This document shows positions 1 through 64,000 of a DNA stretch of 64,000 bases, in pieces. Under the pieces are notes generated by a model that had not been told where the DNA came from, made no database searches, and was given only the letters and a program-made list of their open reading frames with translations. This stretch comes from Nostoc sp. B(2019) (GTDB lineage Bacteria > Cyanobacteriota > Cyanobacteriia > Cyanobacteriales > Nostocaceae). The DNA lies in NCBI RefSeq assembly GCF_010091925.1, contig NZ_WVID01000008.1:186001-250000 (forward strand). The letters are read 5' to 3'. Within the stretch, counting starts at the first letter, position 1, and every line of letters begins with the position of its first letter. The translations under genes and the position numbers were made by a program.

Positions 1-905
1 CTAATCTTTGCCGGTTGAACTTTGCCATTTTCCAAGGCTTGGCGAATCACCGCCTGTTGAGCGAGTCCATTAGGTGCAGTAAGACTATTACTCAACCCAT
101 CTTGGTTAACTGCTGAACCTCTGATGAGTGCGAGAATGTTGTCTTTGTCTCTTACAGCATCACTGAGGCGCTTGAGCACAACTACGCCGCAGCCTTCTCC
201 CCTAACATAACCATCAGCGTTGGCATCAAAAGACTTACACTGACCAGCAGATGACAGCAGGCGTGTCTGAGACGAGGAGATAGTCGAATCCGGCGATAAA
301 ATTAAGTTTACTCCTCCAGCTAGGCATAAATTCGATTCTCCGTTTCGTAAACTCTGGCAGGCTAAGTGGACTGTCACCAGAGACGAAGAACAAGCAGTAT
401 CTATTGCCATACTGGGGCCACGCAAATCTAGCAAATAAGATAAGCGATTAGCTGTAATGCAGGGAGTTGTTCCCGTGCCACTATGTAATCCAATGCAAGA
501 GAAATTTTTATAAAGAAGTCTATGGTAATCGATGGTACATAGACCGATAAATACTCCTGTCTGACTGCTAGCTAGACTAGTTGGTACTATTCCAGCATTT
601 TCTAAAGCTTCCCAAGCTACCTCTAAAAATAGTCTTTGTTGGGGGTCTGTATGCTCGACTTCATCACGAGAAATTCCAAAAAAGTCAGCGTCGAACAAAT
701 CCACCTGCTCTAGAAAACCACCCCAACGGGTGCTCATTTTCCCTGGTGTATTGGGATTGGGATCGTAGAAGGCATCAATATCCCAGCGTTCTTTTGGTAC
801 TTGCGCGATCGCATCCTTACCATTACGCAATAGCTTCCAGAAGGATTCGGGATTTTTCGCTTTGGGAAAACGGCAACCAATGCCAATAATTGCTATGGGT
901 TCCAT
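1..905 (-). CDS. Type I polyketide synthase, N-terminal ketosynthase (partial, runs off left edge)
   Basis: This frame begins at an ATG at 905 and stays open to the window edge, giving about 301 residues. The protein starts [14 protein letters not shown], the usual N-terminus of a type I beta-ketoacyl synthase domain, and continues through [10 protein letters not shown] and DPQQRLFLE to the active-site block [12 protein letters not shown], which holds the nucleophilic cysteine. It then reaches [15 protein letters not shown] and the start of the SLTAPNG motif. The HGTGT histidine motif would lie beyond the edge. It is the last gene seen in the minus-strand biosynthetic operon, 80 bp after the CylC-like gene. 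By position it should accept the ACP-bound, modified fatty acyl chain and extend it. Later domains (AT, KR, ACP and so on) cannot be seen. Confidence 0.93.
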
Positions 906-985
906 CTAAATTGTTTGCCCAATAGTATTGATCTATGCTGACTAGCGAGATATCAACTCGCTAGTCTAGTCATGAAAGTCGTACT

Positions 986-2407
986 CTAGCTCTCCTGCTC
1001 CATAACCGATTTGGAGAACTCTTTAAAAGTCTGAGTATTCTTTTGGAGTGCTTTGCTAATCGAGCCTCCAGCAGCCATAATGCCCATTTCGCGGTTAATT
1101 TTCCATTGATAGTCTAGGCGACTAAATAGTCTTTGCATTAATTCCAGGAGGCTTTGATGATATTTGAGTCCGACATGATAGCCTTCGTGTTCTTGACAGA
1201 AGCACTTTTCCATCCAATCGAGGGCTTCTTTGGTTTCCATCCCAAATAGAGGAGATTTCAAGAGTTTGTAGTAAAAGACCATTAGCATGGGGTCATCGTA
1301 GACGCAGCGACCAGGTAACACTCCAGAAAGACCGCTCAGAAGGTTGCGTTGCGCCATATAAATCGCCAAACCAGATACAAATTTCTCGTAAGCAGTTGGC
1401 TTCGGGAAATCCTTATACATATCTTTGGCAATGGTTTGAGAAATCGTGGTGTGGAAAGCTTCGTCTAATAAATGGTAATAGGAGACAGCTGTTGGGGTCG
1501 GGATATACTCGCTTTTTTGCTCTAACTCTCGGAAATATCTGACATAAGGATATTCTTGGTTCTTGAGAATCGCATTAGCCGTATAGCGCAAGGAATAATA
1601 CTGACACGCCATAAACGGCGACATTCCCCAGTGAATGGTGAAAAACCGTAACCAATGACGTGGTGCGATTCGCCCTCCTAGACCATCAGCTGGTGCGGGA
1701 ATTGGCTCGCCTCTTTGCTCTAACTCTTGCAAATACCGAGAGTAATACTGTTTTTTATCACTAAGCATCGTCTTAGCGATCGCATTTAAGGCGTTGTCTC
1801 GGTATTCTGAAAATGTTGAGTCCCCATTACCTGATGAGGTGAAGAAATTCTGCACAGGCTGAGGAATTAAGGATCGAAGCCAGTTATTATTCTCTTTATC
1901 TGATTTGCCATAAAGGGAATTTCCCAATATGGTTTTACCAACTATGGCCATTTTCGTTTTGTAGCCGATCTTTTGAAAGGTACGAATGTGATAACTTTCT
2001 TGATCAGTTTCAAAATCGAGTTCGTTACACAGGGTTTCGTAACCACCAAAGGCGCGAAAAACGCCAGATGTTACCATGTTGTAAATACTCGTAGTGGCTT
2101 CGCTAACCGCAGTATGGTTATAGTTGCCGACCCAATAAAGATGATTAAGCGCTAGTTTCTGTGAGGGAGTAATGGCATCGTAGAGAGGCGTGCCATAAAG
2201 AAGTGAGAGTTCGGGAGGACTCCAGTAATAATTACTGTTATTGGCGTAGTTAAACTCATTACCCAAGTCTCTGAGTTTCTCGGTGTAGTCTGAGTTAGTG
2301 TTGTTCTGAAAAGTTTTTTCGATGATTATAGAATGCTTTGTTCCCTGTGCTTCTGACAGCGTTGAAGCTGAAATTTGGGGATCTAGAGTTTTGTTTCCAA
2401 GGATCAT
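986..2407 (-). CDS. CylC-type diiron halogenase-like protein
   Basis: A 473-residue helical protein that I assign to the CylC family, the dimetal-carboxylate proteins of cylindrocyclophane-type pathways that chlorinate unactivated carbons of ACP-bound fatty acyl chains. The assignment rests on length, on wording such as YYWSPPELSLLYGTPLY near residue 60, on three ExxH motifs (E137/H140, E316/H319, E408/H411) that suit a ferritin-like diiron site, and on its position between an ACP gene and a PKS gene. A short block is duplicated inside it: residues 222-240 and 288-306 share Y-x-R-Y-x-x-E-L-E-Q-x-x-E-x-I-P-x-P. It lies 79 bp after the ACP gene and has a CAGGA ribosome site upstream. Members of this family may also act as oxygenases, so halogenation is inferred. 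Confidence 0.8.
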   Translation of the reverse strand: MILGNKTLDPQISASTLSEAQGTKHSIIIEKTFQNNTNSDYTEKLRDLGNEFNYANNSNYYWSPPELSLLYGTPLYDAITPSQKLALNHLYWVGNYNHTAVSEATTSIYNMVTSGVFRAFGGYETLCNELDFETDQESYHIRTFQKIGYKTKMAIVGKTILGNSLYGKSDKENNNWLRSLIPQPVQNFFTSSGNGDSTFSEYRDNALNAIAKTMLSDKKQYYSRYLQELEQRGEPIPAPADGLGGRIAPRHWLRFFTIHWGMSPFMACQYYSLRYTANAILKNQEYPYVRYFRELEQKSEYIPTPTAVSYYHLLDEAFHTTISQTIAKDMYKDFPKPTAYEKFVSGLAIYMAQRNLLSGLSGVLPGRCVYDDPMLMVFYYKLLKSPLFGMETKEALDWMEKCFCQEHEGYHVGLKYHQSLLELMQRLFSRLDYQWKINREMGIMAAGGSISKALQKNTQTFKEFSKSVMEQES

Positions 2408-2486
2408 ATATTTTATCCTGAAAGAGTCAGTGAAAATACTGAGATTTTTTTACTTTTCTTGAGCTTGAGCACCAAGAAAATTGAGA

Positions 2487-2813
2487 TTAACTTTTAGTTC
2501 TTAACTGCGAGCTTAAATGCTGAACCAAAGCCTGAACAGTTGGGTAATCATACATAAGAGTTGGATCAATTTCTTGTCCTAGCCAGTCTTCTAGGTCGCC
2601 GGTTAAACCAACTGCTGCTGAGGAATCTAAACCATAGCGGTCAAAAGGGATCGTAACGTCGATTTCGTCTGAATCTACTTCTAATAAATTAGCTACATAA
2701 GAAACTATCCAAGCCTGAATTTCTGAAGGTGTTGGCATTTGTTTGGATGTATTGACTTTGTTACTCTCTAAAACCGTAGATATAGTATTCACTTGTAGAT
2801 TTTGTGTTTCCAT
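2487..2813 (-). CDS. Acyl carrier protein
   Basis: A 108-residue stand-alone acyl carrier protein. The phosphopantetheine attachment site is in YGLDSSAAVGL, with the LDS serine as attachment residue, followed by the helix II/III pattern LEDWLGQEIDP and YPTVQALVQHL. The N-terminal 30 residues are polar and probably disordered. In FAAL-dependent pathways (JamC, CylB) such a carrier receives the acyl group from the AMP ligase and presents it to tailoring enzymes, which fits its place between the desaturase and the CylC-like gene. The ATG is preceded by GAAGGA. The insertion at 2899-3200 lies between this gene and the desaturase, so it may have changed the spacing or transcript of the ACP gene. 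Confidence 0.93.
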   Translation of the reverse strand: METQNLQVNTISTVLESNKVNTSKQMPTPSEIQAWIVSYVANLLEVDSDEIDVTIPFDRYGLDSSAAVGLTGDLEDWLGQEIDPTLMYDYPTVQALVQHLSSQLRTKS

Positions 2814-2898
2814 CGTTTAGTCCTTCGCAAGTATTAATGAGTCTGTATGCTTTGTGGAATAGAATTGCCGTAGGTTCAGTTATGTAATTTATGTAATT

Positions 2899-3200
2899 AG
2901 GACTTACGCACTGAAGCTTGAAACCTAGATCCCCCCTAGCCCCCCTTAAAAAGGCAGGGCTGATTCATTCGATCTCTTAGGGATTTTGTCAAGAGTATGA
3001 GTCAGAAATTTGCTTGAGTGGAAAAAAGAAAAACTACCACCTCAACCAGCAAATTTAAGTGCGTTCACCATTTTCTTGCCCAATCAGATTTTTTAGTCAC
3101 CTGTTTTTTTTGCTTGAAACGCTTGTAAATCAGCGCCTTTTAGGGAATGAAACAGCCCTGCTTTTTAAGGGGGTTGGGGGATCTGAGTGCGTAAGTCCTG
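2899..3200. mobile_element. 302-bp MITE with long imperfect inverted ends, inserted at the 3' end of the desaturase gene
   Basis: The left end (AGGACTTACGCACT...) and the right end (...AGTGCGTAAGTCCT) are inverted copies. The similarity extends inward about 60 bp through a C-rich run and AAAAAGGCAGGGCTG against CAGCCCTGCTTTTTAAGG. The 170-bp centre has no reading frame of note. The hexamer GTAATT flanks both sides (2893-2898 and 3201-3206), as expected of a target-site duplication. Removing the element plus one GTAATT joins the desaturase frame to a new stop after A-K-L-H-K-L-H-N. There is no transposase inside, so movement would depend on an enzyme elsewhere. A single GGACTTACGCA end also appears near 55763. 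Confidence 0.8.
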
Positions 3201-4158
3201 GTAATTTGGCCTGAATCATCTCTGCTATCGGAACATGGACATTCCAAACCAGACCAAAAAACTCTAGAAAGCGGATAAACCAAGTACCTGGGTCAATTTG
3301 CCACCACTCGAATCCAGCAATGGCTGAGTGAGGAAAAGCATGATGGTTGTTGTGCCACGACTGTCCCCAACTGAAGATAGCCAGCAATATGTTGTTTGTA
3401 CTGCGGTCATGGTTATCAAAGGGGCGATCGCCATAGAGATGGCAAATGGAGTTGGTGCTGGAAATAATTTGCTGTCCGAGGAAGACTCTAACCAGGCCTC
3501 CCCATAAGAAACCCTGAAAAGCACCTATCCATGTCCATGTCAAGATCCCTCCTAGAAGAGTGGGGATAGCAAGACCTAAAATTACCCAAATGTGGTGCAG
3601 TTGGTTAATTTTACTAATTACAGGATCTCGGAGTATGTCTTTGGCAAAGAGCATAGAATTTGTCACTTCGCCATCAAGGGCCCAACCCACGTGAGCGTAC
3701 CATAGACCTTGCAACTGTCCGAGAATTCCGTCTCTATGCAGATGTGGTGAATGAGGATCACCTACTTGGTCAGTGTACTGGTGGTGACGTCGATGATGAG
3801 CTACCCAGTAAATGACTCCTCCTTGAGCAGCCATAGAGCCAAGAATAGCGAGAATTACCCGAACAGTAGTATTAGTTTGGAAAGTACGATGCGAAAAGTA
3901 ACGGTGAAAACCGACTTCAATTCCCAGTGTGGTTAAGGCGCACATACTCAACAGTAAACACACTTCCAGCCAACTAATCTTCAAGTACCAGAGTAGTCCA
4001 ACTGCTACTATCACGCCTAAAAAAGGAATCAAGAAGGTAGCTAAGGCTAACCGCTTGTAGATAGTTTGTAAGTAATCACTTGCGATCGTGATTTTCTGCC
4101 CCTGATGCACTCTCAAAAGGAGCTTCTTTTGAGATGTATTATCTGGTTGTGTTGACAT
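3130..4158 (-). CDS. Membrane fatty acyl desaturase, C-terminus altered by a MITE
   Basis: A 342-residue membrane desaturase of the acyl-CoA/acyl-lipid delta-9 superfamily. The three histidine boxes are HRYFSH, HHRRHH and HNNHH, the ligands of its diiron centre, and hydrophobic segments lie around residues 38-85 and 190-225. Beside an FAAL gene and an ACP gene it recalls JamB, which acts on ACP-bound short fatty acids to give terminal double or triple bonds. Regiochemistry cannot be read from sequence. It starts 34 bp after the FAAL stop. The last 18 or so residues (from PGLTHSDPP to the stop) are encoded by the end of the MITE at 2899-3200, so the present C-terminus is not the ancestral one. 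All histidine boxes lie well upstream, so activity may survive. Confidence 0.9.
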   Translation of the reverse strand: MSTQPDNTSQKKLLLRVHQGQKITIASDYLQTIYKRLALATFLIPFLGVIVAVGLLWYLKISWLEVCLLLSMCALTTLGIEVGFHRYFSHRTFQTNTTVRVILAILGSMAAQGGVIYWVAHHRRHHQYTDQVGDPHSPHLHRDGILGQLQGLWYAHVGWALDGEVTNSMLFAKDILRDPVISKINQLHHIWVILGLAIPTLLGGILTWTWIGAFQGFLWGGLVRVFLGQQIISSTNSICHLYGDRPFDNHDRSTNNILLAIFSWGQSWHNNHHAFPHSAIAGFEWWQIDPGTWFIRFLEFFGLVWNVHVPIAEMIQAKLPGLTHSDPPTPLKSRAVSFPKRR

Positions 4159-4192
4159 TAGTTAGTCTGTTCTTGGATAGTGTGAATCTTAT

Positions 4193-6055
4193 TCATGGCT
4201 GTTTACCAGCTGTGAGTTGTTCTAAAATAGAATCAACTTCAGCTTGCAGATTCATGAACTTAGACTTATTTTGAGGATTCTCGCTCCAATCCTCTACAAC
4301 ATCTAAACTTCCAGAGAGAAACACAGTTCGACAAGCTAGACGGCGAATCTTGCCACTAGAAGTTTTGGGAATACTTCCACTCTTGACGAGTACGGTAGCG
4401 CAAACGTCCAGCCCGTGCTGCGCTACTACTGCTTCTCTAATACTTGCGATGACTTCTGGGACGTTTAACTTTCGCAAGTAACTCCGCTCTACTTCCTGAA
4501 CAACAACTAGTCGCTCTGAACCCTTGAAATCGATGGAAAAGGCTGCTCCACAACCGCGTCTCAGGGCTGGATGGCTGTTCTCAACAGTCAGTTCAATATC
4601 TTGGGGATAATGATTTTGCCCACGAATTATAATTACATCTTTGATGCGTCCTGTAATAAACAGTTCGCCATCTTGTAAAAATCCGAGGTCGCCGGTGCGA
4701 AGAAATGGCCCTGATGCTGCGATCGCGTTAACGCTAACATCTGTATCTGCTAGATATGCACAGAAAGCTGTCTGTGTCTCCTCATCTCGATTCCAGTAAC
4801 CTTGAGCAATACTTGGCCCAGCTACCCAGATTTCCCCGACTTGCTCAGGAGTACAGAGGGTTAAAGATTCGGGGTTGACAATAATTACCTTTTGCTCTGG
4901 ATAACTTTGTCCACAACCAATAATTGTCTGGGTATCTGTCTGAGCATCGTTAACCCTGACAATTTGGTTTTGCTCTAGTGCTGCTTTTTCGATATTGCAA
5001 GCGATTGGTAAAGCTGTTTTCTCACCCCCTGTCACCAGAAGAGTTGTTTCTGCCATGCCGTAGCAGGGGTAGAATGCTTCTTTACGAAAGCCACAAGGCG
5101 CAAAAGTAGAGGCAAACTGTTCCAATGTCTCGGCCCGGACAGTTTCAGCCCCAGTAAAAGCAACTTCCCAACTGCTGAGGTCTAGATTTGCCAGTTGTTC
5201 GGGTGTAACTTTGCGTATACATAAGTCGTAAGCAAAATTTGGCCCGCCGCTAGTAGTAGCTCTATGGTGTGTTATGGCTTCCAGCCAGCGGATAGGCTTT
5301 TGTAAAAAGTCTGCGGGCGATATCAGTGCTACAGGAAAACCACCATAGAGAGGTTGTAGTATGCCGCCAATCAATCCCATATCGTGGTATGGCGGCAACC
5401 AAATCACGCCTTGGCTATCGGGTGTATGCCCAAAACATTTGTGGATCACATCTGAGTTGTGCATCAGGTTGCCATGACTCACCATGACACCTTTGGGATT
5501 ACCTGTAGAACCAGAGGTGTACTGGAGGAAGGCTAAGCGATCGCTAGTTAATTCTGGTTGTTGCCATGCGTTACTTAAGTCAGTGTTCAACTCATCTGTT
5601 GCCAACCAATGCAATCCAGCAAGTTCTAGGCTTCCTTGATTGGACGCAGATTGGAGGTTATTTAACAGTGTTGCAGAGGTCAGTAGTACTTTTGCTTGGG
5701 CATCTGCGGCTATAGTCTGCAATCTAGACAGTTTTTGATTTCGTCTGGGTGGGTAAGCAGGAACAGCGACAACACCGGCATATAAACATCCAAAGAAGGC
5801 AGCAATATAATCTAGACCAGGCTGATAAAGGAGCAAGGCCCGTTCACCAGAGACATCTAGAGACTGGAGAGTGGCTGCGATCGCCTGCGCCTTGATATGT
5901 AGCTCTTGATAAGTCAGTGATTCTGCTTCTGTATCTCTATAGTGCAAAAAAGTATAAGCTTTCTGTTCCGGCTGATTTTGCGCCCTGTAACTCAGTAATT
6001 CAACTAATGTTGAGAAATGGTACTCGTTGATTAAACAGTTGGAATAAGTACTCAT
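4193..6055 (-). CDS. Fatty acyl-AMP ligase (FAAL)
   Basis: A 620-residue adenylate-forming enzyme that activates a free fatty acid with ATP and passes it to the ACP. Motifs in order are YTSGSTGNPKGVMVSH (P-loop A3, near residue 180), PPYHDMGLIGG, YGMAETTL, RTGDLGFL and GRIKDVIIIRGQNHYPQDIE. The last is typical of FAALs, which lack acyl-CoA ligase turnover because of an insertion after the core. PSGKI-like lysine motif KTSSGKIRR lies near the C-terminus. There is no fused carrier domain, so the separate ACP downstream is the natural partner. AGAGG precedes the ATG. As first gene of the minus-strand operon it follows a 768-bp region without genes. Confidence 0.95.
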   Translation of the reverse strand: MSTYSNCLINEYHFSTLVELLSYRAQNQPEQKAYTFLHYRDTEAESLTYQELHIKAQAIAATLQSLDVSGERALLLYQPGLDYIAAFFGCLYAGVVAVPAYPPRRNQKLSRLQTIAADAQAKVLLTSATLLNNLQSASNQGSLELAGLHWLATDELNTDLSNAWQQPELTSDRLAFLQYTSGSTGNPKGVMVSHGNLMHNSDVIHKCFGHTPDSQGVIWLPPYHDMGLIGGILQPLYGGFPVALISPADFLQKPIRWLEAITHHRATTSGGPNFAYDLCIRKVTPEQLANLDLSSWEVAFTGAETVRAETLEQFASTFAPCGFRKEAFYPCYGMAETTLLVTGGEKTALPIACNIEKAALEQNQIVRVNDAQTDTQTIIGCGQSYPEQKVIIVNPESLTLCTPEQVGEIWVAGPSIAQGYWNRDEETQTAFCAYLADTDVSVNAIAASGPFLRTGDLGFLQDGELFITGRIKDVIIIRGQNHYPQDIELTVENSHPALRRGCGAAFSIDFKGSERLVVVQEVERSYLRKLNVPEVIASIREAVVAQHGLDVCATVLVKSGSIPKTSSGKIRRLACRTVFLSGSLDVVEDWSENPQNKSKFMNLQAEVDSILEQLTAGKQP

Positions 6056-6823
6056 TTAATGCACCTCTATGGCATTACAGTTATCCCTGCAAGACGGAGT
6101 TGCCTACTTAGTCTGATGACAAGGTAGTGCAACTATCTCGAAACTAGATACCCTCTCTCGATCTATTGTTTGAATTTGATATACACTTACAAGTTTTGAC
6201 TTAGTAGCCTGCATTTAGTCAGATACTATCCAAGCAAACCATTAAACTACATATCTATAGCTGGGATAATCATAATTTGCAGCCTAAATAGATTGATACT
6301 TTTACAAGGTTCTAACTACATCAATTCTGCTGCTTGTAAAGTAAAAATATTGGGTGTTGCTGAGTTACAGCCGGAATCCAGATGTAGAGACACGATATAT
6401 TGCTTTTCTACAAGGGTTTTTCATACTCTAAATCAGCAACACCAAATATTGAACCCCAAATTATGATTGCTAGATCAGACTAAATTAGTTTGATTATCAG
6501 TGCTGCGTTGAATCAGATTTCATCTTTGAAGGATTATCAACAGCTACTACAAACTTGAGCAAATCTGTTCCGTAGGTTTAGGAGTGGTAGAATTTGCTCT
6601 CAAACTTTTTGGTACTATTAGGTTAAAATTCTTGGTACACCGTAGAAAGCCGAATCTGTTAGTCAGGTACTTTCTATACGTTGTGCTTACCTCAAGGATC
6701 ACTCATTATTTGATATTTTTGCCAAAGTAGAATGATTCCCAACTTTCATAAGAACCTTAAGAAAATTCAGAAGTATTTATCATTACTAAGTTTATACAGT
6801 ATTTGAAAGTTGTTTTCTATCAC
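6056..6823. promoter_or_regulatory. Gene-free region upstream of the FAAL operon, with an inverted repeat at 6346-6450
   Basis: This stretch separates the regulator gene from the operon on the same strand, so it should contain the operon promoter. The only clear structure is an inverted repeat: AATATTGGGTGTTGCTGA at 6346-6363 against TCAGCAACACCAAATATT at 6433-6450 (17 of 18 paired), enclosing about 70 bp. It could be a regulator site, a small MITE or a hairpin. I could not place a convincing -10/-35 pair. Confidence 0.45.
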
Positions 6824-7696
6824 TTATCCTTTGCTAAAAGTAGCAATTCCTTCTTTTTGTCTCTGATCAGGCTGATTACGATGCTCTCTTCTCCAAGCGT
6901 GGGGAGTTGTTTTGTGATGTTGGCGAAACTGGCGGAAGAAATGAGCCACATTTTGATAGCCGATCTTCAAAGAAATTGTTTCTACTGTTTCGTCAGTTTT
7001 CAGTAGCAAGGTACGAGCCGCTGTCATCCGGTACTCAATAATCCAGTTTTGGACAGTTTGTCCTGTTTGGCGTCGCACTAAATTGGTGAGGTAAGTTGAA
7101 GAGTAACCAACTTTAAGAGCTACGTCGCTGAGGGTAATTTGTTGATAATAATTTTCCTCAATAAAGCTAAAGACTTCATCCAACAATGAGTTAGACGGAA
7201 ATGTAGACTTAAGAATTGCTGGTTCGAGAATGTCAGCTAGTAATGGCTTTGTAAATGGTTGAAACTGATGAATCTCACAGGCAGCGTAACACTTTTTGAG
7301 AATAGTTCGCTTTTCTAAACAGGCTGCGATCGCATTCAACAATTCCTCTACAGTACAGGGTTTAGTAAGATAGTCATCCGCTCCCAATTCCATACCTTTA
7401 CGAATCTCATATCGAGCTTCTTTAGTGGTGACAAAAATCAAGGGGATCATTGCTGTAGAAGGGTTTTGGCGCAGCATAGTTAAGACACTATAACCATCAA
7501 GTTTGGGAAGTGAAATTTCACTTATGATCAAATCAGGTAGCTCTTGCTGTGCCTGCTGAAAACCAACAAGACCGTTTTCAGCATCTATCGTACAGAAACC
7601 CTCTGCTTTCAGACATTTTAGAAAAAAATTTTTGGTTTGTACTTCAGGTTCAATTACCAAAATCTTTTTCCCATTCAAAAATCGTCTATTTATCAT
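6824..7696 (-). CDS. AraC-family response regulator with a degenerate receiver
   Basis: A receiver domain followed by a C-terminal AraC-type double helix-turn-helix (SDVALKVGYSSTYLTNLVRRQTG, then ISLKIGYQNVAHFFRQFRQHH-like text, read in parts). The receiver keeps the switch Thr (FVTT) and Lys (LTKPC), but the phospho-acceptor position reads LIISEISLP, with Glu where Asp is expected. The acidic pair reads VIEPE instead of xDD or xED. Ordinary phosphorylation is therefore unlikely, and Glu might mimic the phosphorylated state. It lies directly upstream of the FAAL operon on the same strand and is a good candidate for its pathway regulator. The start is set at the ATG at 7696. An alternative TTG lies at 7744. 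Confidence 0.85.
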   Translation of the reverse strand: MINRRFLNGKKILVIEPEVQTKNFFLKCLKAEGFCTIDAENGLVGFQQAQQELPDLIISEISLPKLDGYSVLTMLRQNPSTAMIPLIFVTTKEARYEIRKGMELGADDYLTKPCTVEELLNAIAACLEKRTILKKCYAACEIHQFQPFTKPLLADILEPAILKSTFPSNSLLDEVFSFIEENYYQQITLSDVALKVGYSSTYLTNLVRRQTGQTVQNWIIEYRMTAARTLLLKTDETVETISLKIGYQNVAHFFRQFRQHHKTTPHAWRREHRNQPDQRQKEGIATFSKG

Positions 7697-9362
7697 GGTA
7701 AGTAAGAGTTGTGTGGACTCGTCAATGGCCTTACTTTTTACCAAATTTCTTCAATGGCATTAATTTCACTTAAAATCATTTTTGTAAAGCTCTATTGACT
7801 CGTTCCTAATTCTCATAATTTAGTATCAGAGACTACCAAAAAATAAATTATCCAATCTTATTTGTCGGGTGCATTTAAGTATCCCTATGGCGAAGCAAGT
7901 ACCACACCATCTTGACTAATCTGTCACGGTGCGTTGGTCAGAGGTATAACGCAACGCCAGTTGCTACAACTTAGGAAACCTCTGCAACGCACTGGCTCCC
8001 TTACAAGTTGGATATTTTTATTAATTGGAAGTCCCTTAATGAGAATTAGCTATTATGAAAAAACTCCATTTGGAAATAGATCTCAAGGTTTTCGTAAAAA
8101 GTCAGCAGCAAAATCAGGTTGCGAGAAGACTTCCATAGTTAATATTTATTCCTCCTTAGCTCCCATAACAACCAGAATCTCCTTAGAAGCATAGGTTAGG
8201 ATTTTTAGCAAGGAAAATTGCACATTATGTGTTGCTAGCTTGACTAATTTCATTCCTCATGTAACCTGCACCCCTGTCATTGGTGTTGATGATATTGAAC
8301 GTCACCATAGAAATACTTTCCTTGTTGAATTAAAGGTTTGTACCATAAGGGCAAAATTATTTATCTAACCAAGCCACCAGAGAACACTAGGAGTATCAAT
8401 AGTTACTAAAATATCAGTAATTGAATTATTGCTTAGGCATAGGCTACTAATGGTATCTATGCCCAAAATTCTTGCTGATATCAACAATAATGGAACACAC
8501 AAAAGCTTAGTATTTGTTAATTTAGCAAGACAAAACTTTTTCCATTGTGCTGGAATTATATTTTGTTAGGGCTTTCTAGAAAAGTCACTTTTAACAATAC
8601 AGTTATTTGGATAATAATGCAACACCCTTGCCGTAATCTTACGGTTTATTCAAAAATATGGGGTTTTTACGCCATATAAAAAGCATCATTTATTTCTCAT
8701 AATTTTTTAGATATATTTTGAAAATGTTAATTTCAGTATGCTGATTATACTGACAAGCCCCTATCTGTATAACTTTCAGCTTTCTTGTTATTATAAAGTC
8801 TCATTATTATTATCAAGCTTTGGAGATAGTTTTTTATTTTTCAATAAGTAAAAATAATATTACTATTCTGCTCGTCTATCTGAGGACACATAAAATATTA
8901 ATTTTATAAGCAATTAAGAATACAAAGATCCGCAATTAGATAAAGATTTGGTAAAGCAGAAGCAGTATCATTAAGTTAATATCAACATATCAGCAGAATA
9001 AAAGCAGTTTGAGAGAATCAAATAGTAGCGACATCCTTGCAGAGAACCTTGTGCAGTGTTGAAAAATCATACTTTATCTACTGCTCCCTTTTTCTTAAAC
9101 TCCTGAGTTATATTTGCCCGAATGAAAATTGCTGCTTGTCTAAATTAACAGGCAAGTACACATATTGCTGTTTGAGAAAAGTAACCAGTAAATTGATATA
9201 TTGATATACCGATAAGACAAATGAACGCCCTTTTCCAAAACTATTAAGTCTTGGCTTGATGGCTACTAGCTCTGACGACTATCAGTCGTAGCTACACAGA
9301 CAAAACTCTGATCGCCCTTACTACAACGGAGAGGCGGCCGCTAAGTCATAAATTAGCCTAAT
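7697..9362. other. 1.67-kb gene-free stretch
   Basis: No convincing coding region was found. Around 7921-8010 it contains a dispersed-repeat-like text (CACGGTGCGTTGGTCAGAGG ... CAACGCACTGGCTCCC). An open frame over this repeat begins MVRGITQRQLLQL and I judge it a repeat artefact. The rest is AT-rich with short polyA/T runs. Strong promoters or RNA genes could not be identified by eye. Confidence 0.5.
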
Positions 9363-10538
9363 TTAAGCAATACTCCCCCGCTTTCTGGCTTCTTTGTAGG
9401 AAGTTCCCACATTTTTTAACCCAGCTTTAATCATTTGTTGTTCGAGGAGAGCAAAGAAACGCGCTTTATCGCCACCTTTGACCACGGCCTGATTATGCGC
9501 TTCTGCGATCGCTACGGGGTAGCCATATCCTTTTTGCACTTGTGCCAACATTAGTCCCAGCGCTTGATCAAACATGGTTGCATTTTCTGCCACCCATGCA
9601 GGAACTTCTATCCGGGCAATTTCTGCGCCAACGTGGACATAGCAAAAATAGATCGTTTGATCACCGTAAAGTTCGAGAATGGGAGTGTTACTACGCCACA
9701 GAGTACCGCGTTGTCCTGGTTTGAGCCGAGTTGCCCAAAGGGATGTATCTCGCAACTGCTCAAAAACTTTACAGGGTATTTTTTCTAACTGATTTGGGCA
9801 ATAACTTTTACAGTCTGGTACTGGATGGATACAAGCCGACAAACGCAAAAAATTCATCCCTTCGATGTTGCGAGAGGCACTAAGATAACCCATCAGAGGA
9901 ATTTGAGCATCACGCATCTGCTGCCAGGCTTCGAGGATGGGGGGTAAGATGCGATCGCGTGCATCAGTGGGTAACTGTTCCAAAAACCAGTAAATTAAAG
10001 AACCATCCACCATCGCCAGCGCTGGCGCTTCTGTTTTGGCCTCACACGCAAGTTCTGCTAACACCGTTGTTTCCGAGGCGGTGCGGCGAAAACTCATCCA
10101 TTCCTCGGTTCTAATGCCCCATTGCCGAGACATATATAAATCTTCCGAGCGGTAAAATACCTCTGGCAAACTATCGAGTAACGGATGGCGGTTTTGTCCG
10201 TAATGCAATACTATTCTGCCGATATTTAGGAGATAGCAGTAAGCAATTTCGTGGTGATTGGGGGAAATTTGCGAACCATCGGTAGCAATAACGGTGTGTA
10301 TCTTAGGAGGAACTGGGATATCAATGCAAGTTTCTAGCGGCTCAATGGGTGTAGCATTAGCAAAGAGAATGCGATCGCGCCATTTCTCCTGGCGATCAAT
10401 TAAATCTTGTTGACATTCGTAAGCATTTTTTAGATGTTGTTGCGCCAATTCTAAACGCTGGCGACTGGCAGCAGCTTCTAAGGTAAGATGCTGACTTAAA
10501 CCCTGCATTTGCCGCGCTAGTTTTGTAAGATCAAGCAT
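9363..10538 (-). CDS. NurA domain nuclease-like protein
   Basis: A 391-residue protein with the NurA fold signature: an acidic motif early in the domain (VIATDGSQISPNHHEIAY), a second acidic motif (ALAMVDGSLIYWFLEQLP) and a C-terminal ARIEVPAWVAEN region followed by QVQKGYGYPVAIAEAHNQAV. NurA enzymes are Mn-dependent 5' nucleases that work with HerA in DNA end processing in archaea. Cyanobacterial members are usually annotated only by domain. The first 50 residues are predicted coiled coil (LAQQHLKNAYECQQD). It lies 55 bp downstream of the HAD gene on the same strand, so the two are likely co-transcribed. No herA is visible here. Confidence 0.8.
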   Translation of the reverse strand: MLDLTKLARQMQGLSQHLTLEAAASRQRLELAQQHLKNAYECQQDLIDRQEKWRDRILFANATPIEPLETCIDIPVPPKIHTVIATDGSQISPNHHEIAYCYLLNIGRIVLHYGQNRHPLLDSLPEVFYRSEDLYMSRQWGIRTEEWMSFRRTASETTVLAELACEAKTEAPALAMVDGSLIYWFLEQLPTDARDRILPPILEAWQQMRDAQIPLMGYLSASRNIEGMNFLRLSACIHPVPDCKSYCPNQLEKIPCKVFEQLRDTSLWATRLKPGQRGTLWRSNTPILELYGDQTIYFCYVHVGAEIARIEVPAWVAENATMFDQALGLMLAQVQKGYGYPVAIAEAHNQAVVKGGDKARFFALLEQQMIKAGLKNVGTSYKEARKRGSIA

Positions 10539-10593
10539 AGGTTTTCAGATTTTATTTGCTCTGCTAAAGCTGTTGATAATTTAACGCTTTTTT

Positions 10594-11376
10594 TCAATAC
10601 CAAGCAGAGAAATCTTTAGCAAACTGAGACAGCGATAATAGCTGAATTCGCGGATCATTTTGGGCAGCTCCCCTTTCTGCTTGGGTATTATAGCCCCAAT
10701 CTGCAAGGAAGAGTTTCACATCTTCAAGGTCTGTTTGCTGTTGAACTAACTGCAATGTCTTAAGTCTGTCTTCTACAAACCATACATTAACAGCCTTTTC
10801 GTCTGCTGCTTGGATTAATTCTCGTAAAATTTCGTATTTAGGACGCTTGACTTCTTTACCAAAAATTGATGTCGGTGGTAAGTTTACTCCTTCTTGTTGC
10901 AATAACTGCTGCACAAAACGCCCTTCTTTGGTTGTGACGATATATAGCTTTGCACTGGTAATAGTCAACTTAAGTTTTTCTAGCACACCCGGATAAAATC
11001 TATGCAGACTCAGCCAACCGTCTAAATCTGTGGTAATCCATTCATCTCGCAGATTGTCTAGTTTTGCACCAATGTCTCTTGCTTGTAGCTTGTCATCTAA
11101 CAAAATCTGGGGGGCGATCGCTACCCATTCCTGGAGAATTTTTTCATCAGGAATACCTTCCATTAACGCTTTAATTAAAACAGGCATTTCCCAACCAGTT
11201 TCAATCACAGGTCGTAGGCGATAGAATCTCAAAGCTAGATCATCTGGTGGTATGTCGTTAACAGGCGACCAAATTTTACAGTAGGTACGCCACGCTACCT
11301 CAAAATATTCAATTAGTCCGTCGCAAATCACTCCATCAAAGTCTAGGGCTAAAATTGTCGGGCTACTTGTTATCAT
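10594..11376 (-). CDS. HAD-superfamily hydrolase
   Basis: A 260-residue HAD phosphatase-like protein. Motif I is LALDFDGVICDG (DxDGV, nucleophile Asp first), motif II is YIVTTKEGRF (Thr), a Lys motif lies in IFGKEVKRPKYEIL, and the acidic motif is VWFVEDRLKTL. The cap is helical and lies between motifs I and II (C1 type). The substrate cannot be told from sequence. It is the upstream member of a pair with the NurA-domain gene, with a gap of 55 bp. Confidence 0.85.
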   Translation of the reverse strand: MITSSPTILALDFDGVICDGLIEYFEVAWRTYCKIWSPVNDIPPDDLALRFYRLRPVIETGWEMPVLIKALMEGIPDEKILQEWVAIAPQILLDDKLQARDIGAKLDNLRDEWITTDLDGWLSLHRFYPGVLEKLKLTITSAKLYIVTTKEGRFVQQLLQQEGVNLPPTSIFGKEVKRPKYEILRELIQAADEKAVNVWFVEDRLKTLQLVQQQTDLEDVKLFLADWGYNTQAERGAAQNDPRIQLLSLSQFAKDFSAWY

Positions 11377-11511
11377 TGTTTTGAGGATTAAACTGCTGTT
11401 GCCAGCTTACCCGATCCGGGAATTATTTTTCTGTATAAAAATATCTTAATATATCAATTTCAGTAATTAAATATTATTAGCTATTATTTGAAAATAATCA
11501 TTTAGGATAAT

Positions 11512-12012
11512 ATGCGATCGCAATCTGAACTACAGATTTTTTCTGCTGTAATTAAATATTTCGATGTGGAAGAAGAATTTTTATGTGAAATATCTAATAA
11601 AGTTATAACTGAAACTTCTCTAAATCAGATTTCTTGGGAAAATCTTCATATCCCAGAAATCATAGTCTCTGGAATGAGGATTAATGGTTTCCCTAATCTC
11701 AAAAAAGAGACTTACGAGAATTTAATCTTGAGCAACAATCAACCTTACTTATTAACTCCATATATAAAAAATCAGCAAGTTACTCTGATTTCTCAAGAAG
11801 AGTTTGTCAAAGTTTTAAATGAGCCTGATTATCGGTGGTCTATTGTTTATGGATTGACTCGACCAGGCTTTTCTCACGATTTTTCTCAGGCATTAATTCA
11901 GATAACTGCTTATTGTCCAGCAGGTCCACCCCAGTATGGAAGTCTACTATATCTGCAAAGAAATGATGAGCAATGGAAAGTCAATTCATCTTATGGTCTG
12001 TATAATCAATAG
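11512..12012 (+). CDS. Hypothetical protein
   Basis: A 166-residue soluble protein that I do not recognise. The N-terminal half is acidic and rich in Ile and Asn. The C-terminal half has a more conserved look (YRWSIVYGLTRPGF, ITAYCPAGPPQYGSLLYL, WKVNSSYGLYNQ), perhaps a small alpha/beta or NTF2-like fold. There is no signal peptide or membrane segment. The start ATG overlaps a HIP1-like GCGATCGC. It converges with mntB, 22 bp apart, and has no operon partner. Confidence 0.6.
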   Translation: MRSQSELQIFSAVIKYFDVEEEFLCEISNKVITETSLNQISWENLHIPEIIVSGMRINGFPNLKKETYENLILSNNQPYLLTPYIKNQQVTLISQEEFVKVLNEPDYRWSIVYGLTRPGFSHDFSQALIQITAYCPAGPPQYGSLLYLQRNDEQWKVNSSYGLYNQ

Positions 12013-12034
12013 ACAAATTTTGATGATCTCCAAT

Positions 12035-12880
12035 TTATTTTTGATTCACACTTGGGATCAAAATACCGTGTCTAGGACTAAATAATAATGCCAATAAAAA
12101 TAATCCTGATACTACTAAAACAATCGCAGGGCCAGAGGGCAAATTATAAAAGTAGCTGAGATACATACCGCTGATACTAGAAAATACACCAATTACCGCA
12201 CCCAAAACCATTACTTGATGAAGACGTTTAACTAATAGATAAGCAGTTGCTCCTGGTGTAATTAAAAGTGATAGCACTAGGATGACACCGACGGCTTTCA
12301 TACTGGCGACAATTGTTAAAGCAATCAGCACCATCAAGCCAAAGTTCAGCCGATTGACTGGCAAACCTGCGGCTTGAGCGCCTAAAGGATCAAAGGTGTA
12401 AAATAAAAGTTCTTTGTATAATAAAATAACCACTATTAAAACGATCGCAGCGATGATTGCAGTGTCTCGCACTTCGTCAAGAGTAACGCCGAGAATGTTA
12501 CCGAAAAGGAAGTGATTGAGGTCAATTTTATTATCTTTTTGAACTACAGTAATTAAGGTGATGCCTAGGGCAAAAAATGCTGAAAAAACTATGCCCATTG
12601 CTGCATCTTCTTTAATAGGCGATCGCGTTCTAATCCAAGCGATCGCCATTGTACTCAAAACCCCGGCAATAAATGCTCCAATAAATATATTCCCTCCTAC
12701 CATAAAGGCGATCGCTAGTCCTGGTAAAACTGAGTGACTGATAGCATCACCGAGTAAAGCTAATCGCTGTACCATTAAGTAGCTGCCTACAACGGCACAC
12801 AGTAAGCCAACTAAAATCGCAATCACTAGCGATCGCTGCATAAAGCCATACTGCAACGGCTCAATTAATGCTTGTAGCAT
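12035..12880 (-). CDS. mntB: Manganese/zinc ABC transporter permease
   Basis: A 281-residue integral membrane permease of the ABC-3 family with about eight hydrophobic segments. Typical wording includes LLGDAISHSVLPGLAIAF near residue 40, the cytoplasmic coupling region, and DPLGAQAAGLPVNRLNFGLM. It lies 31 bp after the ATPase gene, in the order of an mntAB operon. The metal is inferred as manganese from the binding protein encoded divergently. ZnuB is the alternative, since permease sequence alone does not settle the metal. Confidence 0.88.
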   Translation of the reverse strand: MLQALIEPLQYGFMQRSLVIAILVGLLCAVVGSYLMVQRLALLGDAISHSVLPGLAIAFMVGGNIFIGAFIAGVLSTMAIAWIRTRSPIKEDAAMGIVFSAFFALGITLITVVQKDNKIDLNHFLFGNILGVTLDEVRDTAIIAAIVLIVVILLYKELLFYTFDPLGAQAAGLPVNRLNFGLMVLIALTIVASMKAVGVILVLSLLITPGATAYLLVKRLHQVMVLGAVIGVFSSISGMYLSYFYNLPSGPAIVLVVSGLFLLALLFSPRHGILIPSVNQK

Positions 12881-12911
12881 AAACTGTCTTTAATTACGAA
12901 TTACGAATTAT

Positions 12912-13739
12912 TTACGCAGCATCAGAAAAGTACATTACTTTACCACCGTAAGCTTGATACAGATTTGATTCTGTAAGTACTTGTTGGCGTGAACCTGTGG
13001 CGATTAATTCACGATTTAGTAATATTAAATCATCAAAGTGGGTAATTGATTCGCCTAAGTCGTGGTTGACTACTAACACGATTTTGTCAGCGGCGGCGAG
13101 TTCATGAAAGACTTCAAAAACCACCGATTGGGTTTTCTGATCGATACCTACTAAAGGCTCATCAAAACAGAAAATCTCTGCTTGCTGTGTTAACGCACGA
13201 GCTAAAAATACCCGTTGCTGTTGTCCTCCAGAGAGTTGTCCAATGGGGCGATCGCGGTATTCACTCATCCCAACCCTTTCAAGGGCATCTTTTGCTACCT
13301 GGCGGCTAACTGTCGAAAAGCTACGCAACCACCCTGTTTTCTTCACCCGTCCCATCATCACTACATCCCAGACGGTGGCGGGGTAAGTCCAGTCAATTTG
13401 GCTGCGCTGTGGCACATAAGCTACTTTCTCTAATTGCTGCATTAAGGGTTTACCCTGATACAGCGCCGTACCACTGCTAACGGGAACCAAGCCCAACATG
13501 GCTTTCATTAATGTACTTTTGCCAGCGCCATTGGGGCCAAAAATCCCCGTCAGTCTTCCTGGTTTAACAACACAGTTAACGTCCCTTAAAGCTTCTTGTG
13601 TACGGTAGTGTACCCCCAGATGAGCGATATTAATTGCTGCTGTTGAACTCATATCAATAGGTTTGACAAATTTTGCAGGCAATTTCCCTGTATTTGCCTG
13701 AGATAAGCTAAATTTCGGGGAAATAGAGACATTTTTCAT
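12912..13739 (-). CDS. mntA: Manganese/zinc ABC transporter ATP-binding protein
   Basis: An ABC ATPase with Walker A GIFGPNGAGKSTLM, Q-loop VAYVPQRSQIDW, signature LSGGQQQR, Walker B EIFCFDEPL and H-loop VVNHDL. The Walker A wording (GPNGAGKST) and the short QRSQIDW segment suit the metal-chelate (MntA/ZnuC) group. I place the start at the ATG at 13739. An ATG at 13652 (MSSTAAINIAHLG) is equally close to where the domain begins, and an upstream ATG at 13823 adds a hydrophobic stretch that looks unreal. It shares a 90-bp intergenic region with the divergent mntC gene. Confidence 0.88.
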   Translation of the reverse strand: MKNVSISPKFSLSQANTGKLPAKFVKPIDMSSTAAINIAHLGVHYRTQEALRDVNCVVKPGRLTGIFGPNGAGKSTLMKAMLGLVPVSSGTALYQGKPLMQQLEKVAYVPQRSQIDWTYPATVWDVVMMGRVKKTGWLRSFSTVSRQVAKDALERVGMSEYRDRPIGQLSGGQQQRVFLARALTQQAEIFCFDEPLVGIDQKTQSVVFEVFHELAAADKIVLVVNHDLGESITHFDDLILLNRELIATGSRQQVLTESNLYQAYGGKVMYFSDAA

Positions 13740-13828
13740 AAGTCTGCTTAAATATTCATTTCTTGAGCTTACTATAAAAATGAGAGAAATATGAAAAAAT
13801 ATATAAATAGAAGTAATGTTCAAGATAA

Positions 13829-14860
13829 ATGAAACTAATACTTAAGATAGACAGATCTAATCCTCACGGCAAAACACCAGTTAGCAGGATCAAGGGAAAG
13901 GCTTTTTTTCCCCTAATTTTTAGACTTTGCTTGGGAATGCTCTTGCCTTTGGCTTTATTCAGTTGTACCCAAAACAACTCTAATCCCGACACTGCCAAGG
14001 GAGATAGAAAGCCGCGAGTAGTTGCAACAAGCACGATTATTGCTGATTTAACACAAGAGGTTGCAGGAGACGAAATTCAACTATCTGGAATTCTCAAACC
14101 GGGAACTGATCCGCATGTTTACGAACCAGTTCCAGCAGATAGTAGGGTTTTAGAAGAAGCTGACTTGATTTTGTACAACGGCTACAACCTAGAGCCGGGA
14201 CTAATTAAGTTAATGAAAGCCTCTGGTGGTAAGGCGCGTCAGTTAGCTGTAGGGGAAGTTGTCAAACCTTTGGAGTTAGATAAAGGCAAAGGCGAAGTTG
14301 TGCCAGATCCGCACGTTTGGGGCAGTGCAGACAATGCGATCGCAATGGTGAATGCAACACGGGATGCTTTGATTGAGTTATCACCTGAAGATCAAGAGCA
14401 ATTTACGCAGAATGCATTGCAACTTACTAACGAATTAAAACAGTTGCATAGCTGGATTAATCAACAGATTCAAACTATTCCCGCTCCTAAACGCAAACTT
14501 GTAACAACCCATGATGCATTTCAATATTATGGACGTGCTTATGGGATAGCGATCGCAGGGACTTTAATTGGCATTAGTACCGAAGAACAACCCAGCGCTC
14601 AAACAGTCCAACGCTTGGTAGAGTCAATTAAAAAGATTGGCGTCCCCGCAATTTTTGCCGAAACTACAATCAACCCAGCTTTAATTAAAACCGTTGCTCA
14701 AGAAGCAGGCGTGAAATTAGCGCCAAATCAACTTTACTCTGACTCAATTGGTGCTAAGGGTAGTGATGGTGATTCTTACATCAAAATGATGCAGGCAAAT
14801 ACCCGCAGTATCGTAGAAGCATTGGGTGGGAAATATACACCCTTTCAACCAAAGAAGTAA
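13829..14860 (+). CDS. mntC: Manganese-binding lipoprotein of ABC transporter
   Basis: A 343-residue metal-binding lipoprotein. The N-terminus carries a hydrophobic signal ending in the lipobox LALFSC, so it should be lipid-anchored at the outer face of the inner membrane. Likely metal ligands are the His in DPHVYEP, the His in PDPHVW, the Glu in FAETTINP and the Asp in YSDSIG. This His-His-Glu-Asp set is that of MntC. Zinc-binding relatives usually have a His-rich loop, which is missing here. It is divergent from mntAB, unlike the single mntCAB operon of Synechocystis. The hairpin at 14881 probably ends the transcript. Confidence 0.9.
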   Translation: MKLILKIDRSNPHGKTPVSRIKGKAFFPLIFRLCLGMLLPLALFSCTQNNSNPDTAKGDRKPRVVATSTIIADLTQEVAGDEIQLSGILKPGTDPHVYEPVPADSRVLEEADLILYNGYNLEPGLIKLMKASGGKARQLAVGEVVKPLELDKGKGEVVPDPHVWGSADNAIAMVNATRDALIELSPEDQEQFTQNALQLTNELKQLHSWINQQIQTIPAPKRKLVTTHDAFQYYGRAYGIAIAGTLIGISTEEQPSAQTVQRLVESIKKIGVPAIFAETTINPALIKTVAQEAGVKLAPNQLYSDSIGAKGSDGDSYIKMMQANTRSIVEALGGKYTPFQPKK

Positions 14861-14880
14861 ATCAAGCAGCGTGAATTTGG

Positions 14881-14902
14881 AACTACAGATAACCTGTAGT
14901 TT
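14881..14902 (+). terminator. Hairpin after mntC
   Basis: AACTACAG (14881-14888) and CTGTAGTT (14894-14901) form a perfect 8-bp stem with a 5-nt loop, 20 bp after the mntC stop and followed by TTCATTCTT. It is a plausible terminator with a weak T tract. Confidence 0.5.
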
Positions 14903-15133
14903 CATTCTTATTAAATTGATTTTTGTCAAGATGTTTGTTGGGGAATTTTAATTTTCTGACTATTCTTTATTTCCAAAGTAAGAGATTATTTAGAAATATT
15001 TGATTTAATATCTAACCTAAGATATGTAACTTGTAGATCTATTCTCAAACTCTCTCCAGAGAAAGAACTATTAATACCTTTAATTTTTTAAAATACCATT
15101 TAGTAGAGAGCAGATTTTTTAATTGAAAAAGCC

Positions 15134-15466
15134 ATGACTGATAATAATCAAGAAAATCAAATTAATCAACCAGTCAGTGAAGATACTCATTTACGACCAG
15201 AGCCTAATGTGAAGGAAAGAAATTTAACCGCGAATCCGGGAGATGTGATCGCAGATGAACCTCAATCAATAGAAGAAAAGGCTAAGCAGGTTGCTGTTGA
15301 TTCACCAGATATTACAGGCGATCATATTACAGTGCCAACTTACTTCGTTGTAGATGAACCCGATGGTGAAAAAAAGGCGCTTCACCATGTTAAAGATGCC
15401 GAAGAAATTTCTGATGTAATTAGACAAGCACGAGTTGACGAAAATGGAAACCGGGTTTGGTGGTAG
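15134..15466 (+). CDS. Small acidic hypothetical protein
   Basis: A 110-residue hydrophilic, strongly acidic protein with no signal or membrane segment. The first 60 residues are rich in Asn, Glu and Pro and look disordered. The second half (ITVPTYFVVDEPDGEKK, ISDVIRQARVDENGNRVWW) has a more folded pattern and ends in two Trp. I do not recognise a family. It stands alone between mntC and a hydrolase gene, both on the same strand. Low complexity and AT-biased codons are normal for its surroundings. Confidence 0.6.
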   Translation: MTDNNQENQINQPVSEDTHLRPEPNVKERNLTANPGDVIADEPQSIEEKAKQVAVDSPDITGDHITVPTYFVVDEPDGEKKALHHVKDAEEISDVIRQARVDENGNRVWW

Positions 15467-15564
15467 TAACTAGTGTTAGTTAAGTAGAGGCGTGAGCAAG
15501 CACGTCTCTGCGCCAACCAATTATCCTTTCAACATGAGTAGTGGGTACATCCAAATCAAATACT

Positions 15565-16206
15565 ATGCCCCTACAAAAAGTTATTCACTCTGACAGTTAT
15601 AACTACCTGCTGTTTGAGCCTGATTGCAACGAAGCAAAAGAGCAGCTTTTTCCAACAATTCTATTTTTGCATGGTGCGGTAGAACGAGGCTCTAACCTAG
15701 ATGACGTGAAAAGGCAAGGCCTTGCAAAGATTGTAGAAGAACAACCAGACTTTCCGTTCATAGTTATTTCCCCTCAATGTCCCCGTGGTGAATACTGGTC
15801 TGTGGAGCGGTTGAGTGTTCTTCTTGACGAAGCGATCGCATCCTACCCCATTGATCCAAATCAGGTATATTTGACAGGCTTAAGTATGGGTGGTTACGGA
15901 ACGTGGCATTTAGCAGCAGCACAGCCTCAACGATTTGCTGCCATAGCGCCCATCTGCGGAGGTGGTAATCCACAAGTAGCACATAATCTGAAAAATCTTC
16001 CTATATGGACATTTCACGGAGCAAAAGATAATGTCGTTCCCTTAAGCGAGTCCGAAATAATGGTTTCTGCACTGAAAGCCCACGACGCAAATGTGAAATT
16101 TACAGTTTACCCAGAAGCCGCTCATGATTCGTGGACTCAGACATATAACAATCCAGAACTATACAAATGGTTTTTGCAGTATCAGCGAGAGTTGGATGTG
16201 GATTAA
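15565..16206 (+). CDS. Alpha/beta-hydrolase, predicted esterase/peptidase
   Basis: A serine hydrolase of the alpha/beta fold, close to the phospholipase/carboxylesterase and predicted peptidase (COG4099-like) group. Seen motifs are the oxyanion strand ILFLHGAVERG, the nucleophile elbow TGLSMGGYGTW, the acid in FHGAKDNVVPL and the histidine in PEAAHDSW, a complete catalytic triad in the right order. There is no signal peptide, so it is likely cytoplasmic. The start is taken at ATG 15565. A GTG at 15541 would add eight residues. Neighbours give no functional clue. Confidence 0.82.
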   Translation: MPLQKVIHSDSYNYLLFEPDCNEAKEQLFPTILFLHGAVERGSNLDDVKRQGLAKIVEEQPDFPFIVISPQCPRGEYWSVERLSVLLDEAIASYPIDPNQVYLTGLSMGGYGTWHLAAAQPQRFAAIAPICGGGNPQVAHNLKNLPIWTFHGAKDNVVPLSESEIMVSALKAHDANVKFTVYPEAAHDSWTQTYNNPELYKWFLQYQRELDVD

Positions 16207-16405
16207 ATTTACCAGAAATTACGTAGGAGCGATCGCCAGCATCTTCAACATATTTTCATTAAAAACGTTTTTTTACCTATAGAAAGTAAAAGTTCCAAAA
16301 AGTCGTTACCTGCACCTTTGACACCAGAGTATACAGCCTCAATAATGTTTGTACGTGGAAATTCGGGCTAATAGAAACTGGCATTCATCGGGCAGGTCAT
16401 CTACT

Positions 16406-16702
16406 ATGTTTTTTTTTAATTTCAAACCTAGCTCAAAGAATAGTCTGGATAAACTAGATAAATTTTGGAATCGCACTAACACTGTGCTACTCATTGGATA
16501 TTTGATCACTCTACCAATTTGTACATTGATAACTTTATCTTCAATATTTCCTTTATTGACTGCCAGCTTATTCACTTCCATAGAATCTTCGCATTACTCT
16601 ACATCGATTCCTTGGATAGATGATGCCTCCGAATGTAAATATAGTGGTAGAAATTGGCGCGATCGCAAATGTTGGGATGATCAACACAATCCCATGTTTT
16701 AA
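16406..16702 (+). CDS. Small membrane protein, hypothetical
   Basis: A 98-residue frame from ATG 16406. The N-terminus is basic (FKPSSKNSLDKLDKFWNR), followed by about 33 hydrophobic residues (TVLLIGYLITLPICTLITL and on), enough for one long or two short membrane segments. A polar, Cys- and Trp-containing tail ends DRKCWDDQHNPMF. The layout of positive N-terminus, membrane span and ordered tail makes it more credible than the opposite-strand frame that overlaps it. I do not recognise the family. Confidence 0.45.
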   Translation: MFFFNFKPSSKNSLDKLDKFWNRTNTVLLIGYLITLPICTLITLSSIFPLLTASLFTSIESSHYSTSIPWIDDASECKYSGRNWRDRKCWDDQHNPMF

Positions 16703-16756
16703 ATCGATTTTAGTTTAATCAGGTTTGGAATTAGTTCAAAATGGATATGTAGCCTG

Positions 16757-18133
16757 TTGTATCCAACCTTGAATCAACCTAACCCAGTGCGTAATCTGCA
16801 AGAAACCCATTTAAACCGTGCCCGCGCCAGTCTCAGACAAGCGCTATCTTGGTATGGATATCTTCGCAAGTCAGGACAACTCTCATCAAGCCCCGAATTA
16901 GCAGGTTTGGTGAAACCCGAATTGGAAGCTTTGAACTCCACACTCAACAAGCTTGACTCTAACGTGATTAGAATTGCCGCCTTTGGTTTGGTGAGTCGTG
17001 GGAAATCAGCAGTATTGAATGCCTTGCTGGGAGACAAGATTTTGCAAACTGGGCCCCTGAATGGTGTCACTCAGTGGCCTCGTTCTGTGCGGTGGCAGCC
17101 AGGTGGTAAGGTACTGGTAGAGTTAATTGATACCCCCGGATTAGATGAAATCGAGGGCGAGTCACGGGCACAAATGGCGCGAGAAGTTGTACGTCAGGCA
17201 GATTTGATTTTATTTGTCGTTTCTGGAGATATCACCCGCACTGAGTATAAAGCACTTCTAGAATTGCGTCAGTCACAAAAACCCTTGATTTTAGTATTTA
17301 ACAAGATTGATTTATACCCAGATATAGACCGGGCAGCGATTTACGAAAACTTGCAACAATTAGGTGCAGGACATAGCCAAGCAAAGCCACTATTACCTGA
17401 TGAAATTGTCATGGTGGCGGCAGAACCAGCAGCAATGGAAGTACGGGTTGAATGGCCGGATGGTCGTATCAGTTATGAATGGGAAACACCACCAACTCAA
17501 GTAGACGAACTTAAAGAGACAATTTTGAATATTCTAAATCGGGAAGGGCGATCGCTTCTAGCTTTAAACGCACTCATCCAAGCACGAGATGCAGAAGAGG
17601 CGATCGCTCAAAAAACCATCGACTTACGCGAACAAGAAGCTGAAGAGATTATCTGGCAATTTACCAAATACAAAGCTTTAGCAGTGGCGCTAAATCCCAT
17701 TGCCTTCTTAGATATTCTCGGTGGAACATTTGCTGATTTAGCTTTAATTCGCTCTTTAGCGAGATTATATGGTTTACCGATGACTAGCTACGAAGCAAGT
17801 AAGATTTTAAAAACGATTTTACTTAGTTCTGGTGGTTTGCTGCTAGGAGAATTAGGCAGTAGTTTATTGTTAGGTTTGGGCAAGAGTACAGCTGCAATTG
17901 CTAGCGGTGATAATCCCACCAATATTACTGCTTATGCTGGTAGTGCGATCGCCCAAGCTGGTATCGCTGGTTATGGCGCATACTCCGTTGGTAAAGCCGC
18001 CCAAGTCTATCTCGAAAAAGGCTGCACTTGGGGGCAATTGGGCGCTAGCAGCGTCATTCAAGAAATTCTTTCTCAAGTTGATCAAAATACAATTCTGTAT
18101 CGTCTGCGACAGGAATTAGGAATAAAGTATTGA
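16757..18133 (+). CDS. Era/dynamin-like GTPase with C-terminal DUF697-type membrane region
   Basis: A 458-residue GTP-binding protein. The G motifs are G1 GLVSRGKSAVLNALLG, G3 ELIDTPGLDE and G4 LVFNKIDL. The C-terminal half (from about residue 285) is hydrophobic and Gly/Ala-rich (ALAVALNPIAFLDILGG, IAQAGIAGYGAYSVGKAAQ), matching the DUF697 region that associates with membranes. The first 60 residues form a helical cap. Such proteins are common in cyanobacteria and their role is unknown. No ATG fits the N-terminus: the frame opens with TTG at 16757 (LYPTLNQPN), with a GTG at 16787 as alternative. Confidence 0.85.
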   Translation: MYPTLNQPNPVRNLQETHLNRARASLRQALSWYGYLRKSGQLSSSPELAGLVKPELEALNSTLNKLDSNVIRIAAFGLVSRGKSAVLNALLGDKILQTGPLNGVTQWPRSVRWQPGGKVLVELIDTPGLDEIEGESRAQMAREVVRQADLILFVVSGDITRTEYKALLELRQSQKPLILVFNKIDLYPDIDRAAIYENLQQLGAGHSQAKPLLPDEIVMVAAEPAAMEVRVEWPDGRISYEWETPPTQVDELKETILNILNREGRSLLALNALIQARDAEEAIAQKTIDLREQEAEEIIWQFTKYKALAVALNPIAFLDILGGTFADLALIRSLARLYGLPMTSYEASKILKTILLSSGGLLLGELGSSLLLGLGKSTAAIASGDNPTNITAYAGSAIAQAGIAGYGAYSVGKAAQVYLEKGCTWGQLGASSVIQEILSQVDQNTILYRLRQELGIKY

Positions 18134-18441
18134 GAATAACTAAAAATTGTTTTCTTAATTGTTGCCGGTTATTAGAGTTTATCAACTTCTATCAAGCTCC
18201 TCTGACAATTGATTTACGTTCTCAGTTTGAAAGGCAGAATTGAGAAAATGATCAACGTTGCTTTCATACCTTTTTGAATCAACGATGACAAGAGGGAAAT
18301 TCCCACTCAAGTTTGATAAAAAATGACGGTGTTTACTACAGCATTTTTTGTGAAGCCTATCTAAACTGGAAATATGAGCTTAGTACGGTCATTAGAAGCT
18401 CTACAGTTACCATCTATCTCAGTAAACAAGGTGAAAGGATC

Positions 18442-18702
18442 ATGACAACAAGCTTAAACGGAAACCAAGCTGCTGAAACTGCAACTATTGAGCAAGCTAT
18501 TCTCGAAGCTATTAGTGAAGCTCGTGCAACCTGTGAACAAGGTGGTAGTGATTCTGCCAATTGTGCTGTAGCCTGGGATATTGTAGAAGAATTGCAAGCA
18601 GAAAAATCTCATCAACAGCAAGCAAAACACAACAAAACCTCTTTGGAAAACTACTGCGATCGCCATCCAGAAGCAGTAGAATGTCTAATCTACGACGTTT
18701 AA
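18442..18702 (+). CDS. cp12: CP12 Calvin-cycle regulatory protein
   Basis: CP12 is a small disordered protein that links GAPDH and phosphoribulokinase into an inactive complex in the dark. The 86-residue product carries both redox cysteine pairs: C-EQGGSDSAN-C near the middle and Y-C-DRHPEAVE-C at the C-terminus, plus the conserved AVAWDIVEELQAE core and the terminal IYDV. The ATG at 18442 follows AGGTGAAAGGATC, a good ribosome site. An upstream in-frame extension to 18313 has no CP12 features. Its stop codon overlaps that of the convergent tlyA gene by 4 nt. Confidence 0.95.
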   Translation: MTTSLNGNQAAETATIEQAILEAISEARATCEQGGSDSANCAVAWDIVEELQAEKSHQQQAKHNKTSLENYCDRHPEAVECLIYDV

Positions 18703-19517
18703 TTCTTCCGTAAATCAGCTGTTGCTGATTGCGTTATTTGCTTAATCGCCGTTAAATCAGGCGGTGGTGTCTCACTTTTTATTCCCAACCATAAAAGATA
18801 TTCTATATTCCCAGCAGGGCCAGTAATCGGCGACCAAGTTAAGCCTTTGTATTTCCATCCTAATTCTTGAGCCGCCTGTAAAACCTGAAAAATGGCATCA
18901 GCTTGGTCATTAGGATCGCGCACAACGCCTTTTTTGCCTACACGGGATTTCCCAACTTCAAACTGTGGCTTGACTAACAATACAGCTTCCCGGTTAGCTT
19001 GAGTTAGCTGCCACAAAGCAGGCAAAATCTTGGTTAAGGAAATAAACGATACATCCACCACCGCCAAATCAGGAATCGGGTCATCTTCCCTATACAACTC
19101 ATCTGGTTTTAGTTGTCGCAAGTTGGTGCGTTCGCGCAAAATTACCCGCGAATCATTTCGCAACCGCCAGTCAACTTGTCCATAACCGACATCAATACCA
19201 TATACTTGCTTTGCCCCAGCTTGAAGCAGACAATCGGTAAAGCCACCCGTAGAAATACCGCCATCTAAACAAACGCGTCCTACTACGGGAATAGCAAACA
19301 CCGTCAAAGCTTTGAGGAGCTTTTCACCACCTCTAGAAACAAAAGGCGATCGCTCCTTAATCTTAATTTGAGCAGAAACATCAACCTCTGTACCAGACTT
19401 ATCAACTACCTGGTTATTAACACTAACTTCCCCTGCCTGAATTAACCTCTGTGCCAAGGCGCGAGACGAGCTTAAACCCAACTCTACTAATAGTGTATCT
19501 AGTCGCTGTTTAACCAA
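18699..19517 (-). CDS. tlyA: TlyA-family rRNA cytidine 2'-O-methyltransferase (hemolysin A family)
   Basis: A 272-residue protein with an N-terminal S4 RNA-binding domain (RLDTLLVELGLSSSRALAQR, residues 3-60) and an FtsJ-like methyltransferase domain. The SAM site includes VCLDGGISTGGFTDCLLQ, then VYGIDVGYGQV and DLAVVDVSFISL. Family members methylate 16S/23S rRNA. Some are called hemolysins for historical reasons. It converges with CP12, the two stop codons sharing bases, so no terminator fits between them. Confidence 0.9.
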   Translation of the reverse strand: MVKQRLDTLLVELGLSSSRALAQRLIQAGEVSVNNQVVDKSGTEVDVSAQIKIKERSPFVSRGGEKLLKALTVFAIPVVGRVCLDGGISTGGFTDCLLQAGAKQVYGIDVGYGQVDWRLRNDSRVILRERTNLRQLKPDELYREDDPIPDLAVVDVSFISLTKILPALWQLTQANREAVLLVKPQFEVGKSRVGKKGVVRDPNDQADAIFQVLQAAQELGWKYKGLTWSPITGPAGNIEYLLWLGIKSETPPPDLTAIKQITQSATADLRKN

Positions 19518-19640
19518 TCTTCTCTTCCAAAAATATTTTGCTTAGATGTCTCATCATCTATCGAATACTTACAGCAATTATCACATCATCCCAATACAGC
19601 CTGAACCCCACCCCGCATTTACTTACACTAATCTCCCCTC

Positions 19641-21815
19641 TTATTCATCCTCATCATAATTAAACATTAAAACAAACTTTTGTTTAGGTAAAACTAACAT
19701 AGGTAAATATATAGGATAATCATCCCATCTCTTACTTTTTTCACCTTTTTGATAGCAAATAATTAAGGTTGGAACGTCAGGATATTTCTCTTTAGCCTCT
19801 AATGACCACCTACCTGAGCCGAAGCCAAACATCCATTCAAAAGGGTCTTTTCTCACCATGTCTAATCCTTGATTATTATTTCTTTCACCTCTACGAACAT
19901 TTAAACGACCCTTTGTCATGCCCTTTGATTTTATATCTGTTAATCCTTTGATGATACGTTTATCTTCCCATTTTTCCGAGGGTACATAAGGACTTTTTAT
20001 ATAATTGAGGATTTTAATAATAAAGTCTATATCCACTTCATAATATTGATTATTTTCTTGGTAATTTATTAAAAGGTTCTCAATGTATTTGAAATTATGC
20101 TCTATTTCATCTTTTTTATAGGCTGGATTTTGAGGAAAAATCAATGATCCTGGTACTAATACATCAATGACTGAAGGATCTAAAACATTAGAGTGAGTTG
20201 GTTTTAAATTTCCTCCTATCCAAACAGGCTGAAGTTGAATATTATGAATATCATCTCCAATTGCTTGACGCATCGCTTCATCCGCTTCGTGAATAGAACG
20301 AAAAGCTTCTAGTATATGTTCTGGTAAGAAGAGACGAGTCACATCTTTTAATTGTGGACGATAACCATACATTCGAGCGTGTTGATGAACCGTATCCATT
20401 ACTTTTTGTTTTGCATCACGTCCATAATAAGTTACCATTAGACCCTTAATTGTCACACCTCTACCTAATCTATTTCCTCCGATTAATATATTCATACCTG
20501 GATTATAATTAGGCTCTTTTTCGGGGTTATTTGCATTAATGATTTTAGGGATTGCGTGCCTTAGTTGAATTTTTAATTCATCTATTAGTTCAGTAATTGG
20601 AGGTAAATTATCAGCAGTTTTATTTAGCTCGTCATAAGCTTGTTCTAACCATTTTTGAGCTTGTTTATTTTCTGTATCTGAACTCTTCTCTCGGATTGCT
20701 TGATCTAAATTAATTACAAATTGACTAATCACCTTTTCTAATACATTATGGATATCTTGTTTATAACAAACATGAGCAAGAAAAGAATATTTATCATCTT
20801 CTTTTTCAGAAGATAACATTTTGTAAGTTGAACCTAAGAAGAAGCAACAAAGTGCAAGCCTTAATCCTTCAGGAATTATCCATTTATTACCCGGATTTAT
20901 TGCACCTTTTTGTTTCTTTAATTGGTTAATTTCTCCAGCATCTACAATACAACAATAGTTACTTTTATCAGCAAAAAATAACTCTCCTCCCATATAACTA
21001 TCTCCCGGCTCTGGTAATGCTGCACAAAATTTTGGCTTACAAGGATGAGGGAGACTTTGTAATAATAAACTTTGGGGAGTTGCTGTGATTTGAATATAAA
21101 TATGATTAGTAACCTCTTGACGAATTTTACCTATCGTTTTAAAGATTTTACTATCATCAATCGCGTCTTTTCCTTTTTTAGCTTGTTTAGATTCATTCGT
21201 ATTTAAACTAGCGTTATCCGCTTCATCATCAAAAATTAAGGTAGGAACATCTTTTACCTTGGCTGCTTTTAAAATCTTCAATAAATTATCCAAGTGATGA
21301 CCATTTTTTGTAGAAACTAATACAACACCTGTATCTTTGATATAGGGCGCAACTTTAGTTTCTGCAAAACCATCAGGATCTTTTTTCCATGCTTCCCAAT
21401 CAAAAAAAACAGGGCCTCCTTGAACTTGATTATTGAAACGATTAGCCGTTTGCTTTCCTAACCATGTATTATCAGAGGTTAAAATAATAAAACAACGAAA
21501 ATTATTTTCATGAGCCAGTGCTAAAGTTGCAATAGTTGTGTTAGTTTTACCACTTTGAACTCGACCATAAATGAGTCCGGTTGTACCATTGGGAATAGGG
21601 TCTTGTCCCTTATAAGGTTGGCTCACTAAACCTGTACTATTTTCCCCCACATCACCATAACCGAAATTTTCTGAGTAAAATCTTACACAACTTTGAACAA
21701 TTTCAATAGCGGTTTCTTTAAGTTTATTCGCTTCTTTTTGTCCAATTTGTTTCTCTAATCTATTAATTAATTTATCAATACAGGAGCCATTAATTTTAAT
21801 CGGAGTGTGTGTCAT
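19641..21815 (-). CDS. Z1-domain ATPase (helicase-like, restriction/defence associated)
   Basis: A 724-residue protein of the Z1 family. Walker A is GLIYGRVQSGKTNTT (near residue 85), Walker B is TLIFDDEADNAS, a motif III-like ITATPQSLLL follows, and a C-terminal motor motif is LIGGNRLGRGVTIKGL with HQHARMYGYR. Z1 proteins resemble superfamily II helicases and occur in restriction-type operons, often with a methyltransferase, a MORC-like ATPase and an endonuclease. None of these is present here. Its start overlaps the stop of the small upstream gene (ATGA), so the two are translationally coupled. I saw no HIP1 octamer in either gene, and they are AT-rich, which suggests recent arrival. Confidence 0.85.
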   Translation of the reverse strand: MTHTPIKINGSCIDKLINRLEKQIGQKEANKLKETAIEIVQSCVRFYSENFGYGDVGENSTGLVSQPYKGQDPIPNGTTGLIYGRVQSGKTNTTIATLALAHENNFRCFIILTSDNTWLGKQTANRFNNQVQGGPVFFDWEAWKKDPDGFAETKVAPYIKDTGVVLVSTKNGHHLDNLLKILKAAKVKDVPTLIFDDEADNASLNTNESKQAKKGKDAIDDSKIFKTIGKIRQEVTNHIYIQITATPQSLLLQSLPHPCKPKFCAALPEPGDSYMGGELFFADKSNYCCIVDAGEINQLKKQKGAINPGNKWIIPEGLRLALCCFFLGSTYKMLSSEKEDDKYSFLAHVCYKQDIHNVLEKVISQFVINLDQAIREKSSDTENKQAQKWLEQAYDELNKTADNLPPITELIDELKIQLRHAIPKIINANNPEKEPNYNPGMNILIGGNRLGRGVTIKGLMVTYYGRDAKQKVMDTVHQHARMYGYRPQLKDVTRLFLPEHILEAFRSIHEADEAMRQAIGDDIHNIQLQPVWIGGNLKPTHSNVLDPSVIDVLVPGSLIFPQNPAYKKDEIEHNFKYIENLLINYQENNQYYEVDIDFIIKILNYIKSPYVPSEKWEDKRIIKGLTDIKSKGMTKGRLNVRRGERNNNQGLDMVRKDPFEWMFGFGSGRWSLEAKEKYPDVPTLIICYQKGEKSKRWDDYPIYLPMLVLPKQKFVLMFNYDEDE

Positions 21816-22288
21816 AGGTTATTTGATGTTGATAAAATTACGTCAGGCCAATTATTTTGAGGGACTGTTTGCTCTAAGGGAACTCTCCCCGTACCTTTAA
21901 CATAATAACTCCCTCTTAGTTCTCTTTTTACAGAAACACGTTGCTTGGCTAAACCCTCACTAGGATCGATAATTGTCCATAGTTGTTGTTCTGATAGACA
22001 ACAAACACCATCCCGATGACAAATCAAGGCGATAAACAGTTTGACATCAGGATAAGTTTGATGGAATTTTGTTAGCGCACTTTCTTCGTGTGAACTAAAG
22101 CTAAATGACCATGAAGAATTGGGTTTTTTCGATATTTTAAATAGGATAGCGGATTCTTGATTTGAGCTTTTTATAGTATAAAGAGACGAATGAATAGAAG
22201 ATAAATAACTTATAGATATATAAGATGTTCCTTTGAGGAGTCGAATAAAAGCCGCACCGTGCAGAAATTCTAGATCATTAATACTCAT
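21812..22288 (-). CDS. Small partner protein of the Z1 ATPase, family not recognised
   Basis: A 158-residue soluble protein. The middle has a beta-rich pattern: AILFKISKKPNSSWSFSFS, then KLFIALICHRDGVCCLSEQQ and a C-terminal RELRGSYYVKGTGRVPL. I see a Lys and later Glu residues but no clear PD-(D/E)XK or HNH motif, so a nuclease role is only a possibility. It could also be a target-recognition or regulatory subunit. It is the first gene of a two-gene operon with the Z1 ATPase, overlapping by 4 nt. Codon use and lack of HIP1 match the Z1 gene and differ from neighbours. Confidence 0.75.
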   Translation of the reverse strand: MSINDLEFLHGAAFIRLLKGTSYISISYLSSIHSSLYTIKSSNQESAILFKISKKPNSSWSFSFSSHEESALTKFHQTYPDVKLFIALICHRDGVCCLSEQQLWTIIDPSEGLAKQRVSVKRELRGSYYVKGTGRVPLEQTVPQNNWPDVILSTSNNL

Positions 22289-22527
22289 AGAACTATTGCT
22301 AAAAATTATCTATATCAATAATAAACATCATATAAAAGTAAGTATAAAATATTTTCAGTATTTTTTCTGTCATACTACTAATTAATTTGTCAAGCAACAA
22401 ATCGTTTTTTTGCATTAAAAAAAGTAAACGCACCTTGCTAATAAAGCCAAAGTGCGATTTGTACTAAGTCCATTTACACGAACTTTGTATGTATGGTTTT
22501 GCAATTTATAATTGCCAAGACTAGATA

Positions 22528-23037
22528 CTAAATATCCTGTTCGCTCAACTCACGAGTTATGTGGTCAAACGGCTCATCTACAAAAGCAGCATTAGCCACA
22601 CCTGCTGTTGCTACTTGTTCCTTAACTAGATCCTTCATAATCTGGATACCCCGAACCGTCGGCCCAATTGGTACTCCTAAAGAATTGTAAGTTTCCCGTA
22701 ATCCTTGTAGCACTCGCTCATCCAACACATTTGTGTTACCAGCAACCAGCGCATAGGTAGCATAGCGGAGGTAATAGTCCATATCTCGAAGACAAGCCGC
22801 ATAACGACGAGTCGTGTACGCATTTCCACCAGGGCGAATCAATTCTGGCAACTCTTCAAACAACTTCAAGCCAGCCTGCTTGACAAGTCCCGCTGCATTA
22901 GAATTGATCGCCGCCGCCGCTTGTACTCGTGCTGTACCACTATCAAAATAAGATTTAAGGGTGTCGATCGCATTCCGGTCAAAATACCGTCCGGTTACGT
23001 CATAATTCTTAATTAAGCTTGTTACTGCATCACGCAT
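22528..23037 (-). CDS. apcF: Allophycocyanin beta-18 subunit
   Basis: A phycobilisome core polypeptide, 169 residues from the ATG at 23037, which follows GGGAGAAAA. The start MRDAVTSLIKNYDVTGRYFD, the chromophore cysteine in RRYAACLRDMDYYLRYA (near residue 80) and the segment VLDERVLQGLRETYNSLGVP are typical of ApcF, the beta-18 variant that partners ApcE in the terminal emitter trimers. It is divergent from glnA with a 372-bp gap. A five-residue upstream extension (MGEKR) is possible but covers the ribosome site. Confidence 0.95.
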   Translation of the reverse strand: MRDAVTSLIKNYDVTGRYFDRNAIDTLKSYFDSGTARVQAAAAINSNAAGLVKQAGLKLFEELPELIRPGGNAYTTRRYAACLRDMDYYLRYATYALVAGNTNVLDERVLQGLRETYNSLGVPIGPTVRGIQIMKDLVKEQVATAGVANAAFVDEPFDHITRELSEQDI

Positions 23038-23256
23038 TCTTTTTTCTCCCAATCATTGCTATCTATGGTTTGATATTTATTTGGCTGCTTTTATGCACCA
23101 ACAAAAATTTGTGCTATTTAAATATAGATTCGGCACAAAAACAATCCATCCGCTACTTAAGGATTCTATGCCAAAGTTGACCCCTATTGAGATGAACTTT
23201 ACAGTTTTGTGCAGACAGTTAGGAAAGGTTAATCTAACCTGTAAACCAGATAATCT

Positions 23257-23270
23257 GTAACAAAAGCTAC
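23257..23270 (+). promoter_or_regulatory. NtcA-binding site of glnA promoter
   Basis: GTAACAAAAGCTAC is a perfect GTA-N8-TAC NtcA box, 140 bp before the glnA start. A TATATCT-like -10 follows about 20 bp downstream (near 23287), the layout of class II NtcA-activated promoters. It resembles the known NtcA-dependent glnA promoter of Anabaena 7120. Confidence 0.85.
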
Positions 23271-23409
23271 AAAATCCTGCAATCTCCTATATCTAGGATA
23301 TTTCAGGAGGATATTCTAGGTGTGTCACAACTTGGTTCAGATCAACAGAGTTAGGATGCTTTGAAGATTCTAGTTTTACTTTAAGTAATTGGCTACAGAA
23401 GGAGTAACA

Positions 23410-24831
23410 ATGACAACCCCACAAGAAGTATTAAAGTCGATCCAAGACCAGAAAATTGAACTGATTGATCTAAAATTCATTGATACAGTAGGGACTTGGC
23501 AGCACCTCACAGTGTACTACGACCAAATCGATGAGAGTTCATTTACTGATGGTGTACCTTTCGACGGTTCCAGTATTCGGGGTTGGAAAGCGATTAACGA
23601 ATCGGACATGACGATGGTACTCGATCCGAATACCGCCTGGATCGATCCATTCATGAATGTGCCAACACTAAGTATAACTTGTAGCATCAAGGAACCCCGT
23701 ACGGGGGAATGGTATAATCGTTGCCCACGCGTTATTGCCCAAAAAGCAGTAGATTATTTAGTCTCAACTGGTATTGGTGACACAGCTTTCTTTGGCCCTG
23801 AAGCTGAGTTCTTTATCTTTGACAGTGCACGGTTTGCACAAACTGCCAACGAAGGCTACTACTTTTTAGACTCCGAAGAAGGTGCTTGGAATTCCGGTAA
23901 ATATGAAAAAGGAAAACCCAACCTAGCTTACAAACCACGCTTCAAAGAAGGTTACTTCCCAGTAGCGCCGACGGATTCTTTCCAAGATATGCGTACAGAA
24001 ATGCTGTTGATGATGGCAAAATGCGGCGTACCCATTGAAAAGCATCACCATGAAGTTGCGACTGGTGGCCAGTGCGAACTGGGTTTCCGCTTTGGTAAGT
24101 TGATTGAAGCTGCCGACTGGTTGATGATTTACAAATATGTCATCAAAAACGTTGCCAAGAAATATGGCAAAACCGTAACCTTTATGCCAAAACCGATTTT
24201 TGGTGATAACGGTTCTGGTATGCACTGTCACCAGTCAATCTGGAAAGATGGCAAACCTCTGTTTGCAGGTGATAAGTATGCTGGTTTGAGTGACATGGGG
24301 TTGTACTACATTGGTGGCATCCTCAAACACGCACCAGCGCTGTTGGCAATTACCAACCCCAGCACCAACTCTTACAAGCGCCTAGTTCCTGGTTATGAAG
24401 CTCCAGTTAACTTGGCTTACTCTCAAGGTAATCGTTCTGCTTCTGTTCGGATTCCTCTGTCTGGCACTAACCCCAAAGCTAAGCGGTTAGAGTTCCGCTG
24501 TCCAGATGCTACTTCTAACCCCTACTTAGCATTTGCTGCCATGCTTTGTGCTGGTTTAGATGGCATCAAGAACAAAATCCACCCCGGTGAACCCTTAGAC
24601 AAAAACATCTATGAACTCTCACCAGATGAACTGGCGAAAGTTCCTTCAACTCCAGGTTCTTTAGAACTGGCATTGGAAGCACTGGAAAATGATCACGCTT
24701 TCTTGACAGAATCCGGCGTGTTTACGGAAGATTTCATTGAAAATTGGATTGACTACAAGCTGGCTAACGAAGTTAAGCAGTTGCAACTGCGTCCTCATCC
24801 TTATGAGTTTAACCTCTATTACGATGCTTAA
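23410..24831 (+). CDS. glnA: Glutamine synthetase type I
   Basis: GSI joins ammonium to glutamate and is the entry point of fixed nitrogen in vegetative cells and heterocysts. The 473-residue protein opens with [18 protein letters not shown] after a GGAG ribosome site. It shows [11 protein letters not shown], the metal/ATP motif [29 protein letters not shown], the ATP-site [16 protein letters not shown] and [20 protein letters not shown]. The C-terminal adenylylation region is not used in cyanobacteria, where inactivating factors bind the enzyme. One of these, gifA, is encoded just downstream on the other strand. NtcA should activate it in nitrogen limitation. Confidence 0.98.
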
Positions 24832-24867
24832 TTAACAGCCGTATCTAACATCTAAGAACATAAGTTT

Positions 24868-24893
24868 AGCCACCCTCTAGGGTGGCTTTTTTT
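24868..24893 (+). terminator. Intrinsic terminator of glnA
   Basis: AGCCACCC/GGGTGGCT with a short CTCTA-type loop, followed by seven T. A textbook intrinsic terminator 37 bp after the glnA stop. It also lies 36 bp beyond the gifA stop, on the other strand. Confidence 0.92.
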
Positions 24894-24928
24894 GCAGAGT
24901 TATCAGGTTAGACTCTCACTCAAAACAC

Positions 24929-25129
24929 CTAGCTCATGGTGGCGTTGCTGCGCCCATAAATCAAGCGAGTGGTGGGATCTATCTTTCCTTGAGTGGGGTT
25001 CCAGTAATGCCCTAGTTCTTCGTGTAGACCAAGTTCTTGTGCAGCGCGCATCAACATTGATTGTTGACGATTCTTGACTTGCTGATGTTGACGCACCATT
25101 AACGCACGAGATTTTTCTGCGATAGACAT
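24929..25129 (-). CDS. gifA: Glutamine synthetase inactivating factor (IF7 family)
   Basis: A 66-residue basic protein that inhibits glutamine synthetase by direct binding when nitrogen is ample. The sequence ALMVRQHQQVKNRQQSMLMR, the Trp near GHYWNPTQGK and the tail YGRSNATMS match IF7 of Synechocystis and IF7A of Anabaena. In Anabaena 7120 the gene also sits beside glnA in opposite orientation. The start is placed at 25129 because AGGAGG lies nine bases before it. The ATG at 25135 is only three bases from AGGAGG. An NtcA-type site lies upstream, as expected for NtcA repression. Confidence 0.9.
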   Translation of the reverse strand: MSIAEKSRALMVRQHQQVKNRQQSMLMRAAQELGLHEELGHYWNPTQGKIDPTTRLIYGRSNATMS

Positions 25130-25189
25130 AACCATAGTCCTCCTGATTACTGTAATGAATGTATTATTATTTTTGTCCTCTTCCTAATT

Positions 25190-25220
25190 AGTATAGCAAA
25201 AATTCTGTATCATACGCTAC
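25190..25220 (-). promoter_or_regulatory. gifA promoter with NtcA-type site
   Basis: On the minus strand GTAGCGTATGATAC (25207-25220) is a GTA-N8-TAC site. It lies 11 bp upstream of TATACT (25190-25195), a good -10 box. A site this close to the -10 covers the -35 zone and would suit repression by NtcA, the known control of gif genes. The leader would be about 50 nt. Confidence 0.75.
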
Positions 25221-25439
25221 GGAATCAAATTTTGTTACAAAATTTTATATTTATCGGAAAAAGTGGCGATTTTTTCTCGTGTTTGGGGGAAAAATCTCTT
25301 TCAACCTAGCTTTGACGACTCACATCTTGCTTTAGTTGGGTCTTGCTTTGGGGTATGTACCTTTCCAACAGTAGATAATTTATTCGTTACAATTGTTTAC
25401 ATAGAATAAATATAAGTACTCAAAACTCAAGCTATTTCT

Positions 25440-26498
25440 ATGTCTGACACTTTTACTAAACTGACTTATCAGACTCTTCAACAGGGCAAAAATTATTTCA
25501 GTCTAGCTCACAAAATCCTTAGTTCACAGGTAAGGAACCTAGCCTATCCCACGCTTGAACAGAAGATCAAACCTATCCCCAACGAGATTTTACTCAAACT
25601 TCAACAAAGATTGAATCAGCTGCTAGAAGCAGACTGGCAAGATGCCCAAAATGGTGTATATCCAGAGAGTTTGCTGTTTGATAACCCCTGGGAAGACTTT
25701 TTCCGTTACTATCCACTGGTGTGGGTAGATTTACCTCAAATCTGGGAACGGGCTAAACAAAATAAATATCAGGACTTTGCGCCGGAAATAGAGAAGGATG
25801 GTTATCCCAGCTATTATGTGCAGAACTTCCATCACCAAAGCAATGGCTACTTGAGCGACCTATCAGCAAATTTATATGACTTGCAAGTAGAGCTTCTCTT
25901 TGGTGGTGCAGCCGATCCGATGCGGCGGCGTATTCTTGCTCCTCTCAAGCAAGAGTTGAAAGCCTTTGAATCTGTTCCACCACGACAAGTCCGTATTTTA
26001 GATATAGCTTGTGGAACTGGGCGTACTCTGAAGTTAATGCGGGCAATGCTGCCTCAAGCATCTCTATTTGGTACAGATTTGTCACCAGCTTATTTGCGTA
26101 AAGCAAATGAATTACTGTCTCAAATTCCAGGAGAATTGCCGCAACTTGTACAAGCAAATGCCGAAGAGTTACCCTATCTAGATGACTATTTTCACGCTGT
26201 AACTTCTGTGTTCCTCTTCCATGAGTTACCAGCGGCGGTGCGTCAAACGGTTATTGAGCAATGCTTTCGGGTGACAAAACCAGGAGGGGTCTTTATTATT
26301 TGTGACTCAATTCAGTTGAATGATTCACCTGAAATGGTGTCTTTAATGGACTCTTTCCCCGAAACTTTCCATGAACCCTACTATCGGCATTACACTATTG
26401 ATGACTTGGTAGCACGTTTAGAGAAAGCAGGCTTTGAGAATATTGAGATACAAGTCCACTTTGCGAGCAAGTATTTCATTGCTCATAAACCAGCTTGA
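25440..26498 (+). CDS. Class I SAM-dependent methyltransferase
   Basis: A 352-residue protein with a C-terminal methyltransferase domain. SAM motif I is RILDIACGTGRTLKLM (residue about 185), the acidic motif II is LFGTDLSPAYL, then AEELPYLDDYFHAVTSVFLFHEL and TKPGGVFIICDS, as in the UbiE/Methyltransf_11 group. The N-terminal 150 residues are not typical of the fold and contain PLVWVDLPQIWERAK and DGYPSYYVQNFHHQSNGYLS, a region found in cyanobacterial and plant chloroplast relatives of unknown substrate. It stands alone. The hairpin at 26599 lies downstream. Confidence 0.85.
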   Translation: MSDTFTKLTYQTLQQGKNYFSLAHKILSSQVRNLAYPTLEQKIKPIPNEILLKLQQRLNQLLEADWQDAQNGVYPESLLFDNPWEDFFRYYPLVWVDLPQIWERAKQNKYQDFAPEIEKDGYPSYYVQNFHHQSNGYLSDLSANLYDLQVELLFGGAADPMRRRILAPLKQELKAFESVPPRQVRILDIACGTGRTLKLMRAMLPQASLFGTDLSPAYLRKANELLSQIPGELPQLVQANAEELPYLDDYFHAVTSVFLFHELPAAVRQTVIEQCFRVTKPGGVFIICDSIQLNDSPEMVSLMDSFPETFHEPYYRHYTIDDLVARLEKAGFENIEIQVHFASKYFIAHKPA

Positions 26499-26598
26499 AA
26501 TGGCGCAAAACTGCGGCGGGTTGGCAAGCTAGACAGTTTCTAGTACTTTCAGTCAATCTAGCTGACTTTGCTATTGTAGAACCCAAATTTACCCAAAA

Positions 26599-26628
26599 AG
26601 ACCAAATGCAAAATTTCGCATCTGGTCT
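26599..26628. terminator. Hairpin between the methyltransferase and patX
   Basis: AGACCA-AATGC and GCATC-TGGTCT pair across a short loop. Read on the minus strand the stem is followed by TTTTTGGG, so it favours termination of minus-strand transcripts. On the plus strand it is followed by TAGGGGAT. It lies 100 bp after the methyltransferase stop and about 650 bp beyond patX. Confidence 0.6.
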
Positions 26629-27275
26629 TAGGGGATAAAATGACTAAGATGATCCAGTAGATCCTTCTTAATAGTTCGTCAAGCAAGAAGAGTAATATTT
26701 GCTGGTAAGTGCAACAAAGCTATACTAATTCTGCGAATTCATGCTCTAGACAAGCTCAAATGAGGCGACAGGTATTTCATGCTTCGGTCAAAGATGCCGA
26801 ACAGTTGCCACGAAAATTAATTTCTTGATACAAATAAGCAGCTACTTGACGCATGAGAAAATCTGTTTAGAAGTGAAATGAGGTTGCTTTAAGCTATTTT
26901 TCAACAAACGAAATATGCGAATTAGATGTACTTTAGATTAACTGATACCCTAAGTCACATCTATTTCTAGATTGGTTGAAGAGTGAAACGCAGAGCTTAC
27001 CCGAAATACGAGCAATATTTGTCTGACTTTTGAAAAGTTGGTGATGCGTTTGATAAAGGCAGTCAATTTTGTGGGCGTTTTGATTGCAAGGGTTCGTGCC
27101 AACTATATATTATACAGAGTTTACAGTTGAATGACTTGGCGATCGCTCTTTGTTTTTTCTGTGTCAACTGTTGTATTTCTGTTACAGAGATAGTGTCAAA
27201 AATGTTAAGCATCACAACACTCTGTTTTCTTTTACTTTGATTCCCTTGCGATTAAGAAGCATGACCCGAAATTAC
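26629..27275. other. Gene-free stretch downstream of patX
   Basis: No protein frame of note is present on either strand. If the terminator at 26599 serves patX, this would be a 650-nt 3' region or would hold a minus-strand small RNA. I see one HIP1-like site near 27140 and no obvious promoter. Confidence 0.4.
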
Positions 27276-27497
27276 TTAAACAACAGGATAGATATTTACG
27301 AAATTTTCTGTTAGCTCTCTGCGTCCACTACCCCGATGAGACGGAATTTTTGGGTTATTTTTGTTCGCCGAGAGCAACTGTTGTGAATCAGGCGTGGAAA
27401 GCAATTGATCGGATAATTGATTGACCATTGCTTGGCAGTTAGAAGCTAAGGGGCCGAACGCCAGACTCGATACTAAAAGTGAAATGGCAGCACGCAT
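27276..27497 (-). CDS. patX: PatX-type heterocyst inhibitor precursor with RGSGR motif
   Basis: A 73-residue secreted precursor. The first 23 residues look like a signal peptide (MRAAISLLVSSLAFGPLASN). A polar spacer follows, and near the C-terminus is SHRGSGRREL with the exact RGSGR pentapeptide (residues 55-59). RGSGR peptides from PatS, HetN and PatX bind HetR and block heterocyst formation. The signal peptide, the HRGSGRR context and the length fit PatX, not the 17-residue PatS. A TCCGGA-type promoter lies about 60 bp upstream. hetR lies 13 kb away in this window. The 14 residues after RGSGRR imply proteolytic release of the active peptide. Confidence 0.85.
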   Translation of the reverse strand: MRAAISLLVSSLAFGPLASNCQAMVNQLSDQLLSTPDSQQLLSANKNNPKIPSHRGSGRRELTENFVNIYPVV

Positions 27498-27533
27498 AGC
27501 AGATGTCTATTTTGGAACTCTCCAATTCACTGA

Positions 27534-27560
27534 TACTTAGCTTTTTGATGAATATCCGGA
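27534..27560 (-). promoter_or_regulatory. Putative DIF-type promoter of patX
   Basis: TCCGGA at 27555-27560 is the motif reported near -35 in differentiation-induced (DIF) promoters of Anabaena. Reading the minus strand, TAAGTA (27534-27539) follows after 15 bp as a possible -10, placing the start site near 27525 and a leader of about 30 nt before the patX ATG. Confidence 0.65.
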
Positions 27561-27598
27561 CAATTTGCAGAAAAGTATTGTTCTTTACTGAAAATAAA

Positions 27599-29434
27599 CT
27601 ACTTTTGTACTCTGTCTAGATGTTCGACTAATAACCAATTACCGACGTGATTTTGACGACCCCATACTGTGATTAATTGATCGTGGGGACAAATTTGCAA
27701 TTGCTCATTAATATGCGATCGCAAAGTCACAAGCTGCCAAGTTTGCCCTTGATTTTCAGCTGGTGTGGTGATAGTAAATCTGTAGTTTTGCTGATCTAAT
27801 CGGTGTAAAATACCTTGGAAGCAGTGACTTTCTCGTATTAATATCTTGTCAAAACCAGAGTCATAGGATTTATCCCACGATGGGCAATGACCACTTGCTG
27901 GATAGGCTTGTGGGTTATCTAAGTAATACAGTTGCCAGTGCAGCCAATCCGAATGATTGGGTGGAAGATTAAACAAAGGAAAAATTGCCGCTTTTGCACG
28001 ATGATCCTGTAATAAAGCGGCTTGTAGCACCCTAACAGCTAAATCCCTTGGTTGACAGTTTAACTCAACGCACATCGCCGCTGCCATACCTGCTGCTTGA
28101 CCAATGCCCATAACCACAGGTTGTAATCTAGTGGCCCCATTGGCAATATGGGAGACAGAAATATTCTTTTCACAGACCAAGAAACCATCTGTTGTGGCTG
28201 GAATTAAGCAACTGTAAGGAATTGTAAAGGGAGTGCCAGTCCAACGCCCCCCCCAGCGGAGAGATTTAGGTTGTAGTGGGAACTGAACCCCAGGATAGTG
28301 ATGGTCATTGGCGTAGTTACCAAAAGCGATCGCTTCTCTACCAGAGGCTTCTCTACCAGAGGCTTTGCCTACGCCAAGGCAGACGTCTTTGGCGATCGCA
28401 TCATTAAATATAGATGCAACACTACCTCCTGCTATTGGCAAGATATCCTGTTCTCGGACAGTAGTTAGTCCTACTAAGCGGCGGCTTTCTCGGTAGTAGG
28501 GATGCAGCGCAAAAGCGCTAGAAGGAGAAGGAAACAGTTTTTCTGCCAAGCCATAGCGACGACCAAGCTTATTTTGGATAAAATGAGCAAAATTTTGGCT
28601 GTGCCAGCGACATTCTTGGAGGAATTCCCTTCTGCTTAGTTCTGAATCTATCAGACGCCCTACTCCTTCGCCGTAGTCATTGCCACAGATTGGCCAGTTG
28701 ATCATGAATCGACCACCAGGCAAACGTCCATAATTCAAAAATGTCTCTGCTCCGTAGCCATCCCAAGCACCTGTAAACAGCGATGGATTTTCGTTAGGAG
28801 CCGCAGGAATTTCTGGGGCGATGGCTTCACCAAAGTCTTGCATAATCACTACCCAAGTGGGTGCTTGCACTGGATATCTTTTGGTGAAAGAGTTAAAAGT
28901 CAGTGGTGCGCTTGGTTCTCCCCACTCAGATTGCAACTCCCAACCCCAACGGTAAGGTATCTCAGCTAAAGCTAATAAATCTCCTAATTCTGTGGCATCG
29001 AGAATAATCTTGGCTGTGACAGTAAAATCAGCAAAGCGGACGCCAGTAATCAAATCGCCCTGGCGGAAGACTTCTACTGGCACTTGTCCAGAAATCCATT
29101 GCAGATTAAGCAACTCCTTTACCCAATCGGCAAAAATCTCTGCCCCAATTCGGGGATCGTAACTAAAAAAGCTGACCCAGCTGTTATCTAATCCGCCTGG
29201 CTGTCGATGTCGCAATTCTTGCAAAAACGCACCCCATAACCCGGTTTGAAAAGCTTCTAATTCATTGCCATCGGGTGCAGACACCCCAGCCGACGTTAGC
29301 ATTCCGCCCAACCAAGGAAATTCGCTCACCAAAATAGTTTTGGCTCCCCGTCGCGCCGCTTGGATCGCCGCAGCAGTACCTCCGGTTCCCCCGCCGACAA
29401 CTAAGACATCAGTTGTGTATGTCTGATTAACCAT
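27599..29434 (-). CDS. FAD-dependent oxidoreductase
   Basis: A 611-residue flavoprotein of the FAD_oxidored group (PF12831 type). The N-terminal dinucleotide fold is TDVLVVGGGTGGTAAAIQAA, with GAKTILVSEFPWLGGMLTSAG after it. FADFTVTAKIILDATELGDLL is the second FAD contact, and QPVVMGIGQAAGMAAAMC near residue 450 completes the fold. The C-terminal 130 residues form a separate beta-rich part. Substrate is unknown. Residues near ASGREASGRE come from a tandem 15-bp repeat inserted in frame (28333-28362). It is followed 101 bp later by patX on the same strand, but patX has its own promoter. Confidence 0.85.
   Translation of the reverse strand: MVNQTYTTDVLVVGGGTGGTAAAIQAARRGAKTILVSEFPWLGGMLTSAGVSAPDGNELEAFQTGLWGAFLQELRHRQPGGLDNSWVSFFSYDPRIGAEIFADWVKELLNLQWISGQVPVEVFRQGDLITGVRFADFTVTAKIILDATELGDLLALAEIPYRWGWELQSEWGEPSAPLTFNSFTKRYPVQAPTWVVIMQDFGEAIAPEIPAAPNENPSLFTGAWDGYGAETFLNYGRLPGGRFMINWPICGNDYGEGVGRLIDSELSRREFLQECRWHSQNFAHFIQNKLGRRYGLAEKLFPSPSSAFALHPYYRESRRLVGLTTVREQDILPIAGGSVASIFNDAIAKDVCLGVGKASGREASGREAIAFGNYANDHHYPGVQFPLQPKSLRWGGRWTGTPFTIPYSCLIPATTDGFLVCEKNISVSHIANGATRLQPVVMGIGQAAGMAAAMCVELNCQPRDLAVRVLQAALLQDHRAKAAIFPLFNLPPNHSDWLHWQLYYLDNPQAYPASGHCPSWDKSYDSGFDKILIRESHCFQGILHRLDQQNYRFTITTPAENQGQTWQLVTLRSHINEQLQICPHDQLITVWGRQNHVGNWLLVEHLDRVQK
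28333..28362. repeat. Tandem 15-bp repeat inside a coding region
   Basis: CTTCTCTACCAGAGG occurs twice in direct tandem, next to a HIP1 site at one end and followed by GCTTTGCCTACGCC, a text typical of Nostoc dispersed repeats. The insertion keeps the reading frame (15 is a multiple of 3) and encodes ASGRE twice. Confidence 0.8.
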
Positions 29435-29606
29435 TGCTCAACCTCACAGGAGTTCCGACATATTGTCCTAAAAAAAGCGATCACATTCCAGTTTTTATCT
29501 CAAACTGAGTGCGATCGCGATTCGGATTCCTTAAATCAAAAGAGATTATTAGAATTCTTTATCAAGAAGTCGAGAGAGTATTCAGTTGTATTACTTTGTT
29601 AGACCC

Positions 29607-29792
29607 TCAAACACTGAGGTTTTTTTGGTCATCTTTGAGAAAGTCGTTTAGGCGCTGGCTAATTTCTTGATCGTTGCTAACAACAGGTAGTACTTTTTGT
29701 TCATTAGCAATTAGCAACTCTTGGATAGCTTTCAAATCTGCTAGCTCTGTAGCGATCGCGCTACGCTTGGTATCATCTAAAGCCACAACCAT
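29607..29792 (-). CDS. Small hypothetical protein
   Basis: A 61-residue soluble, helical protein (AIATELADLKAIQELLIANE, then QEISQRLNDFLKDDQK). GAGG lies about 11 bp before the ATG. No cysteine, signal or membrane segment is present. I do not recognise it. Its regular amphipathic helices and ribosome site make it more likely real than chance. Confidence 0.5.
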   Translation of the reverse strand: MVVALDDTKRSAIATELADLKAIQELLIANEQKVLPVVSNDQEISQRLNDFLKDDQKNLSV

Positions 29793-29889
29793 TTCTAGAC
29801 TTGCCTCAAATAATTTAGGACACGATTAACCTCTCACAATTGCTTTGCTCAACAAATCATTCTTGAGATATATTCTCATTTATTTCTGC

Positions 29890-30621
29890 CTAAAGTCGTA
29901 AACAGGAATACAGCGAATCTGACACACGTATAAACTTCCAGAAGTCGAGTAGCTGTTCTGCCACCAGTTGATACTGGAAAAAGTGAAAGAAATGCCATCC
30001 TTCCAAACAAGACCATAAGCGATCGCCTTCCTTTAAATGCGATCGCCATCCTTGCAGTGCATCAGGTTTAACAACAATATCGTTTAAGCTACCACAAACC
30101 ATCAAAGGTACTGGAACTCTGTTTGCAGTCATACTTACCCTCTCAAAAAGAGAATGGGGAGAGAGCGAACAATCTAAGTCTTGCTCTAGAAGAGATGTCA
30201 AACTCTTGAGAGTGCATTGATCTTGATAACCAAACAAGTTGTAAACCATATCAGTCAGAAGCTTTTGGCGACTTAAAAACTGACGGTGAGTATAGTAATG
30301 AGCTTGCCAATCAACCGCTGCATCCACACCCACAGCTAATAGCGTCAAAGACTTTACTGTTTCTGGATAGCGACGACTATAAAGTAGTCCTAGTAATCCT
30401 CCCGTACTATGACCAATCAAGTGAACAGGTCGATTGCAGGATTTGAGGTAATCATGAAGTAGAACAACAGCAGCATCTAGTGAACTTACCTCATCTTGGC
30501 TTTGGCGATATTTCCACTCTTGCATTGTCACTTGAGATGATAGGTAACAAAGCAGCGGTTGAGAAAAGTATTGCAAACTAGGGCTTGTATTTAACCAAAG
30601 AACATCCGGCAGTTTAGACAT
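29890..30621 (-). CDS. Alpha/beta-fold hydrolase
   Basis: A 243-residue alpha/beta hydrolase. The nucleophile elbow is HLIGHSTGGLLGLL, followed by YPETVKSLTLLAVGV. The acid is likely the Asp in GSLNDIVVKP and the base the His in LEGWHFFHF. The cap is helical and short. The start is placed at the ATG at 30621, which follows GGAAAATCAGG. An upstream ATG at 30654 would add 11 residues (MRVYSICRKIR). Substrate is unknown, and neighbouring genes give no pathway. Confidence 0.8.
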   Translation of the reverse strand: MSKLPDVLWLNTSPSLQYFSQPLLCYLSSQVTMQEWKYRQSQDEVSSLDAAVVLLHDYLKSCNRPVHLIGHSTGGLLGLLYSRRYPETVKSLTLLAVGVDAAVDWQAHYYTHRQFLSRQKLLTDMVYNLFGYQDQCTLKSLTSLLEQDLDCSLSPHSLFERVSMTANRVPVPLMVCGSLNDIVVKPDALQGWRSHLKEGDRLWSCLEGWHFFHFFQYQLVAEQLLDFWKFIRVSDSLYSCLRL

Positions 30622-30979
30622 CCTGATTTTCCTGCAAATAGAATAAACTCTCAATATACTAATTAAGAATTTTTGTAACTAATAACTACTGGTTGCTACA
30701 ATACCTTTCGATATGATCTGGGAAAAGGTTAAGGGGTGAATTCAAACCTTCCCCCTTTAACCGAGAAGTATTGCGTGCCATATCTGATTCCAGCTGATTT
30801 TTCCAGCCAGGCTCAGCAACGTGTCAAACCTCCTGTAAAAGCTTATTGATAAATATATTCAATATATTTGAGAAAAGCTTACAACATCAAAGAAATTATT
30901 GCAAATAATTATTATTAGTTTCTGAATCCAGTAAAATTCTGGTATTTACCGTTTTTGCTTGGGCGATTCGTGATCCGCT
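30622..30979. other. Gene-free stretch
   Basis: No coding region was found. Short direct and inverted A/T-rich repeats (AAAAGCTTATTGATAAATATATTC and nearby CTTACAAC) may form a weak hairpin around 30838-30883. Confidence 0.35.
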
Positions 30980-31633
30980 CTACCTTGGACTTCCCCGTCG
31001 CTCAAGGTAGATTCGCTCTACATCAGAACGAGCAGCGATCGCTTGGATTAACGAAGGAGTGACTTCTGCCACCACCATTGGTGTATAAAGAGATTGATAA
31101 ATGACTCGCTGGTTACTTTCCTGAAGTTGGTTTACAAGAGGTTGCTGAATCACCGCATAGTGAGATCTAAGAGTATTTTGATACTCAGCGCGGTTTGATT
31201 GCCCGTAGGGCCTAACTGTTTTCGCTCTCAGAGAAAAAACGACCCTGATTGGGCTATTGCTTCCTTGAGCGATGCGATTAGCTAATTCAGCCTCTAATTT
31301 ACCGACGAAGCCCTTATTGTTGATTGCCTGAATAGCTTGCTCTAACGCTTCCCGACTAATTTGATTACCAGCACTATCAAGGGATACATCATACATATTG
31401 CCTTGAATATCTCTTAGCTTAAACCGCGTGATTCCAGTATTAGCGAGAGTTGCTGTGTTAGCTATGCTGAGATGGTCAGTCGAGATTCCTGTAGTTTTAG
31501 AAACCTCTAACTTAGCTTGTTCAGCTAAATTGTTTAATGTCTGGTTTTCTGAGAGCGGAAGACTAAAGGCTACTGTAGGCATAAAGCAGATAACAGCAGA
31601 TAAGCCAACGGTTAGACCTAAGAATTTCTGCAT
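30980..31633 (-). CDS. Secreted protein resembling a stand-alone subtilase propeptide (inhibitor I9-like)
   Basis: A 217-residue protein with a signal peptide (MQKFLGLTVGLSAVICFMPT, cleavage near VAFS-L). The C-terminal 90 residues look like the propeptide of S8 proteases: RVVFSLRAKTVRPYG, a helix with QNTLRSHYAVIQQPLVNQL, VVAEVTPSLIQAIAARSDVE and RIYLERR, the usual end before a catalytic domain. Here the frame stops straight after, and no catalytic Asp/His/Ser domain follows in the next 350 bp. It may act as a free periplasmic protease inhibitor or be a remnant of a longer gene. The N-terminal 100 residues resemble a PepSY-like strand pattern. Confidence 0.65.
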   Translation of the reverse strand: MQKFLGLTVGLSAVICFMPTVAFSLPLSENQTLNNLAEQAKLEVSKTTGISTDHLSIANTATLANTGITRFKLRDIQGNMYDVSLDSAGNQISREALEQAIQAINNKGFVGKLEAELANRIAQGSNSPIRVVFSLRAKTVRPYGQSNRAEYQNTLRSHYAVIQQPLVNQLQESNQRVIYQSLYTPMVVAEVTPSLIQAIAARSDVERIYLERRGSPR

Positions 31634-31761
31634 CTTGATAATAAGCTATTTTTTTCGGATATTTCGTTTATGTAGTGGGTAAGATAAACTGTAAATAGGA
31701 TTGACAGTGTGTAAATTGCATTGATGATGACAAGCCCCACGACAAAGTAGGAGACAAATTT

Positions 31762-32217
31762 ATGATGTTAAGACATAACGTGTCTTTAGATTCTGTAATA
31801 TCTCCAAACCTAGAAGCTCAACCTATCAAGGAACTTGAGCGCATACTTAGCGTTAAAGGTTCCCAGGCGAAACTGGTAGGAGCTAACGGAGAACAAATTA
31901 CCATTCCTGATTCGGTGTACCAGGTGTTGCATCAAGTTGTTCACGCAATGGCATTAGGTAAGGCTATATCTATAGTTACCCAAGAGCGGGAACTGACAAC
32001 ACAACAAGCGGCTGAATTTCTCAACGTATCACGCCCATACCTGATCAAGTTATTAGAACAGGGAGAAATGCCCTACATTAAGGTGGGTTCACATCGACGG
32101 GTTCGTTTCGATGATTTAATGAATTACAAGAAACAACGGGATGAGAAGCGTAGCCAGCTTTTGCAGGAGCTAATTGAGATAAGCGAAGAAGCAGGCTTAT
32201 ATGAAGATGATGAGTAA
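31762..32217 (+). CDS. Excisionase-type HTH protein, probable antitoxin
   Basis: A 151-residue DNA-binding protein. The MerR/excisionase helix-turn-helix is LTTQQAAEFLNVSRPYLIKL, followed by the wing LEQGEMPYIKVGSHRRVRF and DDLMNYK. The N-terminal 70 residues are a separate small domain (ITIPDSVYQVLHQVVHAM). AGGAG precedes the ATG by eight bases. It lies 18 bp before a PIN-domain gene, a known type II toxin-antitoxin layout in which this protein binds the toxin and represses the operon. Confidence 0.85.
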   Translation: MMLRHNVSLDSVISPNLEAQPIKELERILSVKGSQAKLVGANGEQITIPDSVYQVLHQVVHAMALGKAISIVTQERELTTQQAAEFLNVSRPYLIKLLEQGEMPYIKVGSHRRVRFDDLMNYKKQRDEKRSQLLQELIEISEEAGLYEDDE

Positions 32218-32235
32218 TTACAACAGTTAAATGTT

Positions 32236-32811
32236 ATGCTCAGTGTTCTCTTAGATGCCTGCGTTCTATTTCCAATGTATTTACGAGATACCTTGCTATC
32301 TACTGCCGAGGCTGGTTTGTACGTACCCTATTGGTCGCAGGAAATTTTAGATGAAGCAATGGGCAATCTTGTCCTTAAAGGGAAAATCTCTACTGAAAAA
32401 GCTATAGACCTTGAGGAGACAATAAAAGCAGCTTTTCCTGAAGCAATGGTTAAAGTACCTGTGGGATTAAAGGAAGTCATGACAAATAACCCCAAAGACC
32501 GTCATGTTCTTGCTGCTGCGGTGGTAGCTAGAGTGGATATTCTTGTTACCGATAATCTTACAGACTTCGATACAAAAGCTTTGACTCCTTGGAATATCAA
32601 AGCACAATCACCAGATGACTTTTTGAGTAACTTATTCGATGACTACCCTGAAGAAATGGTTCAAATAGTGCGTAAACAGTCTCAAAAGTATAGAAGACGC
32701 GCCCTGACTCTTGCCGAATTACTTTCTTTCTTGAGTAAGACAAAGGGAGCGAATTTAGTTAAATTTGCTAGTAAAGTAAGCTCTTTTGAATTTGGTGATC
32801 ATGTTGTTTAA
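32236..32811 (+). CDS. PIN-domain toxin
   Basis: A 191-residue PIN-domain ribonuclease-like protein. The acidic residues are in LLDACVLFP (first Asp), the Glu in YWSQEILDEAMG, NPKDRHVLAAAV (Asp) and DILVTDNLTDFD (Asp). Together they can bind the metal used for RNA cleavage. The C-terminal 50 residues are helical and extend beyond a minimal VapC. It pairs with the upstream excisionase-type antitoxin. Such pairs act in plasmid/genomic stability or phage defence. The toxin's RNA target is unknown. Confidence 0.85.
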   Translation: MLSVLLDACVLFPMYLRDTLLSTAEAGLYVPYWSQEILDEAMGNLVLKGKISTEKAIDLEETIKAAFPEAMVKVPVGLKEVMTNNPKDRHVLAAAVVARVDILVTDNLTDFDTKALTPWNIKAQSPDDFLSNLFDDYPEEMVQIVRKQSQKYRRRALTLAELLSFLSKTKGANLVKFASKVSSFEFGDHVV

Positions 32812-32912
32812 ATTATCAACACAAGATAAAAATCAACTAGAATCACAAGCCCGATAGCTTAACGTTGACTGCTAATGTTACATCTAGTATCGTTGAGCGG
32901 TGAAAAACCAAC

Positions 32913-33959
32913 GTGAAAGCACAGGTATTTAGAGGCGTCAATCAACTGTCTTACGAAGAGATTCCAGTCCCAACGCTGGAACCAGATGAAGTGCTGGTAC
33001 AAGTGCGGGTAGTGGGATTGTGTCAGTCAGATATTAAAAAAATTCGTTATCCCTTGTATGAACCGCCACGGATTTTTGGACATGAAACTGCTGGGACGAT
33101 CGCAGCATTAGGAAATAATGTCACAGGTTGGCAAGTAGGACAACGGGTGGCGGTAATGCACCACATCCCGTGTATGCGTTGCGCTTACTGCCTAAATGAC
33201 AACTTTTCTATGTGCAATGTCTACAAAAATATTTCCACTACCGCAGGTTTCAACGCCAGTGGTGGCGGCTTTGCCGATTATGTCAAAGTGCCAGGACATA
33301 TTGTACAAAACGGTGGGCTAATTCCCATCCCTGATCATATCAGTTTTGAAGAAGCGAGTTTTGTAGAACCAACTAACTGCTGCTTGAAAGCAGTGAAAAA
33401 AGCTCAAATAGCTCCAGGACAAACTGTTTTAGTGACTGGTGCTGGGCCAATTGGATTAATGTTTATTATGTTGGTGAAGTATTTCGGGGCAAAAGCGATC
33501 GCCACCGACTTACTGCCCTCTAGAATTGACAAAGCATTGAGTGTTGGTGCAGAGGCGGCTTTTGATGCTCGTGATGCTGATTTACCCGCTAAAATTCACC
33601 CCCTTACCGATGGATTGGGTGTTGATGTCACTCTGCTGGCTGTCCCCAGTGAAAAAGCTTTTTTTCAAGCAATTGACTGTACCCGCAAAGGCGGCAAAAT
33701 CTTGTTTTTCGCGGAATTCCCCGATGAGGTGGAAATTCCTGTCAACCCCAATATTCTCTATCGCCGGGAAATTGACTTGATGGGTAGTTATAGTTCATCT
33801 TACCGCCTGCAAAATCTCTCCGCTGATATCGTGTTTAATCGCCGGATTGATGTAGAAGCACTGATTAGCGATCGCTATCCATTAAAAGATTTATCAGCAG
33901 CGGTTGCACAGGCGATCGCACCCACAGCGGAAACTTACAAAATCTTAATTTATCCCTAA
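32913..33959 (+). CDS. Zinc-dependent alcohol/polyol dehydrogenase
   Basis: A 348-residue medium-chain dehydrogenase. The catalytic zinc site includes the Cys in VGLCQSDIKK and FGHETAG. The structural zinc knuckle is C-x2-C-x2-C-x7-C (CMRCAYCLNDNFSMC). The NAD site is VLVTGAGPIGLMFIMLVK. It resembles sorbitol/threonine dehydrogenase-type enzymes, but the substrate cannot be assigned. It opens with GTG at 32913. The dispersed hairpin repeat at 33975 lies 15 bp beyond its stop, just upstream of the phosphate permease. Confidence 0.88.
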   Translation: MKAQVFRGVNQLSYEEIPVPTLEPDEVLVQVRVVGLCQSDIKKIRYPLYEPPRIFGHETAGTIAALGNNVTGWQVGQRVAVMHHIPCMRCAYCLNDNFSMCNVYKNISTTAGFNASGGGFADYVKVPGHIVQNGGLIPIPDHISFEEASFVEPTNCCLKAVKKAQIAPGQTVLVTGAGPIGLMFIMLVKYFGAKAIATDLLPSRIDKALSVGAEAAFDARDADLPAKIHPLTDGLGVDVTLLAVPSEKAFFQAIDCTRKGGKILFFAEFPDEVEIPVNPNILYRREIDLMGSYSSSYRLQNLSADIVFNRRIDVEALISDRYPLKDLSAAVAQAIAPTAETYKILIYP

Positions 33960-33974
33960 GCAACAAATCCTTTG

Positions 33975-34003
33975 GTAGAGACGTTGCATTGCAACGTCTC
34001 TAC
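33975..34003. repeat. Palindromic dispersed repeat (GTAGAGACG type)
   Basis: GTAGAGACGTTGC / GCAACGTCTCTAC form a perfect 13-bp stem with a 3-nt loop. This is one of the short hairpin repeats scattered in Nostoc genomes. It may also serve as terminator for the dehydrogenase gene. A related copy is at 46060-46087, and a worn one lies near 6385. Confidence 0.8.
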
Positions 34004-34070
34004 ATATTCTATCTGTCACATTCTTTTTATTGGTATTACCTTCTCCACTCCCCCACTCAGCCTAGACAAA

Positions 34071-35342
34071 ATGCTTGTTACCCTACTTTTCGTCGCCCTC
34101 CTAGCCTTCTACGTCGCTTTCAATCTCGGAGCTAACGATGTTGCTAACGCAATGGGAACTTCGGTTGGTTCCAAAGCTGTCACCCTGAAACAAGCGCTAA
34201 TTATTGCTGGGGTATTAGAGTTTACGGGCGCTACATTATTTGGACATGAGGTAACAGAAACCCTTGCGACAAAAATCACTAATCCTGCTTTATTCGCCGC
34301 TACGCCCCAAATATTGGTGACTGGGATGGTAACGGTGTTACTGGCGAGTGGAGTATGGTTACAAATTGCCACCTCACGCGGTTTACCTGTATCCTCTTCT
34401 CATGCAGTTGTTGGTGCGATCGCTGGATTTAGTTGGGTAGCTTTGGGAGTGGGTGCAATTGATTGGCCATCAATTGGCTTGATTACTATTGGCTGGATTT
34501 TAACGCCGATTATCAGTGGTGCAATTGCGGCTTTATTTTACAGTCAAATTAAGCGCTGGATTTTGGATCAACCAAATCAATTGGTGCAGTTGCAAGAGTG
34601 GATTCCCTGGTTGAGTGCAGTTCTGCTAGGTGCGTTTGGCGTGATTGTGCTACCCTCGCTAACTCAACCGATAACTAATTTTTTAGTTGAGCTTGGTTTC
34701 AAAATACCTGCTCACGACATCCCACTATTAACAGGTTCATTAGCAGCAGTCGGACTCACTGTCATCAGTTGGAGGCAGCTAGATGATCACAGACACAAAG
34801 AAAATAAGAGCAAGAAATCCCCAATCCCCAATCCCGTTGAACACTTATTTGCTCGATTCCAAGTATTGAGTGCTTGCTTTGTAGCCTTTGCTCATGGTTC
34901 TAATGATGTTGGGAATGCGATCGCTCCTTTAGCTGCGATCGTCTACATAAATCGCACTGGTAGCGTACCCACAAATGGCATCACTATCCCCATCTGGATT
35001 TTAATCCTTGGCGGTGCTGGTATTGTTACTGGTTTAGCCGTCTGGGGAAAAAAAGTCATCGCCACTATTGGCGAAAGCATCATTTCCTTGCAACCTAGTA
35101 GCGGATTTTGTGCTGAACTTGCCACTGCTACCACCATTCTTCTAGCCTCCCGGCTAGGTTTACCCGTCTCCACCTCCCACGCCCTTGTCGGTGGTGTAGT
35201 TGGTATTGGATTGGTACAAAACATCAAATCTATTCAGTTCAAAACTCTAAAAGGTATCGCCGCTGCATGGCTAATTACAGTTCCCGTGAGTGCTGTTCTC
35301 AGTGCTGCGATCTTTAGCATCGCCCGAATTTTATTTCTCTAA
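34071..35342 (+). CDS. PiT-family inorganic phosphate permease
   Basis: A 423-residue membrane transporter of the PiT/PHO4 family. The two signature repeats are FNLGANDVANAMGTSVGSKA (residues 14-33) and AFAHGSNDVGNAIAPLAA (residues 271-288), arranged in inverted halves with about ten hydrophobic segments. A polar loop rich in Lys lies in the middle (DDHRHKENKSKKSP). It takes up phosphate, probably with metal, in symport with H+ or Na+. The start is taken at ATG 34071, where the first membrane segment begins. An upstream extension to 33972 reads through the dispersed repeat. Confidence 0.9.
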   Translation: MLVTLLFVALLAFYVAFNLGANDVANAMGTSVGSKAVTLKQALIIAGVLEFTGATLFGHEVTETLATKITNPALFAATPQILVTGMVTVLLASGVWLQIATSRGLPVSSSHAVVGAIAGFSWVALGVGAIDWPSIGLITIGWILTPIISGAIAALFYSQIKRWILDQPNQLVQLQEWIPWLSAVLLGAFGVIVLPSLTQPITNFLVELGFKIPAHDIPLLTGSLAAVGLTVISWRQLDDHRHKENKSKKSPIPNPVEHLFARFQVLSACFVAFAHGSNDVGNAIAPLAAIVYINRTGSVPTNGITIPIWILILGGAGIVTGLAVWGKKVIATIGESIISLQPSSGFCAELATATTILLASRLGLPVSTSHALVGGVVGIGLVQNIKSIQFKTLKGIAAAWLITVPVSAVLSAAIFSIARILFL

Positions 35343-36063
35343 TAATTATTAATATTTTCCTGATGTTTCTCATCCAATATATTTACTCACAGCAAAAAAT
35401 AGACTGCTACAACGCTAAAGTTAAAGCGCATTTTTGCAGAATGGCTGCTCATTTACTAAAATATTGTGCAGGGGATGGAAATACTTTAAATTTCCATAGT
35501 AAAGATAATCTAATCTGCATTTAAAGATGTAAACTGTCACACAAGTTACATTCCACACTAATTTACAGATTAGTCTTACAAGTCAGATAATTTTGTTGTA
35601 GCAAGGCACGCATCTGCAAGTCTTCGACAATTACTATTGCCATTAAAACAATAGGTATTTATTTGACGTGAGATTTTTTAGGAGCAAAAATCTCACTAGC
35701 TAATAGTTGATAGAAATCAAACTGACCAGATGCTCATCAATGCCAAAAATAACACCGTATAGTAAACAGTGGGGCAAATTTGACTAGAAGAGATCAGCAG
35801 CAGGGGTACAAGCCCCACACACAATTTTTAACTTATGCGCCTGTAATTAAAAACGGGTGAAATCTCCTTTTAATTCTTCCCTCTGCTCCTCTGCCTTTTT
35901 CAAACTTTGCCAACCATGTATTCAGAATGACAGAATTACGTTGAAATGCGGAAGTACTGTTAAAATTTTTAGTTTATCTGACAAAATACAGGAAATTAGT
36001 ATGAGCGCCAGTCAAGTGTACGGGAAGCAGCTTTATCGTCAAGGTGTTAGAGGTTAGAAGCTA
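35343..36063. other. Gene-free stretch before the EamA gene
   Basis: 721 bp with no convincing gene. A frame at 35857-36057 has no RBS or family pattern and is rejected. No clear promoter was recognised. Confidence 0.4.
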
Positions 36064-38454
36064 ATGGGGCGATTCGAGAAGCAACCAGAAAACCCGCGAG
36101 CCAGAGGCGAGCTATCCAGAGCAGCAGAAAATGCCCTCTGGGCTGTAGTTGAGGATTTAGAAAATCTCCAGCAGAATGTCATCAGATCGTTGCAGGAAGA
36201 CGTAAAGCGGCTTCAATCGGAAAAAAACCGATTAACTGATGACATTCAACACTTGCTAGAGGAAAAAGAACATTTGCAACAGGTGCGTCAAATCACTGAG
36301 CAGCAAGTGTTAATTCGTCAGCTAGCAGAAGTTCTGGCGAAGCATATATCTTCACAACTGCAATCCTCTCTAGCGACTTTAGCAACCCAAGCAGATGAAA
36401 ATTCCTATGAACGATCTGCGCTGAAATCAGCTGAAGTGAGCAATAAGGTAGCAGGTGAGATCAATGAAAAAGTCGAACACATGTTTGGCAGTCTGGATGA
36501 CACTGTTACTATCACCTTTAACTCACTGCAACAAGAACTAAAGAACTACCAAAGTAATCTTTCCCAACAGTTGTCTCGGATGTATAGCCAGCAGCAGCAA
36601 GGGGAAGAGATTTTAACGGAGTTCGTTAATCGCCTACAGGGAAAACTAGAAAAGACAATAGAAGAAACTTCACGAAAAGCAGCAGCAGTAAGTGCGCCTA
36701 CTGTGTTGCAACCGACTGAGCCACAAAAGAAGAGTTCTGAGACATCGCCACAACTTGGCGAAGTAGCAAGAACGGCTGCTGAACCAATTTCTGTCATCCC
36801 TAGGGAATTACCAGAAAGCAAAGTTACGTCCAAGCCGCCTGCTGCGAAAATCCCGCCACCAATAGAAAATGTTGTCGAACCAATTTCTATTATTTCTAGG
36901 GAATCGTCACAAAGCGAAACTACGCCAAAGCCGCCTGCTGCGAAATCGCCACCAATAGAAAATGTTGTCGAACCAATTTCTATCCTGAGCAAGGACTTGT
37001 CAAAGGGCGATGTATCCCCGCCTGCTGCGTCAACGCCACAGCAGGGAATAAAACAACCGCCACCTAAGCAAAACGTCACTGAACCGATTTCTGTTATCCC
37101 TAGGGAATTGTCAGAGGACGAAACTATTTCCACGCCTGCTGCTGCGTCAACACCACAGCAGGGAGCAAAACAATCGTCACTCAGGCGAAATGTCACCGAA
37201 CCGATTTCTATCCTTAGCAAGGAATCGTCAAAAAGCGATATATCGCCGCCTGTTACGCCAACGCCACAAAAGGGAGTCAAACAACCGCCACCAAGGCGAA
37301 ATGTCACCGAACCAATTTCTGTGCTCAGCAAGGACTTGTCAAAGAGTAAAACTACGCTAGAGCCTCCGACTACACCAGCGTCACGCCAAAGAGCAAAAAC
37401 TTCGCGATCGCCTAGCTCCCAAACCTTATCGTCTATCCAGATAGGTTTGTTGCTAGTTGTGTTGTCAACGGTGATATCGTCACTTTACAACGTAGCTATC
37501 AAAATAATTTTCCATGAAGGTTCCCAAATTTTTGGAGTGGTAGAGGTGGAGCGCTTGCTCTCACCGAGTTTGGGCAATATTCTACTAATTTTGACGTTGC
37601 GGTTTATGGTCGTAGTACCGTTAATGGTACTTTTGGCTCCCATACTACATCCAAGAGTCTGGCAAGATATCCAAAACTTAGCTGATTCAGTTCGAGGAAA
37701 TTCTACACCTGCCAATGCAACTACACAACGGATTTTAGTAATGTCGGTTGTGAGTGGGTGCTTTTTGTTTGTGTCTCAGGTACTAATCTACACTGCTATC
37801 GGTCAAGTAGCGACTGGGATGGCGATCGCGCTTTTCTTTATCTATCCAATTGTGAGCGGACTATTAGGGTGGTTTTTGTTTCGCGATCGCCCAAGTGCAT
37901 TGGGTGCAAGTGCGATCGCCTCGATTTGCTGCGGTGAATTGTTGGTTTTAGCAGGTTCTCTCAGCACTGGTATGGGTAATATTTCCCTAGGAAGCAGCGC
38001 CGCAATCATTTCTGGAGCAGCTTTTGCTGGCTACGTCATCCTAACGCGGATATGCGCTGATCAACTACATCCAGTAACTTTTACTTTAATTAACTTCGCC
38101 ACCATGTTGCTGTTGAGCTTTATCTGTTTGATGCTACCTTTACCAGGCGAATGGAACTTGCTAGTTGACCCCTCTAAGATGCTGGAACTTGTCTTGAGTG
38201 CGTTTATTTTGGGTGTATTGACCCTCTCTGGCTATTTATTCAATATTTTTGGCACGCGTAACTTAGGTGCTTTACAGTCACCGATCATCGGTGCTAGTGT
38301 CCCGGTTCTAACCGTGATTTTCGCTGGGTTAATTATTCAAGAAAACTTGGATATTGTACAAATTATGGGAGTGTTATTAGTGACTTTTGGCGCAGCTGCT
38401 TTCAGCTTGGAAAAAATGCGAAATCAGGTTAAAGCTTCTAGTTCTACTAATTAA
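36064..38454 (+). CDS. EamA/DMT-family transporter fused to a coiled-coil and repeat N-terminus
   Basis: A 796-residue protein. Residues 20-105 and 150-205 are long coiled coils (LQEDVKRLQSEKNRLTDDIQ). Residues about 238-425 carry six copies of a short motif (V/T/A)EPIS(V/I)(I/L)(P/S)(R/K)(E/D) spaced by Pro/Ala/Lys-rich linkers. Residues 458-790 have about ten membrane segments in two EamA halves (MAIALFFIYPIVSGLLGW in the first, GALQSPIIGASVPVLTVIF in the second). EamA proteins move small metabolites. The large soluble N-terminal part is unusual for this family and may anchor or gate the transporter. The ATG at 36064 is the first in frame. Confidence 0.8.
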   Translation: MGRFEKQPENPRARGELSRAAENALWAVVEDLENLQQNVIRSLQEDVKRLQSEKNRLTDDIQHLLEEKEHLQQVRQITEQQVLIRQLAEVLAKHISSQLQSSLATLATQADENSYERSALKSAEVSNKVAGEINEKVEHMFGSLDDTVTITFNSLQQELKNYQSNLSQQLSRMYSQQQQGEEILTEFVNRLQGKLEKTIEETSRKAAAVSAPTVLQPTEPQKKSSETSPQLGEVARTAAEPISVIPRELPESKVTSKPPAAKIPPPIENVVEPISIISRESSQSETTPKPPAAKSPPIENVVEPISILSKDLSKGDVSPPAASTPQQGIKQPPPKQNVTEPISVIPRELSEDETISTPAAASTPQQGAKQSSLRRNVTEPISILSKESSKSDISPPVTPTPQKGVKQPPPRRNVTEPISVLSKDLSKSKTTLEPPTTPASRQRAKTSRSPSSQTLSSIQIGLLLVVLSTVISSLYNVAIKIIFHEGSQIFGVVEVERLLSPSLGNILLILTLRFMVVVPLMVLLAPILHPRVWQDIQNLADSVRGNSTPANATTQRILVMSVVSGCFLFVSQVLIYTAIGQVATGMAIALFFIYPIVSGLLGWFLFRDRPSALGASAIASICCGELLVLAGSLSTGMGNISLGSSAAIISGAAFAGYVILTRICADQLHPVTFTLINFATMLLLSFICLMLPLPGEWNLLVDPSKMLELVLSAFILGVLTLSGYLFNIFGTRNLGALQSPIIGASVPVLTVIFAGLIIQENLDIVQIMGVLLVTFGAAAFSLEKMRNQVKASSSTN

Positions 38455-41248
<2,794 letters not shown>

Positions 41249-41250
41249 TA

Positions 41251-41286
41251 ATTCAAGAGTCACAAGACTATCAATGACTCTTGAAT
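41251..41286 (+). terminator. Hairpin after hetR
   Basis: ATTCAAGAGTCA (41251-41262) pairs perfectly with TGACTCTTGAAT (41275-41286) across a 12-nt loop, three bases after the hetR stop. No T tract follows, so it may act as a processing or stability element. Confidence 0.55.
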
Positions 41287-41446
41287 CAACAACCTTTACC
41301 AAAGTATTTGTGCTAAAAGCCCTTAAATTTTATTCAGGAATTTAGATGCAGATAATTTTAATGCTTGTTTAGTGAACTACTCCTAGTTGCCTATGGCTGA
41401 ACAAAGCAAATTTTCAGGTGACTTGATCACGCCCTAGCATTAAACA

Positions 41447-41482
41447 GGGTTGGCTATTTGCCAACCCCAGGGCAAAGCCCTG
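41447..41482 (-). terminator. Double hairpin after the Cys-repeat gene
   Basis: GGGTTGGC/GCCAACCC and CAGGGC/GCCCTG form two adjacent perfect stems just beyond the minus-strand gene's stop. They probably end its transcript and shield hetR from antisense reading. Confidence 0.65.
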
Positions 41483-41486
41483 TAAT

Positions 41487-42161
41487 TTAGTTAGTACCTG
41501 GCTGCACTGGAACGCTTGGCTGTACTGGAACGCTTGGCTGCACTGGAACGCTTGGTTGCGTGGGAACTGGGGTGATATCAAAAGTTGGATTTATTCCCGC
41601 AGGTAGTCTAGATGGTGGTGTAGACGAAGAAATGCCGCTAACGCTGTCACTAGCATCAATACAAGTATCTAACGCCTGGGCAGGGGTCAATTCGTCGATT
41701 TCGCTACGCAAGCCAACTACACACTGAGCATAGGTTACAGGTAACAAACTACGACCACAGTAAGTTAAAACTGCTGGGTTAATTGCCTCTTGCGTGTTCT
41801 GGCTAATACCAACTACACAGGAGGCTAAATCATTGGGACGGCGGGCTTGTCCACAGGAAGAAAGCGCATCCGCCGCTGCAATTTGCGTCTGCCTCTCAAT
41901 CTTAACCACACAGGAAGCCAAGTCCCTCGGACGCAGTGCTGTTGCACAACCTTGTGAGGCAGCTTGTGCTGTTAGGCCCACACTCAGGAGTCGAGCAGCA
42001 CAGACACGGTAATCATTGCTATAGGAAGCCGTGACAGCCATACTAGGCAGGATCATTGTCAACCATCCAGCCACAGCTAAAACTGGTGCTGTCAAAATTC
42101 TGGAGGCAGAACCGCCTTGTTTGTTTCTACTTCTGCTAACCACTTTTTTGCTCTGTAACAT
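41487..42161 (-). CDS. Secreted Cys-repeat protein with Pro-rich tail, hypothetical
   Basis: A 224-residue exported protein. After a basic start and a hydrophobic stretch (VLAVAGWLTMILPSMAVTAS), probably a signal peptide, come four Cys-containing units. Two are near-identical: RPRDLASCVVKI and RPNDLASCVVGI, with VTYAQCVVGL as a third, and each unit has a partner Cys (CATAL, SSCGQ, TYCGR). The tail has PSVPVQ in three tandem copies. I know the type from cyanobacteria but not a function. The start is placed at ATG 42161, and an upstream ATG (42182) is possible. It converges with hetR. Confidence 0.65.
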   Translation of the reverse strand: MLQSKKVVSRSRNKQGGSASRILTAPVLAVAGWLTMILPSMAVTASYSNDYRVCAARLLSVGLTAQAASQGCATALRPRDLASCVVKIERQTQIAAADALSSCGQARRPNDLASCVVGISQNTQEAINPAVLTYCGRSLLPVTYAQCVVGLRSEIDELTPAQALDTCIDASDSVSGISSSTPPSRLPAGINPTFDITPVPTQPSVPVQPSVPVQPSVPVQPGTN

Positions 42162-42611
42162 TGCTGTTCTCCAAACACCCAAAGTTATGCTAACTCAAAT
42201 GTCCTGTAAATCCTCTGTAACAACAGAATTTCGGCTGTAGCATTGAAGCCAACCCCAATAGTAACCAGCACAAAATTATTAAAAAAACCTTGTTGCCAAG
42301 TTATACGAGCGTCGTTAAGAGGCTTTATTGCTGCCGTTAAAAGTACACTATGGCGAAAAGTCCCCCGCCGAGCCATTTAAATTTATAATTTCTAGCTATT
42401 TATTCAGAAATTGGTTAGAAACCCTTGAAGATGTGGCTTGTCATTGAGACACGTCCGTGCTTTAGCCAAGAATTGATTTTATCCTTAATTATGTTAAAAT
42501 TGTGGATTGAAAGATAAGTAAGCAGCGTAAAAAGTATTTCAGAGTGAAAATACTGCGTAAACCAATCTCACGATTGAGTAGCTTACGAAACTAAATAAAC
42601 AGAAACAAATA

Positions 42612-42748
42612 ATTGGTACGAGTACGGTGGGGCAACCCGGAATTTACGCTTGGGGAGAAGATGCCTTTACTTTGATAGGATACGTCATGTCAAAGCAAGC
42701 AGCCTCGTAGAACCAAGAATTCCCTGATTTATAATCAGGGGAGTGTCA
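42612..42748 (+). mobile_element. Relic 3' end of an IS200/IS605-type TnpB element upstream of rpsD
   Basis: A frame at 42612-42710 reads GTSTVGQPGIYAWGEDAFTL and ends SKQAAS, similar to the C-terminus of cyanobacterial TnpB proteins. It is followed by AGAACCAAGAAT, a perfect hairpin CCCTGATT/AATCAGGG (42722-42740) and GGAGTGTCAA, the usual right-end text of these elements. The rest of tnpB and the left end are missing. The hairpin and end lie 50 bp before the rpsD start, so they are probably inside its leader. The remaining sequence between 42162 and 42611 shows no gene. Confidence 0.6.
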
Positions 42749-42797
42749 AAATGGTACGTCTGGGTAAAATTTAAACAGGATTAGATTAAGGAAACAC

Positions 42798-43406
42798 ATG
42801 TCCCGATATAGAGGGCCACGCCTCAGAATTGTACGCCGCTTAGGCGACTTACCAGGATTAACTCGTAAAAGCGCTAGACGGGCTTACCCACCAGGTCAGC
42901 ATGGTCAGAACCGTAAGAAGCGCTCTGAGTATGCTATCCGTCTAGAGGAAAAGCAAAAGCTCCGCTTCAACTATGGTCTGACAGAAAAGCAACTGTTGCG
43001 CTATGTGCGGAAAGCCAGACGTGTTACTGGTTCTACCGGACAAGTGCTGCTGCAATTGCTAGAAATGCGCTTGGATAATACCGTTTTCCGCCTGGGTATA
43101 GCTCCGACCATTCCAGCAGCGCGTCAACTGGTGAATCATGGTCATGTAACTGTTAATGGTCGTGTAGTTAACATTGCCAGCTACCAGTGCCGTCCCGGTG
43201 AAGTAGTTGCTGTCAGAGATCGGGAACAATCGCGGAAGTTAGTGGAAGCTAACTTGCAATATCCCGGTTTAGCCAACCTCCCCAGTCATCTGGAGTTTGA
43301 CAAAATTAAGTTGGTTGGCAAAGTCAACGGTGTTATTGAGCGAGAATGGGTAGCACTACAAGTTAACGAACTGCTTGTAGTTGAATACTACTCACGGCAA
43401 GCCTAA
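42798..43406 (+). CDS. rpsD: 30S ribosomal protein S4
   Basis: Ribosomal protein S4, 202 residues, a primary 16S rRNA binder. It opens [20 protein letters not shown], lacks the zinc cysteines (as in other cyanobacteria), and carries the S4 RNA-binding domain around residues 90-155 ([34 protein letters not shown]). It ends with VVEYYSRQA. It is a single gene outside the main ribosomal clusters, as is usual in cyanobacteria. AAGGAAA precedes the ATG. Confidence 0.98.
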
Positions 43407-43415
43407 TAGTCCTTG

Positions 43416-43452
43416 GTCATTTGTCCTGAGTCATTAGCAAAGGACAAATGAC
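43416..43452. terminator. Bidirectional hairpin between rpsD and moaA
   Basis: GTCATTTGTCC (43416-43426) and GGACAAATGAC (43442-43452) form a perfect 11-bp stem with a 15-nt loop between two convergent genes. The text also resembles a dispersed GTCATTTGTC repeat. It likely stops transcripts from both sides. Confidence 0.7.
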
Positions 43453-43465
43453 AAATAACAAATGA

Positions 43466-44452
43466 CTACCCACCAATTTGCGACATAGTGCGGGCGTATG
43501 TACTTGCAACACCAGAGTTGCGCTCTTTGAAATTAATTTCTGGTTTGATTGCTAGTAACTTCCTTACCTGCTCTTGTAATTGAGCGGTGCTGATACCAGA
43601 ACGGAGAGCAGTTTTTAGGTTTAGTTGACCAGTTTCATTTAATAAGCAGGGACGCAGCCAGCCATCAGCGCTGAGGCGCATACGATTACAACGATCGCAA
43701 AAACATTCCGACATTTGACTAATAAATCCCAGTGTCCCCTTTGCTCCTGGAATTTTAAAGACATCAGCGGGGCCGAAACCACGAACTTGGGATTCTGTCA
43801 AGCCCCAGCGATCGCGGATGCGTTGTCGTAATTCGGCTGAAGATACCCAACCGCGATCGCTAAATAAATGCAAGTTGCCAATAGGCATAAACTCAATAAA
43901 GCGGACGTGCCACTGTCTGTCAATTGTGAGGGCAGCTAAATCTAGAACTTCGTGATCGTTGACACCAGGAATCACCACCACATTTAACTTCAGTGGGTCA
44001 AATCCGACGCTATAAGCAGCTTGAATACCATGCCATACCTGTTGCCAACGGGGACGACCATGATTGCCAATAATTTGTTCAAAGATGTCTGGATCGAGAG
44101 AGTCTAGGCTAATATTAATTCGTCTTAGCCCTGCATCGTAAAGGTTTTGCGCCATCGGGGCAAGTAAAAACCCATTAGTTGTCATCGATAGGTCTTCAGT
44201 TTGGGGAAGAGAGGCGATCGCTTTTACCAAATCCACCACACGGGGACGCAGCAGAGGTTCCCCACCTGTCAAACGAAACCGGGTAAAGCCTACAGGGATA
44301 AACACCTCTTGAATTAGGGTTAGCAGTTCCTCATCAGTCAACATCTGTTGCTTGAGAATATAATCCAGTTCTGCTCCCTCTGGCATACAGTATTGACAAC
44401 GGAAATTGCAGCGATCAATTAAGCTAATCCGAAGGTAGTCTACCTGGTTCAT
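43466..44452 (-). CDS. moaA: GTP 3',8-cyclase, molybdenum cofactor biosynthesis
   Basis: MoaA converts GTP to the first cyclic intermediate of molybdopterin, using two 4Fe-4S clusters. The radical SAM motif is [14 protein letters not shown] (CxxxCxxC). The C-terminal cluster is C-F-C-DRC...C ([11 protein letters not shown], then LRPCL). TGGEPLLRP is the SAM-contact motif. The tail ends MSQIGG with the double glycine the enzyme needs. At 328 residues the length is normal. No other moa genes are nearby. Mo cofactor serves nitrate reductase in this organism. Confidence 0.96.
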
Positions 44453-44797
44453 CGTTTTATTTTTATTGTGTTCGATCAGTGTGATAACTTGCTAGGGTGG
44501 TTTACCCCTTCCTACCTTGGGTATAGAAATTAAGCTATAACATTTCTCATTTGTATCCAACATCTGATAAAAGCGCACAACTACCTAGCTGTACGCCTTT
44601 ACAAACTACGACCTATTTTTACTTATTTTGTCGCACCCACTCATCCAAGCGAGACATTTCCACCGCACGGTTCAAAATGGCAATAAAAAAGGTAGGTATT
44701 ACCCACCTCAGAAATCTTAGTTTACAAAAGAGTTTTGGAGTCATGAGTCATAAGCAACAAGTGGGAACACACAAGTACTCAACTCAGAACTTTTTAT
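44453..44797. other. Gene-free stretch
   Basis: A 90-codon plus-strand frame (44551-44823) has no family pattern, overlaps the next gene and is rejected. No hairpin with T tract or promoter was recognised. Confidence 0.4.
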
Positions 44798-45367
44798 TTA
44801 CTTGCGACTACCCAACCATTTAGCCGCCGCAATACCTATAATCCCTGCCACTATAGGATTGCTGAGAAACTTGATAATACCGGGTTGTTCAGCTAGCACT
44901 TCGCGGAAAATGTCTGGATGGCTGTGATAGGCGAAGGACGCCAGTTTGCTCACATCATCAGCGTTCATCCGGTTGGGGTTGTGTGTAGAAAGTCCCAACT
45001 GTTGCTCTAGATGGCGATCGTCAAGTCCTCTTTGCTTCAAGTGTTTGAAAAAGGCACGTGCTACATCATCTCGTTCATTGGGTTTAATTTGAGCGATCGC
45101 CTTTTGTAATTCCGGCTCCATTTGGCTTGTAGGAATTCGATCTGGATGCAAAGACCTACCAAATAACTGCCGACGTTGATCTGATGTTGTCCGCTGAGCA
45201 AAATCGTCAAAATTTTGATATTCAGTCGCAGTATCGGCTATCGGAGCATCTAGGGATTCAACATCCCCCTCAGCCAAATCTTTCATTATGTGACGTCTGT
45301 ACTCTTCGCTGCTTGTCACTTTATTAATCTCCTTTTTTACGTCAAATTTTTTAATCACTTGACTCAA
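44798..45367 (-). CDS. Hypothetical protein with C-terminal membrane segment
   Basis: A 189-residue protein. The first 160 residues are soluble and charged (HIMKDLAEGDVESLDAP, ARAFFKHLKQRGLDDRHLEQ, HPDIFREVLAEQPG). The last 20 (NPIVAGIIGIAAAKWLGSRK) form a single hydrophobic segment ending in basic residues, as in tail-anchored proteins. I do not recognise the family. It is followed on the same strand by nothing close, and preceded by a lipoprotein gene 130 bp away. Confidence 0.65.
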   Translation of the reverse strand: MSQVIKKFDVKKEINKVTSSEEYRRHIMKDLAEGDVESLDAPIADTATEYQNFDDFAQRTTSDQRRQLFGRSLHPDRIPTSQMEPELQKAIAQIKPNERDDVARAFFKHLKQRGLDDRHLEQQLGLSTHNPNRMNADDVSKLASFAYHSHPDIFREVLAEQPGIIKFLSNPIVAGIIGIAAAKWLGSRK

Positions 45368-45497
45368 AATCTCTTAACTTAGGATTTTTTGAATTTTGAG
45401 ATAAGTCTAAACAACTGTCTGTAGTTGCTATAGTCTGATGATTTTAAATTTCCTTAAAAGCTTGATTCTCTTCAAATTTTTATCGCAAATTCAGCAA

Positions 45498-45941
45498 TTA
45501 GCTATACTTAACCTGATTAGTCTGAGTATCATACTCAGTAGTCAAAATCAATTTCTTATCAGGCCCATATATTAAAACCGTTAAGTCTTGATTAGGAAAG
45601 TTTTTTCGAAAACCTTGAACTAGGGATTTTGCTAATGGTCGCACTTCATTAGGACGAACTTGAGGGGAAATAACAACGCCTAATTTGTTGTTATCACGTA
45701 CATAAGCATCCTTAACTAGTCCCCTAGATGTTTGCACAACCCAGTTACCAAAAGTTTGTCCTGTTGGAGTATTGCCTCGTTCCAACTCCGCGTAAGTTAC
45801 ATCTCGACCAATTACTGGCGGGTTAGTTGTTCGGTCAACTTGTGTTACTGTACCGTTACCGCTACAGGCGGTAGTTATCATCAGAACTAAAATCAAGACA
45901 AAAGTCGCTAATATTTTGCGGCTTTGCTGAAGCAGAATCAT
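45498..45941 (-). CDS. Lipoprotein, hypothetical
   Basis: A 147-residue lipoprotein. The signal (ILATFVLILVLMITTAC) ends in the lipobox ITTAC-S. The mature part has one small alpha/beta domain (ERGNTPTGQTFGNWVVQ, LAKSLVQGFRKNFPNQDLTV, LIYGPDKKLILTTEYD). It should sit on the membrane facing the periplasm. I do not recognise a function. A palindromic repeat lies about 120 bp upstream, at 46060. Confidence 0.7.
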   Translation of the reverse strand: MILLQQSRKILATFVLILVLMITTACSGNGTVTQVDRTTNPPVIGRDVTYAELERGNTPTGQTFGNWVVQTSRGLVKDAYVRDNNKLGVVISPQVRPNEVRPLAKSLVQGFRKNFPNQDLTVLIYGPDKKLILTTEYDTQTNQVKYS

Positions 45942-46059
45942 TTTTTACAACTCCAAAATGAAACAATTTTAAAGACATTTAAAATAGCTTTTTTGCTCAA
46001 GCTAATTGAAATTATAATTATTTTTTGCTTTTTTAATAGTAGAAGGTTGCTTGCAAAAT

Positions 46060-46087
46060 GTAGAGACATAATTAAATACGTCTCTAC
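46060..46087. repeat. Palindromic dispersed repeat (GTAGAGAC type)
   Basis: GTAGAGAC and GTCTCTAC flank an AT-rich loop (ATAATTAAATAC). Same family as the copy at 33975-34003 but with a larger loop. Confidence 0.7.
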
Positions 46088-46236
46088 AAAAGTCCGTTAG
46101 TAAACCAAACCACTATTCTTATCACCTAGCTAAGGTAAATCTAAAGTAGTGTAGTTACTGTTCTTAATGACTTGACATTGCAGAAATAGAATACACCTAT
46201 TGATATCCCTAAACTTTCTGCAAAAAAGTATGAGTT

Positions 46237-46419
46237 TTAGTCAACCTTTTTTTTCACACTATCTTTAACATCTTCTATGCCGTGACGGACTTCGCTCTCA
46301 GCTTGCTTTGCTTTACCTTCGGCTTTATCTTCTGGATCACCAGTAACGTTACCTAATGCTTCTTGAGCTTTACCTTCAACATTTTTAGCAGTAGCTTTTG
46401 CGCGATCTTCTGTGCTCAT
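46237..46419 (-). CDS. CsbD-family stress protein
   Basis: A 60-residue, highly charged protein with the CsbD pattern: DRAKATAKNVEGKAQEALGN, VTGDPEDKAEGKAKQAESE, then a Lys-rich tail. CsbD proteins are general-stress proteins of unknown mechanism, frequent in many copies in cyanobacteria. There is a GGAG-like sequence before the ATG (AGGAGCGCAAA). It stands alone. Confidence 0.9.
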   Translation of the reverse strand: MSTEDRAKATAKNVEGKAQEALGNVTGDPEDKAEGKAKQAESEVRHGIEDVKDSVKKKVD

Positions 46420-46835
46420 TTTGCGCTCCTAATTTTATAGAAAGTTAGTTTCAAAGTTATTTGTAACTTTGAAATACTTTGTTATTACTCTTACAAACTA
46501 ACTTAAACTTTTGGTTATAGCCTTCTACCACAAGATATATTAAACAATTTAAAATTTTAAATCTCAAGTTTTAAATGCATCCAGTGCAATCGTGGTAAGC
46601 ATCTTAGGTATTAAATCGATATAAATAAAATGAATAACAGCTTAGTTACCTATGCTAAAAGATAGAGATAAAGAGCGATTAGAACATTTAGATCAGCACT
46701 GGTAGGACGCCTGTTCTATAAGAGTATTTTTAGTTTGTAGCGATCGCTCTCAAGACAGCCGCTACTTAATGTATTGTTAATAAATAACCTCTCAGACTTC
46801 TTGAAAGCTGATACTCAGAACTTCGATGAGTTTTA
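46420..46835. other. Gene-free stretch
   Basis: AT-rich, 416 bp. A HIP1-type GCGATCGC-like site lies near 46740. The repeat AAGTTAGTTTCAAAGTTATT and its near-inverted GTAACTTTGAAATACTTT just before the CsbD gene may form a weak hairpin (46441-46485). Confidence 0.35.
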
Positions 46836-46868
46836 ACTAAAAAACCCAGTTATGTCAAGAAACTGGGT
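46836..46868 (-). terminator. Intrinsic terminator of the 19-residue-repeat gene
   Basis: On the minus strand ACCCAGTT...AACTGGGT forms an 8-bp stem followed by TTTTTTAG. It lies 29 bp after the gene's stop. Confidence 0.85.
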
Positions 46869-46897
46869 CAGTAAAATTATGGTGATGATTTTTTAGT

Positions 46898-47362
46898 CTA
46901 ATCTAGAAAACCCATTAGACTTTCAGACTCGTCAATAGTATTTGGTGCTACGGGACGGTTCCCAAACACTGAATAGTTTTCAGAAATTACTATTGAACTT
47001 GAGCCAATTGGACGAATACCAGATGAGCTAATAGTGTCAACGACTTGAAACGTATTGCCAGAAATTGGACGATCGCCAGCTTCATGATATGTCTCAACTA
47101 CTTCAAAACTACTGGTGCTAATGGGACGTAAACCAGAAATTGCAACTGTTTGAGCAAACTCCAAGTCGCTGCTGGCTATAGGACGAACTCCAGCTAGAGC
47201 AAGTGTTCCATGATCCGCCTGCACTGGCAATTCAGTACCTAACTCGCCTTGATTTGCATTCAAGCTCTTTTCCTGGTGATTTTCAACTTCTGTTGTTTCT
47301 CCCTTAAGCTTGGCAAGCTTCTGCTGAGGACTGATTGCTTTGCCAGCGCTGCTAATAGCCAT
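46898..47362 (-). CDS. Protein with five tandem 19-residue G-x-R-P-I repeats
   Basis: A 154-residue soluble protein with no signal peptide. The N-terminal 65 residues are polar (SSAGKAISPQQKLAKLKGET). The rest is five back-to-back units of exactly 19 residues, starting GVRPIASSDLEF, GLRPISTSSFEV, GDRPISGNTFQV, GIRPIGSSSIVI and GNRPVAPNTIDE. The fixed period suggests a repeating beta-turn solenoid or a linear array of binding sites. Function unknown. The start is set at ATG 47362, because the upstream extension to 47458 is not protein-like. A strong terminator follows. Confidence 0.75.
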   Translation of the reverse strand: MAISSAGKAISPQQKLAKLKGETTEVENHQEKSLNANQGELGTELPVQADHGTLALAGVRPIASSDLEFAQTVAISGLRPISTSSFEVVETYHEAGDRPISGNTFQVVDTISSSGIRPIGSSSIVISENYSVFGNRPVAPNTIDESESLMGFLD

Positions 47363-47613
47363 AACCGAACACCTCTGATTTGTTAACTGAATTTTACAAT
47401 AATTAGGGAAAGATGAAATTTTTCCTATATATGAGAGTTTAACCTTAAAAAACCTCATGTAGATATAAGTATCTTTAAAATCTATACATAAGTAAACTTG
47501 AATAGTAAATTTTTGTAAAATATTATTGCTATTTATTTAGTTGGACTATCTAGGTGCAACAAATGCACAAGTGAGATCGTTACCATGAGATGGGGTATTT
47601 CCAGCAAAACCGT

Positions 47614-49611
47614 ATGACAGAATTTGGTCTTCAAGCTCCCTTTAGTCCAACAGGTGATCAACCACAAGCGATCGCACAACTCACTACAAGTATCCAATAT
47701 GGTAATCGTTACCAAACTTTACTAGGAGCTACGGGAACTGGCAAGACATTTTCAGTAGCAGCAGTTATTGAGAAAATTGGCAAGCCAACTTTAGTTTTGG
47801 CCCATAATAAAACCCTGGCTGCACAGCTTTGTAATGAATTGCGAGAGTTCTTTCCCAACAACGCAGTTGAGTATTTTGTCAGCTACTACGATTACTATCA
47901 GCCAGAAGCTTATATTCCAGTTAGCGATACTTATATAGAAAAAACAGCTTCAATTAATGATGAAATTGATATGTTACGGCACTCAGCGACGCGATCGCTT
48001 TTTGAACGCCGTGATGTCATTGTCGTTGCTTCCATCAGTTGCATCTACGGTTTAGGAATGCCAGCAGAATACCTAAAAGCTGCCATCCCCCTCCAAATAG
48101 GTATGGAAGTTAATCAACGCCAGATTTTGCGAGATTTGGCATCGGTTCAATATAGCCGCAACGATTTAGAAATGGGTCGAGGAAAATTCCGTGTCCGGGG
48201 TGATGTCTTAGAAATTGGCCCAGCGTACGAAGACCGGATTATTCGCGTAGAATTTTTTGGCGATGAAATTGACGCCATTCGTTATATTGACCCCGTGACA
48301 GGTGAAATTCTCAAGAGTATGGAAGCGGTAAATATCTACCCCGCACGTCACTTTGTCACCCCAGAAGAACGGTTAGAAGTAGCTTGTCATGATATTGCAG
48401 CCGAATTAAAACAGCAAAAATTAGATTTCGAGGAAACAGGAAAATTATTAGAAGCGCAACGCATAGATCAGCGCACACGTTATGACCTGGAAATGTTACG
48501 TGAGGTGGGTTACTGCAACGGAGTAGAAAACTATTCTCGTCACTTAGCAGGAAGATTAGCGGGAGAACCACCAGAGTGCTTAATTGATTATTTTCCCAAA
48601 GATTGGCTATTAGTTATAGATGAATCTCACGTTACCGTGCCACAAATTCGTGGTATGTACAACGGCGACCAAGCTAGGAAAAAAGTTTTAATTGAGCATG
48701 GATTTCGACTTCCCAGCGCTGCTGATAATCGTCCTTTGAAAGCAGAAGAATTCTGGCAAAAGGTGAATCAGTGTATTTTTGTTTCAGCAACACCAGGAAA
48801 TTGGGAATTAGAAGTTTCTGAAGGTCATATAGTTGAGCAAGTAATTCGACCAACTGGCGTAATTGATCCAGAAATTTCTGTACGTCCCACAGAAGGACAA
48901 ATTGATGATTTGTTAGGAGAAATTAAAGATAGAGTTGACCTGCATGAGCGAGTGTTAATTACCACATTAACTAAGCGGATGGCGGAAGATTTAACAGAGT
49001 ATCTGCAAGACCACAGTATTCGAGTGCGGTATTTACATTCTGAGATTAATTCCATTGAGAGAATTGAGATTTTGCAGAACTTGCGTGAAGGTACATTTGA
49101 TGTATTGGTTGGAGTCAACTTGCTGCGAGAAGGTTTGGATTTACCTGAAGTTTCCTTAGTAGCAATTATGGATGCGGATAAAGAAGGTTTTTTGCGAGCC
49201 GAACGTTCCTTAATTCAAACTATTGGTAGAGCCGCGCGTCACATCCGGGGACAAGCGATTATGTACGCTGATAACCTGACAGATAGTATGATTAAAGCCA
49301 TTGACGAAACAGACAGGCGGCGTGGTATTCAAACGGCACATAATCGGCTGCATGGGATTACTCCACAACCGATTATCAAAAAATCGAGTAATGCGATTTT
49401 ATCGTTCTTAGATGTATCTCGACGGTTGAATGCAACTGACTTGAAAGTTGTAGATGAACATATAGATGAACTACCTTTAGAACAAATTCCAGAATTGATT
49501 ACTCTGTTAGAAACACAGATGAAAGAGGCGGCGAAGAAACTGGAATTTGAAGAGGCAGCAAAATTGCGCGATCGCATTAAGCATTTGCGAGATAAATTAT
49601 TAGGACGTTAA
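47614..49611 (+). CDS. uvrB: UvrABC system protein B
   Basis: UvrB, the DNA damage-verifying helicase of nucleotide excision repair, 665 residues. Walker A is [16 protein letters not shown], then the beta-hairpin [37 protein letters not shown] (DESH box), [13 protein letters not shown] and the motif QTIGRAARH. The C-terminal UVR domain that binds UvrC is present ([20 protein letters not shown]). The start is placed at ATG 47614 ([20 protein letters not shown]). The frame extends to 47590. Confidence 0.98.
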
Positions 49612-49621
49612 CGTGAATCTT

Positions 49622-50182
49622 ATGCTCACCAATATTCGCCTAATTAGTGTTCAAGAATATCACAAAATGGCGGAAACGGGAATTTTTCATCCTGAAGAAC
49701 GCTTAGAATTAATAGCGGGACAAATCATCAGAATGTCAGCAAAAGGAACTGCTCACGAATCAGCAATTACCCGCACAGAAAGGTTATTACGTCAACGCTT
49801 GGGTGACAAAGTTTTATTAAGAATCCAGTCACCAGTGCAACTTGACGATTACTCGGAACCAGAACCAGATATTTCAGTGGTGAAGCTCAATCCATCAGAT
49901 TATGATGATCACCATCCCAATGCTTCCGAAGTGTTTTTACTTATTGAAATAGCTGATTCCAGTCTCAAGTATGATCGCGAAGTCAAAGCGATCGCATACT
50001 CTAAGTCGGGTATTATTGATTACTGGGTTTTAGATGTCGTTGGACGCAAGTTGTATATGTATCGTCTTCCCAGTCCAGATGGCTATCACAGTGAGAGCAT
50101 ACTTGCAGAGGATGTAACAATTTCACCTTTAGTATTTCCTGATTGTGCAATTGCTATTCGGGAATTATTGCGAAAAGTCTAA
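49622..50182 (+). CDS. Uma2-family (DUF820) endonuclease-like protein
   Basis: A 186-residue Uma2 protein with the PD-(D/E)XK-like pattern: RLELIAGQIIRMSAKG near the N-terminus, EPEPDISVVK (acidic motif), then VFLLIEIADSSLKYDREVK (E...K) and YWVLDVVGRKLYMY. Uma2 proteins are plentiful in cyanobacteria and their role is unknown. It begins 10 bp after uvrB and may be co-transcribed. The first start GTG (49613) and the ATG at 49622 are both possible. Confidence 0.88.
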   Translation: MLTNIRLISVQEYHKMAETGIFHPEERLELIAGQIIRMSAKGTAHESAITRTERLLRQRLGDKVLLRIQSPVQLDDYSEPEPDISVVKLNPSDYDDHHPNASEVFLLIEIADSSLKYDREVKAIAYSKSGIIDYWVLDVVGRKLYMYRLPSPDGYHSESILAEDVTISPLVFPDCAIAIRELLRKV

Positions 50183-50285
50183 GAGGCGATCGCATTAAGA
50201 TTATGTATATTGACTTTAATAAGTTTGAACTAAAACCTCACAAAAAGACTATATTCCAAACACCAGTTTTTGTGGGAAACTATTA

Positions 50286-50513
50286 ATGCACCAAGTTAGC
50301 TTAAAAGAAGCTGAGACTAGACTGGCAGAGCTCATTGAAGAAGCAGCAGGTGGGGAAGAAGTTATCATCATCCGTAGTGATGGGACATCTTTCAAAATTG
50401 TGCCGCTCAGCGCAGTAAAAGCAACTCCTAAGTTTGGCAGCGCTAAGGGGTTAGTGAGAATTTCAGATGATTTTGACGAGCCATTGGAGGACTTTGAGGA
50501 ATATGCTCCATGA
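50286..50513 (+). CDS. Phd/YefM-type antitoxin, apparently orphaned
   Basis: A 75-residue antitoxin. The N-terminal DNA-binding part is HQVSLKEAETRLAELIEEAA, followed by GEEVIIIRSDGTSFKIVPL. The acidic C-terminal arm (ISDDFDEPLEDFEEYAP) is the part that wraps a toxin. A VapC/PIN toxin normally follows at an ATGA overlap. Here the overlap is present (ATG at 50510), but the frame reads only M-K-L-L-W and stops. The toxin seems to be lost, so the antitoxin is a remnant or acts in trans. Confidence 0.85.
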   Translation: MHQVSLKEAETRLAELIEEAAGGEEVIIIRSDGTSFKIVPLSAVKATPKFGSAKGLVRISDDFDEPLEDFEEYAP

Positions 50514-50527
50514 AGCTATTGTGGTGA
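50510..50527 (+). pseudogene. Start of a lost VapC-type toxin gene
   Basis: ATGAAGCTATTGTGGTGA: the first codons encode M-K-L-L, the usual beginning of PIN toxins (MKLLLDTH-type), then a stop. No PIN motifs can be followed further in any frame by eye. Confidence 0.4.
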
Positions 50528-50858
50528 GCGATGCAACGGACTGTCGTAAGCTACTTGTGCTGAGTTCAAGGTTACTTGTCGCCGCTGATTTGAGCCGTTA
50601 GCTAGCTGAGGTTGTCTGTTGAGGCATGACGGTAAAGTTTTCTTTTAGAAGCGATCGCCTAATCTACTACACATCTGATTGTACATACCACTTCTAGCCA
50701 GAATAATCGCCTACAATAGCGATTCTGACACAGTGTGCGATCGCATTAAACATCTGCGGGATAAAATGCTAGAGCATTAGTGCTTAGTCAGGGTAGCAAT
50801 AAAAAAACGCCCTGTTTTCGCTATCCTAGATAAAGTGAATCATTAAGAAATCGCGCCG
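50528..50858. other. Gene-free stretch
   Basis: 331 bp without a frame of note. It has HIP1-type sites (near 50651 and 50738). A partial copy of the uvrB 3' text (GATCGCATTAAACATCTGCG) near 50739-50770 echoes 49570-49590, which may be chance or a small duplication. Confidence 0.35.
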
Positions 50859-51440
50859 ATGGTTGCTTTACCCGATCACATTTTGATGAGTGCAGAGGAA
50901 TATCTGATTTGGGAACCCACCCAAGAGCTACGCTACGAGTATTGGGATGGCGAAGTTGTGGCGATGAGCGGTGGTACACGCAACCATAATCGGGTTTCTG
51001 CAAATTTCTTTAAGCTTCTAGATGATGCCCTAGGAGATCGCTCCTGTGAAGTATACATTGTAGATGTAAAGGTGCAGGTCGAACCGGGGCAAAAATATTT
51101 TTATCCAGATGTGGTGGTGACTTGCGATCAGCGCGATCGCGAACCACAATTGGTACAATTTCCCTGCTTAATTATCGAAGTACTATCACCTTCAACAGAA
51201 GCAGCCGACAGAGGGAAAAAGTTTGCCAAATATCGCCAATCTCCAACCTTGCAAGAATATGTCTTAGTACAAGTAGCTCAACCGGGTGTGGAAGTGTTTC
51301 GGCGTAACGAACAAGGAAAATGGGTGCTATCGGAGTATAATTTGGGCGAGATATTGCGGCTGGAATCGGTGAATGTGGAAATAGCTATTGCTCATTTGTA
51401 TCGCCAAGTGCAGTTTGAAACCGAAGCCATCGAAAATTGA
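50859..51440 (+). CDS. Uma2-family (DUF820) endonuclease-like protein
   Basis: A 193-residue Uma2 protein, distinct from the copy at 49622. The pattern is LRYEYWDGEVVAMSGGTRNH, FYPDVVVTCD (acidic motif), LIIEVLSPSTEAADRGKKFAKY (E...K) and LQEYVLVQVAQPGVEVFRR, typical of the larger subgroup. No RBS was recognised with confidence. Two Uma2 genes and an antitoxin within 2 kb suggest an accessory pocket after uvrB. Confidence 0.9.
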   Translation: MVALPDHILMSAEEYLIWEPTQELRYEYWDGEVVAMSGGTRNHNRVSANFFKLLDDALGDRSCEVYIVDVKVQVEPGQKYFYPDVVVTCDQRDREPQLVQFPCLIIEVLSPSTEAADRGKKFAKYRQSPTLQEYVLVQVAQPGVEVFRRNEQGKWVLSEYNLGEILRLESVNVEIAIAHLYRQVQFETEAIEN

Positions 51441-51592
51441 AAAGATGATTGATGAAGATGTGTAGATGCGCCGAGGAATATACTCAAAAGCCTGTAATTA
51501 GTACAAAACCAAGTGAAGATACGGAAAATTTTTGTCTATCGTTTCAGCTCAAGTAATAAGCTCGCCTGATCTTTAGCAAATTCGAGGATATG

Positions 51593-51621
51593 GCGATGGC
51601 TACGCCCGCCGTAGGCATCGC
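51593..51621. repeat. Palindromic dispersed repeat
   Basis: GCGATGGCTACG and CGTAGGCATCGC form an interrupted 12-bp stem around CCCGC, a typical Nostoc hairpin repeat. An overlapping 72-codon frame encodes AYGGRSHRH from it and is not trusted. Confidence 0.7.
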
Positions 51622-51719
51622 ATAATTCATATTGTGATTCAGCAACGCTAATTTTAGCATTAGGAATTGACATGGCTGAGGCGCGATCGCTTGTCTTATG
51701 ACAAAAGTATCTAGAATCC

Positions 51720-52742
51720 CTAAATCGAATAATACAAAGGAAAAGATTTCGCATCCTTCGGCTTCACATACACCCGTTGTTGCGGTTCTAACTCCAATTG
51801 GTTAAAGCGATCGCGTGTTAAATGTGCTGTCACCACTTGCCCATCATCTAACGTTAATTCTACTTGAATTTCCCAACCCAAATGTATCAAACGGCTAACT
51901 GTCGCCGGTGCAGTAGCGCCGTTGGCAACCTTTTCTACAATCACATCTTGCGGACGCAGAAATACTTCTGGATGTGGCGAATCGAATCCACTGCTTTGGA
52001 AAATCCTTGAGGTACTGGGTAACACGTTCACCGGCCCAATGAAGCTCATCACAAATGCTGTGGCAGGATTATCGTAAATTTCTGCTGGCGTCCCCACCTG
52101 TTCTACACGCCCTTGATTCATCACCACAACTTCATCGGAGACTTCCATTGCTTCCTCTTGGTCATGAGTAACGAAAACAGTGGTAACATGAACTTCATCA
52201 TGGAGGCGGCGTAACCATGCCCGCAAATCTTTACGGACTTTAGCATCAAGTGCGCCAAAAGGTTCATCTAGCAATAACACGTCGGGTTCTACGGCTAGTG
52301 ATCTTGCTAAGGCTACCCGTTGTCTTTGACCACCAGAAAGTTGTGATGGGTAGCGATCGCCTAGTCCACTCAACTGCACCAATTCCAGCAATTGTTCTAC
52401 TCGCCCTTTAATCTTTTTTGTTGGGGCCTTGCGGATTTCTAAGCCAAAAGCAATATTTTGCCGTACAGTCAGATGCTTAAATAGGGCATAGTGTTGAAAC
52501 ACAAACCCAATATTTCGCTCTTGCACACTTTGATAAGTAGCATCCTTCCCAGTCAGCAAGATTTTGCCGCTATCTGGCATTTCTAAACCCGCAATTAATC
52601 GTAGCAAGGTAGATTTACCTGAGCCTGATGGCCCTAGTAAGGCAACCAGCGAACCACTTTTAATTTCTAGGCTGACCTGATCAACTGCCTTGAAACTCCC
52701 GAATTGCTTGGATACGTTCTCAACTACTATGCCCACTGTCAC
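51720..52742 (-). CDS. cysA: Sulfate/thiosulfate ABC transporter ATP-binding protein
   Basis: A 340-residue ATPase. Walker A is [17 protein letters not shown]-loop [15 protein letters not shown], signature [15 protein letters not shown], Walker [14 protein letters not shown] and the H-loop [17 protein letters not shown] domain fills the C-terminal 100 residues ([12 protein letters not shown] and [20 protein letters not shown]). The short spacing and FHxALF-type Q-loop are as in CysA. The partner permeases (cysT, cysW) and the sulfate-binding protein are not in this window. Confidence 0.9.
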
Positions 52743-53074
52743 TACCTCTGCAACTAATCTACGGTTTTTTGCTGGGTTTACCGTGTCTTACATATACCAT
52801 AGACAATTGCGTTTGGATTAACAAGATTTAGTAATTGCAGCGATGCTAGCTTGTTTAGTCAGAGAATCGAAAAATGAACTTTGCATACTTGATAATGACC
52901 CAATAGAAACAAGAGAGGGGATAAATTTACAATTCCCAATTAGCGATCGCACTGTTTGTATCGAAATATTAAGGTATATTGCATTTCAGTCGAAACCTGG
53001 AGGTAGAGCGCAAAATCAGCCAAAAGACCGTGATACGATGCTTTCGGTAAATGTGAAGATTGGGAGAAAGACCT
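52743..53074. other. Gene-free stretch between cysA and chlP
   Basis: 332 bp, between divergent genes, so it should hold both promoters. A 95-codon plus-strand frame (52843-53130) overlaps chlP, has no family pattern and is rejected. One HIP1 site occurs near 52944. Confidence 0.4.
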
Positions 53075-54295
53075 TTGACACTACGGGTTGCTGTTATTGG
53101 GTCGGGCCCTGCTGGTTCATCTGCCGCTGAAACACTGGCTGCATCAGGGATCGAAACCTATCTGTTTGAGCGGAAGCTAGACAATGCTAAGCCTTGTGGG
53201 GGTGCAATTCCCCTCTGTATGGTGAGTGAGTTTGGCTTACCACCAGAGATTATCGACCGTCGGGTACGGAAGATGAAGATGATTTCGCCCTCGAATCGCG
53301 AGGTTGATATCAATCTGATAAAAGAAGATGAATATATAGGAATGTGCCGCCGTGAGGTGCTGGATGGCTTCCTGCGGGATCGTGCGGCAAAACTAGGCGC
53401 AAATTTAATTAATGCCACTGTTCATAAACTCGATATACCCACTAATAATACTGACCCCTATACCATCCATTACGTTGACCATACAGAAGGCGGCGCACAG
53501 GGGATTGCCAAAACCCTGAAAGTGGATTTAATTATTGGGGCAGATGGGGCAAATTCCCGTATTGCCAAAGAAATGGACGCTGGGGATTACAATTATGCGA
53601 TCGCTTTCCAAGAGCGCATTCGCTTACCCCAAGACAAAATGGCATACTATAACGACCTCGCCGAAATGTATGTCGGTGATGACGTTTCTACTGACTTCTA
53701 CGCTTGGGTTTTCCCCAAATATGACCACGTAGCTGTCGGTACTGGCACAATGCACGTTAACAAAGCCAGCATCAAACAGTTACAAGCCGGTATCCGGGCC
53801 CGCGCTTCCGAGAAACTTGCAGGTGGCCAAATTATTAAAGTAGAAGCGCACCCCATTCCCGAACATCCCCGTCCTCGCCGCGTTGTCGGTCGAATCGCTT
53901 TGGTAGGCGATGCTGCTGGCTACGTTACCAAGTCATCTGGTGAAGGTATTTATTTTGCCGCTAAATCTGGGCGGATGTGTGCTGAAGTAATTGTAGAAGC
54001 TTCTAACAGTGGCAACCGTATTCCCACAGAAGGGGATCTCAAGATTTATCTGAAGCGTTGGGATAAAAAATACGGACTCACTTACAAAGTGTTGGATATT
54101 CTACAAAGCGTGTTCTATCGTTCTGACGCCACCCGCGAAGCGTTTGTAGAAATGTGCGGTGATCTTGATGTACAGCGGTTAACATTCGATAGTTATTTAT
54201 ATAAGACTGTTGTCCCAGCTAATCCCATCACTCAAATGAAAATTACTGCCAAAACTATTGGTAGCTTAATTCGGGGTAATGCTCTTGCTCCCTAG
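53075..54295 (+). CDS. chlP: Geranylgeranyl reductase
   Basis: ChlP reduces geranylgeranyl to phytyl for chlorophyll a and tocopherol. The FAD fold opens TLRVAVIGSGPAGSSAAETL, followed by ETYLFERKLDNAKPCGGAIP, LIIGADGANSRIAKEM, FYAWVFPKYDHVAVGTG and the second FAD motif GRIALVGDAAGYVTKSSGEG. The start is placed at a TTG at 53075, because GGGAGAAAG lies eight bases before it. No ATG fits. A longer frame starts with TTG at 53060. The protein is 406 residues, the family length. Confidence 0.95.
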   Translation: MTLRVAVIGSGPAGSSAAETLAASGIETYLFERKLDNAKPCGGAIPLCMVSEFGLPPEIIDRRVRKMKMISPSNREVDINLIKEDEYIGMCRREVLDGFLRDRAAKLGANLINATVHKLDIPTNNTDPYTIHYVDHTEGGAQGIAKTLKVDLIIGADGANSRIAKEMDAGDYNYAIAFQERIRLPQDKMAYYNDLAEMYVGDDVSTDFYAWVFPKYDHVAVGTGTMHVNKASIKQLQAGIRARASEKLAGGQIIKVEAHPIPEHPRPRRVVGRIALVGDAAGYVTKSSGEGIYFAAKSGRMCAEVIVEASNSGNRIPTEGDLKIYLKRWDKKYGLTYKVLDILQSVFYRSDATREAFVEMCGDLDVQRLTFDSYLYKTVVPANPITQMKITAKTIGSLIRGNALAP

Positions 54296-54314
54296 TTGAG
54301 TGCTGAAGCGCGGT

Positions 54315-54340
54315 AGCGGGGCGTTTAGCCCGTGCTGAGT
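54315..54340 (+). repeat. 26-bp dispersed repeat, copy 1
   Basis: AGCGGGGCGTTTAGCCCGTG (then CTGAGT) recurs exactly as its reverse complement at 63154-63179. Both copies lie close to the 3' end of a gene. Confidence 0.85.
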
Positions 54341-54532
54341 AGTGAGATTGGAGCAGATAATTTACAATGTTGAATTGTGAATTGTCTGCTCCTTTGCTAT
54401 TTTTGTCTACAAGAGCACTTAGTATCAGCTTGATAATAAACAAAGCAACCAATTTAGCGATCGCACAACCATAACGCAAATAGAAATTAACGTCTGAAAT
54501 GTTTGTAACAGTGCGATCGCCTCATACTTTAA

Positions 54533-54559
54533 TAAAAACCCCCGGTAGCTAACCAGGGG
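54533..54559 (-). terminator. Intrinsic terminator on the minus strand
   Basis: Minus strand: CCCC-T-GGT, loop TAGCT, ACCGGGGG, then TTTTTATT. No minus-strand gene ends here. It could bidirectionally assist chlP, but has no T tract on the plus side. Confidence 0.65.
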
Positions 54560-54647
54560 CAATGCAAGTCAGTACTTTTCGCATGGAATATATCCACTTC
54601 AATACCATAGCAACCCTCTAATCTAGAGATCTGCCATTTTGCCAAGC

Positions 54648-54678
54648 AAAAAAAGCCCTCGGTTGATTACTGAGGGCT
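54648..54678 (-). terminator. Second intrinsic terminator on the minus strand
   Basis: Minus strand: AGCCCTC, 11-nt loop, GAGGGCT, then seven T. It lies 100 bp from the first terminator and also lacks an obvious minus-strand gene. Confidence 0.7.
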
Positions 54679-54953
54679 GGTTTCTTTAGATAGCGGTAAT
54701 ATACAAAGTTATTATTCCCAAATAAGGGAGTAAATGATACTATCACAGTCCCGGTGAAGTGATATGGCTCATAGCATATAGATTAGGGCATTTTGAAGCC
54801 GTGAATAATTGGAATAGTAATGATTTTGACTCCTGTCTCCTGCTATATAGACAACTACAGAGGGCAAACTATTCATATTGCTCATATCATAAACTGGGGT
54901 ATAAATTAATCTCAGCCATTGTTGAATATTAAGAGATTATAGTGACACCGAAT

Positions 54954-55724
54954 ATGAAGAACCACATTTTTGCCACAGCAACATTTATAGCTACAATCAG
55001 CTTATCAACAACCGTCCAGGCAGCGAATTCTGAGCATGTAAGGCAGTTATTGGCAACTAAACAATGTCAAAACTGTGACTTAAGCAGTGCAGGTTTAGTA
55101 TTGGCTGAATTATCTGGAGCCAATTTGAGCGGCGCTAATCTCACAGGTGCTAATCTCAGCCGTGCAAACTTGAGCGGCGCTGATTTGAGGGGTGCAAACT
55201 TGAGCGGTGCTGGTTTATTTGGTGTTAACTTGAGCGAGGCTCAACTCAGTGGTGCAAATCTGGCGGGTGCTGATTTGAGAAATACCTATCTAACGAATGC
55301 AGAATTTAAAGGTGCTTACCTAAATGGTGCTAACTTCCAAGGTGCAGTTGGCATCCCATCACAAATTGCCACACCAGAGGAATTTTACGCCTGGGGCGTA
55401 GCAGAAGCAGAAAAAGGCAACCAACAGCAAGCAATCAGTTATTTCAATCAAGCGATCGCCATTAAACCTGAATACGCAGGTGCTTATTTAGCGCGTGGTG
55501 TCGCCCGCTACCAAGCTTTGGACAGACAAGGTGCATTTCAAGATGCTCAAATTGCTGAAAAAATGTTTACAACCCAAAATAATGGCCCTGGAATGCAAAC
55601 AGCACAGGCTTTTATGAAAGAACTGCAAACACCTCCAACAGAGAAAGTAAGTACTGGTAAACCCAGTTTTTTCGATTTTTTGGGAAGTCTTGGCTCAGTC
55701 TTGCTTCAGTTTTTACCTTTTTAG
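54954..55724 (+). CDS. Secreted pentapeptide-repeat protein with a TPR-like segment
   Basis: A 256-residue exported protein. The signal peptide is FATATFIATISLSTTVQA. A Cys pair follows (KQCQNCDLS), then about 14 pentapeptide units of A(D/N)LSG type (ANLSGANLTGANLSRANLSG), which form a right-handed beta helix. Residues about 145-205 (WGVAEAEKGNQQQAISYFNQ, AIAIKPEYAGAYLARGVARY) make a tetratricopeptide pair. The tail is hydrophobic (FFDFLGSLGSVLLQFLPF). It probably acts in the periplasm or at a membrane. The start is placed at ATG 54954. A GTG lies at 54942. Confidence 0.85.
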   Translation: MKNHIFATATFIATISLSTTVQAANSEHVRQLLATKQCQNCDLSSAGLVLAELSGANLSGANLTGANLSRANLSGADLRGANLSGAGLFGVNLSEAQLSGANLAGADLRNTYLTNAEFKGAYLNGANFQGAVGIPSQIATPEEFYAWGVAEAEKGNQQQAISYFNQAIAIKPEYAGAYLARGVARYQALDRQGAFQDAQIAEKMFTTQNNGPGMQTAQAFMKELQTPPTEKVSTGKPSFFDFLGSLGSVLLQFLPF

Positions 55725-55798
55725 AAAGATGAGAGAGTAGGGGGAGAAAATAATTAATTAGGACTTACGCAAAAAACCTGACCCTTGACCATTAACTC

Positions 55799-56422
55799 AT
55801 GAGTTTATCCAGCGAATTGTGGACAGCAAATCAAGATTTAGCCGAAGCTTGTCTAGAACATCCTTTTGTTCAAGGCATTGGCGACGGTACTCTTGAACAG
55901 TCAAAGTTTGCTTACTACGTAGGGCAAGATGCTTTTTTCTTGGAAGCCTTTGCCCGCGCGTACAGCATAGCCGCAGCTAAAGCACCTGATTGGATAGGTT
56001 TCACCACCTTTCATAACCTAGCTGGTGGAGTCTTAGAAGAACTGCGGCTACATGAAAGCTATGCTTCTCAGTGGGGGGTCAATTTGCACTCTGTAGAACC
56101 TGGAGCCGCCACGCGCCGCTACACTGACTTTTTGTTAGCAACTGCTTGGGGTGGAGATGTGGGTTTAACTGCTGCGGCCATGTCTCCCTGTATGCGTCTG
56201 TATGCCTTTTTGGGAGAAGAGTTGGCTAGTAGTGGCATCCCCAATCATCAATATGCAGACTGGATTCGTACTTATGGCAGTGCAGATTTTCAACCACTGG
56301 CGCAACAATTAGAAAGTTTGGTTGACAATTACGCTACTGCTAAAGCTCTAGTCCATTCAACTTATCGCTATGCTATGTTTTGCGAGCGAGACTTTTTCCA
56401 AGCTGCATGGGCAGAATCATGA
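55799..56422 (+). CDS. tenA: TenA-family protein (thiaminase II-like)
   Basis: A 207-residue all-helical TenA protein. It shows FAYYVGQDAFFLEAFARAY, the active-site Cys in AAMSPCMRLYAFLG, and the C-terminal Glu in FCERDFFQAAW. TenA enzymes salvage the pyrimidine of thiamin by hydrolysing aminopyrimidines. Both the Cys and the late Glu of the active group are kept. A truncated GGACTTACGCA repeat lies about 30 bp upstream. No thi genes are nearby. Confidence 0.9.
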   Translation: MSLSSELWTANQDLAEACLEHPFVQGIGDGTLEQSKFAYYVGQDAFFLEAFARAYSIAAAKAPDWIGFTTFHNLAGGVLEELRLHESYASQWGVNLHSVEPGAATRRYTDFLLATAWGGDVGLTAAAMSPCMRLYAFLGEELASSGIPNHQYADWIRTYGSADFQPLAQQLESLVDNYATAKALVHSTYRYAMFCERDFFQAAWAES

Positions 56423-56598
56423 TGAGGAAGAAAATAACTCTTGACTTTTGACCTTTAACCCTTGGCCCTTCCATTAATTGATACAAGTGCTTATTGCCAA
56501 GCAAGAGCAAGACTACCAGAGAGATTATTAGAAAAACTTTTTGGCAAAGCTGCACAAAGTTTAGAAGAGAAAGTGACAAGTGTCAGGTTTGGGCGGTT

Positions 56599-57267
56599 CT
56601 AGGTTTCGTTCTCGACCTCAGCCTCCATCAGCTTCGCGATCGCTGGACGCTTGCTACAGCGCTGTAGCCATCCCGTGACGTTGGGGAACGGCGTCAGATC
56701 GACCTCCATCGTCCCGATCCAGCCGACGAAGCCTTGCAGATGCGTGTCCACAAGACTGTAGTCGCCGAGCAAGAACGATTTCCCCTCTAGTCCGCTGTCG
56801 AGAATTCTGAGACAGACGGCAAGATCTGCCTTTGCCTTCTCCACTGCGATCGCGCTGCGCTGTTCGGGGGACACCCAGTCCAACGAGTTAGACTGAACTG
56901 CTCCTTCACTGCTAGTCGGCAACGACGCGGACAATCGTCCTGCTGCTTCGGCGAGCGTGACGTTGCTCCAGGCGATCCACTTCATCGCTTCGCCGCGCTT
57001 CGGCCCCGGCTCAGGGTAAAGCTTGGACTCCACGCCGAAGATCTCACCGAGGTACATCGTGATGGCGGATGACTCCCAAATCGGCGTCCCCTCATGCACG
57101 ATCGCGGGAACCCTTCCGTTCGGGTTAACCTTGAGGAAGTCCGGCTTTCTAGTGTCACCTGCGCTGATGTCGAGCTTCACGCGCTCACACGGCGTGCCAA
57201 GCTCTGCAAGAACGGCTGCGGTGATACTCGATGTAGACATGGGGACGTAATAAAACGTTATGCTCAT
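56599..57267 (-). CDS. Glutathione S-transferase, GC-rich and probably acquired
   Basis: A 222-residue GST. The N-terminal thioredoxin-like half shows ITFYYVPMSTSSITAAVLAE, VNPNGRVPAIVHEG (cis-Pro) and WESSAITMYLGE (the ES glutathione contact). The helical C-terminal half has LDSGLEGKSFLLGDYSLVDT with the conserved Asp. Codons are visibly more GC-rich than those of neighbours. An attC-like inverted repeat lies 75 bp upstream. The gene has no close partner. Its substrate is unknown. Together these facts suggest arrival on a gene cassette. Confidence 0.9.
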   Translation of the reverse strand: MSITFYYVPMSTSSITAAVLAELGTPCERVKLDISAGDTRKPDFLKVNPNGRVPAIVHEGTPIWESSAITMYLGEIFGVESKLYPEPGPKRGEAMKWIAWSNVTLAEAAGRLSASLPTSSEGAVQSNSLDWVSPEQRSAIAVEKAKADLAVCLRILDSGLEGKSFLLGDYSLVDTHLQGFVGWIGTMEVDLTPFPNVTGWLQRCSKRPAIAKLMEAEVENET

Positions 57268-57341
57268 CGATTGTTTCTTCTAATCTTTGATTGTCAACTT
57301 TGGGTCGAAAGCAGTCGGTGACGCTAGCTGTCGTCTGCGCC

Positions 57342-57587
57342 GCATAACGGCCTGCGCCTCACCGGACGGGAAAAATGTTTGCATCACAACAATAGTGTAA
57401 ATCTCCGTTCCGAGTGCAGGCGCTTGTTAGAGGATGTCTGAAAAGTTTTGGCAAGGTATATTTTGTCATTCTGAACGTAACGAAGTGGAGTGAAGAATCC
57501 CGATTTCCCGTTAAATCGTGAGATGCTTCACTTCGCTGGCGCTACGTTCAGCATGACATTTTTGACTTCTCAGACATCCTCTTAGGC
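57342..57587. other. attC-like recombination site, split by a MITE
   Basis: The minus strand, read without the MITE at 57430-57581 and one TTA, is GCCTAAC-AAGCGCCTGCACTCGG-AACGG ... CCGTCCGGTGAGGCGCAGGC-CGTTATGC. The two ends are imperfect inverted repeats sharing blocks GCGCCT, CAC, CGG and ACGG. The outer cores GCCTAAC and GTTATGC fit RYYYAAC and, with one mismatch, GTTRRRY. The inner spacer is about 30 bp. Size and layout are those of integron attC sites. No integrase is present in the window. Confidence 0.5.
57430..57581. mobile_element. 152-bp MITE
   Basis: The ends GAGGATGTCTGAAAAGT and ACTTCTCAGACATCCTC are inverted repeats with one mismatch in 17. A second inner pair occurs (GTCATTCTGAACG against CGTTCAGCATGAC). 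TTA flanks both sides (57427-57429 and 57582-57584). There is no coding capacity. Confidence 0.8.
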
Positions 57588-57627
57588 TTGGCAGAGACTA
57601 CACCAGTGCCCAAGAATTTGTAGGTTA

Positions 57628-58728
57628 TTAATCCGCATCTTCTAATCCTAGACCATTCTCTAAAGTAGTATTATTTGATTTCATGCAAAATAGACTTAGA
57701 AAAATTAATAGAAGAGAAAAATAATGCGGAATTTTCCTAATTATGTGAAATAATTTATGCTGACTTGATACATTTATCCTTTCATTCTCTGCAATATGTA
57801 AAATGCAATTATCCAGTTTTTGAAAAAAATACGGATTTTCAACATCAAGAGTTGTCGGCAAATCGTTTTTAATAGTTTTATTAAGTTTCTTTATTACGAG
57901 AATACTGTATTCGCGAGCATCTAAACCAAGCAACATATAGAATTCACTATGATGTTTATACTTTAAGTACATCATACTGAAGCTCAATAGCAAAAAGAAC
58001 TTGCAGGATAATCTTGCCTTTAAACCATTAGAAAGCTGTGATTGTGATTTTATGATTGCCCCGAAAAAGTCTCCATGCCTATTCTCATCTTCACTCCATG
58101 CCTTATAAAATTTAAAAAGAGGATAGATAGAGTATTCAGGGAAGGCTTCTAAATGCTCGAAAACTGTTATGTAATAACAACTAGAAATTCTCTCAGATAA
58201 ATAAGTAGTATAAATAAACCACGAAAATGGTAGGAAAGTATACTTTCTTCTTCCTTTTTTCAGGAAGTCTAAACAAGGTTTGATATGAAAATCGAGGAAA
58301 GCCTGATTCAGAAAACCAGCATGACGGGCTTCGTCTCTAGACATCAAGGAAAATCCGTCTGAAAGAATGCTGTTTGTCTCCTTAAGTTGATGGGATAGCT
58401 CTTTATATAATATGAAGCCAGAGTACTCAGAAGCACAAAATCTTTCTAGAAGCTCAATTATGAGGTTTCGGACTTCGCCTGGAATTTGATCCCAAGACTG
58501 ATTAAATTCTTCATTACGTATAAATTTATTTTTGCTATGATCGTTTTTTAATTCACCAATAACCGTATTAAATGCTTCCTGACACACTGAAGTTTCAATT
58601 TTGGACATTTTCCTAAGATTAGTTGTATAAAATCTTGGGAAAATGGAAGTTTCTTTCGCTAGAACCTTAGTGATAGGATCTGAAGCTTCAAAGTTAACCG
58701 TATTTATTTTCTTTGAAAGGTCTTTCAT
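57628..58728 (-). CDS. Divergent AcsF-like diiron protein
   Basis: A 366-residue protein similar to AcsF/ChlA, the oxygen-dependent Mg-protoporphyrin monomethyl ester cyclase. The shared text is FIRNEEFNQSWDQIPGEV, SEYSGFILYKEL, LMSRDEARHAGFLNQAFLDF and the second EDENRHGDFF. The ligand set (Glu in EEF, Glu in SEY, E-x-x-H in DEARH, Glu in HLEAFPEY, E-x-x-H in DENRH) is complete. The C-terminal 100 residues are unlike AcsF and end in a hydrophobic span (HYFSLLLIFLSLFCM). It is AT-rich and stands next to foreign-looking DNA. It may be a specialised paralog with a different substrate. Confidence 0.8.
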   Translation of the reverse strand: MKDLSKKINTVNFEASDPITKVLAKETSIFPRFYTTNLRKMSKIETSVCQEAFNTVIGELKNDHSKNKFIRNEEFNQSWDQIPGEVRNLIIELLERFCASEYSGFILYKELSHQLKETNSILSDGFSLMSRDEARHAGFLNQAFLDFHIKPCLDFLKKGRRKYTFLPFSWFIYTTYLSERISSCYYITVFEHLEAFPEYSIYPLFKFYKAWSEDENRHGDFFGAIIKSQSQLSNGLKARLSCKFFLLLSFSMMYLKYKHHSEFYMLLGLDAREYSILVIKKLNKTIKNDLPTTLDVENPYFFQKLDNCILHIAENERINVSSQHKLFHIIRKIPHYFSLLLIFLSLFCMKSNNTTLENGLGLEDAD

Positions 58729-58972
58729 TTCAGCAAAAGATATATTTCTCTACATTCGATGATACATAATTTCCCTGATTGATTAAGAACTAACGATAAT
58801 TTTCAGCCTAACTATTTATTCTATGGAAACTTTCCATATAATCTTTTTCTTGATGACGATAAATAGAGCATTAGAGCTTCTTTCTCTCAGAATATACAGC
58901 AATTTTCTTGATAACACCCGTATTTGGCAGATTGTACAGCATTTTTCCGTATAACTACCCTTCACGGGAGGA

Positions 58973-59131
58973 TCATACGTAATTTTTCCGTATATCCGAA
59001 TGGCACGCTGTTTCTAGCTGCTGAATTTGCTGGTTTAAGGGAGGTTGAGCAATGTGCAGTCGTTCTGTGGCTCTACTGAAGTGCAGTTCCTCGGCTACAG
59101 CGATAAAGTAGCGCAGGTGTCGCAGTTCCAT
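58973..59131 (-). pseudogene. Truncated LysR-family regulator
   Basis: An ATG at 59131 opens 52 codons. The first 40 residues are a perfect LysR helix-turn-helix: [20 protein letters not shown], then [20 protein letters not shown]. The next residues ([12 protein letters not shown]) are not LysR and the frame stops at 58973. The effector-binding domain is missing, so this is a remnant cut at residue 40. Repeats of TTTTTCCGTATA text lie just beyond the break. Confidence 0.85.
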
Positions 59132-59436
59132 ATTTTTGATATTTTATAAGTCTCAATTTTGCATAAATATATATTGGACATCTAAAAAATACCTGCCTAT
59201 GATACTTATACATAGGTATTGGAGGTAGTTAGAGCTATGTCACAGAAGTATACTTTAGTAACTATATGCTCAATATTCAGGTTGTATCTAACCCTGGAAT
59301 TAGCAACAAATGCACGTTGTAAATACGAAATACAGAGAATTTGCAATACTGGCTGATACGCTATTATGTGTCGTCTTTTGAGAAAATCAGGTAATACAAT
59401 CGCAACACAAGCGATGATGGCAGGGAAGGAAAAAAG
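59132..59436. other. Gene-free stretch before ilvD
   Basis: 305 bp, AT-rich, with no frame of note. It should hold the ilvD promoter. No site was recognised with confidence. Confidence 0.4.
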
Positions 59437-61128
59437 ATGTCAGAGAATTTGAGAAGCCAAGTTGTGACGCAAGGAGTGCAGCGATCGCCTAATAGAGCAA
59501 TGCTGCGTGCAGTTGGTTTTAAAGATGAAGATTTCAATAAAGCCATTGTGGGTATTGCCAATGGTTACAGCACTATCACCCCCTGCAATATGGGGATCAA
59601 TAAATTGGCCCAAAGAGCAGAAGTTGCTGTTAAAAATGCCGGGGCGATGCCGCAAATTTTCGGCACAATTACCATCAGTGATGGTATTTCGATGGGAACT
59701 GAAGGGATGAAATATTCCCTAGTATCGCGGGAAGTAATTGCCGACTCGATTGAAACCGCCTGTACAGGACAAAGTATGGATGGTGTACTGGCGATTGGCG
59801 GTTGCGATAAGAATATGCCAGGGGCAATGCTGGCGATCGCGCGGATGAATATCCCTGCTATCTTTGTTTATGGTGGCACGATTAAACCCGGACACTACAA
59901 CGGACGTGATTTAACTGTTGTCAGTTCTTTTGAAGCTGTGGGTCAATACAGCGCTGGTAAAATTGACGAGAAAGAATTATTAGAAGTAGAAAGCCGTGCT
60001 TGTCCTGGTGCTGGTTCCTGCGGTGGAATGTTCACAGCTAACACCATGTCTTCAGCATTCGAGGCCCTGGGAATGAGTTTGCCTTATTCTTCTACAATGG
60101 CAGCAGAAGATGCTGAAAAAGCTGATAGTACTGAAAAATCGGCATTTGTTTTAGTCGAAGCCATTCGCAAGCAAATCTTACCCCGCCAAATTATTACTCG
60201 CCAATCTATAGAGAATGCCATTTCTGTAATTATGGCGGTGGGTGGTTCGACAAATGCTGTGTTGCATTTTCTCGCGATCGCTCGCGCCGCTAATGTAGAG
60301 TTAACTCTGGACGACTTTGAAACTATCCGCGCCCGTGTCCCCGTTTTGTGCGATTTAAAACCCAGTGGTAAGTATGTAGCTACTGATTTACATAAAGCTG
60401 GTGGTATTCCCCAAGTAATGAAAATGCTACTAGTGCATGACTTACTACACGGTGATTGCCTCACCATCAGCGGTCAAACAGTTGCAGAAGTATTGGCAGA
60501 TATACCAGCAGAACCATCTGCCAACCAAGATGTAATTCGTCCTTGGAATAACCCGATGTATTCCCAAGGACATTTAGCTATTCTGAGAGGTAATTTAGCA
60601 ACAGAAGGTGCTGTCGCCAAAATTACCGGGGTGAAAAAGCCAGTAATTACCGGGCCGGCACGCGTGTTTGAATCGGAAGAAGCCTCTTTAGCTGCTATTT
60701 TGGCGGGTAAAATTCAACCAGGTGATGTTCTCATCATCCGCTATGAAGGGCCCAAGGGTGGCCCAGGTATGCGGGAAATGCTGGCTCCTACCTCAGCAAT
60801 TATCGGTGCTGGGTTGGGTGATACGGTAGGATTAATTACCGACGGGCGCTTTTCTGGCGGTACTTATGGTATGGTAGTCGGTCACGTTGCCCCAGAAGCA
60901 GCAGTTGGGGGTGCGATCGCTCTTGTAGAAGAAGGCGATAGTATTACCATTGATGCAGCTGCACGCCTATTGCAGTTGAACGTATCTGAGTCAGAATTAG
61001 CTCGTCGTCGTGCCAATTGGCAAGCACCCGCACCGCGTTACAGTAAAGGTGTATTGGCAAAATATGCCAAGTTGGTATCTTCTAGCAGTCTCGGTGCAGT
61101 AACCGATTTAGACTTGTTTTTGAGTTAG
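59437..61128 (+). CDS. ilvD: Dihydroxy-acid dehydratase
   Basis: IlvD dehydrates dihydroxy-acids in the valine, isoleucine and leucine pathway. The 563-residue protein has the Fe-S cysteines in [31 protein letters not shown] and [16 protein letters not shown]. The late motif [20 protein letters not shown] holds the active-site Ser. GGAAAAAAG lies before the ATG. It shows a 2Fe-2S/4Fe-4S-type long form typical of bacteria and plants. No other ilv gene is nearby. Confidence 0.98.
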
Positions 61129-61351
61129 TTCAGCAGAGGTAATCTATCCTTGCAATCAGCTGTAGAGGTGCAATATTTTGCATCTCTACACAGGTTTGTA
61201 ATCGATATTTTTCTTCTTAAACTTGATAGTATCAAGCTTTCTCTATTGGCTTCTTCAGTTCAAAGTAATTGTCGAGAGGCGATCGCTACTGGGTAAAATG
61301 GAAACACCAAGTAGTTTTTGATCACGCGTCTACATAACAACTATTACTTTT

Positions 61352-61576
61352 ATGAGCCAATACTCGTTTCACGATGAAATCACTTTAGCCGAACAAGCAG
61401 AAGAATTGGGAAGAAAGGCACTGAATCTAGGACTAATTCCTTCTTTTGTTGTTCATCACTTCCCAGATAGCTGGCAATTCTATATCCCTAATGAAAAGAT
61501 TTCAGGTTCTTTGACACCAGAACAAGCGTATCTAAAATTGAAAAAATTAATTGAATCTTCTTCATCCAAAGCTTAG
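61352..61576 (+). CDS. Small conserved-looking hypothetical protein
   Basis: A 74-residue protein with an N-terminal helix (LAEQAEELGRKALNLGLIPS), a middle strand pattern (FVVHHFPDSWQFYIPN) and a helix with SLTPEQAYLKLKKLIESSSS. The pattern is that of a small folded domain. I do not recognise the family. It stands alone between ilvD and 61901. Confidence 0.6.
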   Translation: MSQYSFHDEITLAEQAEELGRKALNLGLIPSFVVHHFPDSWQFYIPNEKISGSLTPEQAYLKLKKLIESSSSKA

Positions 61577-61900
61577 ATGAAGCTGGCTATCCCTCCAGAT
61601 ATATGTAGATTGTCCTAAAGGGCATCCTCCATTTCTACCAACACAGTTGGCTTTGACGACAATCTTGCAAGCCTACACAGGAGCCTCGAAAGTAAAAATT
61701 TATCAAAATTTTACTTATACTACTGAGTTGGTTCCTATTTCTGTTTGGTTACTGACTCAGTGTTCTAGTAAGGCTTTCACCCTGAGCGTAAATTTCTGCA
61801 CAATTGCTACCAAAATGCCCAGGTGTGGAATGTGGGTTATAGATAGTACTCTAAGAATTACAAATCGCTTTTTTAGCTAAATTTTTTGAGGTAAGACTCC
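61577..61900. other. Gene-free stretch
   Basis: 324 bp. A plus-strand frame at 61647-61880 (MALTTILQAYTGASKVKIYQ and on) has no family pattern and is rejected. No promoter was recognised. Confidence 0.4.
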
Positions 61901-62107
61901 ATGACTATTTGGGTGAATGAGCAAATTGATCCATCTGGGATGATTCATGCCTGTATTGCCTGTTGTAATGAATCTCAAGCTAAAGATTGTCATGATTCCT
62001 TTCAGGAAAACTTGACTGAGATGCAAAAAGCAGCAGGGTGGGTAGCGCGATTGCGGACAGTCGATTCTTGGGATGAAGTTCCAGTGAATTCTTTAAAACT
62101 CAATTAG
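61901..62107 (+). CDS. Small hypothetical protein with a Cys cluster
   Basis: A 68-residue protein. The N-terminal half has three cysteines plus one more (HACIACCNESQAKDCHDSFQ), a spacing that could bind metal. The C-terminal half is helical (NLTEMQKAAGWVARLRTV). TTTTTTGAGGTAAG precedes the ATG with a usable GAGG. I do not recognise it. The frame is in good sense with RBS and ordered composition. Confidence 0.6.
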   Translation: MTIWVNEQIDPSGMIHACIACCNESQAKDCHDSFQENLTEMQKAAGWVARLRTVDSWDEVPVNSLKLN

Positions 62108-62518
62108 TTGCGTACTATCGAAACTCAGAAAAGAGCTTAACCTTTTTCTAGCAGACACGATTACTTTTATCTTTTCTGCTCATTTTTGAGCGGAACTCTA
62201 ACACGCTTTGCTTTAACAGACACCTATTTAGGACAGCTTATTTGAGAGTTATGCCATTTTGGCTTTGACCGCAAATTTGCTGAGATAGTGGTTATGTTTT
62301 GAGATTTTGAGCGCCGATATTTCAATAGCCATCGCAACAAATATCATCACAACAGATTAATAAAACATAAAAATCCGATTAAAATTCCCAAATTATTAAC
62401 AACTCCTTCAAATAAAAATAAACTATTTATAGAAATAAGATGATTTTTCTGAACTTTTAAGAGATATCATCGATACCGAGGATCAAATTAAAAAACTTGC
62501 AAAAACCGAATAAATTTA
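62108..62518. other. Gene-free stretch
   Basis: 411 bp, strongly AT-rich towards the right. No coding region or clear hairpin was seen. Confidence 0.35.
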
Positions 62519-63073
62519 GTGAACTATCCTAAAGTTTACGCTTCGGAGCAAGGCTGTCCCATTAATTTGGTTGGCAACATGGGACAAGCGGTTCAGATTT
62601 CAATTCATGCCCCTAGCCAGTATATCTGTGCCAACTGCGAACGGATATTACCAGATTGGAAAGAGCAACCATTTTTATGGGTAGTGATTGTCCTACAGCA
62701 ATCACGATATCAACTAGTGGAAAGTACAGCAGAGATAGAAACAGAAAAAGAACGCTTACGAGAAAAGTTTATGAGATTTGGCTGCGATTTAGTATTTAAT
62801 CTACGCGATCGCGGTTATTTAACAGACCTAATTGACCCCCGTACTGGCTATCCTTTAATGTCTCACCCTGGAGCAATTCCCCACAACGACACAGCAGTTA
62901 TCAAAGCTTTACTCAACTATCCAGTAATTAAAAACAAATGCTGTGTACTAGTGCATCCCAATTGGGGTACAGCAGTTTATCCCAGCATCTTGATATCAGA
63001 AGCTCCCCCAGTCCTCATCGAATGGGTCACTAAAGATATAGCACCTATGCATGGGTGGAAAGAGATTGGTTGA
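62519..63073 (+). CDS. MMADHC-like protein (methylmalonic aciduria and homocystinuria type D family)
   Basis: A 184-residue protein of the MMADHC family, known in humans for cobalamin trafficking. Seen text is HAPSQYICANCERILPDWKE, FMRFGCDLVFNLRDRGYLTD, IDPRTGYPLMSHPGAIPHND and KCCVLVHPNWGTAVYPSIL. Cyanobacterial homologues are annotated by family only. It starts with GTG at 62519. It lies 180 bp before the partial DUF3445 gene, on the same strand. Confidence 0.8.
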   Translation: MNYPKVYASEQGCPINLVGNMGQAVQISIHAPSQYICANCERILPDWKEQPFLWVVIVLQQSRYQLVESTAEIETEKERLREKFMRFGCDLVFNLRDRGYLTDLIDPRTGYPLMSHPGAIPHNDTAVIKALLNYPVIKNKCCVLVHPNWGTAVYPSILISEAPPVLIEWVTKDIAPMHGWKEIG

Positions 63074-63153
63074 TAGTCAAGGGTCAAGGGTCAAGAGTTA
63101 GAAGACAAGAGATAATATTTATTCTCCTTCTTGTCCTCCACTCAGAACTCATT

Positions 63154-63179
63154 ACTCAGCACGGGCTAAACGCCCCGCT
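63154..63179 (-). repeat. 26-bp dispersed repeat, copy 2
   Basis: Exact reverse complement of the copy at 54315-54340. It follows GTCAAGGGTCAAGGGTCAAG tandem heptamers (63076-63098), another dispersed text. Confidence 0.85.
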
Positions 63180-63254
63180 ACGCTAACAGCACTTTGTCCT
63201 CTACTCGTCATGTATGCTAAAAAATGGGTATGTTAAAGACGCATAGCAGCATCT

Positions 63255-64000
63255 ATGTCTCTAGAAAACTTACTCCAGGAAACTAGGACAATCGAAGCTT
63301 TTGACGGTGCGCCTTGCTATTTTCCGCTAATGAGCGGACGCTATGAAGTCAAGCCAGGGATGATGCCTTTTGGCTACTGTTTGAGCAATGGTGAGGCTGA
63401 TCAGCAGGTATTTCAAATTGATGATAATTTTAGTCACTATCGACAGGCTAAGCTGTTAGCCCGTGCAGAACGGTTGAGTAAGTACTACCAAACTTGCAAC
63501 TATTCTAAGGCTGTGGCAGGAGCGATCGCCCGTTTAATAATTAATCGCCTCACCCAAGAATACCCGAATCACTTTTACTGCCAAAAGTCAATAGCTAATA
63601 CTTGGATATTCCATAGTCAACTCACCAAAGAAACCCTCTACCTAGATGCAGACTGGGAGTTACAGCAAGTCCAAGGTAGCGCAGTTTTTCCACCTTATGC
63701 CTCTACCCTAGATGCTTTAGCAGCACAGATGCAGGAAGACTTAACGGTTATCTGCCGTGCTGCTGATGGTAGCAACTGGCTGAGTGCAGTTCATCTTTGC
63801 TATCCCAACCACTGGTCAGCCGAGGCAAAAATTGGCAAAGACTTTGCTACAATCCATGCACCTGTCGCAGGTATCGAAAAAATCAATCGCCGAGCAGATG
63901 CGATCGCTAATACGATGATTGATCACAAACCTATGGTGCGCTTTGCTTGGGGTTTGAGTACCGACACTCGTCTTAACCACCATCCTCAAGCGCCGTCTGG
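63255..64000 (+). CDS. Heme-dependent oxidative N-demethylase family (DUF3445), partial
   Basis: The frame from ATG 63255 is open to the window edge (248 residues). It opens MSLENLLQETRTIEAFDGAP and shows MPFGYCLSNGEADQQVFQID, LDADWELQQVQG, TVICRAADGSNWLSAVHLCY, PNHWSAEAKIGKDFATIHAP and VRFAWGLSTDTRLNHHPQAP. These match the HODM/DUF3445 family, in which a heme-binding protein oxidises dimethylamine-type substrates. The C-terminal domain is outside the window. Substrate in cyanobacteria is unknown. Confidence 0.85.
   Translation, partial: MSLENLLQETRTIEAFDGAPCYFPLMSGRYEVKPGMMPFGYCLSNGEADQQVFQIDDNFSHYRQAKLLARAERLSKYYQTCNYSKAVAGAIARLIINRLTQEYPNHFYCQKSIANTWIFHSQLTKETLYLDADWELQQVQGSAVFPPYASTLDALAAQMQEDLTVICRAADGSNWLSAVHLCYPNHWSAEAKIGKDFATIHAPVAGIEKINRRADAIANTMIDHKPMVRFAWGLSTDTRLNHHPQAPS

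Follow-up and report, generated by a model that had tools for sequence, protein, structure and literature searches.

Gene content and extent of the cluster

The present analysis concerns the left end of a 64,000-nucleotide stretch of the Nostoc sp. B(2019) genome, referred to throughout as the window. The minus strand of window 3-6055 carries genes for FAAL, DES (a desaturase with three His boxes), an ACP, a CylC-type halogenase and a ketosynthase. The same five genes had been named in an earlier note, with the ketosynthase identified by DTACSSS, and all were confirmed by coordinates, domains and motifs. The features are:

3..905, minus strand: KS and degenerate-AT protein, N-terminal 301 aa of the ketosynthase (whole gene C98:184341-186905, 854 aa)
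986..2407, minus strand: CylC-type dimetal-carboxylate halogenase, 473 aa (motif residues and weak AurF match)
2487..2813, minus strand: stand-alone acyl carrier protein ACP1 (PP-binding, E=3.1e-17)
2899..3199, no strand assigned: repeated element bounded by perfect 14-bp terminal inverted repeats, overlapping the 3' end of the DES gene
3130..4158, minus strand: DES, FAAL-linked membrane fatty acid desaturase, 342 aa (FA_desaturase, E=5.1e-22; three His boxes)
4193..6055, minus strand: FAAL, fatty acyl-AMP ligase, 620 aa (AMP-binding, E=4.5e-71)
6824..7744, minus strand: response-regulator receiver and AraC helix-turn-helix protein (other CylC loci have its relatives next to FAAL)

FAAL-type NCBIfam models were among the best matches of FAAL, every one below its curated cut-off. 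The extent first proposed, 1..7744, does hold these genes, but its far end also takes in the receiver-AraC protein, a probable cluster regulator, and the cluster runs on to the left, where it is cut by the window edge and continues for ~17 kb to contig C98:168694. That part, outside the window, encodes a second ACP (ACP2), a 624-aa TubC-docked protein (TubC-624), two SDRs, three glycosyltransferases, a GMC oxidoreductase, a UDP-galactopyranose mutase, a methyltransferase, an MFS exporter and a CylK homologue. The CylC gene set was found again in four named genomes, with CylC identity of 94-99% and DES broken, truncated or end-shifted, and this recurrence places the grouping far from chance. 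FAAL, ACP, CylC, PKS, terminal KS/degenerate AT, ACP2, TubC, SDR1, glycosyltransferase and CylK also occur in G283, G375, Nostoc NMS2 and Nostoc FACHB-892. Literature searches, with most subscription papers outside their coverage, found this exact cluster variant in no paper.

The CylC-type halogenase

The CylC-like protein matched AurF weakly (E=3e-05, under the Pfam cut-off) and no NCBIfam model, and the solved-structure search found no relative at E<=0.01. It keeps nine active-site residues (E103, Q136, E137, H140, E285, H312, D315, E316 and H319) that are invariant across 22 aligned rows, seven of them within the QExxH and HxxDExxH motifs. E285 lies 30 residues ahead of D315, as E252 does ahead of D282 in NocO, and the ninth residue, E103, was assigned by conservation in this analysis. 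Nine residues, including both motifs, are described as essential for CylC-type halogenases in the accessible part of PMC12101540.

In a quick tree of 85 rows, covering FAAL-linked CylC proteins and outgroup rows, the protein sits in a starred set (98) of 27 rows, the clade of FAAL-linked CylC proteins. The sister of the wider clade that holds the window CylC is the first, FAAL-linked CylC of Moorena bouillonii PNG (L095; support 93), and four Moorena rows from loci with no FAAL or ACP match stand apart. A "Rieske" label for five outgroup rows was dropped, as no Rieske motif lay beside the three such loci checked. Among the rows covered, the placement with non-halogenating relatives that had been raised earlier as a concern was not found; neither the active site nor the position in the tree refutes halogenation, the predicted activity.

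The desaturase and its decay in relatives

JamB-type desaturases/acetylenases are recognized by three His boxes and by a gene between those for FAAL and ACP. DES has both features, its boxes being HRYFSH, HHRRHH and HNNHH. It resembles, at 50-69%, a group of desaturases whose inspected members (L082, L088, L090, L202, L204, L205, L206) all lie near FAAL, against 35-36% for two further desaturase-like genes of its own genome. The proposal that the cluster combines a FAAL-desaturase-ACP unit with a FAAL-ACP-CylC unit is supported, but the combination is not unique: 4/388 class genomes, the window's own included, have DES (E<=1e-45) no more than ~6 kb from CylC, and Pleurocapsales LEGE 10410 has FAAL-DES-DES-ACP-CylC.

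The last ~23 codons of DES are encoded by the repeated element at 2899-3199. The gene is broken or truncated in 4/9 loci of the window's type and reduced to scraps in 4/8 of the sister type, and between the window and L074 (whose KS-AT match ends at residue 806) dN/dS is 0.235 for DES versus 0.08 for CylC. DES is decaying in the closest relatives of the cluster and may be inactive. Because relatives repeatedly lose it, it is doubtful whether unsaturation is a lasting trait of the product. It is quite improbable that the cluster as a whole is decaying and unproductive, its erosion having passed through module loss, damage to DES and entry of a mobile element into that gene. The desaturase losses, the element at its 3' end and its raised dN/dS would be expected under such erosion, but FAAL, ACP1, CylC, KS-AT, ACP2, TubC and the CylK homologue are 87-99% identical in Nostoc MG11 and two Komarekiella, CylC dN/dS is 0.08-0.12 in three pairs, and the KS-degenerate-AT form occurs also in Aliterella (Aliterellaceae) and Mojavia. 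The idea that the desaturase substitutes for a missing PKS module was ruled out by Hydrococcus rivularis, which has an intact DES together with a normal-motif first KS (L084); its terminal KS-degenerate AT-ACP2-TubC gene set (L211) is on a contig other than that of L084.

A ketosynthase with a degenerate acyltransferase

The window KS has DTACSSS, NIGHL, and AHAVGT where AHGTGT is expected, and it retains the Cys-His-His triad, with the catalytic His kept within AHAVGT. Other cluster types that were read have one to six extension modules; the window type has a lone KS with a degenerate AT. GHSxG is absent from the AT in 8/8 KS-AT proteins of the window's type, while GHSVGE is present in 7/7 sister-type first modules. 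The earlier note had read the product as a polyketide-capped fatty acid, unsaturated and possibly chlorinated. On that reading the compound would be of the jamaicamide or columbamide kind, and the PKS would truly extend the chain. The FAAL-DES-ACP order does recur in the FAAL-DES-ACP-PKS loci L202 and L204, the KS has its active-site Cys and both His, and many CylC loci run on into PKS genes with further modules. That reading is nevertheless very improbable for this cluster: between CylC and TubC there is a single KS, the AT lacks both GHSxG and its core, a KR motif is absent, and what follows, in the half lying beyond the window, is three glycosyltransferases, the UDP-galactopyranose mutase and the CylK homologue.

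A single extension within a glycolipid pathway is another matter: with its triad kept, the KS could extend if a malonyl transferase served it in trans. FabD would supply the malonyl units, an SDR would serve as ketoreductase and the product would retain the internal hydroxyl of nostochlorosides. The cluster has two SDRs, and SDR1 has relatives in G283, G375, NMS2, FACHB-892, G454, L209 and L163, whereas L211 has no SDR1 match and does have SDR2. We regard this as unlikely, given that AHAVGT is limited to 8/8 type A (window-type) KS and L085, counted as type A on account of this motif, and is found in 0/41 other KS rows (one of which, L124_KS2, is NMS2). Furthermore, in the terminal KS of eight other clusters Gln or Asn replaces the first catalytic His, which suggests that the terminal KS place in these assembly lines would not elongate.

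Phylogenetic analysis placed the window KS with first-module KS (quick tree, 50 rows), in which a starred set (100) is made up of the 8 type A rows and L085. In the AT tree (41 rows) a starred branch (95/94) splits 22 ATs, seven checked as active and fifteen unchecked, from 19 others that include the type A and the terminal degenerate ATs. Yet a constraint joining the type A AT to the seven B2 rows alone was rejected (p 0.011), while one joining it to B1 was not (p 0.095); three-group AT trees, lacking an outgroup, give no decision on AT origin. By eye, the stretch following the AT resembles a first module. A fusion of a first-module KS with a terminal degenerate AT is favoured, not proved.

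Genes beyond the window

Only the docking domain of TubC-624 was matched convincingly in solved-structure and Pfam searches. Strong matches to TubC-624 (at least 458 bits) occur at 32 places in 31/388 sampled class genomes, four of them partial, and an additional ACP2-TubC pair lies in the window's own genome (C33:61392-63245). The idea that TubC-624 is the sole release enzyme of hgl islands was dropped, as the island of LEGE 10410 has in addition a protein combining ACP with NAD_binding_4 (thioester-reductase type). The UDP-galactopyranose mutase scored 434.7, above the NCBIfam cut-off of 303.75; such an enzyme suggests that the sugar may be galactofuranose.

The CylK homologue matches solved CylK, 7fh8, at E=4.2e-105 (phmmer). 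Its R32, E406 and Y440 correspond to the Arg/Glu/Tyr given for NglO in the accessible part of PMC10849952, and are kept in 14/14 copies read from relatives. CylK homologues are present in 24/25 genomes with related clusters, a count by genome and not by contig.

Discussion

The joint presence of CylC, CylK, FAAL and a glycosyltransferase follows the logic of ngl, the nostochloroside cluster, and it is on this gene content that we read the genes, from window 7744 leftwards to C98:168694, as the loading and tailoring front of an ngl-type chlorinated-glycolipid cluster (probability roughly 0.8). Rather than a polyketide-capped fatty acid, the product is likely to be a glycolipid that is chlorinated and possibly unsaturated, and the cluster is very probably a stripped-down form of the nostochloroside type, with a PKS lacking chain-extension parts and a DES that decays in its closest relatives.

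In the proposed pathway FAAL would activate a fatty acid and load it on ACP1, where CylC would chlorinate an unactivated carbon of the chain and DES, while intact, would introduce a double bond, perhaps in that order. The KS and degenerate-AT protein would then hand the chain to ACP2 with no normal extension, TubC-624 would take it from there and with the SDRs form an alcohol head, and glycosyltransferases would add the sugar, possibly galactofuranose. The methyltransferase may methylate the sugar, the MFS protein would export the product, and the CylK homologue would displace chloride, joining molecules via ethers. An internal hydroxyl is the proposed nucleophile of NglO (PMC10849952, accessible part), and it counts against this reading that the pathway, with no KR module, has no maker of such a hydroxyl.

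More tentatively, it is possible that the PKS is purely an acyl shuttle, in which a KS of first-module lineage fused to a degenerate terminal AT would move the chlorinated, unextended chain from ACP1 to ACP2, where TubC-624 would add the last carbon and with an SDR make the vicinal-diol head that receives the sugar. If so, the ACP2-TubC pair would account for the odd C21 tail of nostochlorosides as well as for the product of hgl-like islands, and the CylK homologue would have to use another nucleophile for ether formation, because the pathway has no module making the internal hydroxyl. The origin of the odd-carbon diol head of nostochlorosides is left open in the accessible part of PMC10849952. 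Nature offers a series for comparison, in which zero to six extension modules stand between a shared halogenase start and a shared terminal KS-ACP2-TubC end; it can show which part of the line makes this head and which hydroxyl is used by the CylK family in forming ethers. In place of an open-ended guess on the starter unit, the glycolipid reading offers a concrete product class and a search route, chloride depletion.

Among known systems, L095 of Moorena bouillonii PNG, which we take to be a columbamide-type locus, likewise has FAAL, ACP and a CylC-type halogenase followed by PKS, but with two tandem CylC genes, a long PKS and no desaturase match in the locus, whereas the window has DES. The jamaicamide loading unit JamA-JamB-JamC consists of FAAL, desaturase and ACP. 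The window has the same order, the comparison being one of gene order, but continues into CylC, a probably non-extending KS and glycolipid genes. In the accessible part of PMC11837247 the name JamB is given to the ACP and the desaturase is unnamed. The hgl-like islands, to which the TubC-624 family ties these clusters, share the ACP2-TubC pair (PMC11804610), but they carry a PfaA/HglE-type PKS, PfaD and the DevCA exporter where the present cluster has FAAL, CylC and CylK. The closest logic is that of ngl (pks3) from Nostoc punctiforme ATCC 29133, compared by its description in the accessible part of PMC10849952, not by sequence. Both have FAAL, CylC and CylK homologues and a glycosyltransferase, and the NglO Glu is kept in the window CylK homologue; the ngl KS is marked inactivated, whereas the window terminal KS has AHAVGT for HGTGT with the catalytic His kept. 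No CylI, the resorcinol-forming enzyme, was recognized among the cluster ORFs scanned with Pfam and NCBIfam profiles. The domains listed for ngl include an AT- and KR-bearing module that is absent between CylC and TubC here, and its sugar is gulose, with a 6-O-methylgulose head and the epimerase NglK in the cluster; the present cluster has no recognized NglK counterpart and instead encodes a desaturase between FAAL and ACP, a UDP-galactopyranose mutase and three glycosyltransferases.

Results

The five minus-strand genes read in the earlier note as a FAAL, desaturase, ACP, CylC-like and ketosynthase set were borne out. From 7744 to 3, the minus strand of the window (bases 186001–250000 of contig C98, NZ_WVID01000008.1, in a 7.4-Mb genome, G000) encodes a receiver-AraC regulator, a fatty acyl-AMP ligase (FAAL), a membrane desaturase (DES), an acyl carrier protein (ACP1), a CylC-like protein and a ketosynthase (KS) of which the window contains the N-terminal portion. 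The closest named CylC relatives are from Nostoc sp. MG11 (99%), two Komarekiella (97%) and aff. Roholtiella LEGE 12411 (94%). Other CylC loci also have relatives of the regulator close to FAAL; among 78 loci scanned, identity is 51–95% in L072, L073, L074, L099, L100, L102, L103, L109, L111, L113 and L114 and 36% in L134, with shorter matches in L083 and L115. The interpretation of these genes stands in that desaturase and CylC-type genes share one FAAL cluster, but the proposed product, an unsaturated, possibly chlorinated polyketide-capped fatty acid, is superseded by the genes of the cluster half left of the window.

Features of the cluster
Window 6824-7744, minus: receiver-AraC regulator
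Window 2899-3199: repeated element, overlapping the 3′ end of DES
C98:184341-186905, minus: whole KS and acyltransferase (AT) protein, 854 aa
C98:184015-184326, minus: second carrier protein, ACP2
C98:182085-183959, minus: TubC-624, 624 aa, N-terminal TubC docking domain, no further Pfam match
C98:181208-182074, minus: SDR1
C98:179978-181132, minus: glycosyltransferase (GT1), MGDG-synthase and diglucosyl-diacylglycerol-synthase matches
C98:179058-179891, minus: SDR2
C98:177462-179000, minus: GMC oxidoreductase
C98:176198-177328, minus: UDP-galactopyranose mutase
C98:175275-176201, minus: methyltransferase
C98:174015-175244, minus: second glycosyltransferase
C98:172613-173839, minus: third glycosyltransferase
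C98:171045-172604, minus: MFS exporter
C98:168694-170955, minus: SBBP beta-propeller protein, a CylK homologue

The cluster holds a UDP-galactopyranose mutase, and genes resembling by eye those of galactose metabolism (GH2, galT, galK, galE) lie about 15–31 kb past its CylK end (C98:137521-153907; L009, L010).

CylC homologues were found at E<=0.001 in 55 of 388 class genomes. NocO, a CylC homologue, has nine essential residues, seven within QExxH and HxxDExxH, as described in the portion of PMC12101540 consulted. All seven are present in the window CylC, as is a Glu 30 residues ahead of the Asp, and all are invariant across 22 aligned homologues; by this conservation E103 is assigned as the putative ninth. 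A quick tree built from 85 rows, each match covering at least 330 residues, places the window CylC within a starred set of 27 rows (98), and the sister of this set is the first of the CylC proteins in Moorena bouillonii L095 (93). Four Moorena rows from loci with no FAAL or ACP match lie elsewhere in the tree. Neither the residues nor this position refutes the halogenase-type reading of the earlier note. A Synechocystis row has a long branch and is unplaced. A "rieske" label for these five rows was not borne out at the three loci checked (L140, L141 and L143), whose ORFs have no Rieske motif; the Moorena loci among these adjoin another PKS. In L095, a 443-aa ORF (7794-9125), resembling by eye a transposon-borne RNA-guided nuclease, lies between FAAL and ACP of the halogenase cluster.

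Two PKS layouts were distinguished. Type A (the window, L072, L073, L074, L075, L080, L082, L092 and, by KS alone, L085) has a single KS with degenerate AT followed by ACP2; type B (L076, L077, which is G283, L078, L079, L081, L086, L112 and G375) has a KS-AT-ketoreductase-ACP module followed by a terminal KS-degenerate AT-ACP2, with Pfam domains shown for L077. GHSxG is missing from each of the eight complete type A proteins, as are some 80 residues of the AT core. In type B, GHSVGE and HAFHS are present in all seven first modules aligned and terminal ATs are degenerate in all seven aligned, with which G375, aligned separately, agrees. The KS motif is AHAVGT in 8/8 type A rows and L085, AHGTGT in 8/8 type B first modules and VQGTGT in 8/8 type B terminal KS; across nine clusters read, Gln or Asn replaces the first catalytic His of the terminal KS in all except the window's. 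Between CylC and TubC, GHSxG ATs number none in the window, one each in G283, G375, NMS2 and G454, two in FACHB-892 and six in filamentous cyanobacterium CCP3 (two in FACHB-1515, where the stretch read begins within the PKS), and the window line is therefore without a normal-extension module. The window KS groups with first-module KS and its AT on the side of degenerate terminal ATs (branch 95/94, other constraint tests being contrary), which together suggest a fusion that deleted a module.

DES is 35–36% identical to two other desaturase-like genes of G000 and 50–69% to a set elsewhere whose inspected members lie near FAAL; three Moorena copies at 45–46% are not near FAAL. Moorena sp. SS36440bin_2 (L202, L204) and Komarekiella (L206) carry FAAL-DES-ACP units for which the stretch read gave no CylC match, and Pleurocapsales LEGE 10410 (L205) has FAAL-DES-DES-ACP-CylC-PKS. 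L205, with its FAAL split over two frames and a CylC at 46%, is itself a second, separate desaturase-plus-CylC cluster. L206 (Komarekiella delphini-convector, G393:C43) has FAAL, three tandem desaturases, two ACPs, a KS protein and an ORF resembling by eye the CMAS protein of L202, with no CylC match; its product is possibly polyunsaturated or acetylenic. DES (E<=1e-45) and CylC lie within about 6 kb on one contig in 4 of 388 genomes (G000, G217, G353 and, by partial match, G386). The three His boxes are kept in five of nine type A loci (window, L074 with shifted C-terminus, L080, L082, L085), and DES is broken or truncated in the other four (L072, L073, L075, also cut by the contig start, and L092). 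In type B, four of the eight loci (L078, L079, L081, G375) still carry fragments of DES between FAAL and ACP; L076, L077 and L112 showed none there, and L086 has a doubtful 10-residue match only. Window against L074, dN/dS is 0.235 for DES and 0.08 for CylC; for intact DES of L080 against L082 it is 0.13. Together with the broken and fragmentary copies, these values indicate that selection acted on DES, which several lines are now losing. In the window DES is intact, except that its last codons come from the repeated element, which has 14-bp perfect terminal inverted repeats (AGGACTTACGCACT), 29-bp inner arms and ten further genome copies 97–100% alike over ~210–245 bp, plus weaker or partial ones.

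Strong relatives of TubC-624 (at least 458 bits) occur at 32 places, four partial, in 31 of 388 class genomes; matches of any kind occur in 105 genomes, mostly via the docking domain alone. Eight places where the stretch gave no CylC match were inspected (G000:C33, G129, G143, G116, G037, G212, G094, G178), and in all of them an ACP2 relative lies at most 180 bases upstream. A neighbour scan of six proteins in two genomes found a PfaA/HglE-type PKS, PfaD and a PapA-type acyltransferase in G143, and in G116 the DevC and DevA exporters. This content agrees with that of hgl-like islands, for which the portion of PMC11804610 consulted leaves the products open. The second TubC-624 locus of G000 (C33:45001-66694; L150, L151), with ACP2, a PapA-like acyltransferase and relatives of SDR1 and the methyltransferase, is probably such an island. 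In LEGE 10410, TubC-624 sits in island L207, which looks like one speculatively tied, in that same portion, to C24 1,3-diol glycosides, and this likeness argues against TubC-624 acting strictly on odd chains.

Discussion

The nearest described system is the nostochloroside cluster (ngl) of Nostoc punctiforme, which in the parts of PMC10849952 consulted carries CylC and CylK homologues, FAAL, a glycosyltransferase and a KS marked inactivated, in a strain selected because it lacks CylI; its products are chlorinated C21 glycolipids, polymerised by the CylK homologue NglO via ether bonds. We call the window cluster ngl-type rather than an ngl orthologue because ngl is known here from that description, not from sequence. 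The C98 SBBP protein matches solved CylK (phmmer E=4.2e-105, residues 22–644). At the sites of NglO Arg84, Glu428 and Tyr460 and CylK Arg105, Asp440 and Tyr473 (same source) it aligns Arg32, Glu406 and Tyr440, thus sharing the Glu of NglO and not the Asp of CylK, and the trio is kept in 14/14 CylK homologues read from relatives. Homologues of CylK occur in 24 of 25 searched genomes bearing related clusters, none being found in the sole exception, that of L142 (Nostoc sp. WHI). CylK lies about 18 kb from DES or its remnant, on the same contig, in Nostoc MG11, Komarekiella delphini-convector, Roholtiella and Aliterella; Nostoc NMS2 and FACHB-892 have the order FAAL-ACP-CylC-PKS-terminal KS-ACP2-TubC-SDR-GT-...-CylK, and G283 has CylK between SDR1 and GT1. 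The FACHB-892 cluster (L233 6612-12514) has two CylK homologues, 60% and 63% like that of G000.

Our best guess at a pathway, built on homology and observed residues, is that FAAL would load ACP1, CylC would chlorinate the chain, DES may desaturate it, and the KS and degenerate AT would move it to ACP2. TubC-624 and the SDRs would then form an alcohol head, the glycosyltransferases, UDP-galactopyranose mutase and methyltransferase would build a sugar head, the MFS protein would export the product, and the CylK homologue would join molecules via ethers. An internal hydroxyl is the favoured nucleophile of NglO in the parts of PMC10849952 consulted; if there is no extension, that hydroxyl would be absent from the window pathway, and formation of the ether would require a different oxygen.
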